This document shows positions 1 to 40,183 of a DNA stretch of 40,183 nucleotides, piece by piece. The stretch spans positions 1 to 40,183 of the forward strand of contig JAGAVG010000067.1 in assembly GCA_017942035.1 (NCBI GenBank). The letters run 5' to 3'. The first letter of the stretch is position 1. Every line of letters begins with the position of its first letter. Below the pieces are notes generated by a model. It was not told the origin of the DNA. It ran no database searches and saw only the letters and a list, made by a program, of their open reading frames with translations. The position numbers and the translations under genes are program-made. Origin of the DNA: a bacterium. GTDB taxonomy: Bacteria; Cyanobacteriota; Vampirovibrionia; Gastranaerophilales; Gastranaerophilaceae.

Positions 1-78
1 TACAGTTAAGCACGGTATCAAATAATCCCCTTGCCTTTCGTATTTGCCGCCCAGTTCCTCAAATAATGATTTTGCCAT
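1..78 (-). CDS. TnpV-like transposon protein, N-terminus only (runs off window edge)
   Basis: The first 26 codons read MAKSLFEELGGKYERQGDYL and continue to the window edge. This resembles the N-terminus of TnpV, a small protein of unknown function found on Firmicutes-type mobile elements. The start is set by a good ribosome site (GGAGG about 8 nt before the ATG). It lies directly downstream of a relaxase fragment on the same strand, which fits a mobilisable or conjugative element. The gene is cut by the window, so its completeness cannot be judged. The family call rests on recalled N-terminal similarity. Confidence 0.6.
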   Translation of the reverse strand, partial: MAKSLFEELGGKYERQGDYLIPCLTV

Positions 79-129
79 TGTCTGTTACCTCCACATTCTT
101 TTTTATTTTGAATGTCCGCAAAATCCGTC

Positions 130-252
130 CTACATCCATTGGAGCTTATGACCGTTCTCATAATTTACGGAATTGACAATAAAGTGCGTGTGTATATGCC
201 CCTTGTCTATATGCGTGGCTATCAGAACTTCATGCCCTTTCCATCGAGTCTT
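130..252 (-). pseudogene. Relaxase (mobilisation nuclease) fragment with the three-histidine motif
   Basis: Forty codons ending in a TAG encode WKGHEVLIATH, then HIDKGHIHTHF and IVNSVNYENGHKLQ. This is the histidine-triad metal site (HxDxxHxHxHF) plus the flanking conserved block of plasmid/ICE relaxases of the MobA/VirD2 type, which nick and carry DNA at oriT. The N-terminal part with the catalytic tyrosine and everything after the triad block are missing. It sits in the same frame as, and immediately after, the stop codon of the transposase ORF, with no room for a transposon end between them. It is a dead remnant, or a rearranged or mis-assembled junction. Confidence 0.75.
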
Positions 253-1911
253 TTACACAGTCGCAATACTTTGTCTTTCATTTAATAACTCCTTTAATGT
301 TATTTCATCTAAAACTTCAATTTGATTTATGAGTGCTTTTTTCTCTATTTTATTTATTAATTTAACAATTTGACGAAACTGATCAGCTCTTGTTGTTAAA
401 TAATTCAGTCCATCTTCTGTGATTTCTATGTCAGTCAAATCCTGTAAAATCAATTTAATATCTTCAGTTGTGTATTTTTCAAATTTAAATGTTTTATAAA
501 TTCTGTCTACCAAATGAGGATATTTTGCAAGTTTCCTGTCCGCATTTGCCATACCGACAAGCACCATCGGGCAACCCGTTCTATCGTGAATATCTCTTAA
601 AGTTTCAACCGTATTTTTTTCGATTAAATAATCTATTTCATCAATTATAATTGTCTTTGGTTCTTGTAAAAGATGATTCTCAATTGAATTAAATGTATCT
701 TCAATTGATGTTCCAATGTAACTTGGCATTCCTTTTTCAAGTTCTTCCTGAAATTCTCTGAAAAATCTTTCGATTACTTTGGCTCTTGCATTGTAAGGTT
801 TCGCAAAAACTGAATGTATATTTAAGTTTGCATAAACTCCGTTAAACAAATCTTCTTCAAAATCTACATTTTGAAAGAATCGAGATTTAAATGCTTTTCC
901 GTTATCCTGATATACAACTTTTGGAATCAACCCTAAATTTATAATTGCATTCCTTAATGCAGAAGCTATACATTGAGTGCTTTCAGTCATCATAATTTCA
1001 TATCCTACAAGTGCGGTTGATTTCCAATCTAAAAAACCAACAAGAGTTGCTCTTGTCGGTCTGCCGGTAAATGGATTTATTACTTGGAAGTTTAGAACAT
1101 GTCCATCTGCTACAATTACATCCCCAACCTCAATTTTAGAAATATCTCTTTCAATATATGGTTCGACTTTATCGTGATATGCTTTCATTCCCTCTCTGCG
1201 TAAAACCCATTCAGCGTAGTTATTTTTTCTAAAATTCTCGGCATATCTTTTAAATGATAAATCGCAGGGAAGTTGTTCATAACCTCGTTTTTTTAATATC
1301 TCTTTTGTTAATTTAATTGCTTTTCCGTAATTATATCTACTTGGATGAAGTAATAAAGTTAATAATATTTGTTTCATTTCATCATTTAGAATCGAATTAT
1401 ATTCTCCCTGTTTAGAGTATTTATAATTAGGTTGTAAGCACTCTGCACTCTCGTGTTTTTCATATTTTCGCAACCAACGATGCAAAGTTCCAAGCGATAT
1501 TGAACCGATAAATTTGTATGCTTTAGGAAGATATAATCCTGAATTATATAAATCCAAAAAATCTGAATCAGCCTGTTTTTTTATCGAGTATTTTTTTCTG
1601 AATTTAATTGATGCCAATACAATGTTTAATCTAAAATTAGCAGTCATTTTTGCTTGATCAGAAACAAACAGCGGTGGTTGATAATTCAAAGGAACAAGTG
1701 CTGTTTTTTTATTTTCATTTTTTCTTAATTTATCCTGAAGTTCAGGTTCTAAACTTGAAAACAATATTTCATAAGAAGTGCCGCCATTGACTTTAATCTC
1801 TCTTGAAATATATTTACTTTCATTTTTATTCAGTTCCAAACGAAGTGAACGGGTGCTTTTTAATCCCTTTGCTTCTGCTACATCTTTTATATTTATATAT
1901 ATATTATTCAT
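253..1911 (-). CDS. Mu-type transposase fused in frame to the C-terminal half of a MuB-like ATPase
   Basis: The 552-residue frame starts with a Mu-type winged-helix DNA-binding region (about residues 3-62) and a helix-turn-helix around 120-150. A DDE/RNase H-like catalytic domain follows, with candidate acidic residues D269 (VADGH), D336 (YQDNGKAF) and E381 (VIERFF). MuA-like sequence continues to about residue 404 (PSYIGTSIED). From there the protein reads as the C-terminal half of MuB, the AAA+ target-capture ATPase: Walker B IIIDEID (421-427), LVGMANA (451-457) and the lid helices. The transposase C-terminal domain and the MuB N-terminus with its Walker A loop are absent. An in-frame deletion of the A/B boundary is the simplest explanation, so the element is probably inactive. 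No clear ribosome site was seen before the ATG. Confidence 0.8.
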   Translation of the reverse strand: MNNIYINIKDVAEAKGLKSTRSLRLELNKNESKYISREIKVNGGTSYEILFSSLEPELQDKLRKNENKKTALVPLNYQPPLFVSDQAKMTANFRLNIVLASIKFRKKYSIKKQADSDFLDLYNSGLYLPKAYKFIGSISLGTLHRWLRKYEKHESAECLQPNYKYSKQGEYNSILNDEMKQILLTLLLHPSRYNYGKAIKLTKEILKKRGYEQLPCDLSFKRYAENFRKNNYAEWVLRREGMKAYHDKVEPYIERDISKIEVGDVIVADGHVLNFQVINPFTGRPTRATLVGFLDWKSTALVGYEIMMTESTQCIASALRNAIINLGLIPKVVYQDNGKAFKSRFFQNVDFEEDLFNGVYANLNIHSVFAKPYNARAKVIERFFREFQEELEKGMPSYIGTSIEDTFNSIENHLLQEPKTIIIDEIDYLIEKNTVETLRDIHDRTGCPMVLVGMANADRKLAKYPHLVDRIYKTFKFEKYTTEDIKLILQDLTDIEITEDGLNYLTTRADQFRQIVKLINKIEKKALINQIEVLDEITLKELLNERQSIATV

Positions 1912-1953
1912 GGCACAACAACATTACCTCTGAATATAAAAAATTGGAACACG

Positions 1954-2138
1954 ACTTCCGACCATTGTGTCAAAATGTGTTAACAAAATTTTCAGATGAC
2001 CGTAAAATATCAAACTAATCGTAAAATATCAAACTACCGAAAAGCATTGAAAATAAAGTGAAAGTGCGAGCAGTTAAAATGCAGATAAAGTGCAAGAAAG
2101 ATTAGTTTGATAATTCCATAATTAAACAACTTCCGACC
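1954..2138. repeat. Direct and inverted short repeats upstream of the Mu-type transposase (probable transposon-end binding sites)
   Basis: CGTAAAATATCAAACTA occurs at 2001-2017 and again at 2020-2036 (19-bp period). TATCAAACTAATC at 2008-2020 is inverted at 2100-2112. ACTTCCGACC occurs at 1954-1963 and 2129-2138. Clustered iterated sites beside a Mu-type transposase gene are expected for the element's end, where transposase binds. The exact terminus and any target duplication were not identified. The rest of 1912-2568 holds no gene I can support. Confidence 0.5.
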
Positions 2139-2234
2139 GCTAAAACTCAAACAACAAGATCTATGTCATATATGGCTATGTGTAAAGTTGATTAGCTATA
2201 CTTAAATTTTCTATCCCAAATTATTAAATAAAAT

Positions 2235-2274
2235 AGTAAGGTAGGTCGGATTTATTAATCCGACCTACCTTACT
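2235..2274. repeat. Perfect 18-bp hairpin of the '...CCGACCTAC' type
   Basis: AGTAAGGTAGGTCGGATT (2235-2252) is followed, after the loop TATT, by its perfect complement (2257-2274). There is no adjacent T-tract, so it is more likely a dispersed palindromic repeat than a terminator. It shares its format with the hairpins at 2312, 11263, 19049, 35245 and 35295. Confidence 0.7.
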
Positions 2275-2311
2275 GTTGTGTTTTATAGAGTAATTGGGGC
2301 ATTTTTAATTT

Positions 2312-2329
2312 GGTGCAATACATTGCACC
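2312..2329. repeat. Short perfect palindrome of the '...GCACCCTAC' type
   Basis: GGTGCAAT and ATTGCACC pair around a 2-nt centre and are followed by CTAC, the same trailing motif seen after other hairpins in the window. There is no gene within 230 bp on either side. Confidence 0.55.
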
Positions 2330-2432
2330 CTACTCACTACGAAGGAAGTTAGGAGATGATGCTCTTGTTTTTTTCTTCCTCTGCTCTTGCATAAATGCGT
2401 TGTCTTTTGACATTTTTAGTAAGGATATTTTT

Positions 2433-2463
2433 GATGGGTGAAATGTCAATTATTTCACCCATC
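2433..2463. terminator. 12-bp perfect hairpin downstream of glnA
   Basis: GATGGGTGAAAT (2433-2444) pairs perfectly with ATTTCACCCATC (2452-2463) across a 7-nt loop. The T-rich flank is weak (CACTTTT on the plus strand). It could be a second terminator beyond glnA or another palindromic repeat. Confidence 0.4.
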
Positions 2464-2514
2464 CACTTTTCTGAATTACATAAGTTCAAACTTTCTACGG
2501 TAAATAATATTATA

Positions 2515-2550
2515 AAAGAAGGCGCGTGGTGTATACCGTACGCCTTCTTT
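2515..2550 (-). terminator. Rho-independent terminator of glnA
   Basis: AAAGAAGGCG (2515-2524) pairs with CGCCTTCTTT (2541-2550). On the minus strand the stem is followed by TATAATATTATTT. It lies 18 nt after the glnA stop codon. Confidence 0.75.
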
Positions 2551-2568
2551 TGTAAATAATTTATAATA

Positions 2569-3933
2569 TTAGTATCTTTCAAGATAGCGGTCAATTTCCC
2601 ATTGAGAAACATACGTTCTAAAGGAATCCCATTCTTTTTTCTTTGCGGACATAAATTCGTTGAATATATGATCTCCAAGTGCAGCTCTTGCTACTAAAGA
2701 CTTATCAAAGCAGTCCAGTGCATCGGATAAGTCACCAGGAAGGGATTCAATTCTCTGTTTTTTGCGTTCTTTTGTTGTCAATTTATAAATATTACTTTCT
2801 ACTGGTGCCGGCGGGTCAATTTTATTTCTTACACCGTCAAGGCAAGCTTCTAAAATTGCAGCAAATGCAAGGTAAGGGTTACAAGCCGGATCCGGAGAAC
2901 GCAATTCAACTCTTGTGGCGTTTCCGCGTTTTGCCGGAACCCTCAAGAGCGCACTTCTGTTTGCAAGTGACCAGGCAAGGTAAACCGGAGCTTCATATCC
3001 CGGAACCAAACGTTTAAAACTGTTAACCGTAGGGTTTAATATTGCTGTAATAGATTTTACATGTTTTAACATTCCGCCAATTGAATATTTTGCGACATCA
3101 GAGAGCTGATATTCCGCGTTTTCATCATAAAATGCATTTTTGCCATCTTTAAACAGTGACACGTTACAGTGCATACCGGAACCGTTAATTCCAAAAATCG
3201 GTTTTGGCATAAATGTTGCATGTAAATTGTGGTGTGATGCAATCGCTTTAACTGCTATTTTAAAAGTTGCAACATTATCTGCAGTGGTCAAAAGATCAGC
3301 GTATTTAAAATCAACTTCATGCTGTCCGTCTGCAACTTCGTGGTGTGAAGCTTCAATGTCAAATCCCATTTTTTGAAGGGTTAAAACAATATCAGAACGA
3401 ACATCTTCTCCTAAATCTTCCGGCCCTACATCGTAATAACCTGCTCTATCTTGAGTTGTCGTAGTAACTTTTCCGTCTTTATCTTTTGCAAAAAGGAAAA
3501 ACTCAGCTTCCGGTCCCATATTCATTGAAAATCCCATTTTTTCAGCTTCTTTCATAACCCTTTTTAGGTTACAGCGCGGACAGCCTTCAAACGGAGTTCC
3601 ATCCGAATTGTATATATCGCAAATTAATCTTGCTGAATTAACTCCGTCGCGTTCTCTCCAAGGCAGAATTTGAAACGTATTAATATCAGGGTAAAAATAC
3701 ATATCAGAGGTTTCAATGCTTCTGAAACCTTTTATTGATGAACCGTCAAGCATTATTTCATTATCCAAAACTTTATCAATATGAGCAGACGGTATGGTCA
3801 TATTTTTTACCTGACCGTTTATGTCGACGAACTGCAATTTGATAAATTTAATATTGTGCTCCTCAATCAAACTTTTAATGTCGGCTCTGGTGTAGTTTTT
3901 TTTGTTCAAAGGGTTGTGTTTAAAATCTGTCAT
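2569..3933 (-). CDS. glnA: Glutamine synthetase type I (alpha class)
   Basis: It makes glutamine from glutamate, ammonia and ATP in the cytoplasm. All GSI signatures are visible in 454 residues: DGSSIKGF (63-70), GPEAEFFLF with metal ligands E142/E144 (140-148), HHEVADGQHEVDF (197-209), KPIFGINGSGMH with H255, the ATP-site stretch NPTVNSFKRLVPGYEAP, and RVELRSPDPACNPYLAFA. The length and lack of the extra 25-residue segment point to the alpha class (Bacillus/Thermotoga type), usually controlled by feedback rather than adenylylation. A tyrosine is nonetheless present in NIYKLT (381-386). The ATG at 3933 is preferred to an upstream one because GAGG lies about 8 nt before it. It has its own promoter and terminator and so is monocistronic. 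Confidence 0.95.
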   Translation of the reverse strand: MTDFKHNPLNKKNYTRADIKSLIEEHNIKFIKLQFVDINGQVKNMTIPSAHIDKVLDNEIMLDGSSIKGFRSIETSDMYFYPDINTFQILPWRERDGVNSARLICDIYNSDGTPFEGCPRCNLKRVMKEAEKMGFSMNMGPEAEFFLFAKDKDGKVTTTTQDRAGYYDVGPEDLGEDVRSDIVLTLQKMGFDIEASHHEVADGQHEVDFKYADLLTTADNVATFKIAVKAIASHHNLHATFMPKPIFGINGSGMHCNVSLFKDGKNAFYDENAEYQLSDVAKYSIGGMLKHVKSITAILNPTVNSFKRLVPGYEAPVYLAWSLANRSALLRVPAKRGNATRVELRSPDPACNPYLAFAAILEACLDGVRNKIDPPAPVESNIYKLTTKERKKQRIESLPGDLSDALDCFDKSLVARAALGDHIFNEFMSAKKKEWDSFRTYVSQWEIDRYLERY

Positions 3934-3985
3934 AGTCTTCCTCTTTTCTTTGCTTAACGGTTTCATTTTTAAACTTTATTGAACT

Positions 3986-4014
3986 ATTAGAATACTTTTT
4001 TTTTAATTCGTCAA
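3986..4014 (-). promoter_or_regulatory. Sigma70-type promoter of glnA
   Basis: On the minus strand TTGACG (4009-4014), a 17-nt spacer rich in A, and TCTAAT (3986-3991) lie about 53 nt upstream of the chosen glnA start. Confidence 0.65.
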
Positions 4015-4080
4015 GTATATTTACATTAAGATTGTATAAAGATACTGTTTTAGCATAACTTTTCTACTCAAATCAAAAAA

Positions 4081-4105
4081 AAACCTTATCTTGAAGATAA
4101 GGTTT
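4081..4105 (-). terminator. Strong hairpin with minus-strand T-run
   Basis: AAACCTTATCTT pairs with AAGATAAGGTTT around a one-nt centre. Read on the minus strand it is followed by nine T residues. No minus-strand gene ends close by (the XRE gene has its own terminator at 4402), so this may end read-through toward glnA. Confidence 0.6.
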
Positions 4106-4332
4106 GGAATTCTTTTTAGTAATTCCTCGTGTGTAGAAGGTTAGTGTGTAGTAGGTAGTAAGTAGTTTGTTGTGTTTGTATATCTCGTGTTTATTTAAAT
4201 CTTTTTAAATTCTTGTTTATTGTTTATTGCTTACATTTATATAAAGTATTTTTTTAGTATATAATTGCTATATCTTTATTATTTTGTTACAAAAGTTAAT
4301 ATTTCAAAATAATGAAGGCAAGCAAATTAATA

Positions 4333-4378
4333 GAAGGCAGGCTAATTAAATAAATAGCTTGCCTTCCTGACTTTTTTA
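4333..4378 (+). terminator. Plus-strand terminator without an obvious upstream gene
   Basis: GAAGGCAGGCTA (4333-4344) pairs with TAGCTTGCCTTC (4355-4366) with one G-T pair. CTTTTTT follows at 4371. The nearest plus-strand coding gene upstream is not in this window, which hints at an untranslated transcript. Confidence 0.5.
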
Positions 4379-4401
4379 TTTCTAATTGGTTATTAAAACA
4401 A

Positions 4402-4421
4402 AAACGGGCTTATGCCCGTTT
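4402..4421 (-). terminator. Terminator of the XRE regulator gene
   Basis: AAACGGGC and GCCCGTTT pair around TTAT. On the minus strand the stem continues into TTTGTTTTAAT. It lies 3 nt after the stop codon. Confidence 0.8.
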
Positions 4422-4423
4422 CG

Positions 4424-4987
4424 TTATATGTGAAGTGATTTTTTAGCGCATTCAAACATTGAATTTACAAGCGCGGCATTTGCGTATATGTTCATTCCGT
4501 TTGTTTCCAAAACCTGTCTCAGACGCTTTTCCCAGATATTATAAACTTCTTCTTTATTGAGTTCCAGAACCTGACCTATCATTTCAAGTTCTTTATAATC
4601 AATAGGCACGGGCAAAGTTCCTCTTAGCATGTCCACCAAATCTATACGTTTTTTTCGAGGAAAAGATTTCAGAAAATTTACTATGCTCATTTTCTTTTCT
4701 TTTAAAACATCTTTTATATACTCTATATTTTCATCAATCAAAACCGGCTCTTGGGGAATTTTGTATTCTTCGAACTCTTCCGGTTCGATTTCCATAACGG
4801 TTGCTATACGTTCCAGAGTGGTTCCCCTAGTCGAAAACGGTATGGTTTCATCAATAAGGTTGTAAACGTATGAAAGAGTTACCCCAATCATCTCGGCAAA
4901 ATCTTTTTTATGAAGGTTATTTTTTGTTAAAAATTTCCCTACTTTTTCTGAACTTTTTTCTTTTAATATCGGCTTTGTTTTGTTCAT
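4424..4987 (-). CDS. XRE-family helix-turn-helix protein
   Basis: The 187-residue protein begins with about 20 variable residues. A Cro/C1-type helix-turn-helix follows: VGKFLTKNNLHKKDFAEMIG and VTLSYVYNLIDETIPFSTRG, then TTLERIATVMEIEPEEF. A second region (residues 88-185) has a related helical pattern (VNFLKSFPRKKRIDLVDMLR, LEMIGQVLELNKEEVYNIW), possibly a degenerate second HTH. It is likely a cytoplasmic DNA-binding regulator; the target is unknown. The ATG at 4987 is chosen because AGGA lies about 8 nt upstream. It is divergent from pth, with about 130 bp between the start codons. Confidence 0.75.
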   Translation of the reverse strand: MNKTKPILKEKSSEKVGKFLTKNNLHKKDFAEMIGVTLSYVYNLIDETIPFSTRGTTLERIATVMEIEPEEFEEYKIPQEPVLIDENIEYIKDVLKEKKMSIVNFLKSFPRKKRIDLVDMLRGTLPVPIDYKELEMIGQVLELNKEEVYNIWEKRLRQVLETNGMNIYANAALVNSMFECAKKSLHI

Positions 4988-5117
4988 ATTTTTATCCTCA
5001 TTTGGTATTTGCAGTTTCAAGTTAAAACTTTCTTATCTTTTTGTTAAGCGAAAACTATCTTATTCAACATGGTAATATTTATTTACGTTAAAATAATAAA
5101 TGTAAAAGGTTATAAAA

Positions 5118-5672
5118 ATGAAATTACTTATCGGATTAGGAAATATCGGGGATAAATATGTTTTTACCCGGCACAATATAGGATTTATGGCGGTCGATAA
5201 GATTGCGCTTGATAGCAATCAAACTTTCAGTGTAGAAAAACGTCTGAAATCGCTTTTGACGAAGTTCAAAATCAACGGGGAAGATGTCATTCTTATAAAG
5301 CCGACTACTTTTATGAATTTGTCGGGCGAAGCTGTGAGAGCGGTTATGGATTATTACAAAATAAAACTTGAAGATATTCTGGTGATTTATGACGATTTAT
5401 CTTTGCCGCTTGGCAAAATGAGATTTAGACCAAACGGCTCTGATGGCGGACATAACGGAATTAAATCAATAATTCAGCATTGCGGAAAAGATTTTGCACG
5501 TCTTAAGCTCGGTATCGGGCCTCAGCCGCCGATTCCTGCGGAACATTTTGTTTTGCAGAATTTTACACAAGAGCAATTGACAACCGTCAAAGAAGTTGTT
5601 ACAACTTCAAAAGATGCCGTTGAATTTTATTTTGAAAACGGAATTCAAAAAGCACAAAACAAGTTTAATTAA
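5118..5672 (+). CDS. pth: Peptidyl-tRNA hydrolase
   Basis: It releases tRNA from stalled peptidyl-tRNA by hydrolysing the ester bond. The 184 residues are full length. Family motifs are GLGNIGDKY (4-12), TRHNIGFMAVD with the catalytic histidine near residue 19, KPTTFMNLSGEAV, IYDDLSLPLGKMRFRPNGSDGGHNGIKSI with the catalytic aspartate, and LKLGIGPQP. The usual GNPG is GNIG here. An AAGG motif precedes the ATG. The TPR gene follows after 26 nt, so the two probably share a transcript. Confidence 0.95.
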   Translation: MKLLIGLGNIGDKYVFTRHNIGFMAVDKIALDSNQTFSVEKRLKSLLTKFKINGEDVILIKPTTFMNLSGEAVRAVMDYYKIKLEDILVIYDDLSLPLGKMRFRPNGSDGGHNGIKSIIQHCGKDFARLKLGIGPQPPIPAEHFVLQNFTQEQLTTVKEVVTTSKDAVEFYFENGIQKAQNKFN

Positions 5673-5698
5673 TAATAGAATGAGTTAAGGAGCATAAA

Positions 5699-7099
5699 AT
5701 GAGCGTAGCACAAGCAGAACAATTTGAAGAAAACGAACAATATGAGGAAGCGTACAGTGAATATATGCAAGCATACGAGACAAATCCTAAGGATTTGAAT
5801 GTATTGGAACGATTAGGCCACAATGCACTTCTTTTGAATAAAAAGGAAGAGGCCGAAAGGTTCTACAACGAGATTTTACAGCTTGATGCAACAAATACTA
5901 TGGCGTATGAAATGCTTATGGATATTTATATTTCAACAGATAAGTATAAATATTATGTTTCTCGCGGCAACCTTCATTCTGTAGAACATCAGCTTGAGCA
6001 TGCCATTTCTGACTTCAAAAAAGCACTTCAAAATACTCAGGATGAAGAAGATATGGTGAAAGTTCATTTTGTTCTTGCGAACCTTTATGAGCAGACCGAC
6101 AACTCAATGAAGGCGATTGATGAATATTTAAAAATTGTCAATTTTGAAAAGACTAATGAAGTTGTGTATTTAAAACTTGCAAAACTTTATATAAAAGAGA
6201 ATGCTCCGCTCAGCGCAATCGGAATTCTTGAAAGAGCCGTTGAACACGGTTATAATAGTGATTTAGTTAAGGAAAATCTTGCTCAGTTATACTTAAAAGA
6301 AGGAGATAATGAAAAAGCGCTTGAGGTTTCGCCTATTGAATTTACTCAAATAAAAGCACTTTTAGGTTTGGAAAGATGCGACGAAGCGAAGGAGAAACTT
6401 GATAAGTTGTCACCTGAGAATTCAAACCAGCCAGCTTACTTATCACTTATGGCTGAATATTATTTTACAAAAGAGCAGTATGACGAAGCACTTGAATATG
6501 TCAATAAATATGATGAAGTTCAAAAGAATTCGCCGTTGACATACCAGATGAGGGCATTGATTTATGAAAATAAAAATGATGAATTTAATGCTCATATAAA
6601 CTGGGCTAAATATAATATTGTTCGCGGAAACCGTGATGTTGCGATTAATGAGTATTTGACTGCTTATCAGATAAACAGTGAGGATAAAGCGCTTGTTTCT
6701 TCACTTGCGTCATTATTGGAAGAAAACGGTGATAAAACGCATGCGATGGAATTTTATGAAAAGCTTTCAAAACTTGATGAAACTGACAAAACTGCACTTA
6801 AAAAACTTGCTGAATTCAGAGAAAGTATCGGCGATTATAGAATGCAGGCTGAATATCTGGAAAAGCTTTTGCAAATTTCGCCGCGTGATTTTATGTTAAC
6901 TTTAAAAATTGCGAAGCTTTACGAAAAGCTTAAAAACAAACCGGCCGCAGTTGAATATTATAAAAAATATCTTTCTATTGCACCTGTATCCGATGATTAT
7001 GCAAAAGTTGAACAAATGCTTGCAAATCTTGAGCTTACAACAATGGAATCCGATGAAGGTTTTATTGGATTTATAGTGAAATTGTTCAATAAAGGATAA
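5699..7099 (+). CDS. Tetratricopeptide-repeat protein
   Basis: The 466 residues form helical TPR pairs almost throughout. Examples are EQYEEAYSEYMQAYETNPKD, KDLNVLERLGHNALLLNKKE, KAIDEYLKIVNFEKTNEVVY and KPAAVEYYKKYLSIAP. No signal peptide, membrane segment or enzymatic domain is seen, so it is likely a cytoplasmic scaffold or protein-binding factor. The C-terminus ends in a short hydrophobic/basic tail (GFIGFIVKLFNKG). A clear AAGGAG ribosome site lies 7 nt before the ATG. It follows pth by 26 nt and converges on the gspF-like gene. Confidence 0.8.
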   Translation: MSVAQAEQFEENEQYEEAYSEYMQAYETNPKDLNVLERLGHNALLLNKKEEAERFYNEILQLDATNTMAYEMLMDIYISTDKYKYYVSRGNLHSVEHQLEHAISDFKKALQNTQDEEDMVKVHFVLANLYEQTDNSMKAIDEYLKIVNFEKTNEVVYLKLAKLYIKENAPLSAIGILERAVEHGYNSDLVKENLAQLYLKEGDNEKALEVSPIEFTQIKALLGLERCDEAKEKLDKLSPENSNQPAYLSLMAEYYFTKEQYDEALEYVNKYDEVQKNSPLTYQMRALIYENKNDEFNAHINWAKYNIVRGNRDVAINEYLTAYQINSEDKALVSSLASLLEENGDKTHAMEFYEKLSKLDETDKTALKKLAEFRESIGDYRMQAEYLEKLLQISPRDFMLTLKIAKLYEKLKNKPAAVEYYKKYLSIAPVSDDYAKVEQMLANLELTTMESDEGFIGFIVKLFNKG

Positions 7100-7127
7100 A
7101 ATCGTTAGCCGGAAATTTGTTGATAGG

Positions 7128-8357
7128 CTACACCGGAATTCCGCCTAAAATTACCGGATAAAACGCAAGCAGAATAACTCCGACAATTATGCCTATAATA
7201 ATTATTAATGCCGGTTCAAATGATTTTGCAAGCGTATCTACAACCATTTCGACACGTCTGTCTAAAATATTTGCAATCTGTTCAAGCATTTTTCCTATTT
7301 CACCGGATTTTTCACCGCTTTTTATAAGGCTCATGAAAGATACATCAAGAATATTTGATTTGATAAATGCGGTGGATAAAGTTTCGCCTTTATTTAAACA
7401 CTTTTCAACAACTTCTGCCTGATCTTTAATAACATTATTTTTTATTGAGGCGGAAGCAATGTTTACACTGCTTGATATCGGAATTCCGGCATCATAAGCA
7501 ATTCCTAGCACTGCAATGAAATTTGAAAGATTTATTGTTTTAACAAAATTATTTATAAACGGCAATTTCAATAAAAAATTATCAATGGAATTTTTAAAAA
7601 CTCCGGATTTTATAACCCTGTAGATTCCATAGAAAAATCCGAATAATCCGGCAAATACAAAAATTCCGTATGCAGACATAAATTTGGTAAAGCTCCATAC
7701 CGCAGCGGTTAAACCTGATACCCCAATACCCAAATCCGAATACATAGCGCAAAACCTCGGCAGGATAAATCCGCCGAATAATGCCAAAACTCCTATGATT
7801 AATAAGATTAGAATTGACGGATAAATTGAGGCTGATATGATTTTTTCTTTTGTAGCTTTTTGTTTTCTCAAAAGTCCCAAAAGTCTTGAAAATGCTGCAA
7901 AAATATCACCTGTGGTTTCTCCGGCAGAAATTAACCCGATAAAAACCGGATCAAATACTTTTTCATATTTTTCAAGTGACTCTTTTAACGTCAGTCCGTT
8001 TTTTATAAATTTTCCAAGCCCTTTTGCAACCCGACGAATTTTCTCTTTTGACGCCGTATTAGATATCATATCTAAAGCTTCAATAATAGGAATTTGAGAT
8101 GACAAAAGAACTTCAAGTTCAGAACTGAAAAGAATTTTTTCCTCCAGACTCAAACTTTTTACATAAATATCATCAGTTATTTCATGATTGCTTTTTAAAT
8201 GATTCTCTTCCGAACTTGTTTCAGTGTATACCTTCGTTGGAAGAAATCCCAGCTGTAAAATTTTCTCTCTTGCTTCACGCAAAGATGAGGCTTCAATTTC
8301 TCCGTTTACAAAGGTGTTTTCTTTTTCTCGATATGCGTTATACTTGTATTTTGCCAT
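7128..8357 (-). CDS. Type II secretion / type IV pilus inner-membrane protein (GspF/PilC family)
   Basis: GspF/PilC is the polytopic platform protein that couples the assembly ATPase to pilin or pseudopilin polymerisation. The 409 residues show a typical N-terminal region (MAKYKYNAYREKENTFVNGE, then EASSLREAREKILQLGFLP) and two T2SSF repeats (about 70-190 and 270-395). Three membrane segments are visible: YPSILILLIIGVLALFGGFI, GIFVFAGLFGFFYGIY and LIIIIGIIVGVILLAFYPVI. The ATG at 8357 matches the family start; an in-frame GTG lies 6 codons upstream. It could service the pilin-like genes at 10509, 18352, 20410 and 21187, although no assembly ATPase or prepilin peptidase lies in the window. Confidence 0.92.
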   Translation of the reverse strand: MAKYKYNAYREKENTFVNGEIEASSLREAREKILQLGFLPTKVYTETSSEENHLKSNHEITDDIYVKSLSLEEKILFSSELEVLLSSQIPIIEALDMISNTASKEKIRRVAKGLGKFIKNGLTLKESLEKYEKVFDPVFIGLISAGETTGDIFAAFSRLLGLLRKQKATKEKIISASIYPSILILLIIGVLALFGGFILPRFCAMYSDLGIGVSGLTAAVWSFTKFMSAYGIFVFAGLFGFFYGIYRVIKSGVFKNSIDNFLLKLPFINNFVKTINLSNFIAVLGIAYDAGIPISSSVNIASASIKNNVIKDQAEVVEKCLNKGETLSTAFIKSNILDVSFMSLIKSGEKSGEIGKMLEQIANILDRRVEMVVDTLAKSFEPALIIIIGIIVGVILLAFYPVILGGIPV

Positions 8358-8567
8358 ATATTTTAACCTTAACACTTACAATATCATATCTTTTTGCATT
8401 AAACATCATATATTATAATTATTTAAAGGTTAAAAAATACAACACAAAATTAACGTCAAATAAATTTAACGTACTTTTTACACTTTCTAACACTTAATAA
8501 ACACTATTTGTCCAAAAATTCAGGAACAGATTTTTACGGACATCGTCTAATGACTTAGAATAACATT

Positions 8568-8663
8568 CTAACCTTCTGTAGTTAATTCTTCCCAGATACT
8601 AGGAACTACGATTAACGCAGTGTAAACAATGAATCCGAATAAGATTAAGTTGATAGCTTCCAT
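8568..8663 (-). CDS. 31-residue single-pass membrane microprotein
   Basis: The frame encodes MEAINLILFGFIVYTALIVV, then PSIWEELTTEG and a stop. One hydrophobic helix (residues 4-22) is followed by an acidic tail. AGGAG lies 9 nt before the ATG, which is better than many longer genes here. It sits alone between the gspF-like gene and the zinc-ribbon gene. No homolog is recognised. It could be a small membrane regulator or subunit; it may also be a chance frame, but the ribosome site and clean helix favour a gene. Confidence 0.5.
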   Translation of the reverse strand: MEAINLILFGFIVYTALIVVPSIWEELTTEG

Positions 8664-8786
8664 ATAGACTCTCCTATATTAAATAACAACTATTGCACAC
8701 TTATATTATTCCCATGTTCATTAAAATATTAACAAAAATTAAGCAAAAATTTAAAAATTTTTTATATAATAGAAGTAGAGGAAAAA

Positions 8787-9101
8787 ATGAAAAAGAAAAT
8801 TAAAACACTGTTTAAAAATCTATGCTGTTCGGTTTGCAAATCGGACTTTGATGAAGATTCTATTCAAATAAAACGTGAAGAAGAAGGGTTGAGCGTCGTG
8901 CACCTAGAATGTCAAAAATGCGGCAAAAAATTCGGCATGGCATTTTTAGGTTTTTCAAATATTGAAGTAAAAAATGAAGACGACTTAGCGTTTGAAGTTC
9001 AGCAAGGGCCGGATCCGATAAGTTATGACGATGTAATTGACGCACACCGCTTTATAAGAGATTTAGACGAACATTGGGCTGAATATTTACCCAAAAGTTA
9101 A
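8787..9101 (+). CDS. Small protein with two CxxC motifs (zinc-ribbon-like)
   Basis: The 104-residue protein has C-SVC-K near residues 14-18 and LECQKCGKKF around 40-49. Together these look like a zinc-ribbon knuckle pair. The C-terminal half is acidic and ends in a helical segment (YDDVIDAHRFIRDLDEHW). No enzymatic motif is visible and the function is unknown. AGAGG precedes the ATG by about 6 nt, with TATAAT at 8765-8770 upstream. Its stop codon abuts the stop of the convergent transporter gene with no spacer. Confidence 0.7.
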   Translation: MKKKIKTLFKNLCCSVCKSDFDEDSIQIKREEEGLSVVHLECQKCGKKFGMAFLGFSNIEVKNEDDLAFEVQQGPDPISYDDVIDAHRFIRDLDEHWAEYLPKS

Positions 9102-10415
9102 TTAATTAAACAATATTCCAACAATTGCAGCTGACATATAGCATGTTAAGGTCCCGCAAATCAAAGCTCTTACACCTAATCTTGCAAGGTTCTTGCGCTG
9201 GTTCGGTGCGAGTTCACCAATACCTCCAAGCTGGATTGCGATAGAGCCGATGTTTCCAAAACTGCATAGTGCAAAACATGCGATTAAATAACTTTTGGCA
9301 GAAAGTGCTGTCGGAAGTTTTGTCAAATCAACATAAGCAACCATTTCATTTAAAACAAGCTTTGTTCCCATCAAACCGCCTACGGTTGTAGCTTCATGGA
9401 GCGGAACCCCCATAAAGAACGCAAATACAGCAAAAATTTTACCCAAAATCATGTTCAATGAAAGGTTTGCCCAATCAAATCCTAAAAAGTTTGGAGCAAG
9501 GTGGAGATATTTTACCAAAAATGTTCCAAATCCGCCTAAAATCCAATCTATCATTGCAACAAGAGCAATAAGCGCCAGAATCATTGCAACAACATTAATA
9601 GCAACTTTCATGCCCTCTGATGCGCCCGCTGAGATTGCCTCAAAAACCGTCGAATACGTCCTTTTTCTTTTTGAAAAAGTTATTTTGAAATCCTCGGAAG
9701 TTTCCGGAGTACCGGTTTCCGGATAGATAATCTTTGAAATAACAAGCGCGCCAGGCGCAGCCATAATTGATGCGGCAAGCAGATATTGTGCCGGAATTCC
9801 GAGTCCTATATAAATCGGCATTGTTGCTCCGGAAATACAAGCCATACTTCCGGCCATTGATGCGAGGAGTTCAGAACGCGTAAGTTTTGCAAGGTAAGGT
9901 TTTATCATAATCTGAGCAACAATTTGTCCAACGAAAGCACTGGCAACGTTTGAAAGGGCTTCTGCTCCGGATACGGCCATAATCTTGTTCATGGCTTTGC
10001 CTAAAACGGCAACAACTCTTTGCATTATGCCATAATGATATAAAATATTCACCAAAATCATCATAAATATTAATGATGACATCAATTGAAGCGCAAAAAT
10101 TGAACTTCCGGTGCCGAAAGCATTTTCCAATTTTAAATTATCAATCAATGGCCCGAAAACGAAGGCTCCGCCTTCTTTTGCAAATTCAAGAATTTTTTGG
10201 ATAAATAGCCCGATATTAAGAAATAATGCTCGTCCGAGCGGAACTTTAAAAACAAAAACGGCAAGAAGAATTTGTAATAAAAATCCCATTCCAACAGTTT
10301 TGTAATTGATAGCTTTCCTATTATTCGACATTAAATAACATAAGCCAAAAATTAAAATTATCCCGAAAATTCCGAAAAATCTATCCATAAATAAGGTTTC
10401 CATCCCTTCATACAT
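9102..10415 (-). CDS. nupC: Concentrative nucleoside transporter (NupC/CNT family)
   Basis: It is a cation-coupled importer of nucleosides in the inner membrane. The 437 residues are highly hydrophobic with about ten membrane spans. CNT landmarks are LMSNNRKAINYKTVGMGFLL, the gate GAFVFGPL, GTGSSIFALQLM, MAVSGAEALSNVASAFVGQ, MAGSMACISGATMPIYIGLG, GVPLHEATTVGGLMG and CFALCSFGNIGSIAIQLGG. Length fits the family (about 400-430). The first ATG is followed by others at codons 5 and 10; MDRFFGIFG may be the true start. It probably serves nucleoside salvage. There is no terminator between it and the convergent gene. Confidence 0.93.
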   Translation of the reverse strand: MYEGMETLFMDRFFGIFGIILIFGLCYLMSNNRKAINYKTVGMGFLLQILLAVFVFKVPLGRALFLNIGLFIQKILEFAKEGGAFVFGPLIDNLKLENAFGTGSSIFALQLMSSLIFMMILVNILYHYGIMQRVVAVLGKAMNKIMAVSGAEALSNVASAFVGQIVAQIMIKPYLAKLTRSELLASMAGSMACISGATMPIYIGLGIPAQYLLAASIMAAPGALVISKIIYPETGTPETSEDFKITFSKRKRTYSTVFEAISAGASEGMKVAINVVAMILALIALVAMIDWILGGFGTFLVKYLHLAPNFLGFDWANLSLNMILGKIFAVFAFFMGVPLHEATTVGGLMGTKLVLNEMVAYVDLTKLPTALSAKSYLIACFALCSFGNIGSIAIQLGGIGELAPNQRKNLARLGVRALICGTLTCYMSAAIVGILFN

Positions 10416-10508
10416 TCACCGATTATTACTTTTCAATAATACTTAAAACGGGGCTAAAAATCTTTAAATATTGAAAAAAATTTACATTCAGGCTAGGACT
10501 AATCCAAT

Positions 10509-11315
10509 TTACCAAGGATAATCATCTTTGATTTCCCAGCCGTCCATCATTAAAAGCAAGGTGCATCCATGTCTGTATAACTCATTTTCATTTTCTTCAT
10601 TCTTTGATTTTTTACAAGAAATTAATTCTGGTCTACCTGGATTTACTGTAAAATTTATACCATCCAAAACTTGTTCTCTTGTAGGTTGAGTCCAAGCTCC
10701 ATACGGAACAAGACCATTTTCGGTTGTCAAAACAAAATAAAATGCATCTTTACCTTGAATATTAGGCCCCGCTTTACCATTAACGTCAACAATCATAAAC
10801 GAAATTGCACCTATAGTAGTACTTATTTGATGCACAACAATTGAAACGGTTGAACCATTAGTGAGAAAGTATGAGATACCATTAGCACTAACGGGCATAC
10901 CGCACTTTTTAAGAACAGCTTCTCCACCGCCAATACCGCAAAGCTTCGGACTGTTCAAATATGGTAAGATGTATTGATTAAGAAACCGTTCAGTATTTTC
11001 AAGTGCAGTGTTATTCCCTAAAACCCAATCTTTAGCTTCGCCATTTTGAACCTCAGAAAGTTTTATAGCCTGAGCAAGTATTGAATATGCCTGCTTAGCA
11101 CGATTTGCAAAAACTTTTTTCTGGTATTTAGCAATCAATGCCGGCATGGTTATCGCCGCAACAACCCCGATTATTCCGAGGGTGATTAGAACCTCAGCCA
11201 AAGTAAAGGCAACTTTCGTCATTGCGAACGGAACAGAGTGAGTGCGGCAATCCGGTTTTTCCGGTAGACTAAAGTCTACCCTACTACTTACCCTCTGTTC
11301 TTCTAATATATTCAT
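10509..11315 (-). CDS. Type IV pilin / pseudopilin-like protein with repeat-derived leader
   Basis: It has a prepilin-type N-terminal helix AFTLAEVLITLGIIGVVAAI preceded by MTKV. The mature part is a predicted extracytoplasmic domain with cysteines (SPKLCGIGG, LKKCGMP, ISCKKSKNE, YRHGC). It ends in the tail MDGWEIKDDYPW, shared with the pilin at 18352. The frame begins 36 residues before the FTLAEV phenylalanine. That leader (SSRVDFSLPEKP, then AMTKV) is encoded by palindromic repeats at 11217-11280. The residue before the cleavage site is Ala, not the usual Gly. AAAGGAGG lies before the first ATG. The alternative is a short leader starting at MTKVAFTL. Element copy A lies 45 bp upstream. Confidence 0.85.
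   Translation of the reverse strand: MNILEEQRVSSRVDFSLPEKPDCRTHSVPFAMTKVAFTLAEVLITLGIIGVVAAITMPALIAKYQKKVFANRAKQAYSILAQAIKLSEVQNGEAKDWVLGNNTALENTERFLNQYILPYLNSPKLCGIGGGEAVLKKCGMPVSANGISYFLTNGSTVSIVVHQISTTIGAISFMIVDVNGKAGPNIQGKDAFYFVLTTENGLVPYGAWTQPTREQVLDGINFTVNPGRPELISCKKSKNEENENELYRHGCTLLLMMDGWEIKDDYPW
11217..11280. repeat. Palindromic repeats translated into the pilin leader (copy 1)
   Basis: CGTCATTGCGAACGG to GCGGCAATCC (11217-11253) is a 'GTCATTGCGAG...GCAATCC' type repeat. It is followed by the palindrome GGTAGACTAAAGTCTACC (11263-11280) and CTACTAC. The same pair in the same order recurs at 19003-19066 inside another pilin gene. Both lie inside the reading frame, just before the AFTLAEV codons. 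Confidence 0.75.
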
Positions 11316-11359
11316 ACTTTCAGCCTCCTTTTCAGACTTAAACTATTCTTTAAATTCAT

Positions 11360-11534
11360 GCACCATAATTTATATTTTGGTGCGAGTCGACCTGAAACTC
11401 ACTAAAACATACCTTTTCAAAATTCAAAAATTTCACCAAAAACGACAATAGACCACTTGAAATGTGGCGGAAAATATTGTATAATAAGGCTATAAAAAAC
11501 TCGCACCAAAATATAAAATTTGGTGCGTGTTTTT
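11360..11534. repeat. 168-bp repeated element, copy A (promoter plus double palindrome)
   Basis: The left palindrome runs 11360-11383 (GCACCATAATT...TTTTGGTGC) and the right palindrome 11504-11525 (GCACCAAAATAT...TTTGGTGC). Each is nearly the inverse copy of the other. The interior matches copy B (19175-19348), of identical 168-bp palindrome-to-palindrome length, and copy C (40031-40183). It includes ACTAAAACATACCTT, AACGACAA and the conserved promoter at 11457. On the minus strand TTTCAG, 17 nt and TATAAA could form a second promoter facing the pilin gene. Confidence 0.8.
11457..11485 (+). promoter_or_regulatory. Conserved promoter inside element copy A
   Basis: TTGAAA (11457-11462), a 17-nt spacer and TATAAT (11480-11485) form a near-consensus sigma70 promoter on the plus strand. 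It points at the right palindrome and its T-tract (11502-11534), predicting a transcript of only about 40-45 nt. Confidence 0.6.
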
Positions 11535-11567
11535 ATCTAATTTTATTAAATATTGTATCAGGTTAGA

Positions 11568-12575
11568 TTATATATTTTCGTTTATTTTTTTTAAGAATTC
11601 AACCATTTCCGGCAAAACTTCAAAAACATCGCCGACAATTCCGCAGTCACAATGTTCAAAAATCGGGGCATTCTTATCTATGTTAACTGCAAAGATTTTA
11701 TCGGAATTCTCCATCCCGACAATATGCTGAATAGCACCGGAAATTCCACAGGCAATATAAATTTTCGGAGTAACAGTAACCCCGGTTTGTCCGATTTGCA
11801 TATTCCTTTTGGCAATTCCGGCTTCTACTGCTGCCCTTGTGGCGCCAACCTCAGCTCCGATTACTTTCGCGGCATCTTCCAGCATTTCAAAACCTTTAGC
11901 ATTCTTCATCCCCATGCCGCCAGCGATAATTATTTTAGCATCTAAAAGCTTATTGCGTTCGTTTTCTATCCCTTTTATAAAGTTCAAGATTTTAACCCGC
12001 TCTTCTATACCGTCTAAATTAACCTCCGGATAAACGAATTCGGTATCCTTAACAACATCCTCCTCCAACGGTTTAAACACATTTGGTCTAACTGTTGCCA
12101 TTTGAGGAGTCTTTTTAGATAAAATTGTTGCCATCAATTGACCGCCGAAAGTTGGACGAGTTGCAGCTAGCTGACCTTTTTCATTAATATCCAATTCAAT
12201 ACAATCAGCCGTCAAACCGGTATGGAGTGCAGTAGAAATTCCGGGAGCAAAATCGCGCCCTTCGCAAGTTGCACCAATTAAAATCACCGACGGGTCAATT
12301 TGTTTGATTACATTCACTGCCGAGGTTATATAATAATCTGAAATATAGTTTTCAAACCGCTCATTTTCAAGAGCGTAAACCTTATCAATTCCAAATTTTT
12401 GAAAACCTTCTTTAAACTTTTCTGTATTACCTTTAGTTGTCATAATAAGTGCAATAATAGGCTCATTATTCAGCTTTTTTGAAAGTTCCTGCGCTTTGGA
12501 TGCAAGTTCAAAAAATACAGGATGAACATAGCCTGATTTTGTTATTTGAGCATATAATAAAATTCCTCTACTCAT
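11568..12575 (-). CDS. etfA: Electron transfer flavoprotein alpha subunit
   Basis: EtfA carries FAD and passes electrons between dehydrogenases and an acceptor. The 335 residues include an N-terminal domain (GILLYAQITKSGYVHPVFFE) and the C-terminal FAD domain: GAEVGATRAAVEAG, QIGQTGVTVTPKIYIACGIS, GAIQHIVGM and INIDK-like VNIDKNAPIFE. The usual SGGRG before the FAD domain reads AGGMG here, so the normal arginine is replaced. The expected ADYGIVGD reads CDCGIVGD. It overlaps etfB by 8 nt, showing translational coupling, and GGAG lies inside the end of etfB. It is the last gene of the nfnA-etf cluster. Confidence 0.93.
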   Translation of the reverse strand: MSRGILLYAQITKSGYVHPVFFELASKAQELSKKLNNEPIIALIMTTKGNTEKFKEGFQKFGIDKVYALENERFENYISDYYITSAVNVIKQIDPSVILIGATCEGRDFAPGISTALHTGLTADCIELDINEKGQLAATRPTFGGQLMATILSKKTPQMATVRPNVFKPLEEDVVKDTEFVYPEVNLDGIEERVKILNFIKGIENERNKLLDAKIIIAGGMGMKNAKGFEMLEDAAKVIGAEVGATRAAVEAGIAKRNMQIGQTGVTVTPKIYIACGISGAIQHIVGMENSDKIFAVNIDKNAPIFEHCDCGIVGDVFEVLPEMVEFLKKINENI

Positions 12576-13347
12576 CTTGCAGGCACTCCTTCAATTCATT
12601 ACAAAAATCAGAACTATTTTCAACAAAAACGCATTCATGCTTTTTGACAGGTCTGAATGCCTTGCTTACATAAGTCGGCGATCCTTTAAGTCCTGCATCT
12701 TCCGCCGCAATATCAATATTGTCGGCTGAATATATATCAATCTCTGTTTTTAAAGCTTTTTTCACTCCGTTAATTGTAACCGGAGAAGGTTCATAGTCAC
12801 CTTGAAGAACACAAATCAATGCCGGAAGTTTTACCTGAACAGTTTCAATGCCTTCTTCAAGCTCTCTTCTGACTGTAACGTGGAATTCATTAGCGTCCAC
12901 AATTTCTTTCACATAAGTAACTTGCGGGATTTTAAGATTATTGGCAATAGCAGGGCCGGTTTGGGCAGTGTCACCATCAACAGCGAATTGTCCGCAAATA
13001 ATCAAATTAAAATCAGCATACTTTGTTCTAATCGCTGATGCTATAGTTTTTGAGGTTGCATAGGTATCAGCTCCCGCAAACTTTCTATCAGTAAGTAAAC
13101 AGGCGCTATCACATCCGCGTGCAATAGTTTTTTTTAGCATATCAATAGCTTGATTTGGTCCCATTGTCAGTGTTGTTATTGATACGTTATGTCTTTTATT
13201 TTTAATTTTTAACGCTTCTTCTACAGCAAAAATATCAAACGGATTCATAACACTTTCCAAGCCTTCGCGTTGAATAGTATTATTTTCAGTCCATTTGATA
13301 TTTGTTGTATCCGGAACTTGTTTTACACAAACAAGAATTTTCATCAT
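12568..13347 (-). CDS. etfB: Electron transfer flavoprotein beta subunit
   Basis: EtfB forms the heterodimer with EtfA. In bifurcating members it holds a second FAD; in simple members it holds AMP. The 259 residues show KILVCVKQVPDT at the start, MNPFDIFAVEEALKIK, TLTMGPNQAIDMLKKTIARG, CGQFAVDGDTAQTGPAIA (nucleotide site) and VRRELEEGIETVQVKLPALI. AGGGAT lies about 8 nt before the ATG. It follows the 58-residue cysteine protein by 16 nt and overlaps etfA. Whether this pair bifurcates cannot be settled from sequence alone, but the NfnA neighbour suggests NAD(P)H/ferredoxin chemistry. Confidence 0.93.
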   Translation of the reverse strand: MMKILVCVKQVPDTTNIKWTENNTIQREGLESVMNPFDIFAVEEALKIKNKRHNVSITTLTMGPNQAIDMLKKTIARGCDSACLLTDRKFAGADTYATSKTIASAIRTKYADFNLIICGQFAVDGDTAQTGPAIANNLKIPQVTYVKEIVDANEFHVTVRRELEEGIETVQVKLPALICVLQGDYEPSPVTINGVKKALKTEIDIYSADNIDIAAEDAGLKGSPTYVSKAFRPVKKHECVFVENSSDFCNELKECLQDE

Positions 13348-13363
13348 GTAATATCCCTAAAAA

Positions 13364-13540
13364 CTATTTAGAACCCTTTTGTTTTGAGTTTGCATCAAGC
13401 AAAGCATTATATGCAAGTAGATACATGGAGCATTTTTTTACACTGGGAACATACCAGGCGCATCTTTCTTGCGTGCAAACCATATCTATATTTGAGCCTA
13501 TGCTCATTATCGGGCAAAACGGAATTTCTTTTCCCGCCAT
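13364..13540 (-). CDS. 58-residue four-cysteine protein in the nfnA-etfBA cluster
   Basis: It begins MAGKEIPFCP and has cysteines at 9, 22, 27 and 37 (spacing 12, 4 and 9), with the core CTQERCAWYVPSVKKC. The pattern CP-IxS...C-x4-CAWY...C recalls small cysteine proteins thought to bind zinc or an iron-sulfur cluster; that is an analogy, not a family call. The ATG at 13540 is chosen because AGAGGTG lies 6 nt upstream and overlaps the nfnA stop, implying translational coupling. etfB follows after 16 nt. Position between redox genes suggests a role in electron transfer or complex assembly. Confidence 0.75.
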   Translation of the reverse strand: MAGKEIPFCPIMSIGSNIDMVCTQERCAWYVPSVKKCSMYLLAYNALLDANSKQKGSK

Positions 13541-13552
13541 TTTTATCACCTC

Positions 13553-14395
13553 TTAACTTTTCACTGCTTGTTTTAATAAGTTACAATTTTCGTCACGTTT
13601 TCTTTCTTGATCTTTGTAAATTTTTGTTCTGTTTATAACTTCATCGAAATCAATTTCGTGAGCATTGAAATCAGGGCCGTCAACACACGCAAATTTAACT
13701 TTTCCGCCGACAGTAACACGACAAGCTCCGCACATTCCGGTACCATCAACCATTATAGGGTTCATGCTGGCTTCCGTATAAATTCCCTTGTCTCTGGTAA
13801 GATTTGCGACAGCTCTCATCATTGGCATAGGACCGACAGCGATTGCATAATCAACTTTTTCGCTATTCATAATTCTTTCAAGAACCTGAGTTACGAAACC
13901 TTTTTCGCCCAATGTTCCGTCATCAGTTGTTATGAATAATTCTGTACATGCATCTTTCATTTTATCCTGCCAGAAAATCAAGTCTTTTGTTCTTGCGCCC
14001 ATAATCATGTAAACCTTATTACCGGCTTCTTTGAAAGCTTTTGCAATAAGATAACAAGGAGCTGCACCATAACCGCCGGCCAAACAAACAACAGTTCCGT
14101 ATTTTTTAATATGTGTAGGTTGACCAAGAGGGCCGACGATATCAACAAGTTCATCTCCAACATTTAGCGCTGCTAATTTTTTTGTAGAATAGCCGACAGC
14201 CATAAATACTAACGTCAAAATGCCTTTTTCTTTATCAACATCAGCAATTGTAAGAGGAACTCTTTCGCCGTTTTCTTCTGCTCTAAAGATTATAAACTGC
14301 CCTGCCTGCGCATTTCTTACAACATAAGGTGCATCAATTGTTACTTCAAATTGATTTGGACAAATTTCTTTTTTTGATAATATTTTATATCCCAT
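13553..14395 (-). CDS. nfnA: NfnA-like FAD/NAD(P)-binding reductase subunit with [2Fe-2S] motif
   Basis: The 280 residues match the sulfide/dihydroorotate dehydrogenase-like family (NfnA, SudB). The FAD part has RVPLTIADVD (45-54). The NAD(P) part has CLAGGYGAAPCYLIAKAF (104-121). The iron-sulfur site has D217, C222, C225 and C237 (DGTGMCGACRV, FACVDGP), which fits the recalled three-Cys/one-Asp cluster of NfnA. NfnA normally pairs with NfnB (GltA-like) in ferredoxin:NADP bifurcation, but no NfnB lies here; EtfB/EtfA follow instead. AGGAG lies 9 nt before the ATG. It is the first gene of the cluster. Confidence 0.88.
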   Translation of the reverse strand: MGYKILSKKEICPNQFEVTIDAPYVVRNAQAGQFIIFRAEENGERVPLTIADVDKEKGILTLVFMAVGYSTKKLAALNVGDELVDIVGPLGQPTHIKKYGTVVCLAGGYGAAPCYLIAKAFKEAGNKVYMIMGARTKDLIFWQDKMKDACTELFITTDDGTLGEKGFVTQVLERIMNSEKVDYAIAVGPMPMMRAVANLTRDKGIYTEASMNPIMVDGTGMCGACRVTVGGKVKFACVDGPDFNAHEIDFDEVINRTKIYKDQERKRDENCNLLKQAVKS

Positions 14396-14399
14396 TTCT

Positions 14400-14442
14400 T
14401 TTCTCCTGTTTATACTGCTATCAGTATTATACTACAAAAAAA
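14400..14442 (-). promoter_or_regulatory. Promoter region of the nfnA-etf cluster with a small palindrome
   Basis: On the minus strand TAGTATAAT is followed by TACTGATAGCAGTATA, an imperfect palindrome with arms TACTG/CAGTA, and then AGGAG. No convincing -35 box is seen. The palindrome would be at or just after the transcription start and could be an operator or a 5' hairpin. Confidence 0.4.
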
Positions 14443-15489
14443 TTATTTACATATAATATATGTATAGTCTTGATTTTCATTAAGTTTAGCTTCGATTTCA
14501 TCAAATGTCAAAAGTCCTTTTGTTGCTGAAAATTCAGACACGACACCGGCAGAATTCACAGATGCCATCATTAAAGATTTTCCTATATCTGCATTTGTTT
14601 TCTTCAATGCCGCACAAAAAGTTGATGCAAAAGCGTCTCCGGCACCGAGAGTTGAAACAACAGGGCTGTCAAACACCGGACAGAAGTAAAAATTCTTTCC
14701 GTCATAAGCATAAGCGCCGCGACCGCCGTCAGTTATTACAATTACTTGATAATCTTTAACTTTTAATTTTTCAAACATTTTGATAAGGTCAGGATGAATA
14801 ATTTCCTGAGAAAATTTTTCATCTTTTGTATCCGGCCTAACCATAATTTGAGTTGCCATAGAGGCTTCTTCTTTATTCATTACAACGATTTGAGCATTTT
14901 CGAGAATTCCTTTAATATAGTTATATCCGCGTTTTAAGCTTGTTGTTCCGGCGTTAAAACAAACAAAAACATTGTTTTCGCTTGCAAATTTAACAATTTC
15001 ATCCAGAACCATGTTACTTTCGCCATTCAAAGGTGCAATATACAGAAGTTTTGCTTCCTTTATTGCATTAAAATCAATCTCCTGATGTCTTATACAAGAG
15101 TTTGCACCGCGGTGTGCTAAAACCGTTCTGTCACCTTCAAAACTCGTAAGTATAATTGAAAATCCTGTTGAAATATTTTTATCAACAATAATACTTTTTA
15201 AATCAACACCGGCATCTTTGAATGCAGACATAATACCTTCTGAATAGATATCACACCCCATTTTAAAAATTGCACCTGTTTTAAGTCCTAATTTTGCAAA
15301 ACTCATTGCGGTGTTAACTCCGCCGCCGCCGACGTTTGAATCGAAATCCGTAATATCAATTTTCGATCCGTAAGGATAACTCATAAATTCTGAACGTTTA
15401 TCCTTTGAGCAGACTGAAACGATTTTTGCATCATCACATTCAACAAAAACATCCATTGTCGCACTGCCAATTGTTATTACATCATTCAT
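14443..15489 (-). CDS. PfkB-family carbohydrate/nucleoside kinase
   Basis: It is an ATP-dependent kinase of the ribokinase fold. The 348 residues carry the N-terminal substrate motif NVGGGGVNTAMSFAKLGL and the C-terminal signature STLGAGDAFASTF with the catalytic Asp in GAGD; the usual DTxGAGD aspartate is Ser here. ITDGGRGAYAY is also typical. The substrate (sugar, adenosine or another) cannot be assigned. The ATG at 15489 is chosen over an upstream GTG/ATG because GGAGGG lies about 10 nt before it. It has its own promoter; the nfnA promoter begins at its 3' end. Confidence 0.88.
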   Translation of the reverse strand: MNDVITIGSATMDVFVECDDAKIVSVCSKDKRSEFMSYPYGSKIDITDFDSNVGGGGVNTAMSFAKLGLKTGAIFKMGCDIYSEGIMSAFKDAGVDLKSIIVDKNISTGFSIILTSFEGDRTVLAHRGANSCIRHQEIDFNAIKEAKLLYIAPLNGESNMVLDEIVKFASENNVFVCFNAGTTSLKRGYNYIKGILENAQIVVMNKEEASMATQIMVRPDTKDEKFSQEIIHPDLIKMFEKLKVKDYQVIVITDGGRGAYAYDGKNFYFCPVFDSPVVSTLGAGDAFASTFCAALKKTNADIGKSLMMASVNSAGVVSEFSATKGLLTFDEIEAKLNENQDYTYIICK

Positions 15490-15513
15490 ATATCGTTCCC
15501 TCCGTGTGTTTTT

Positions 15514-15542
15514 ATAGTAACACAACCGCCTGTACATGTAAA
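15514..15542 (-). promoter_or_regulatory. Promoter of the PfkB kinase gene
   Basis: On the minus strand TTTACA (15537-15542), 17 nt and TACTAT (15514-15519) lie about 25 nt before the start codon. A TACATGTA palindrome overlaps the -35 box. Confidence 0.5.
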
Positions 15543-15663
15543 CAGTAAAGGAATTATCAAGGAATTTAACGAAATTTAATTGTAAATATTTGGTTACAAT
15601 TGAGCAAATTTTATAACGAAAATTTTTTTATTATTAATATACACAACACAAAGGAGTTATGTT

Positions 15664-15921
15664 ATGGGGTCAAACGGTTCGCGTGTTAATCCGGCGTTTA
15701 TCACGGCTTTTAACAATCTTAAAACTGCTAAAATGAATTATAATGCAATAAAAGCAACTGGAAACAAAGAACAAGCAAGAGTTGCCGAACTCCATTTTCA
15801 TCAGGCTGAAAATTATTTCTGTGACCAAGAAGGAATTCTCTCCGGCGGTAATATGACAGAGAGTCAAGCTAAAGCCGCAGTTGACAGTATGATGAGTCAG
15901 GTTCATTCATGGTATGCGTAA
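15664..15921 (+). CDS. 85-residue protein of unknown function
   Basis: It begins MGSNGSRVNPAFITAFNNLK and has a helical middle with KTAKMNYNAIKATGNKEQAR and VAELHFHQAENYF. No known domain is recognised. No signal peptide or membrane segment is seen. AAGGAG lies about 8 nt before the ATG, and a bidirectional terminator follows 12 nt after the stop, so it is a discrete monocistronic unit. A weak promoter (TTGGTT at 15590, TATAAC at 15612) lies upstream. Confidence 0.7.
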   Translation: MGSNGSRVNPAFITAFNNLKTAKMNYNAIKATGNKEQARVAELHFHQAENYFCDQEGILSGGNMTESQAKAAVDSMMSQVHSWYA

Positions 15922-15933
15922 TTAAGAAAAATT

Positions 15934-15966
15934 AAGGGCGGACTTTTGAAAAAGTCCGTCCTTTTT
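15934..15966. terminator. Bidirectional terminator between the 85-residue gene and pnp
   Basis: AAGGGCGGACTTTT pairs with AAAAGTCCGTCCTT (one mismatch/wobble). TTTT follows on the plus strand, and TTAATTTTTCTT follows on the minus strand. It serves both convergent genes. Confidence 0.85.
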
Positions 15967-15985
15967 AAATATTAACAACCTCAGA

Positions 15986-18124
15986 TTAATTCAACTGAGC
16001 TTTTTCTTCCTCTGTTACACCTTTGATAGTAAGGTTAACTCTGCCTTTGTCGTCGATTTTGATAACCTTAACAATGACTTCATCACCTACATTCAAATGC
16101 GGCTCGATTGTGTCAATTCTTTCCTGACAAACTTGCGAAATATGAACCATTCCGTCTTTACCAGGAGCAAGTTCTACAAACGCACCGATAGGAATTATTC
16201 TAACAACTTTTCCTTTCAAAATCATTCCTTCCTGAGCTTTGAAAGTCAAGTCTTTTATCATTTTCTTGGCAATATCAGCACCTTCCTGATCGTTTGAAGT
16301 GATAGTTACAACGCCGCTGTCTTGAATATCAATTTCAGCGCCTGAAGCATCAATAATTGCACGGATTTGTTTTCCGCCAGGTCCGATAACTGTTCCGATA
16401 TCTTCAACCGGAATTGTCATTGTGCAAATTTGCGGAGCATAAGGTGAAAGTGATTTGGCTGGTTCTGTGATAGCTTTTCTCATTTCGCCCAATATGTGCA
16501 ATCTTCCTTCTTTTGCTTGGAACAAAGCTTTTCTTAAAGTTTCATTCGGAATACCTTTTGCTTTCATATCCATTTGAAGGGCTGTAATTCCTGTATCATT
16601 ACCTGTAACTTTAAAGTCCATGTCGCCCAAGAAGTCTTCAATTCCCTGAATATCAGTCAATACAACAGGTTCGTAGCCTTCTTCTTTAATCATACCCATT
16701 GCAACGCCACCAATCATGCATTTTACAGGAACACCGGCATTCATCAAAGCCATTGAGCTTCCGCAGGTAGATGCCATAGAAGTTGATCCGTTTGATTCCA
16801 AAACATCGGAAGTTACACGGATTGTATAGCCAAATTCTTCTTGAGACGGAAGAGCCGGAATATTTGCTCTTTCTGCAAGATGACCATGGCCAACTTCTCT
16901 TCTTCCCGGGCCTCTTAGAGGTTTTACTTCGCCTACTGAGAATCCAGGGAAGATATATTTATGCATGTAAGTTTTTTCTGTTTCCGGATCAACACCGTCA
17001 AGTTCCTGTTTCATACCAGGGCCTGCAAGAGTTGCAACCGAAAGCACCTGAGTTTGACCTCTTGTAAATACAGCAGAACCATGAGCACGCGGAAGAACTC
17101 CAACTTCACACCAGATAGGACGGACTTCTGTAGGTTTTCTACCGTCAGCACGAACGCCTTCATCCAAAATCATTGCACGCATAACATGTTTTTCTGCAGC
17201 TTTGAATTCTTCTGCTACAAAGTCAACGCCGGTTTCTTCAATCATTGTTCTAATCGGATGATCTTCAGGCAAAGCGTCGATTTTTTCTTTAACTAATTTT
17301 TTAGCTTCTTCCAATTTTTCTTGACGGTAAGTTCTGTCAAAATTGTGGTAAGCATCAACAATCATATCATGAGCTGTTTCTTCAATAATTTTTGTAATTT
17401 CTGTTGTGTCGTAAGGGTTGACAAACTCTTCCCTTTCAACGCCGCACATTTTTGCAAATTCAATCTGAGTAGCACATTGTTTTCTGATTTCTTCCTGTGC
17501 AAATTCAACAGCTTCCATAATGTCATCTTCTGTAACAAATTTACATCCGGCTTCAACCATAATTACACTGTCATGAGTTCCGGCAACAACTATATCCAAA
17601 GCTGATTTTGCAGCCTGCTGATGTGTTGGGTTTGCAATTAATTCACCGTCAACTTTAGCAACTCTAACGGCACCGATAGGGCCTTCAAAAGGTGCACCGG
17701 ATAGCATCAAAGCGCAAGATGCACCCAGCATTGCAAGAGTATCAGGCTGGTTTTGCTGATCATAGCTGAATAATTGAGCTACGATTTGAATATCGTTTCT
17801 ATAACCTTTCGGGAACAAAGGTCTGATTGGTCTATCTATCAATCTTGAAACAAGGATAGCCTTGTCGCTAGCTTTACCTTCTGAACGGTTGTAACCGCCC
17901 GGAATTCTACCGATTGATGACATTCTTTCTTCATAATCAATTAATAATGGGAAAAAGTCTATTCCGACACGCGGTTCTTTTGAAACAACAGCGTGAACAA
18001 AAAGCATAGTATCACCGCATCTTACGGTAACAGATCCATTTGTGGAATTTGCATACTTCCCGGTTTCAACGGTAACTATTTTACCGCCGATTTCCAATTG
18101 CATTTGTTTTGTTTCTGGTATCAT
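15986..18124 (-). CDS. pnp: Polyribonucleotide nucleotidyltransferase (PNPase)
   Basis: PNPase degrades RNA 3'-to-5' using phosphate. The 712 residues show the full order: first RNase PH domain (start to about 145; FPLLIDYEERMSSIGRIPGG, FNR-like RPLFPKGY), helical linker, second RNase PH domain (about 315-460; RADGRKPTEVRPIWCEVGVL, RGPGRREVGHGHLAERA, SNGSTSMASTCG), KH domain with VIGPGGKQIRAI, and S1 domain (GMILKGKVVRIIPIGAFVEL, KDGMVHISQ). GGAAA precedes the ATG, and TATAAT lies further upstream on the minus strand. It is monocistronic and ends at the shared terminator. Confidence 0.97.
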   Translation of the reverse strand: MIPETKQMQLEIGGKIVTVETGKYANSTNGSVTVRCGDTMLFVHAVVSKEPRVGIDFFPLLIDYEERMSSIGRIPGGYNRSEGKASDKAILVSRLIDRPIRPLFPKGYRNDIQIVAQLFSYDQQNQPDTLAMLGASCALMLSGAPFEGPIGAVRVAKVDGELIANPTHQQAAKSALDIVVAGTHDSVIMVEAGCKFVTEDDIMEAVEFAQEEIRKQCATQIEFAKMCGVEREEFVNPYDTTEITKIIEETAHDMIVDAYHNFDRTYRQEKLEEAKKLVKEKIDALPEDHPIRTMIEETGVDFVAEEFKAAEKHVMRAMILDEGVRADGRKPTEVRPIWCEVGVLPRAHGSAVFTRGQTQVLSVATLAGPGMKQELDGVDPETEKTYMHKYIFPGFSVGEVKPLRGPGRREVGHGHLAERANIPALPSQEEFGYTIRVTSDVLESNGSTSMASTCGSSMALMNAGVPVKCMIGGVAMGMIKEEGYEPVVLTDIQGIEDFLGDMDFKVTGNDTGITALQMDMKAKGIPNETLRKALFQAKEGRLHILGEMRKAITEPAKSLSPYAPQICTMTIPVEDIGTVIGPGGKQIRAIIDASGAEIDIQDSGVVTITSNDQEGADIAKKMIKDLTFKAQEGMILKGKVVRIIPIGAFVELAPGKDGMVHISQVCQERIDTIEPHLNVGDEVIVKVIKIDDKGRVNLTIKGVTEEEKAQLN

Positions 18125-18220
18125 AATTTTCCTTTCTCACGGGATTTAGAAACATTTACCCGTTTTTTAGTTATACACTTCCATTGTTCAAAATTATTAT
18201 ACCGCAAACAAAAATTTTAG

Positions 18221-18259
18221 CTAGTTATTATACCAAGGATAATTATCCTTAATTTCCCA
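18221..18259 (-). pseudogene. Orphan 3' tail of a pilin-like gene
   Basis: Twelve codons read WEIKDNYPWYNN followed by TAG. This matches the conserved C-terminal tail WEIKDDYPW of the pilins at 10509 and 18352. Upstream codons are replaced by a palindrome (CCGGAC...GTCCGG at 18260-18274). It is a remnant of a lost or recombined pilin gene lying just beyond the next intact copy. Confidence 0.7.
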
Positions 18260-18387
18260 CCGGACACAGTCCGGCCTTACGTGTTACCGATTTTCGTTTA
18301 ATCTTATCAACTTTCGTTTAATGAGACAACTGGGAAATTGTCATTAAATTTTTACCAAGGATAATCATCTTTGATTTCCCAGTTGTC
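18260..18387. repeat. Repeats around the pilin 3' end (palindrome, 20-bp direct repeat, inverted tail copy)
   Basis: A palindrome CCGGACACAGTCCGG lies at 18260-18274. TTTCGTTTAAT is repeated at 18292-18302 and 18312-18322 (20-bp period). GACAACTGGGAAAT (18325-18338) is the exact inverse of the tail codons of the adjacent pilin (18374-18387). This 14-bp inverted repeat could fold as a hairpin at the mRNA end, or be an inverted tail remnant. Confidence 0.6.
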
Positions 18388-19134
18388 CATCAAAAGTAAT
18401 CTCGTACAGTTGCGGGAAATAATTTTGCATGCCTTTAGCGCATCCTCTCTGGAATATTGAGAAGCACTTGTATATTTTCCAGTATCAGGGTCAATCTTAT
18501 AAATCTCAGACGGAACAGAAGCTGTGTAAAAAAGGAAAGCGTGTTTCCTATCACCCAAATCATACAAATCTAACCGATTTTGATAATTTTTCTTTTTGCA
18601 CCAGCCGATATTTACACAAAACAAAACATGAGTATTTACAGTACCGGTAGGAGTACCCGATTTTGAAATCAACATTCCGCTGCCATCAGCAAATTCAGCA
18701 TCAATACCAACCTGAGTTTTTTCAACCTTAATCGTTTTAAAATAAGGCGCATAATATTTTTCATACCATTCTAACATTTGGTCAGGATCTTTTGCATTAG
18801 TAAGAATTGAAGTATCATCAAGAGTTGAATATTCATTTTTGGATTGCATTACCGCTTGAGAAAATGATGAATAAAACTTCTTGAGCCGTACGGTTGCAAC
18901 TTTTTTCTCATACTTAGTAATCAACGCCGGCAGTGTCATCGCCGCAACAATACCGATTATCCCGAGAGTGATTAAAACCTCCGCCAAAGTAAACGCGGGT
19001 TTCGTCATTGCGAGCGAACGTAGTGAGCGCGACAATCCATTTGTTTCCGGTAGACTAAAGTCTACCCTACTACTATTTTTTATCATATTATCCTCTTTCA
19101 AATTTCTTCCTTTCATAATTCTATATTTTAGCAT
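18352..19134 (-). CDS. Type IV pilin / pseudopilin-like protein with repeat-derived leader
   Basis: The prepilin helix is AFTLAEVLITLGIIGIVAAM, followed by TLPALITKYEKKVATVRLKK. The soluble domain carries a few cysteines (LFCVNIGWCKKK, KACKIISRNC). The tail MDNWEIKDDYPW matches the 10509 pilin. Phe after the predicted cleavage site is residue 48, because repeats at 19003-19066 are translated into the leader (SSRVDFSLPETNG, SRSLRSLAMTKP). The first ATG has AAAGGAGG 6 nt upstream; a second ATG (MIKNSSRVD) also has GAGGA. Position -1 is Ala. Element copy B lies about 40 bp upstream. It was probably derived from the same ancestor as the 10509 gene. Confidence 0.85.
   Translation of the reverse strand: MLKYRIMKGRNLKEDNMIKNSSRVDFSLPETNGLSRSLRSLAMTKPAFTLAEVLITLGIIGIVAAMTLPALITKYEKKVATVRLKKFYSSFSQAVMQSKNEYSTLDDTSILTNAKDPDQMLEWYEKYYAPYFKTIKVEKTQVGIDAEFADGSGMLISKSGTPTGTVNTHVLFCVNIGWCKKKNYQNRLDLYDLGDRKHAFLFYTASVPSEIYKIDPDTGKYTSASQYSREDALKACKIISRNCTRLLLMDNWEIKDDYPW
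19003..19066. repeat. Palindromic repeats translated into the pilin leader (copy 2)
   Basis: CGTCATTGCGAGCGAACG to GACAATCC (19003-19038) and the palindrome GGTAGACTAAAGTCTACC (19049-19066) followed by CTACTAC. This is the same pair and order as at 11217-11280. It encodes SSRVDFSLPE...RSLRSLAMTK of the pilin at 18352. Confidence 0.8.
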
Positions 19135-19174
19135 CCAGCCTCCTTTCCAGTCATAAACTGACGTTTAAATTTTT

Positions 19175-19348
19175 GCACCATAATTTATATTTTGGTGCAT
19201 GTAGGCCTGAAATCCACTAAAACATACCTTCTTAAAATTCGAAAAATCATCAAAAAACGACAAAAGACCACTTGAAAAGTAGTGGAAAATATTGTATAAT
19301 AAGGCTATAAAAAACTCGCACCAAAATATAAAATTTGGTGCGTGTTTT
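19175..19348. repeat. 168-bp repeated element, copy B (promoter plus double palindrome)
   Basis: The left palindrome is 19175-19198, the right palindrome is 19319-19340, and a T-run follows. Palindrome-to-palindrome length is identical to copy A. The interior is nearly identical to copy C for over 100 bp (GGCCTGAAATCCACTAAAAC, ACATACCTTCTTAAAATTCG, GACCACTTGAAAAGT). It sits directly upstream of the 18352 pilin gene. Confidence 0.8.
19272..19300 (+). promoter_or_regulatory. Conserved promoter inside element copy B
   Basis: TTGAAA (19272-19277), 17 nt and TATAAT (19295-19300) are followed by AAGGCTATAAAAAACTCGC and the right palindrome with its T-run. Confidence 0.6.
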
Positions 19349-19410
19349 GCGTTAATATTATGAGATTCTGAAACACGGAGGTCAATCCTACGTTCAGAAT
19401 TACATGCTTT

Positions 19411-20355
19411 TTACAAGATTGCCTTGTTCATTTCATTGGTTGTCAGCTCAATATTTTCTTGAATAATTTCCAGCATTTGGAGCAAGACCATATTATAAGG
19501 AGTTTGAATATTATACTTTTGTCCGAGTTCTACAATCGTTTGTGCGAACATTTTTACTTCTGTTTTTCTTCCGCTCTCAACATCTTGAAGCATGGATGTC
19601 TTACCCTCCGGAGACATCAGATTGAAATTTTCAAGTGCTTCGTCTAGAAGTGTGTCCGCATTTTTAACTCCGCTGGCTTTTGCAAGTTCTATCACTTCCA
19701 GCATAATATTTTCCATAAATACGCGGAATTTTGAATTCTTTTGCATTTGACCAAATGTCATTCTCAATATCGCAGAAGGCTGGTTTGTACTTACGTTTAA
19801 CAAATATTTTTTCCATAAAGAATGAATTATGTCTTCCGGAATTTCGTAATTAATTCCGGCTTTTTCAAAAAATTTCTGAACTCTTTTTACGTTTTTGTTC
19901 TCTTCTTTTGCTCCGAAAACAATTGTACATACGCCATCATGGGTAATTATATTTCCTTTCCTTATTGCGCTATTTCCTATATAATAAGAGTAAAGGATTT
20001 TTTCGGCGCCATAGTTTTTTGCAATAATTTCTTCACTTGTTATTCCATTTAAAAGTGAAAGAATGACTGTATCTTCATCTACAAAGTTTTTGATATTTTT
20101 TATTGCATCTTCCAATCCGTCAAATTTTGTTGCAATAATTATCAAATCGGCCTTAAAATCTTTATTTTCTGGAAGTGTATAATTTAGTTTAAGAGCTTCT
20201 CCGTTAAAAATTACAGGTGAATTTTGATATCTGTCAAATCTTTTTTTATCAACAAGAATTTTCAAATTTTTTGGGAATTTTTTATGAATTTTATCAGCGT
20301 AAATAGAGCCGATAGCACCAATTCCACATATTAAAACGTTTTTTATTTCTTTCAT
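19411..20355 (-). CDS. panE: 2-dehydropantoate 2-reductase (PanE/ApbA family)
   Basis: PanE reduces ketopantoate to pantoate with NADPH in pantothenate/CoA synthesis. The 314 residues start with the Rossmann loop VLICGIGAIGSIYADKI. They contain LSLLNGITSEEII, SLWKKYLLNVSTNQPSAILR with the catalytic Lys and Asn, and PEGKTSMLQDVESGRKTEV in the C-terminal helical domain. The ATG at 20355 is chosen; an in-frame TTG five codons upstream is possible, because AAGGA lies too close to the ATG. A substrate other than ketopantoate is possible, as the family is broad. It is placed between pilin genes with no evident link to them. Confidence 0.85.
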   Translation of the reverse strand: MKEIKNVLICGIGAIGSIYADKIHKKFPKNLKILVDKKRFDRYQNSPVIFNGEALKLNYTLPENKDFKADLIIIATKFDGLEDAIKNIKNFVDEDTVILSLLNGITSEEIIAKNYGAEKILYSYYIGNSAIRKGNIITHDGVCTIVFGAKEENKNVKRVQKFFEKAGINYEIPEDIIHSLWKKYLLNVSTNQPSAILRMTFGQMQKNSKFRVFMENIMLEVIELAKASGVKNADTLLDEALENFNLMSPEGKTSMLQDVESGRKTEVKMFAQTIVELGQKYNIQTPYNMVLLQMLEIIQENIELTTNEMNKAIL

Positions 20356-20374
20356 TTCCTTATTTCCCAACTTT

Positions 20375-20407
20375 AAAAAAAATCGCGCTTTTCACGCGAT
20401 TTTTTCT
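20375..20407 (-). terminator. Terminator of the two-pilin operon
   Basis: AAAATCGCG (from 20378) pairs with CGCGATTTT across a short loop. T-runs occur on both sides, with eight T on the minus strand. It lies just after the stop codon of the 20410 gene. Confidence 0.85.
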
Positions 20408-20409
20408 TT

Positions 20410-21168
20410 TTAATAATTCATTTCCCAGTTGTCATTCAATAGTTTACCTATACATCCATCTGGATCAGATGAGGATATGCAACCGTTATTAAACTGAGTC
20501 TCGCGTTGGTCATATTTTGACTCAGTTTCATCCCAGGTTACAAGGTCTCCTTCTGAATTTATGTATATTCTGAAAATATCTCTTCCTTTTATATTCGGAA
20601 GTTCGGCTCCATTTGTATCAAACCAAACATCTATTAAATCAGCTGAATGATAATCGTCTGTGGCTTGTGTAGCATTATGAACACCTTTATTTTTACACAT
20701 ACAAACCGTTATTCCGGCTTTATCTTGAATACATTTAAAATTTGTAGGGGAAGCGTAAGGCCCATTTGAGTGCTTTTGACCGGTAGAGCCTGAAATAGTA
20801 CTGAATGTTGCAGACAAACAACCACCGCCAACCGGATCTGATTTACAATTTTTATTTACACGGTAGTAATGAGTTAAGAAATATTCAACTTTATCCAAGT
20901 CGGCAAATGGACCGCTAACTTTTTGGCTGTCCTCATCATTCATATATAATTCAACAGCATCAGAAAGTTCAACATAAGCTTTGTGTATCAGTGCGGCTTG
21001 AGATTTTTTCGTTGATTTATTCATCAAAGTCGGTACAGTTATAGCGGAAATAATTCCCACAACTGTTAATGCAACTAAAACTTCAGCCAAGGTAAACGCG
21101 TGCTTTCTACGACTGTCAAAGTGTGATGAAAAAACTTCGGCTAATGTGAACGCAAACTTTTTATTCAT
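20410..21168 (-). CDS. Type IV pilin / pseudopilin-like protein with duplicated FTLAEV motif
   Basis: The N-terminus reads MNKKFAFTLAEV, then FSSHFDSRRKH, then AFTLAEVLVALTVVGIISAI. The prepilin signature therefore occurs twice (residues 6-12 and 24-30), and only the second copy leads into a complete hydrophobic helix. The soluble domain has several cysteines (KNCKSDPVGGGCLS, FKCIQDKAGITVCMCKNKG, NNGCISSSDPDGC) and a short tail DNWEMNY related to the DNWEI tail of the 18352 pilin. AAAGGA lies about 9 nt before the ATG. It is the second gene after the 21187 pilin (18-nt gap). Confidence 0.82.
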   Translation of the reverse strand: MNKKFAFTLAEVFSSHFDSRRKHAFTLAEVLVALTVVGIISAITVPTLMNKSTKKSQAALIHKAYVELSDAVELYMNDEDSQKVSGPFADLDKVEYFLTHYYRVNKNCKSDPVGGGCLSATFSTISGSTGQKHSNGPYASPTNFKCIQDKAGITVCMCKNKGVHNATQATDDYHSADLIDVWFDTNGAELPNIKGRDIFRIYINSEGDLVTWDETESKYDQRETQFNNGCISSSDPDGCIGKLLNDNWEMNY

Positions 21169-21186
21169 AATCTAAATCCTTTCAGT

Positions 21187-21870
21187 TTAATCGTAATAAT
21201 TGAACTTCATGCCATCTTGCATAAATTGAGTAAAGCAGCCTTCTCCGGTAGCAGATTTAGTACATTTTTTTATAATGTTTTCCCTATTAGCACCTTGACG
21301 TACCGAAGGTTTAACCTGCTCATCAATTGTGGCATCTGAATATAAATTCATTCTAAACAAATCTTTTCCCCCGACATTCGGCGGTTCAGGGCCGTTTAAA
21401 TCAACAAATATATCTGCGCTGTTATCTTTTTTATATGTTTCATTTGTTGTCATCGGGGTGATACATACGGCAGCACCACTCAATAGCATCATTGAAGTTC
21501 CGTTATTGCAGAAAGTAGAAGAGGCAACCGTCGCTGAAGCATCTATACTTTTATAGCTGTCAGCAAAACACGGAGTTCTCTGTGCTCCGCAAAAAGGTTC
21601 TTTTTTAATCTGCATGAAATTCTTTAAGATACCCCCGGTTGTACTGGTTGCAAGCGCACTCGCAGACAGAAATCTTGTTGTTTCAGCCTGAGCAATAGTC
21701 ATTGCTTGAGATAAATCATTGTAAAAACTTCCTAACTGTTTTTCAAATCCGGCTTTATTATATTTTCTGACTAATCCCGGGATTACAAGTACTGCAATTA
21801 TTCCCAGAATTGATACAACAACTAATAATTCAGCAAGAGTGAAACCAGTTTTTTTTATATTCTTATTCAT
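21187..21870 (-). CDS. Type IV pilin / pseudopilin-like protein with classical G|F site
   Basis: The leader MNKNIKKTG is followed by FTLAELLVVVSILGIIAVLV, giving an ordinary short prepilin leader with Gly at -1 and Glu at +5. The 227-residue protein has a cysteine-containing soluble domain (EPFCGAQRTPCFAD, SSTFCNNG, AAVCITPM, KKCTKSATGEGCF). GGNNEPPNVGGKDLF-like wording (GPEPPNVGGKDLFRM) is shared in pattern with the 20410 pilin (AELPNIKGRDIFRI), suggesting common ancestry. It has a strong promoter and is transcribed with the 20410 gene. Confidence 0.88.
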   Translation of the reverse strand: MNKNIKKTGFTLAELLVVVSILGIIAVLVIPGLVRKYNKAGFEKQLGSFYNDLSQAMTIAQAETTRFLSASALATSTTGGILKNFMQIKKEPFCGAQRTPCFADSYKSIDASATVASSTFCNNGTSMMLLSGAAVCITPMTTNETYKKDNSADIFVDLNGPEPPNVGGKDLFRMNLYSDATIDEQVKPSVRQGANRENIIKKCTKSATGEGCFTQFMQDGMKFNYYD

Positions 21871-21893
21871 AAAAATAACCGTCCCTTATCCTT

Positions 21894-21922
21894 ATTATAA
21901 CGCGTGTTTCAGATAGCGTCAA
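21894..21922 (-). promoter_or_regulatory. Promoter of the two-pilin operon
   Basis: On the minus strand TTGACG (21917-21922), exactly 17 nt and TATAAT (21894-21899). This is one of the best sigma70 matches in the window and lies about 24 nt before the start codon. Confidence 0.75.
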
Positions 21923-21949
21923 CTGCTATAATACAAAATATTACCAAAA

Positions 21950-22183
21950 TTAAACTTCAATAAACAAACGCTGACCAACGATATTTTGTTTCCCGTTATA
22001 GTATCCGGCAAAATATCCCCCTCTAACCGGTGCGTTTTTGCCGTAATTATTCAAAGTGTTTCCTTTGTAGCTAACAAAAGGATTGTTGCTGAAAGGATTT
22101 GAACTTTGACGCTGAACAGGTGCAGTAACCTGCGTTGTCTGCGGTACAAATGCATTTGATAATACGCTTAATAAACTTGCCAT
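21950..22183 (-). CDS. 77-residue protein of unknown function
   Basis: It begins MASLLSVLSNAFVPQTTQVT and is rich in Asn, Gln, Ser and Gly. It ends in RGGYFAGYYNGKQNIVGQRL with a FIEV tail. No known domain. The composition suggests a disordered or surface protein, but there is no clear signal peptide. GAGAGG lies about 12 nt before the ATG, a loose spacing. It stands alone between the pilin operon and the divergent PurD-like gene. Confidence 0.6.
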   Translation of the reverse strand: MASLLSVLSNAFVPQTTQVTAPVQRQSSNPFSNNPFVSYKGNTLNNYGKNAPVRGGYFAGYYNGKQNIVGQRLFIEV

Positions 22184-22302
22184 TCTAATTTACTACCTCT
22201 CTTCATTTTTATATTTAATGACAATTTCTTTATGTTCAAAATTGTACCACAAATTTTAAATAAATTTTAATAAATCTTAATAAAATCATACTTTTTATGT
22301 AG

Positions 22303-22308
22303 TATAAT
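22303..22308 (+). promoter_or_regulatory. -10 box placed for a leaderless transcript (PurD-like gene)
   Basis: TATAAT at 22303-22308 is followed by 6 nt and the A of the start codon at 22315. That puts the expected transcription start on the ATG itself. No ribosome-binding sequence exists before this ATG. The -35 region is poor. Confidence 0.5.
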
Positions 22309-22314
22309 TTTTGT

Positions 22315-23559
22315 ATGGAAACTACAGAAAAAAAGATTTTAGTGATAGGAAACAGCGTAAAAGATGTAGCGCTTATAGAAAAGCTTCTAAGTGATAATTC
22401 GCAATTGAAAATTTATGCAACATCACAAAGCCGGTTTATGAATAATGACAGCGTAAATTTTGTTGATATCAGGGAGGATAACCCATCCGAACTTTTAGAA
22501 TTTGCTGTGAAAAATGAGATTGCACTTACAATTGCAACATCTTATAAAGCTTTGAATTCTGATATTGTGTCTTATTTTACCGATAACGGGCAGGCAATAT
22601 TTGCTCCGGAGCTTAATGCATGCGATTTTGCTCTGGATAAATCTTTAGCTAAAAAGTTTTTGTATAAAATGAATATTCCGACCCCGAGGTTTGCAATATA
22701 CGAGAAAGAACAGTTAGCCCTAGATTATTTAAAAAATACGAATTATCCGGTAATAATTTCCTGCGCACAAAATAGCGAAAAAGGCATTGATAGGTTCGCA
22801 TGTCCGACAGAACATATTGCAAAAACTTTTGTTGGAGATTTGTTTTACAGAAATGAGCCTAAAATCGTAATCGAAGAGTATGTTTACGGGCATGAATTTA
22901 CTTTCTACACGATAACTGACGGATATGAAGTTTTGCCGATAACCTCAGTTGCTAATTATAAATTCTTAAAAGAAGGGGAAGGCGGGCTTTTGACAGATGG
23001 TATCGGCTGTTATTGCCATGATTACAAGGTACCGGATGAAATTGAAAATGAATTGATGAGCATAATTTCTGATGTTATTCTATACTGTCAGAGAAAAAAA
23101 TCGCCTTATGTAGGAATTTTAGGTGTTGATTGTGTCTTAACAAGGGAAGGCCGATTGAGTGTACTCGGGTTTAGTCCGTTTTTTAAGGATCATGATTGCG
23201 ATGGGGTCTTAAAACTTATCAATAACAATATTTTAGATATTTTTGAGGCTTGTGTTAACGGAATTTTTGCAGATGAATACGACTGTTTGAATATTTCTGA
23301 AAAATCCTGTGTTTCTGCAACTTTACTTTCAAGATATGATAATGAACCTATTTTGGGGCTTGAAGATATTGAACACTCTTCAATAAGTTATTCAAATTTA
23401 AAGTTGAAAGATGATAAATTTTATACATCTAAAAATCAAAAACTTGTTCTGACGTCATGTGCAAATACGCTTACTCGCGCCCGAAACAACCTTTATGATG
23501 ATATTGAGCAGGTAAGATACAAGTCTAAAATTTTCAGATCTGATATTTGTGCTGAATAA
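22315..23559 (+). CDS. PurD-like ATP-grasp ligase (divergent phosphoribosylamine-glycine ligase)
   Basis: The 414 residues follow the PurD layout. An N-terminal domain (KILVIGNSVKDVALIEKLLS) is followed by an ATP-grasp core (ALDKSLAKKFLYKMNIPTPR, IVIEEYVYGHEFTFYTITDG) and a C-terminal domain (VGILGVDCVLTREGRLSVLG). The family's DxGPNTGGMG loop is replaced by EGGLLTDGIGCY, and the C-terminal sequence is weakly conserved. Purine synthesis (glycine plus phosphoribosylamine) is the first guess; a related ligase with another substrate is possible. There is no ribosome site, and the -10 box spacing suggests a leaderless mRNA. The dnaJ-like gene follows after 48 nt with its own promoter. Confidence 0.75.
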   Translation: METTEKKILVIGNSVKDVALIEKLLSDNSQLKIYATSQSRFMNNDSVNFVDIREDNPSELLEFAVKNEIALTIATSYKALNSDIVSYFTDNGQAIFAPELNACDFALDKSLAKKFLYKMNIPTPRFAIYEKEQLALDYLKNTNYPVIISCAQNSEKGIDRFACPTEHIAKTFVGDLFYRNEPKIVIEEYVYGHEFTFYTITDGYEVLPITSVANYKFLKEGEGGLLTDGIGCYCHDYKVPDEIENELMSIISDVILYCQRKKSPYVGILGVDCVLTREGRLSVLGFSPFFKDHDCDGVLKLINNNILDIFEACVNGIFADEYDCLNISEKSCVSATLLSRYDNEPILGLEDIEHSSISYSNLKLKDDKFYTSKNQKLVLTSCANTLTRARNNLYDDIEQVRYKSKIFRSDICAE

Positions 23560-23573
23560 TACCTGAAATAATG

Positions 23574-23601
23574 TTGATTTTTTTTTAACCGTCATTAAAA
23601 T
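23574..23601 (+). promoter_or_regulatory. Promoter of the dnaJ-like gene, leaderless geometry
   Basis: TTGATT (23574-23579), 16 nt and TAAAAT (23596-23601), then 6 nt to the A of the ATG at 23608. No ribosome site is present between. Confidence 0.5.
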
Positions 23602-23607
23602 AAAACC

Positions 23608-24624
23608 ATGGCAGTTAAGGTTAATTATTATGAAATACTCGGAGTTACTCCGGAGAGCGATATTAGTGCTATAAAAAGCGCTTACAGAAGGCTCGCAAGA
23701 AAATATCATCCTGATTTAAACAAAGATGATGCAATTAACGCTGCTAAAAATTTTAAGCTGATATCTGAGGCATACAAAACTCTTTCTGATCCGCAAAAAC
23801 GCTCGCAATATGACATTATTAACGGAATTTTTAAGACAAAATTCACGTCAGAATTTAATTCTTCTGTAAATAATGAAAGTTTGCACAAAAAAGAAACGAA
23901 AAATACAGAAAAACCTAACTTAAAAGAAACAATTAATGATTTATTTGATGAATTTAGCCGTAACTCAAGAGCTAAATATAAATCAAAAAAAATTGAGCCG
24001 AAAAACGGTTCAGATATAACTGTTGATGTTGAAATTTCGCTCTCAGACGTCGCTAAAGGCTGCAAAAGAACAATAAATGTTCTGCATAGTGAAACTTGCC
24101 CGAAATGCAGCGGACATAAGTTTATAAATGGCGCAAAATGTACAAATTGCAGCGGCAAAGGCGAAATTTCCGATTTCAAAAAGATTACGGTAACAATTCC
24201 GAAAGGAATAAAAAATAAAACAAAACTCCGCCTGAAGGGTGAGGGCAACTCCGGATTTAACGGAGGCAAAAACGGTGATTTGTACGTAATGGTGAATGTT
24301 AAGGGCAACTCGCGAATTACGTATGAAGGCCGTGACATAATCTACAGGCTTCCTGTTGCTCCTTATGAGGCTGTTTTGGGTGCTGATATTCATGTGCCGA
24401 CATTTGAAGGTAATGTGCTTTTAAAACTTCCGCCGGCAAGCTCTCAGGGACAAAAATTCAGGCTTTCAGGACTCGGGCTTGAAAAAAATGGGGTGTGCGG
24501 TGATATAATTATCGTATTAGATATTGAAATTTCTAAAACTTTGTCGGAAGATGAAATCAGGCTTTATGAAAAATTAAAAAAGCTTGATAGACAAAATTTA
24601 AGAGAAAATATACTTTATGAATAA
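23608..24624 (+). CDS. DnaJ-family co-chaperone with a reduced zinc-binding region
   Basis: A J domain occupies residues 5-70 (YYEILGVTPESDISAIKSAY, with HPD at 34-36) and would stimulate DnaK ATPase. A linker (about 71-130) replaces the usual Gly/Phe region and is Lys/Glu/Asn rich. The zinc region has only two CxxCxG motifs (C164PKCSG, C178TNCSGKG) instead of four. The C-terminal substrate-binding domain has VTIPKGIKNKTKLRLKGEGN and GDIIIVLDIEI. It may be a specialised DnaJ paralog rather than the main one. The queE gene overlaps its last 8 nt. Confidence 0.85.
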   Translation: MAVKVNYYEILGVTPESDISAIKSAYRRLARKYHPDLNKDDAINAAKNFKLISEAYKTLSDPQKRSQYDIINGIFKTKFTSEFNSSVNNESLHKKETKNTEKPNLKETINDLFDEFSRNSRAKYKSKKIEPKNGSDITVDVEISLSDVAKGCKRTINVLHSETCPKCSGHKFINGAKCTNCSGKGEISDFKKITVTIPKGIKNKTKLRLKGEGNSGFNGGKNGDLYVMVNVKGNSRITYEGRDIIYRLPVAPYEAVLGADIHVPTFEGNVLLKLPPASSQGQKFRLSGLGLEKNGVCGDIIIVLDIEISKTLSEDEIRLYEKLKKLDRQNLRENILYE

Positions 24625-25294
24625 AATTAAAATAAAAGAAATTTTTACATCAATTCAAGGGGAAGGCCCTTATATAGGATATAATCAGCTATTTATAAGA
24701 TTTTGCAACTGTAATTTGAAGTGTAATTTTTGTGACACGAAATTTTCATCTAACGAAAATGTGATGGAATTTTGTCCAAATGAACTTGCGGATTATATAA
24801 ATAAAAATTATGATATGAAAAAAGTTCATTCAATATCTCTGACCGGAGGTGAACCTTTACTTTCTACAGCTTTTTTGAGGGAATTTCTTCCGCTTGTACC
24901 GGCTAAAAAATATTTAGAGACAAATGCAACTTTAGCCGATAAATTGTTGGAAATAAAGCCGTTTATTGATTATATTTGTGCTGATATCAAGCTTGAAAGC
25001 GCTACAGGAATTAAAGATACTTACAAGTTTCATGACAAATTTTTTGAAAAATGCAAAGGTGTGGAAACATTTGCCAAAATTGTGTTTGATGAAAATATTA
25101 CAAATGAAGAAATTGAGATTTGCGCAAATCTCGGCAAAAAATATGATATCGAGTTGATTCTTCAACCTGTTATGAAAAATGATAAAATGAGTGTTTCCTC
25201 AAAATTTATCATGGAAATTTATGATAAATTTTTGTCATTATACCCGAAAGTTAGGGTTATTCCGCAGGTTCATAAATTTATAGGGGTTGAATAA
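24617..25294 (+). CDS. queE: 7-carboxy-7-deazaguanine synthase (radical SAM)
   Basis: QueE converts carboxytetrahydropterin to CDG in the queuosine/7-deazaguanine pathway. The 225 residues carry the family start EIFTSIQGEGPYIGYNQLFI, the radical SAM cluster motif C32-NLK-C36-NF-C39, SLTGGEPLL, LETNAT, CADIKLES and the C-terminal VRVIPQVHKFIG. No other queuosine gene is nearby. It overlaps dnaJ by 8 nt, so is probably translationally coupled. Its last 57 nt overlap the convergent 25238 gene. Confidence 0.9.
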   Translation: MNKIKIKEIFTSIQGEGPYIGYNQLFIRFCNCNLKCNFCDTKFSSNENVMEFCPNELADYINKNYDMKKVHSISLTGGEPLLSTAFLREFLPLVPAKKYLETNATLADKLLEIKPFIDYICADIKLESATGIKDTYKFHDKFFEKCKGVETFAKIVFDENITNEEIEICANLGKKYDIELILQPVMKNDKMSVSSKFIMEIYDKFLSLYPKVRVIPQVHKFIGVE

Positions 25295-26131
25295 CATTTT
25301 AGGGGCATTTTCTTTCTCTTTGTTATTTTGAGCAAGCGCTTTTTCGTCAATGAAATCAGTATCGCCATTTCCGACTTTTTCACCATCAAGAAATTTCATT
25401 GCTTTTTCAAGTTTTTTGCTGAATTCATCGTCACCGAATTCATTTTCCATATCATCAATTTCTTGATTAGCATCCGCACTTGAAGAAGAGTTCTCTTCCG
25501 AGATTTCATCGTCGGAACTGTCAACATCGTCGTTATTCAAATCTTTACTTAATTTTTCATAAATTTCATCAAGCTTAATATCTTCAACTTTTCCGCCTTT
25601 AGTTTCATAGGCTACAAGTTTGTCGTCAAGCTTGCTTATTTTTTTAGATTTAACATCTAAATTGATAATTTTTGCAGCTGCAGAATTTGCTTCTGACGCT
25701 ATCTGAGAAAGTTTATCTTCAAGTTTTTTATCGCTCATCTGTTCGCTTTGTGAAAGTACTAAATTTTCCAGAACGCCGGTAAGTTTGTCACTCAAAGTTT
25801 TCATCAAATCTTTAAATAATCTGGCAAACGGATGAATTTGCATAATTTTTGATTTATTAAGTTTATCTACAATTTCACCGGTATTTTTGAGTTTATCCAG
25901 AGCGTTTGTCGTTTTGGTTTTAATATTATCAATACGTTTTTGATTTTTTTCATTGATAACAACAGGCTGTTTTTCATTAACTTTTTCGGTCTCGATTTCT
26001 CCATTTAAATTTTGCATTGCTGAAAATTTTGGAGCACCCCAAATGGAGGGCATCTCGCCAGCTTTCTTAAAATTGGCGGCATATTTGCTATTTGGAGCAT
26101 AATACGATAAATTTTCTGCTGATATCCTCAT
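25238..26131 (-). CDS. 297-residue acidic/helical protein of unknown function
   Basis: It begins MRISAENLSYYAPNSKYAAN. A helical part (about 70-185; DKLKNTGEIVDKLNKSKIMQ, MSDKKLEDKLSQIASEANSA) is followed by a low-complexity acidic stretch (about 195-250: DDVDSSDDEISEENSSSSAD). No enzyme motif, signal peptide or membrane helix is found. No ribosome site is visible before the ATG. Its last 19 codons overlap the 3' end of queE in antisense; the queE tail is the conserved one. The frame is long and its base composition resembles its neighbours, so it is likely real, but the C-terminus could be shorter in relatives. Confidence 0.65.
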   Translation of the reverse strand: MRISAENLSYYAPNSKYAANFKKAGEMPSIWGAPKFSAMQNLNGEIETEKVNEKQPVVINEKNQKRIDNIKTKTTNALDKLKNTGEIVDKLNKSKIMQIHPFARLFKDLMKTLSDKLTGVLENLVLSQSEQMSDKKLEDKLSQIASEANSAAAKIINLDVKSKKISKLDDKLVAYETKGGKVEDIKLDEIYEKLSKDLNNDDVDSSDDEISEENSSSSADANQEIDDMENEFGDDEFSKKLEKAMKFLDGEKVGNGDTDFIDEKALAQNNKEKENAPKMLFNPYKFMNLRNNPNFRV

Positions 26132-26171
26132 ATATTAATAAAGTATTTTAGTTCTCGAAAATTGCCTGAAT

Positions 26172-26200
26172 TTTACATTTTGTTAATTTTATTGTACAAT
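26172..26200 (+). promoter_or_regulatory. Promoter of def-fmt-aroH
   Basis: TTTACA (26172-26177), exactly 17 nt and TACAAT (26195-26200), 20 nt before the def start codon with AGAGG in between. Confidence 0.65.
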
Positions 26201-26220
26201 TTTTCTAAAGAGGTATTAAT

Positions 26221-26784
26221 ATGGCAGTAAAAAAGATTTTAAGATATGGGGAAAAATCCTTAAGAGAACCTTCAAAAGAGGTTCATAAAGTTTCAAAAAA
26301 AATTCATGAACTTGTACAGGATTTATTAGATACAATGTATGCAAGTAACGGTGTAGGTCTTGCCGCACCGCAGATTGGAGTAAATTACAGGGTTTTTGTT
26401 ATTGATACATCTACAAATGAGGAGCCGTTAAACCCTATTGTGTTTATAAATCCTAAAATTGTAAAGAAATCAGGCGCCTGCAAAAGTCAGGAAGGCTGTT
26501 TGAGTTTTCCTGAGGCTTACACGAATGTAAGAAGATACAAAAATGTTACAGTAAAAGCACTTGATATAAACGGTCGTCCGTTCACAATTGAAGCAAAAGA
26601 CGGCACCCTGCAAGCCCGCGCTATTCAGCATGAAAATGACCACCTTGATGGCATTTTATTCATTGATCACTGCATAAATCGTTTTGATGCAAACAATGAA
26701 CTTGCAAAATTTAATCTTCCTCCGGTTGAAGAGGATAAATTATTAGAAGAGACAGAATTGGAGAATGAATTAAATAATGATTAG
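26221..26784 (+). CDS. def: Peptide deformylase
   Basis: It removes the formyl group from new proteins. In the 187 residues the three motifs are GVGLAAPQ (44-51), EGCLS (91-95, metal ligand C93) and HENDH (137-141, ligands H137 and H141, catalytic E138). AGAGG precedes the ATG. fmt starts inside its last codons (8-nt overlap), the classic pairing of deformylase with formyltransferase. Confidence 0.96.
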   Translation: MAVKKILRYGEKSLREPSKEVHKVSKKIHELVQDLLDTMYASNGVGLAAPQIGVNYRVFVIDTSTNEEPLNPIVFINPKIVKKSGACKSQEGCLSFPEAYTNVRRYKNVTVKALDINGRPFTIEAKDGTLQARAIQHENDHLDGILFIDHCINRFDANNELAKFNLPPVEEDKLLEETELENELNND

Positions 26785-27697
26785 AGTCGTGTTCTTTGGA
26801 ACTCCCAAAATAGCTTTGAAATCGCTGGAATATTTGAATAATTCGGATAAAATCAGCGTTGTAGGTATTGTTACTCAGCCTGATAAACCCGTTGGAAGAG
26901 GCCATAAAGTTCAGTTTCCGCCGCTGAAACAATACGGGATTGAACATAATATTCCTGTTTTTCAGCCGAAATCTATCCGTAAAGAGCTTGATATCCAAGA
27001 AAAATTAAAAGCACTTGAGCCGGACTTTTTTGTAACTTTTGCATTCGGACAGATTCTTTCAAAAGAAGTTTTAGATATTCCAAAATATGAAACAATAAAC
27101 CTTCATGCATCTCTTTTGCCTAAATATAGAGGGGCAAACCCTATTCAGCGAGCAATTATTAATGGTGATAAAGAAACCGGAATTTGCACAATGATTACGG
27201 AAGTAGGACTTGATTGCGGTGATGTATGTTTAAAATTGCCGATTAATATTCCGGATGATATGACATGCGTTGATTTATTTGAAATTATTTCCGAATGTTC
27301 GCCGGAGCTTTTAGAAAAGACGCTTACCGGACTGGTTGATAAAACTATAATTCCGGTAAAACAATGTGAAGACGGACTTTGTATGGCTCCTAAAATGACA
27401 AAGGAAGAGGCCCTTATTGACTGGGAAAAATCTGCCTCTGATATTCACAATCTTGTGCGCGGAATTTATTGCATGCCATCTGCTTATTTTATGCATAATG
27501 GTAAAATCGTGAAAGTTATGAAAACAAAAGTTATTGATTGCCAGTGCGAAAATGACGATTGCGGAGACATTTTAAAAGCAACTAAAGATGGGGTTGAAAT
27601 AAAATGTGCGAGAGGAATTCTTTTGCTGGAACGCGTTAAGCCGGAGGGTAAAGGCGAAATGGCTGCAAAAGACTGGTACAATGGCTTACGGGGGTAA
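26777..27697 (+). CDS. fmt: Methionyl-tRNA formyltransferase
   Basis: It formylates initiator Met-tRNA using 10-formyl-THF. The 306 residues have the N-terminal VVFFGTPKIALKSLEYL, TQPDKPVGRGHKVQFPPLKQ, the catalytic set N108, H110 and D146 (INLHASLLPKYRGANPIQ, EVGLDCGDV), and a C-terminal OB-like domain with LLLERVKPEGKGEM. It is coupled to def by overlap, and aroH follows after 8 nt. Confidence 0.96.
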   Translation: MIRVVFFGTPKIALKSLEYLNNSDKISVVGIVTQPDKPVGRGHKVQFPPLKQYGIEHNIPVFQPKSIRKELDIQEKLKALEPDFFVTFAFGQILSKEVLDIPKYETINLHASLLPKYRGANPIQRAIINGDKETGICTMITEVGLDCGDVCLKLPINIPDDMTCVDLFEIISECSPELLEKTLTGLVDKTIIPVKQCEDGLCMAPKMTKEEALIDWEKSASDIHNLVRGIYCMPSAYFMHNGKIVKVMKTKVIDCQCENDDCGDILKATKDGVEIKCARGILLLERVKPEGKGEMAAKDWYNGLRG

Positions 27698-27705
27698 AGA
27701 ATAAA

Positions 27706-28056
27706 ATGACAACTAAAGGGATAAGAGGCGCGATTACTATTGATGCAAACACTGAAGAGTCTATAAAATTAGGAACTCTTGAGCTTTTTGGAACTCTGCT
27801 TCTTGAAAATGATATAGAAGATGTTTCAAAAATTTCGCACGTTATTTTTACGTTGACTAAAGATTTAAATGCGGCATTTCCGGCAAAATTTCTACGAGAA
27901 GAACTTAATCTGGATAAGCTTGCAATGATGTGTTATAACGAATTAGACGTAGATAATTCGCTCAAAAAATGCCTCAGAATTTTAGTTGTACTAAACTGTG
28001 ACGAGGATTTTGAGCCTAAATTTGTATATCTAAAAGGCGCATCAACTCTTAGATAA
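27706..28056 (+). CDS. aroH: Chorismate mutase, AroH class
   Basis: It converts chorismate to prephenate for Phe/Tyr synthesis. The 116 residues match the Bacillus AroH-type trimeric fold: GIRGAITIDANTEESIK, VIFTLTKDLNAAFPAKFLR, a divergent ELDVDNSLKKCLRILVVLN in place of the usual E.DVPGSL.RCIRVL, and KFVYLKGASTLR. It is the third gene of def-fmt-aroH. It converges on the 28059 gene with only 2 nt between the stop codons. Confidence 0.9.
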   Translation: MTTKGIRGAITIDANTEESIKLGTLELFGTLLLENDIEDVSKISHVIFTLTKDLNAAFPAKFLREELNLDKLAMMCYNELDVDNSLKKCLRILVVLNCDEDFEPKFVYLKGASTLR

Positions 28057-28058
28057 AA

Positions 28059-30131
28059 CTAAATTTTTGTTATTTCTGAAATAGCCGGATCAAGGAGTCT
28101 TCTTCTGTTACCGGTAAACATTATTGAACAAAGTTTTTTAGTTCCATAATTAACCATTTTTTCAACTACACCTTCACCGTATTTCGGGTGTGAAACGTGA
28201 TCACCTGCATTGAAAGTAACAGCGGAACTTTGAGATAACTCTTCTGCCTGATAAACAGGAATAACCTGCTGATTATCATTATCTTCAACAATTAAATCTT
28301 CATCGCTATTTTCTTCTTCCGGAGGAATATTTTCTCCAATAAAATCCAGGACGTTATCATCTAATCCCAAATTTTCCTCATTAATTTCAAGCTCAGGCTC
28401 GGATATAATCTCTGTTTCTTCCGGGGCTGCCTCTTCTTCAATAATAGGTTCTTGAATATCAAGCTCATTATCAATTTCGTTAAAATCTGTAATTTCCGGC
28501 TCTTCAAAATTGTCTGCTATCTCACTATTATCTTCAACAGGTTCTTCCTGTATTACAAATTCAACATCATCACCGGAAATAGTGTTTGTATCATCTTGTT
28601 CAAATTCTATTGAGGATGCGGCATCATCGTCCTCGTTAATTTCAATCACTTCATCTTCATTGATAGTAATTTCAGGCTCCGCCATATCCTGAGAAAAATC
28701 AGGTTCAATGTTTGTATCTTCCGGTTCTGTAATATCCTGAGGCGTATCAATATTAAGTTCTATATTAGAAGAATTGAGTTCTCTTTCTAATTGTTCATCA
28801 GGAACAAGACTGTCAGGCGTATTCATTTCTTCTTCAAGTGAAGATGATTCTTCGTCAAATTCCGAAACTTCATCGACTTCTTTTTCAGTATCCTGAACTG
28901 AAACATCTTCATCTTCGGACTCCTCTGCAATTTCAAGAGTTTCAAGCTGAACTATAAACGGAATATATTGTGTTAAATCACCAACAATGATAAATTCATC
29001 AGGATTTAACTTGTTTAAAAATGTGTTATAAGATGCAAAATCGTGTTCAATAGTTATCGGTGCAAATAAAATCATATTATTAGATATAGATTTTAGTTCT
29101 TTTATATATTTAAAATCATGACCTATGATTATTGTTGTTGATACACAATTTTTTGTGGTTAACAGTTTTAAATAATGCTTGTTAGCGTAAGAATTATCAA
29201 GAGCAACAAAAGAATAAACCGGAATTTCAAGAGAATTAAATGTTTTATAAATATAATTTATAATATGCATCTGAAGATTTTCGCTTGATATATCAGACAA
29301 ATCAATAACGATGTTTCTTCCGCATTCTGCAATCTGCTTGAAACTATCTGCTTCTTTTTGATCTTGAGCAAAAACATTATTTTCTTTGTATTTTAAAAGT
29401 TTATTCTTCAAGAGAATTAGCTGACTCATTTTAGTTTCACGATACTGCGCATCTACAACATTTATAAAAGCATCAAACGGAATAAATCCATCTTCAAGAG
29501 TTTTAACATATTCTTGAAGTTCTAAGAATATATCTTGAATGATAGCTTTACTTGTCGGGTCAATATCATTCAAATCATTTTCATAAATATAATTTATCGC
29601 GGCATAATTAAGGGGTATTTTAAAATCTGAAGGAAACTTAATTTTATTTTCGTAATTATATTTTCCGTCTAAATCTAAAATCACACTCTTAATGCCTTTA
29701 ATTTCGAATTGACGAGTTATATTAGACAATAAAACATTCGTATTATATTGATTATTGGAGCAAACAAGAAGATTATGCCCGAAAATTTCCTTGTCAACTT
29801 CAATATCAAAAGGCTGCTGTGCTAATTGTCCCAATTTTATAGGAATATTGACAGGAAGAATATCTATAAGCTCCTTTGGATTTAATACAGAAATTTCAGA
29901 ACTCAAAGAAGGAACAGAACCGTTGTAATTTTTAACAATTCCTTCATTATCAAAGGTAAAAAGAAGTTTAGCAATTGCAAAATTTCCGGTTTCGTCGCTT
30001 TTTAAGCTCATAATTTGTGCCACATAAGGTGTTGTACTATCTGTAATTACTACAAAACCACTCAACACAAGATTATTAGCATCTTCAAACTCTATCTTTA
30101 CCAGATTATTCTTGACTTCCAATAATTTCAT
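28059..30131 (-). CDS. HerA-like protein without a P-loop, acidic linker and C-terminal PcrA/UvrD-type Tudor domain
   Basis: The 690 residues fall in three parts. Residues 1-110 look like the HAS-barrel of HerA-type ATPases (NNLVKIEFEDANNLVLSGFV). Residues about 111-390 look like the HerA/FtsK-type core (FGHNLLVCSN, SVILDLDGKYNY, RNIVIDLSDIS), but the segment at 119-135 reads NLLVCSNNQYNTNVLL where GxTGSGKS is expected, so it probably cannot hydrolyse ATP. Residues about 400-630 are acidic and disordered (EEE, DED, EPE repeats). Residues 640-690 (FNAGDHVSHPKYGEGVVEKM) match the Tudor-like tail of PcrA/UvrD, which in PcrA contacts RNA polymerase. GAGG precedes the ATG. No signal or membrane segment. 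The domain calls are by eye. Confidence 0.6.
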   Translation of the reverse strand: MKLLEVKNNLVKIEFEDANNLVLSGFVVITDSTTPYVAQIMSLKSDETGNFAIAKLLFTFDNEGIVKNYNGSVPSLSSEISVLNPKELIDILPVNIPIKLGQLAQQPFDIEVDKEIFGHNLLVCSNNQYNTNVLLSNITRQFEIKGIKSVILDLDGKYNYENKIKFPSDFKIPLNYAAINYIYENDLNDIDPTSKAIIQDIFLELQEYVKTLEDGFIPFDAFINVVDAQYRETKMSQLILLKNKLLKYKENNVFAQDQKEADSFKQIAECGRNIVIDLSDISSENLQMHIINYIYKTFNSLEIPVYSFVALDNSYANKHYLKLLTTKNCVSTTIIIGHDFKYIKELKSISNNMILFAPITIEHDFASYNTFLNKLNPDEFIIVGDLTQYIPFIVQLETLEIAEESEDEDVSVQDTEKEVDEVSEFDEESSSLEEEMNTPDSLVPDEQLERELNSSNIELNIDTPQDITEPEDTNIEPDFSQDMAEPEITINEDEVIEINEDDDAASSIEFEQDDTNTISGDDVEFVIQEEPVEDNSEIADNFEEPEITDFNEIDNELDIQEPIIEEEAAPEETEIISEPELEINEENLGLDDNVLDFIGENIPPEEENSDEDLIVEDNDNQQVIPVYQAEELSQSSAVTFNAGDHVSHPKYGEGVVEKMVNYGTKKLCSIMFTGNRRRLLDPAISEITKI

Positions 30132-30195
30132 TACAAATCCTCATATTATTTTTTCATATTTTAGCATAAAAATGAATATTTTTTCCATACACTTT

Positions 30196-30783
30196 TTAGT
30201 TGACTAAATCTTGAAGTTTGTTATATATCTCAATTGTCAAAAGACAAATCTTAAGATCCCTTTTTACAAGACTTTTTATGGTTTCCTTGTAACATTTCAA
30301 AATAGCTTTATTTAAGCCGTTTTCTTCTTTTAAAAAGCCCTTAATCTTTTCACGGTAATCTTTATCCCTTGTGTTGGGCTCAATTTTATCAGCAAGAAAA
30401 ATAATTTTTTCAAAATCGCTCATTTCTAATTTGCCAAGCGTATGCCATCTTATAGCAGATAAAATTTCACTATCCTCAACCCCGAATTCTTTTTGTGCAA
30501 TATAAGCACTCACAGGCGCATGAAGCGTCTTATAATTCAACATTTCACACTCTTCAACTTCAAGGTGCTCTTTTATTATTTTAAGAAGTTTGTCATTATC
30601 AAAACATTTTGCGCAATCATGCAATAGTCCGGCAATATAGGCCTTTTCGGGATTTAAATTGTATTGCAGGGCTAAATCTTTTGCCTTGTCAGCCGTTCCG
30701 AGAGTATGAATGTATCTTTCCTCGTTTAAATGTTCTTTAAGCCATTTTAAAATTTCATCGTTGCTAATTTTTGTATAATCCAT
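30196..30783 (-). CDS. yqeK: HD-domain nucleotide phosphatase (YqeK family)
   Basis: YqeK is a metal-dependent HD enzyme; family members cleave Ap4A symmetrically. The 195 residues show RYIHTLGTADKAKDLAL (first His), YIAGLLHDCAKCF (HD pair), LHAPVSAYIAQKEFG, IRWHTLGKLEMSDFEKIIFL and ADKIEPNTRD. It overlaps nadD by 20 nt, the usual nadD-yqeK order. The usual next gene, rsfS, is absent. Confidence 0.9.
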   Translation of the reverse strand: MDYTKISNDEILKWLKEHLNEERYIHTLGTADKAKDLALQYNLNPEKAYIAGLLHDCAKCFDNDKLLKIIKEHLEVEECEMLNYKTLHAPVSAYIAQKEFGVEDSEILSAIRWHTLGKLEMSDFEKIIFLADKIEPNTRDKDYREKIKGFLKEENGLNKAILKCYKETIKSLVKRDLKICLLTIEIYNKLQDLVN

Positions 30784-31354
30784 TTTCTTTAATATATTCC
30801 TCTACATTTTTTGTTACCATATCTGAAAAATCCTGATTATTCAATATTCTTTCTCTTAATTCTGTTGATGAAATATCAAAAAATTTCATATCAGTAAAAG
30901 AAAATTTGTATCCTTTATCTCTCAAATAATCAAAACTGCTTTCGTCAAAATTATCATCTCTTTTAAACACAATAAAATCAACTAATTCTTTTAATTTGTC
31001 ACTTTCATACCAGCTTTCAATATATTGAAAGGCATCTGTGCCAATAATAAAATTAATTTTTCCCTCTATATTGTATAATTTATACAAATCTAGAATTGTA
31101 AGGTAAGTATAAGATTTACCCCCTCTTTTATATTCAATATCAGAAACATCAAATTCAGGATATTCTGAGACAGCAAGCTTTACCATATTTAATCTATGTG
31201 TACACATATTGTTATCATAATCTTTGTGCGGCGGTTTGTATGCAGGAATAAAAAGAATTTTATCAAAACCAAAATTCTCCGCAGCATATCTAGCCATTTT
31301 TAAATGCGCTCTGTGAATAGGATTAAAAGTACCTTGAAACACACACAATTTCAT
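30764..31354 (-). CDS. nadD: Nicotinate-nucleotide adenylyltransferase
   Basis: It makes deamido-NAD from nicotinate mononucleotide and ATP. The 196 residues begin LCVFQGTFNPIHRAHLKMA, the nucleotidyltransferase GGxFDPxHxGH motif in slightly changed form. They contain FIPAYKPPHKD, HRLNMVKLAV, INFIIGTDAFQYIESWYESD and ISSTELRERI. The start codon has no ribosome site but TATAAT exactly 6 nt upstream, suggesting a leaderless mRNA. It is first in nadD-yqeK. Confidence 0.93.
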   Translation of the reverse strand: MKLCVFQGTFNPIHRAHLKMARYAAENFGFDKILFIPAYKPPHKDYDNNMCTHRLNMVKLAVSEYPEFDVSDIEYKRGGKSYTYLTILDLYKLYNIEGKINFIIGTDAFQYIESWYESDKLKELVDFIVFKRDDNFDESSFDYLRDKGYKFSFTDMKFFDISSTELRERILNNQDFSDMVTKNVEEYIKENGLYKN

Positions 31355-31360
31355 AGCTTT

Positions 31361-31397
31361 ATTATATAATAAAAACCTGACGCCGTAACGGGTCAGG
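31361..31397 (-). promoter_or_regulatory. Terminator of the 54-residue gene overlapping the nadD promoter
   Basis: CCTGAC (31376-31381) pairs with GTCAGG (31392-31397). On the minus strand the stem is followed by TTTTTATTA, and then TATAAT (31361-31366), 6 nt before the nadD ATG. Termination of the upstream gene and initiation of nadD are therefore packed within about 40 bp. Confidence 0.6.
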
Positions 31398-31442
31398 TAA
31401 AAAATTGTAGGGGAAAAATTAATTGGAGTTAAAAAAAATCTT

Positions 31443-31607
31443 TTATATTAAATGCAATGCTTCACGGTTTGCCATTGCAATAAAATTCATTTGCGCAAAG
31501 AGAACTTCCGATCTGTCTACAAATGGCTCATTATTTGCGACTGTAACCTGATTTTCATAAATGTTTTTCAGTTTGTCATCAATCTTTTTTAAATTTGCAA
31601 CCGCCAT
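31443..31607 (-). CDS. 54-residue protein of unknown function
   Basis: The frame encodes MAVANLKKIDDKLKNIYENQ, continues VTVANNEPFVDRSEVLFAQM and ends NFIAMANREALHLI. It is a predicted soluble helical protein with no recognised domain. AGAGAGG lies 7 nt before the ATG, and a rho-independent terminator follows about 45 nt after the stop. It lies in an otherwise empty gap between nadD and the divergent 752-residue gene. Confidence 0.7.
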   Translation of the reverse strand: MAVANLKKIDDKLKNIYENQVTVANNEPFVDRSEVLFAQMNFIAMANREALHLI

Positions 31608-31784
31608 TTTTGAACCTCTCTTCTCTTATTTGTTTCTTATGTATATATAAAGTATATACAAATTTAAAAATTTCAGAATACAGTTTATTTGTTACAAAAC
31701 TTTACACATTGTTCCCATAAAAAAGTCAATTTTTCAAACGCAAATGTTTTTATATAATTATAGGGAAAAAGGATTAGTATATTC

Positions 31785-34043
31785 ATGCAAAATGTTTACC
31801 AAAAATATCAGCCTAATATGCAGGGAATTTCTACGGCAGGAGTTCCGCAGAATTCTATGCAACCCCAGCAAAGCATGCAGGGCGTTACATCTGATAAATT
31901 GCGTGAACAGACGCAGGATAGCTATGTCGCAAACAGAGTAGGGCAGATGTCTGAAATTAATCCGATACAACAGGGATTAATTTCTATTCCTGTATGGTAT
32001 GGCCTTGCGCAACTGATGGATAAATTTGCAAAGAAATGCCGCGGAAACTATGAAGATACAATTCAATATAAAATGACAAATGCCGGTGATGTAATTACTG
32101 ATACTTTCCAAAATAGTTCAATCGGCAAATCTGAGGCTGTAAAAACCGCAAGCTCAAAACTTAGCGATTGGAAAAGTGCATTCAGAACAAAAATAATAGA
32201 TAAATCGGCAGTCTTACGAGCACTGTTTGATACCCCTTCAAAACCTGAATTGGGTATAGTAAAAGCACAGGCAAACGGTATGTACGGAATTCAGCTCGGG
32301 GATTACCAGACTGTTACCGAACACTTCTTCAAGCAGGTAAAATATGCAGAAGATTTAGATTGTTATGGTGCAGATAAAACATTTATTGATAAAGTTAAAG
32401 CTGATTTAAAAGGCGTAAGTAAAAAAGCTGATAAAAAGAAAATTATTCAAGAAGCCGAATTTGAACTCTTGGGTAAAAATTCCGGACTTTCATTGAGTAA
32501 TTTTAAAGCTCTAAATGAACAGGGGCGCAAAATGGTTATGGATGACCTGAAAGCGCAAGCTCAGGGTTATCGCAATTTTGCACACTGGAATGCAGTAAAA
32601 GAAAATATTCAAGGCCGAATTGCAGATGTAATTGAAGCAACACATAAAGCTGATAAAAACATGTATTCAAAGATTTGGACACATGATAATAACACATTTG
32701 GAAAAGTTCAAGGCCACTTGTTCGGAAGAAAAGTTTACGCAAGTGAATTTCAAAATAAACTTCTTGCAGAATTAGGAACTGTTCCGCCTGGAAGTGAGCT
32801 TGAAAGTATGCTGCAGCGTACCGGCTTGGATAAAAACTTACCAAAAAGCGGACTCGGACGTTTCTTTGGTAAATACGGAAATATGATAACAGAAGGTGCG
32901 ACGAACAGAGTTGCAGGCGGAAAACTTGCGGCATTGATTCAAGCATGGTTCTTAGCAGAAGCAATTATAAGAACATCTCAGGCAGAAAAAGGCGATAAGA
33001 TTTCTACATTTATGGAAAGACTTACCGAATTGGTTGCATTCTTTGCTGCTATGCCTCTTGCTTTAAAATTGATGCACCATATCGGCGGTATGCAATATGC
33101 AGGCATGACAGCCGAACAGATTGCAAGTTACAGAAAAGATTTGGCAGTGTTCAACCAGAAAGTTAAAGACGGACTGCTTAAAGATAAAGAACTTTATAAA
33201 GCAGAAAGAAGAGCTCTTGAATCAAGATTAAAAGCAGGAAAACACAATATCTTTGCAAGACTTGCAAAACGAGTAGGCCGTGTCGTAACAGTAGGCCTGG
33301 AACAAATAAGACCATACACAAAACATGCCGTTGAATCCGGATGGAAAGGCCGTATAAAGGATATTTTCAGAAATCCTAAATACTGGTTTAAACAGGGAGC
33401 AGGTTATCCTGTAAGAATTGCGGCCGGTATGTTAATGATATTGCCATTCATCAGTAAATTCTTTGTCAAAGGTTCGCATTTAATCTTTGGTAAGCCAAAA
33501 AATTCTGTACTTGATGAAGGAAAAGAAGATAAAAAAGCCGAAGAAAAAGCTCCGACACCGGCAGAACAGCTTGCTCAGATTAACCAGCTTGAACAGGCAA
33601 TCCAGCAGGTTAGAGCAAGCGGACAAAAACTAACTCCTGAACAAGAAGCGCAAATTCAACAGTTAGAAATGATGATAAAACAGGCCAAAGCTGAACTTGA
33701 ACCGCAAATCCAAAATCAACAGCCTCAGGCTCAGCAACAAACACCACAGCAGCCAAACTCTGCCGAGGTGCCAATGAACGATCCGCAAAATATGTTGAGT
33801 AAATACAAAAATTTACAGCCTCAAAATGCCGATCCAACGCATATTAATAAACCTGGTGAACCGATAAGAACATATATTCCATCTCCGGAACCGGTAAAAA
33901 TTCTTGAACCGGAAAGAAGCTATGTGCCATCACCAATGCCGGCGTCAATAAATAATTCAATTGATACATCAGCTGCAGACAGTGCTATGCAAAGAGCAGA
34001 TATTGCTGAACGTATGGCAATGCAGACATTAGCCATGAAGTAG
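31785..34043 (+). CDS. Large protein of unknown function (752 residues) with two hydrophobic segments
   Basis: The N-terminus (about 1-60) is rich in Gln, Met and Ser (GISTAGVPQNSMQPQQSMQG). The middle is helical and Lys-rich. Hydrophobic stretches lie around 375-425 (LAALIQAWFLAEAII, LVAFFAAMPLALKLM) and about 545-560 (IAAGMLMILPFISKFF). From about 585 there is a coiled-coil/Gln-rich tail (AEQLAQINQLEQAIQQVRAS, NQQPQAQQQTPQQP) and a Pro-rich end. No signal peptide is seen. No homolog is recognised; it may be a lineage-specific membrane-associated structural protein. AAAGGA precedes the ATG and TATAAT lies at 31753-31758. The 6S-like RNA promoter starts at its stop codon. Confidence 0.7.
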   Translation: MQNVYQKYQPNMQGISTAGVPQNSMQPQQSMQGVTSDKLREQTQDSYVANRVGQMSEINPIQQGLISIPVWYGLAQLMDKFAKKCRGNYEDTIQYKMTNAGDVITDTFQNSSIGKSEAVKTASSKLSDWKSAFRTKIIDKSAVLRALFDTPSKPELGIVKAQANGMYGIQLGDYQTVTEHFFKQVKYAEDLDCYGADKTFIDKVKADLKGVSKKADKKKIIQEAEFELLGKNSGLSLSNFKALNEQGRKMVMDDLKAQAQGYRNFAHWNAVKENIQGRIADVIEATHKADKNMYSKIWTHDNNTFGKVQGHLFGRKVYASEFQNKLLAELGTVPPGSELESMLQRTGLDKNLPKSGLGRFFGKYGNMITEGATNRVAGGKLAALIQAWFLAEAIIRTSQAEKGDKISTFMERLTELVAFFAAMPLALKLMHHIGGMQYAGMTAEQIASYRKDLAVFNQKVKDGLLKDKELYKAERRALESRLKAGKHNIFARLAKRVGRVVTVGLEQIRPYTKHAVESGWKGRIKDIFRNPKYWFKQGAGYPVRIAAGMLMILPFISKFFVKGSHLIFGKPKNSVLDEGKEDKKAEEKAPTPAEQLAQINQLEQAIQQVRASGQKLTPEQEAQIQQLEMMIKQAKAELEPQIQNQQPQAQQQTPQQPNSAEVPMNDPQNMLSKYKNLQPQNADPTHINKPGEPIRTYIPSPEPVKILEPERSYVPSPMPASINNSIDTSAADSAMQRADIAERMAMQTLAMK

Positions 34044-34071
34044 TTGAAAGTTTCAAAAAATATGATATAAT
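34044..34071 (+). promoter_or_regulatory. Promoter of the 6S-like RNA
   Basis: TTGAAA (34044-34049), 16 nt and TATAAT (34066-34071). The predicted start is around 34076-34078, at the first base of the closing helix of the RNA. Confidence 0.7.
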
Positions 34072-34075
34072 AAAT

Positions 34076-34253
34076 ATAGTCCTGTATGGATGCTTATTTT
34101 GTTCCTACATTTATTATAACGGGAGATAAGACTCTTACGGACGTGAAGTATACCCGCCGATTTTTAAATCGCCAGCGGGAAACGGATAGTTCGGGGCGAT
34201 CACCCACCTGCGAGAACACGCAGGTAACAAAATCACATCTGTATAGGGCTATA
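34076..34253 (+). ncRNA. ssrS: Structured RNA, probable 6S RNA
   Basis: ATAGTCCTGTATGGATG (34076-34092) pairs along all 17 positions (with G-U pairs) with CATCTGTATAGGGCTAT (34236-34252), closing a stem around about 145 nt. Inside are a hairpin CCCGC...GCGGG enclosing CGATTT/AAATCG, and a small hairpin ACCTGC...GCAGGT near the 3' side, as in 6S RNAs. The length (about 178 nt), single long rod-like fold, strong own promoter and following terminator fit 6S RNA, which inhibits the sigma70 RNA polymerase. There is no coding frame with support. Not tested with a covariance model; another structured RNA is possible. Confidence 0.6.
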
Positions 34254-34256
34254 AAT

Positions 34257-34287
34257 AAAACCGGAAGTTATTTCCGGTTTTATTTTT
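34257..34287 (+). terminator. Terminator of the 6S-like RNA
   Basis: AAAACCGGAA pairs with TTCCGGTTTT, followed by ATTTTTTAT. Confidence 0.85.
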
Positions 34288-34298
34288 TATAATAATAA

Positions 34299-34340
34299 AC
34301 ACGCACCAAAATATAAAATTTGGTGCGTGTTTTTCTTATT
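34299..34340. terminator. Solo copy of the element's right palindrome acting as a terminator
   Basis: ACACGCACCAAA (34299-34310) pairs with TTTGGTGCGTGT (34319-34330), followed by TTTTCTTATTTTTTTT. The 24-bp core is identical to the right palindrome of element copies A and B, without the rest of the element. It lies between the 6S-like RNA and the convergent nuclease-family gene. Confidence 0.75.
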
Positions 34341-34400
34341 TTTTTTGTAAATACTGCTTAAGCTTAAGGCTGTTTCTCAGGCAGCATTCTAAAAAGTCAG

Positions 34401-34919
34401 CTACTGATCACTTTCATGATGATCATTGTCTTTCATAAGTTTTGCAAAATCAGAAGGCTTAATACTTTGAACAAACTTTTTAAATTCCTGAGCTTCTTCT
34501 TCATCTTTAGCACTATCAGTCGAAACTGAACCATTAGATATAACATTTGCAGTGACAAAAATAGGAGCATCAACCCTTATTGCTACAGCAATTGCATCTG
34601 ATGGTCGAGAATCTATTTGAAGGCTGTCACCGGTTTCGGGATTATTAAGATATAAAGTTGCGTAATAAGTTTCTTTTTCAACATCATTAATCTCTATTTT
34701 TTCCAGAGTATAACCGGTTTTTTGAATAATATTAATAATTAAATCATGGGTCATTGGTCTGGAAACAGATAAATTTTCGATTTTACGAATAATAGCGCTG
34801 GCTTCTGCCGAACCAATCCATATAGGAAGAGCTTTTCGGTTGTCTTTATCATGAAGAACAACAATAGGAGAACCTGTTCTGGTATCAAGCGCAATACCCA
34901 TAACTTTCATTTCAATCAT
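34401..34919 (-). CDS. Bifunctional nuclease family protein (DUF151)
   Basis: The 172 residues match the DUF151/BFN family found in bacteria and plants: VMGIALDTRTGSPIVVLHD, ALPIWIGSAEASAII, MTHDLIINIIQKTGYTLEKI, ATLYLNN and IDSRPSDAIAVAIRVDAPIF. Some family members cut DNA and RNA; activity here is unproven. The C-terminal 40 residues are acidic/helical (SAKDEEEAQEFKKFVQSIKP). AAAGG precedes the ATG. It is monocistronic and divergent from the tRNA. Confidence 0.88.
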   Translation of the reverse strand: MIEMKVMGIALDTRTGSPIVVLHDKDNRKALPIWIGSAEASAIIRKIENLSVSRPMTHDLIINIIQKTGYTLEKIEINDVEKETYYATLYLNNPETGDSLQIDSRPSDAIAVAIRVDAPIFVTANVISNGSVSTDSAKDEEEAQEFKKFVQSIKPSDFAKLMKDNDHHESDQ

Positions 34920-34988
34920 ATAAATAACCTTTCATTTTCAATATAAACTAATAAGATTATAGCGTTAACAAAAAAAAATTAAAACTAA

Positions 34989-35016
34989 TTTACAAAAAAA
35001 AAATTTATGTTATAGT
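34989..35016 (+). promoter_or_regulatory. Promoter of tRNA-Ser
   Basis: TTTACA (34989-34994), 16 nt and TATAGT (35011-35016), about 40 nt before the tRNA. Confidence 0.5.
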
Positions 35017-35055
35017 AGATATATAAAGGTTGTGTAAGAACATGACCAATGTCGC

Positions 35056-35145
35056 GGAGTAGTGGCCGAGTGGCTGAAGGCGGCACCCTGCTAAGGTGTT
35101 ATGTGGGTATAACCTGCATCCAGGGTTCAAATCCCTGCTGCTCCG
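35056..35145 (+). tRNA. tRNA-Ser (anticodon GCU)
   Basis: The acceptor strands GGAGTAG and CTGCTCC pair, with discriminator G at 35145. The D arm is GCCGAGTGGCTGAAGGC. The anticodon loop CTGCTAA carries GCT (reads AGC/AGU). A long variable arm (about ATGTGGGTATAACCTGCAT) marks a class II tRNA, and the T arm has GGTTCAAATCC. CCA is not encoded; T residues follow at once. Confidence 0.95.
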
Positions 35146-35150
35146 TTTTT

Positions 35151-35177
35151 AAAAGGCTTTCGAGCCTTTTATTTTTT
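35151..35177 (+). terminator. Terminator of tRNA-Ser
   Basis: AAAAGGCT, loop TTCG, AGCCTTTT, then ATTTTTTT. Confidence 0.9.
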
Positions 35178-35244
35178 TGCGGGTGTCGCCTTAATTTTTT
35201 AAATGCTCATGTACTTTTTTGAGTAGTTTGGTTACTTTAAAATT

Positions 35245-35320
35245 GTCGGTTTAGTAAAACCGACCTATAAAACTAATTTGAGTATTTTAAATTTGTTGGG
35301 CAGGTATGCCCAACCTACTT
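35245..35320. repeat. Two short hairpins of the '...CCGACCT / CCCAACCTAC' type
   Basis: GTCGGTTT (35245-35252) pairs with AAACCGAC (35257-35264), then CTATAA. GTTGGGC (35295-35301) pairs with GCCCAAC (35308-35314), then CTACTTACT. They follow the same format as the hairpins at 2235 and 2312. The rest of 35178-35397 shows nothing else recognisable. Confidence 0.6.
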
Positions 35321-35397
35321 ACTCTAGTTGCTTTTGAAGCATTTTTTATTTCGAATATTACAAAAATTTAATAAAGTAGCAAAAAATATTTTGTTAT

Positions 35398-35519
35398 ATT
35401 ATATCGGAGACCATTCTAAGATAGGTGCAAATACTTTTGTGATACATGATATTCCTCCATATACAACCGTATTATGCAACCCAGAATCAAATTTAAGATT
35501 CCAAAAAAATAGCTTTTAA
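35398..35519 (+). pseudogene. C-terminal remnant of a hexapeptide-repeat acyltransferase (CysE-like)
   Basis: About 40 codons read IGDHSKIGANTFVIHDIPPY and then TTVLCNPESNLRF before a stop. This is the last left-handed beta-helix turn and loop of serine acetyltransferase-type enzymes (IGxxxxIGANSVVxxDIP...VxGNPA). The preceding frame (from 35328) has no hexapeptide repeats, and the substrate-binding part is absent. It abuts the end of the efflux cluster, and hairpin repeats lie just upstream. Confidence 0.6.
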
Positions 35520-35527
35520 AAAGTATC

Positions 35528-36919
35528 CTATAATAGATTTTTCCCTATATTGTTTAATTTATATAAATCGATGCCTCCGGCAGCTTTGTACAAACCTATT
35601 GTTGAAATTATTGCATTTATTTTGTTAGAAATTTCTTCTTTCTCACTCATCAAATAAGCCTCTTTTACATATAAAACATCAATATTTCCGGATGTTCCTA
35701 TTTTATTTTTATCTTTTGCCAAACTATAAATTTTTGCTTGAGTCTTAAGTTTATTTACACTTTCTTTATAGTTTTCGCCGGCGGTTTTATACTCTTTTAT
35801 CCCTGAATTTACTTCCTTTATTCCTTCTAAAATAGTTTTTTGATAATCATTTAATGCTTCTTCATACTGATATTTTTTATATTTTAGAAATGCAGCTTTT
35901 CTTCCGCCGGAAAACAAATCCATAGAAGGCAGTACTCCTAAATTTAAAAATTGAGAAGGTGAATTAAATAGTTTGCTTAAACTATATGCATTCAAACCTA
36001 ACTGACCGACAATTGTAAATTTTGGCAGAAATTCTCTCTTTGCAACCTGAACATCAAAACCTATTCTTCTAATATTTGCTTCTTGCTGTTTAAAATCCGG
36101 TCTGTTTTCTATTATTAAAGAACTATATTCTTCCGGAATTTTATCCAACAAAACTATATTCTCATAATTACTGCGAACAACACTGTTCCCATCACCTAAT
36201 GTGAGGTAAACTTTTAAACTTTCTTCTAAAACCTCTTTGGTTAATTTATGTTTGTTTCTTTCTTCTTTCAATACTGTCAAAAATTTTTCTTCAGTTAATA
36301 ATTCATTAATATTACTCAATCCTGCTTGATATTTTTCCATTACTAAAGACACTATTTTTTCTTGTGTCGCAACAAGTTCATCTTGAACTTCAAGAAGTTT
36401 GTCAGCTTTAATCAGATTAAAATAATCTGCAGCAAAGTCAGAAGTTAAAGTAATATATGTTGCTCTCTGAGCCTGCTTAACTATCTCTAATTGCTCTTTC
36501 ATGCTTTTTGTTTTTAGATGGTTTGTGCCCCATATATCAATTTCATATCCCATTGTCAACGGCAAGTAATAATTGTATTGAGAATAATTTGGAATTCTCA
36601 TTGAGCCAAACTGCTGCATAGGAGCTCTAAAATCCCTGCTTAAATCTCCATTAAAGCTTAAAGACGGAAGCTCTGATGCAAACTGCATTTTAACAAGTTT
36701 TTCATTTTCTTGAACTTTTAATGCCGCATTCTTTAAATCATAATTGTTATTATAAACAGTTAAAAGATTATTTGTAAGATTATCATCATTAAATCTTTTC
36801 CACCATTCAATATTCAAATACTCAATTGTTTTTATTTTTTCAGGCTCCTGCACTGTTTTCGCTAACGATGGCAAGATTGATAATGCTATTAATACGGTTA
36901 GTATAAAAATTTTTTTCAT
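35528..36919 (-). CDS. TolC-family outer-membrane efflux channel
   Basis: The 463 residues start with a signal peptide (MKKIFILTVLIALSILPSLA). Long coiled-coil helices of the OEP fold follow in two repeats (NNNYDLKNAALKVQENEKLV, ENRPDFKQQEANIRRIGFDV), with the typical LPSLSFNGDLS and VLPSMDLFSGGRKAAFLKYK. There is no lipobox cysteine at the signal site. As the outer-membrane duct it would pair with the EmrA/EmrB genes transcribed divergently. AGGGA lies about 9 nt before the ATG. Expression should be controlled by the shared operator at 36939-36970. Confidence 0.9.
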   Translation of the reverse strand: MKKIFILTVLIALSILPSLAKTVQEPEKIKTIEYLNIEWWKRFNDDNLTNNLLTVYNNNYDLKNAALKVQENEKLVKMQFASELPSLSFNGDLSRDFRAPMQQFGSMRIPNYSQYNYYLPLTMGYEIDIWGTNHLKTKSMKEQLEIVKQAQRATYITLTSDFAADYFNLIKADKLLEVQDELVATQEKIVSLVMEKYQAGLSNINELLTEEKFLTVLKEERNKHKLTKEVLEESLKVYLTLGDGNSVVRSNYENIVLLDKIPEEYSSLIIENRPDFKQQEANIRRIGFDVQVAKREFLPKFTIVGQLGLNAYSLSKLFNSPSQFLNLGVLPSMDLFSGGRKAAFLKYKKYQYEEALNDYQKTILEGIKEVNSGIKEYKTAGENYKESVNKLKTQAKIYSLAKDKNKIGTSGNIDVLYVKEAYLMSEKEEISNKINAIISTIGLYKAAGGIDLYKLNNIGKNLL

Positions 36920-36938
36920 AATCAGTATTCCCTAAAAT

Positions 36939-36970
36939 TTTTCTTGTGATATAATTATAGCACAAGAAAA
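36939..36970. promoter_or_regulatory. Inverted-repeat operator covering two divergent extended -10 promoters
   Basis: TTTTCTTGTG (36939-36948) and CACAAGAAAA (36961-36970) form a perfect 10-bp inverted repeat with a 12-nt spacer. The spacer holds TATAAT on the plus strand (36950-36955, preceded by TGA, so an extended -10) and TATAAT on the minus strand (36954-36959, preceded by TGC). One bound MarR dimer would block both marR-emrAB and tolC transcription. Confidence 0.75.
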
Positions 36971-36996
36971 TATTAATTCTACTCAAGGAAGTAAAA

Positions 36997-37452
36997 ATGT
37001 TAAAAGATATTATTGAAGACAGAATAGGTTCTGTTATATATGTAGTTGGCACGCTAGTGAGGAGTTTATCTTCTCAAAAGTTCAGCGAGATGGAATATGG
37101 AATAACTCCCGAACAGTACTTAATTCTTCTTTTAATAGTAGAAAATGAAGGTGTATATCAGAGACAGATATGTGAAATAACCTTAAAGGATAGAGCAAAT
37201 GTTGCAAGACTTATAGAAATTTTACTTCAAAAGGAATTAATTGAAAAAGTTCCTAATTCAAATGGAAGACGTATTTATAAGATAAATGCGACAGAAAAAG
37301 GAAAAGAATTAATAAAAAAAATAGAACCTCAAGATGAAGAATTGCGAAATTTTATAACAAGAGATGTCACTCTGGAGGAATTGGAAATTACCAGAAAAAC
37401 ATTGAATAAAATTAAAGCAAACGTAATAAATAATATTAAACTACAGATTTAA
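36997..37452 (+). CDS. MarR-family transcriptional regulator
   Basis: The 151 residues carry the winged helix-turn-helix of MarR regulators: YGITPEQYLILLLIVENEGV, YQRQICEITLKDRANVARLI, EILLQKELIEKVPNSNGRRI and YKINATEKGKELI. It probably represses this pump cluster and is released by a ligand exported by the pump. AAGGAAG precedes the ATG. It is first in marR-emrA-emrB, and its stop is 14 nt from emrA. Confidence 0.92.
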   Translation: MLKDIIEDRIGSVIYVVGTLVRSLSSQKFSEMEYGITPEQYLILLLIVENEGVYQRQICEITLKDRANVARLIEILLQKELIEKVPNSNGRRIYKINATEKGKELIKKIEPQDEELRNFITRDVTLEELEITRKTLNKIKANVINNIKLQI

Positions 37453-37465
37453 AAGGAGATTAAAA

Positions 37466-38449
37466 TTGGACGATAAAAAAGCCGAAGAAATAGCAAATAA
37501 AGACCCCAGACATTTTTATGAGAAAAAAAGAGTAATAGTACCTTCACTAACAGCCCTTGCACTTTTAATTCTAGGGCTAATAGTTTCAATTAATTCATTA
37601 TTTTATAAATCAACTGATGATGCATTTGTAGAAGGTCACATTATAACAGTAGCTCCGAGAGTTTCGGGGCCGGTAATAAAATTAAATATTGAAGATAATC
37701 AAGAAGTTAAAAAAGGAGATTTATTACTTGAAATTGATCCTGTTGATTATGAAACGAAATTAAAGCAATCAAAAGCGAAATTGGAAGAAGCGCAAGCTGC
37801 TTTAGTCAGTGCGGGCAATAAAGTTGAAAAAAGTTTTTCGGAACTTGATTTTGCAAAAAATGATTATGCCAGATATTCTAAAATGTATGAAAAAGGAATT
37901 GCATCTACGCAGGACTATGATTCCGCAAAGACGAAGCTTTCAACATTTGAATCAGAAAATAAATCAGCTAGAGCAAACTATAATGAACTTCAAGCAGCAA
38001 TAAAACGTCTAGAAGCAGAGATTAAAGAAAACGAATTGAACCTATCATACACAAAAATTTATGCCGCACAGGACGGTAAAATTACTCATAGAACTGTAGA
38101 GGAAGGAAATTACGTTCAGGTTGCCCAGCCCTTGTTTGCAATAACACAAGATGATGTATGGGTTGTGGCAAATTTTAAAGAAACACAAGTTGCAAATATG
38201 AAAAAAGGACAGCTGGTAAAAATAAAAATTGATGCTTACGGACATAAGAAGTTTAATGGTAAGGTTGACAGCCTTCAAATGGCATCAGGTGCTAAGGCCA
38301 GCTTATTTCCTCCTGAGAATGCTGTTGGTAGTTATGTAAAAATAGTACAGAGAATTCCTGTAAAAATAATTTTTACTGATGACATTTCAAAATATAATAT
38401 AATTCCAGGCATGTCTGCAGTTCCAACTGTAAAAGTTAGAGGTCAATAG
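37466..38449 (+). CDS. emrA: EmrA/HlyD-family periplasmic adaptor of an MFS efflux pump (TTG start)
   Basis: The 327 residues have a short cytoplasmic N-terminus and one membrane helix (VIVPSLTALALLILGLIVSI). A biotinyl-lipoyl half-motif (VAPRVSGPVIKLNIEDNQEV), a coiled coil (AKLEEAQAALVSAGNKVEKS to ELQAAIKRLEAEIKENELN), the second half-motif (YTKIYAAQDGKITHRTVEEG) and a beta-barrel follow. It links EmrB to the outer-membrane channel. The start codon is TTG, fixed by AAAAGGAG 7 nt upstream. It lies between marR and emrB, with an 11-nt gap to emrB. Confidence 0.92.
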   Translation: MDDKKAEEIANKDPRHFYEKKRVIVPSLTALALLILGLIVSINSLFYKSTDDAFVEGHIITVAPRVSGPVIKLNIEDNQEVKKGDLLLEIDPVDYETKLKQSKAKLEEAQAALVSAGNKVEKSFSELDFAKNDYARYSKMYEKGIASTQDYDSAKTKLSTFESENKSARANYNELQAAIKRLEAEIKENELNLSYTKIYAAQDGKITHRTVEEGNYVQVAQPLFAITQDDVWVVANFKETQVANMKKGQLVKIKIDAYGHKKFNGKVDSLQMASGAKASLFPPENAVGSYVKIVQRIPVKIIFTDDISKYNIIPGMSAVPTVKVRGQ

Positions 38450-38460
38450 CAGGGATAATT

Positions 38461-40002
38461 ATGACAACTGTGACATTGGGAGAAAAACGAAAAGTTCCAA
38501 TATGGCTTTTAGCTGCATCAATATTGCTGCCGACATCATTTTCAGCACTTGCGACGACAGCAACAAATGTAGCAATACCGCATATTTCAGGATATTTTGC
38601 AGCAACGGCAGATGAAGCGAAATGGATTGTAACATCTTATATGGTAGCAAATGCTTGTATGATTATGCTTTCAGGCTGGCTTGAGCAACTTTTCGGCAGA
38701 AAACAATTTATGAAAATTTGTGTTATAATTTTTACACTTGGAGCCTTTATTTGTACAATCGCATCATCTTTAAATATGATGGTATTAGGCCGTTTAATTC
38801 AGGGAGTCGGCGGAGGGCCGATGACACCTATGGCTCAGACAGTCCTTTTATCAGCCTTTCCACCTGATAAAAAAGGCTTTGCAATGTCATTATTTGGTTT
38901 TGCGGTTATGGTTTGTGCAATTTTAGGCCCGTCATTTGGCGGATTTCTAGTTGATAACTTAAATTGGCATTACATATATTCAGTTAATATTCCGATAGGA
39001 ATTGTTTCATATATGCTAATTTGTCGTAATATTGCAGATACACAGCCTGAACAAGGTAAACACCACATGGATATTGTAGGGATGATTGCACTTATTTTAT
39101 GGCTTATTTCAATGCAAATAGTTTTGGATAAAGGCCAGCAGTATAATTGGTTTGATTGCGGCTGGATTTGCTGGCTAGCTGGTTTTTCTCTTGTTGTATT
39201 GTCCTTTTTAATCGTTTGGGAATTAGAAAATAAAAATTCTTTTATGAAATTAAGATTATTTAAAGACAAAAACTTTCTAATCGGAACAATCATTTCAACG
39301 GCAGTGAGTATGGTTGTATTTACAACAATGTATCTTGCGCCACAATTTATACAAAACATATTGGGTTATACAGCGTTGTTAAGCGGACTTACTATGGCTC
39401 CGAGGGTAATTTCCTGTATGGTTATGCTGGCATTAATACCTCATTTAATGAAACTTTATGACAGCAGATTATTAATTTCAATCGGATTTTTCTTTTTAGG
39501 CTTGGCGACATTTATGTATACTCAGGTTAACTTGGCTGTATCATTTTTATTCGTATCAATTCCTAACATATTATTAGGTGTAGGGGTAATTTTAACATTC
39601 ATCCCAATTTCTGCACTTGCACTGGGAACACTGCCTAAAGAAAAGCTTGCAAATGGTGCAAGCTTACATAATTTTTGTAAAACCGTAGGTGTAGCAATTG
39701 TTGTCTCAATGTCATCGACACTTGTTGCCAGGCACTCACAAATGCACCAGAACTATCTAGTTGAAAATCTTTCTAATTTTAATCTGGTGTTTCAAAGTAA
39801 AATGGCAGGTTGGACTCATACATTTATTAATGGAGCCTCCAGTACATTTGCTATAAATAAATCTAATGCTTACGCATATAAACAGTTGATTGTACAATCC
39901 AATTTATTTGCCTATGTCGATACCTTTGCTATTGTCGCGGCATTAGCATTTATCCTTATTCCAATAGCATTTTTTATGAAAGTAAAAAATACGGAAGGAT
40001 GA
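38461..40002 (+). CDS. emrB: EmrB/QacA-family MFS drug exporter (DHA2, 14 TM)
   Basis: It is a proton-driven exporter in the inner membrane. The 513 residues are strongly hydrophobic with about 14 spans. DHA2 landmarks are the start FSALATTATNVAIPHISGYF, DEAKWIVTSYMVANACMIML, SGWLEQLFGRKQFM (motif A region), GRLIQGVGGGPMTPMAQTVL, and the motif C-like LGPSFGGFLVDNLNWHYIY. The substrate is unknown. It is the last gene of marR-emrA-emrB and is followed by the terminator palindrome of element copy C. Confidence 0.93.
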   Translation: MTTVTLGEKRKVPIWLLAASILLPTSFSALATTATNVAIPHISGYFAATADEAKWIVTSYMVANACMIMLSGWLEQLFGRKQFMKICVIIFTLGAFICTIASSLNMMVLGRLIQGVGGGPMTPMAQTVLLSAFPPDKKGFAMSLFGFAVMVCAILGPSFGGFLVDNLNWHYIYSVNIPIGIVSYMLICRNIADTQPEQGKHHMDIVGMIALILWLISMQIVLDKGQQYNWFDCGWICWLAGFSLVVLSFLIVWELENKNSFMKLRLFKDKNFLIGTIISTAVSMVVFTTMYLAPQFIQNILGYTALLSGLTMAPRVISCMVMLALIPHLMKLYDSRLLISIGFFFLGLATFMYTQVNLAVSFLFVSIPNILLGVGVILTFIPISALALGTLPKEKLANGASLHNFCKTVGVAIVVSMSSTLVARHSQMHQNYLVENLSNFNLVFQSKMAGWTHTFINGASSTFAINKSNAYAYKQLIVQSNLFAYVDTFAIVAALAFILIPIAFFMKVKNTEG

Positions 40003-40030
40003 TAAATTTAATAGTGAAATTTAACATAAA

Positions 40031-40066
40031 CTCGCACCAAATTTTATATTTTGATGCGAGTTTTTT
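40031..40066 (+). terminator. Terminator of the marR-emrAB transcript (palindrome of element copy C)
   Basis: CTCGCACCAAA pairs with TTTGATGCGAG (one G-T/mismatch position), followed by TTTTTT. It lies 29 nt after the emrB stop. Confidence 0.8.
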
Positions 40067-40183
40067 ATAGCCTTATTATATAATATTTTCGAACACTTTT
40101 CAAGTGGTCTTTTGTCGTTTTTTGATGATTTTTCGAATTTTAAGAAGGTATGTTTTAGTGGATTTCAGGCCTACATGCACCAA
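40031..40183. repeat. Repeated element, copy C (truncated by the window edge)
   Basis: Read on the minus strand it matches copy B over the whole visible length, including GGCCTGAAATCCACTAAAAC, the promoter TTGAAA (40098-40103)-17 nt-TATAAT (40075-40080), AAGGCTATAAAAAACTCGC and the right palindrome. The second palindrome begins at the window edge. By analogy with copies A and B, the side facing a pilin gene points off the right end. Confidence 0.8.

Follow-up and report, generated by a model that had tools for sequence, protein, structure and literature searches.

The analysed window, a stretch of 40,183 nucleotides, represents one whole contig (C17) of a draft assembly from the order Gastranaerophilales, which comprises 1,994,118 bp (2.0 Mb) on 84 contigs. 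It carries three copies (A, B and C) of a repeated element, which share the same promoter TTGAAA-17-TATAAT, the sequence AAGGCTATAAAAAACTCGC, a palindrome and a T-run, as an earlier note on this DNA had described. In copy A, a gene-side recombination site (11360-11383, minus strand) is followed by the promoter (11457-11485, plus strand; TTGAAA at 11457-11462, TATAAT at 11480-11485), a terminator-side recombination site (11503-11526, plus strand) and the T-run behind the hairpin (11527-11536, plus strand). The promoter is directed away from a gene for a pilin-like protein of 268 aa (10509-11315, minus strand), which is putatively controlled by this copy. Copy B is built in the same way, with the gene-side site at 19175-19198 (minus strand), the promoter at 19272-19300 (plus strand; TTGAAA at 19272-19277, TATAAT at 19295-19300), the terminator-side site at 19318-19341 (plus strand) and a pilin-like gene of 260 aa under its likely control at 18352-19134 (minus strand), from which the promoter is again directed away. 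Copy C is inverted and incomplete, as noted earlier; however, it is not cut by an arbitrary edge but truncated by the contig end, because the window is an entire contig. Its terminator-side site (40034-40057), its promoter (40075-40103; TATAAT at 40080-40075, TTGAAA at 40103-40098) and the insert, which runs from 40058 up to the contig end at 40183 inside the far site, are all found on the minus strand. The Rfam search of the window returned tRNA only, with no match at the element. Apart from the three copies, the window contains a solo recombination-site palindrome lacking a promoter between convergent genes (34302-34325), one of about eight solo sites genome-wide, and a single open reading frame on the minus strand (253-1911) that by eye resembles a Mu-type transposase fused to a MuB-like ATPase tail.

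The element consists of a segment enclosed by two inverted palindromic sites (GCAYCAAAATATAAA plus an outer half) that are about 143 bp apart and surround a strong promoter of the sigma70 type. In the following, the inner half-sites are named P (promoter side) and Q, and the outer half-sites G (gene side) and T (terminator side). Two states can be read from this anatomy, OFF with the junctions P-T and Q-G, and ON with the junctions P-G and Q-T; the complete copy A displays the OFF order at both of its sites (Q-G and P-T), and the remaining terminator side of copy C does so as well (P-T). The equal length of copies A and B was borne out, although the span from palindrome to palindrome measured 167 bp and not 168 bp. 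The end palindromes had been regarded as near-identical, which applies to their inner halves, whereas the outer halves differ and read WWATGGTGC at the gene side and RTTTGGTGC at the terminator side. It is this difference between the outer halves that carries the function. The hairpin is followed by a run of at least four T in 96% of the T flanks and in 0% of the G flanks, on which the assignment of an intrinsic terminator is based. The string TTTCAG-17-TATAAA, proposed as a second promoter, is indeed present; its -10 hexamer, however, belongs to the recombination-site core, and nothing was found to suggest promoter function. The main promoter is strongly conserved (TATAAT in 112/112 copies, TTGAAA in 111/112), whereas many columns of the insert vary.

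The repetition of this element in its own genome is far beyond chance, since a 28-bp piece of it gave 110 matches with at most three mismatches and the reversed control gave 0. The whole genome was read stretch by stretch and holds about 110 copies. Most of them are distinct, with a median pairwise difference of 16 of 149 positions, and a few pairs are only 1-4 positions apart. The element pattern was confined to its own genome among 383 genomes of the order, being absent from the other 382, and a DNA search in 58 relatives returned chance-level fragments only. Hence, the further copies in relatives that the earlier note had asked for were not found for this sequence, which is private to one genome among the 383 searched. 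A like architecture with diverged sequence is nevertheless present in the isolate RGIG9312, a relative within the Gastranaerophilales, and the absence of further copies does not decide the matter.

All evaluable gene-side junctions (92/92, from a total of 107) lead to an open reading frame with the type IV prepilin-like segment FTLAEVLITLGIIG. When the copies were aligned, the flank past the left palindrome was recognised on the opposite strand as a 5' UTR that includes a GGAG/AGGA motif and leads to an ATG. The pilin-like frames at the junctions have a median length of 268 aa and share a median identity of 47% with their nearest paralog, none exceeding 90%, and a permissive count, with a few false matches among its hits, gives 134 loci with the pilin motif in this genome. 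Past T, the copies lose all similarity above background within about 30 nt, whereas past G they remain similar throughout the 5' UTR. Because of this asymmetry, the unit that was multiplied is most likely the switch plus the start of the pilin gene rather than a free element. Many pilin-like frames throughout the genome have leaders in front of FTLAEVLITLG (median 48 aa, range 9-149). Such leaders, for example those at 11200-11290 and 19000-19075 of the window, hold shuffled in-frame peptides encoded by repeats, namely SRVDFSLPEKLDC, NPSPQPSPTRGEGV, TCHAELVSASHDTEIPKQVRND and TLSQRERV, and dispersed repeats seem to have been inserted within the coding leaders of pilin-like genes. Very large pilin-like families extend beyond the species of the window, as seen for the genome G009 with 116 pilin-like matches in 1.9 Mb; the switch sequence does not.

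Nearly all copies were assembled in the OFF state, with the promoter directed away from the gene. A first-pass census of junctions counted 106 P-T, 103 Q-G, 4 Q-T and 1 P-G, and the refined census 111 P-T, 93 Q-G, 4 Q-T and 3 P-G, plus a few that are cut at contig ends. A complete copy deep inside contig C77 (56,950-57,104) has both reciprocal ON junctions, and further junctions of the ON type are located at the ends of contigs C1, C82, C29, C47 and C27. The 141-bp insert of window copy C (P-T) is found unchanged at the end of contig C1, but there in the opposite order (P-G). As most copies differ from each other, C1 and C17 are most simply understood as the two sides of one locus that was caught in both orientations, which would place the pilin-like gene of copy C on contig C1. 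At the ends of C82 and C29, one unique flank is found on both sides of the insert, an artefact that is expected from mixed orientations. Contig C27 may represent the gene side of C82 or C29, hence, at least five loci have ON-type junctions. About five of about 107 loci, as counted in a consensus assembly, is only a rough lower bound for the ON state. Most of the ON junctions lie at contig ends. Since such an assembly displays the majority orientation only, the transcription of the pilin-like genes cannot be judged from it. Collectively, the element has the features of an inverton, i.e. inverted repeats, an internal promoter able to face a gene and, in the assembly, both orientations.

We consider it highly probable that the element serves as an invertible promoter and that more than 100 loci possess such a switch based on site-specific DNA inversion; the small tyrosine recombinase encoded on contig C69 is the most likely enzyme and would act in trans. 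In the OFF state, the promoter would point away from the pilin-like gene and fire into the hairpin and T-run, yielding a dead-end transcript about 40 nt long. If the two inverted sites recombine, the segment would be turned, and in the ON state the promoter would face the G flank, which has no T-run, and read through to the ribosome-binding site and ATG of the pilin-like gene. Expression would thereby follow orientation, and the cell would probably change its surface fibres by flipping small DNA segments.

Other explanations have to be weighed against this promoter inversion. The ON junctions could have arisen when repeats were wrongly joined during assembly, and the element would then be a divergent promoter/terminator spacer that is fixed, a view that gains from the location of most ON junctions at contig ends and from the resemblance among copies. 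However, the copy on C77 lies intact in the middle of a contig and has both of its junctions in the ON order, the insert at C1 is identical to that at C17, and both orientations are independently displayed in RGIG9312. Moreover, the P-T and Q-G contexts of the OFF state have at most 20 bp in common in register, which is below the usual smallest assembler word and would make a false join between them unlikely. The artefact explanation is therefore very improbable. Even less credit can be given to a non-autonomous mobile element, MITE-like or otherwise, that has dispersed within the genome and bears the promoter only incidentally, which was the first idea on seeing about 110 copies, had also been offered in the earlier note and was dropped once the flanks proved to be the starts of pilin-like genes. 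The many copies in one species, the palindromic ends and the absence from 382 other genomes of the order would agree with it. Nevertheless, insertion independent of the neighbouring gene and with two sharp ends was not what we observed: one side always enters a pilin-like gene, the ends are unlike those of a freely inserting unit, given that similarity ends soon after T and extends along the 5' UTR on the G side, and the reciprocal ON junctions would be left without explanation. The same note had suggested a family of tiny RNA genes, which as genes for regulatory RNAs of about 40 nt with a fixed orientation are the most doubtful of the alternatives. Promoter and terminator are indeed conserved in nearly all copies and the RNA would hold the same hairpin as the pilin leader; but Rfam gave no match, the supposed RNA consists mostly of the recombination site, and the junctions at C77, C1/C17, C82, C29 and C47 contradict a fixed orientation. 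Such a short RNA is best understood as arising incidentally in the OFF orientation, where transcription from the promoter runs into the terminator. A portable pilin promoter/insulator came closest among the three earlier proposals, because all copies are linked with pilin-like genes and have a terminator at one end, whereas the invertibility had been missed.

The candidate enzyme is a 181-aa tyrosine recombinase (C69:88163-88708 in the genome of the window, G000) of the size of FimB and FimE. It matches PF00589 with an E value of 1.7e-27, and its catalytic residues R41, K68, H129, R132, H155 and Y164 are each present in at least 70 of 75 alignment rows. Most of the length of the FimB and FimE models could be aligned, but the scores of 48 and 31 bits are far below the cut-offs of 222 and 221, hence, the protein should be called FimB-like in size and fold and not a member of FimB/FimE. 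When the surroundings of 74 homologous loci were scanned within 700 bp for inverted repeats with a score of at least 15, a pair was found beside 38 of them compared with 0.4 expected in shuffled sequence, and most pairs enclose 130-220 bp. The loci that were inspected adjoin genes of the surface-polysaccharide type and others, as annotated by eye. For example, the small recombinase and inverted-repeat segment of relatives lie next to a DNA-methyltransferase-like gene at locus L240, a UDP-galactopyranose-mutase-like gene at L242 and a sialic-acid-synthase-like gene at L244 (all by eye); these and other loci are probably linked phase-variation switches. Further homologs with 46-50% identity (L314-L317 and L319) exist in Halanaerobium and Peptostreptococcus.

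The closest parallel was found in RGIG9312, in which at two loci (L276 and L318) a segment flanked by CATCAAAATAAATATTATGATG-type sites comes after the recombinase gene and precedes a pilin-like gene. This genome has 44 site matches per strand, paired 145 bp apart, and the inserts at the two loci face opposite ways (a reverse score of 36 compared with 14 forward and a shuffled maximum of 22). The recombinases of the own genome, G009 and RGIG9312 form one group with a support of 93/82, and among the sites adjacent to homologs only those of RGIG9312 resemble the sites of the window beyond background (19/24, background maximum 17). Across all 38 pairs, the similarity of sites and recombinases was not significantly correlated (rho 0.25, p 0.13), sites like those of the window were sought and not found in G009, which has the most similar recombinase (67%), and a switch beside the C69 recombinase was likewise sought and not found. 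Because of these three results, the link between the C69 enzyme and the sites is good but circumstantial. The same invertible promoters might be turned by a different enzyme encoded in this genome, such as one of the large serine recombinases, since several further recombinases are encoded (five large serine, two XerC/D-like and two other tyrosine recombinases) and no site is adjacent to the C69 gene. We regard this as unlikely, because the family of the small tyrosine recombinase is the only one found by inverted-repeat segments (38/74), and its clade-mates in RGIG9312 adjoin similar sites before pilin-like genes. With respect to a small serine recombinase of the Mpi type, the genome yielded only larger ones of 450-610 aa and one serine-like fragment in a mixed open reading frame, and none is tied to the sites.

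The sequence evidence is best explained by a repertoire of over 100 pilins subject to phase variation, in which one recombinase probably serves all switches in trans, and the purpose of this repertoire would be the variation of surface pili. With only slightly better than even confidence, we propose the more specific scheme in which over 100 near-identical switches are all served by one unlinked tyrosine recombinase, every switch drives a pilin-like paralog of its own, and only a few are ON per cell. If this is true, a non-photosynthetic relative of cyanobacteria would possess a combinatorial repertoire of surface fibres in which the number of ON genes is possibly itself controlled. One switch family attached to over 100 fibre-gene paralogs within a gut genome of 2 Mb would explain, in a way that can be tested, why the pilin-like families of Gastranaerophilales are so large. 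Furthermore, its many naturally occurring recombination sites could be used to study how sites are chosen and how orientation is biased.

Inversion of promoters has long been known as a mechanism, and in phase variation of this kind a genome commonly has between one and a few dozen switches. Invertible promoters are known from Bacteroides, and the Mpi of Bacteroides fragilis is a serine recombinase that acts in trans on many dispersed capsule promoters. This system and the invertons of gut bacteria resemble the present one in having many dispersed promoter segments between inverted repeats and surface structures as targets. The candidate enzyme here is a tyrosine and not a serine recombinase, and in place of capsule operons the switches precede single pilin-like genes and form about 110 members of one sequence family. 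Up to 181 invertons have been reported in one genome, that of Mitsuokella multacida, for which a single family was not stated (PMC11892184). The switch fimS of the type 1 fimbriae of Escherichia coli is inverted by FimB/FimE (PMC11868660) and shares with our element a small tyrosine recombinase lacking an N-terminal domain, inverted repeats around a promoter and a fibre gene as target. However, E. coli has one switch beside the recombinase genes and chaperone-usher fimbriae, whereas here more than 100 unlinked switches are associated with type IV pilin-like genes. The loci of RGIG9312 are alike in the homologous recombinase, a site core matching at 19/24, a spacing of 143-145 bp, pilin-like targets and both orientations, but in that isolate the recombinase genes lie directly by a switch, the sites are fewer and the insert is not recognisably similar to that of the window. 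REP/BIME palindromes and MITEs are also dispersed, palindromic and intergenic; in contrast to them, our element has a fixed position relative to one gene family, a constrained promoter and inversion junctions. Literature searches on invertible promoters, phase variation and pili in Gastranaerophilales/Melainabacteria, and on pilin paralogs under invertible promoters, did not turn up any such system. Hence, the kind of mechanism is known, while its scale, layout and lineage look new, with a very large set of switches from a single family, one switch per pilin-like paralog and a probable unlinked master recombinase.
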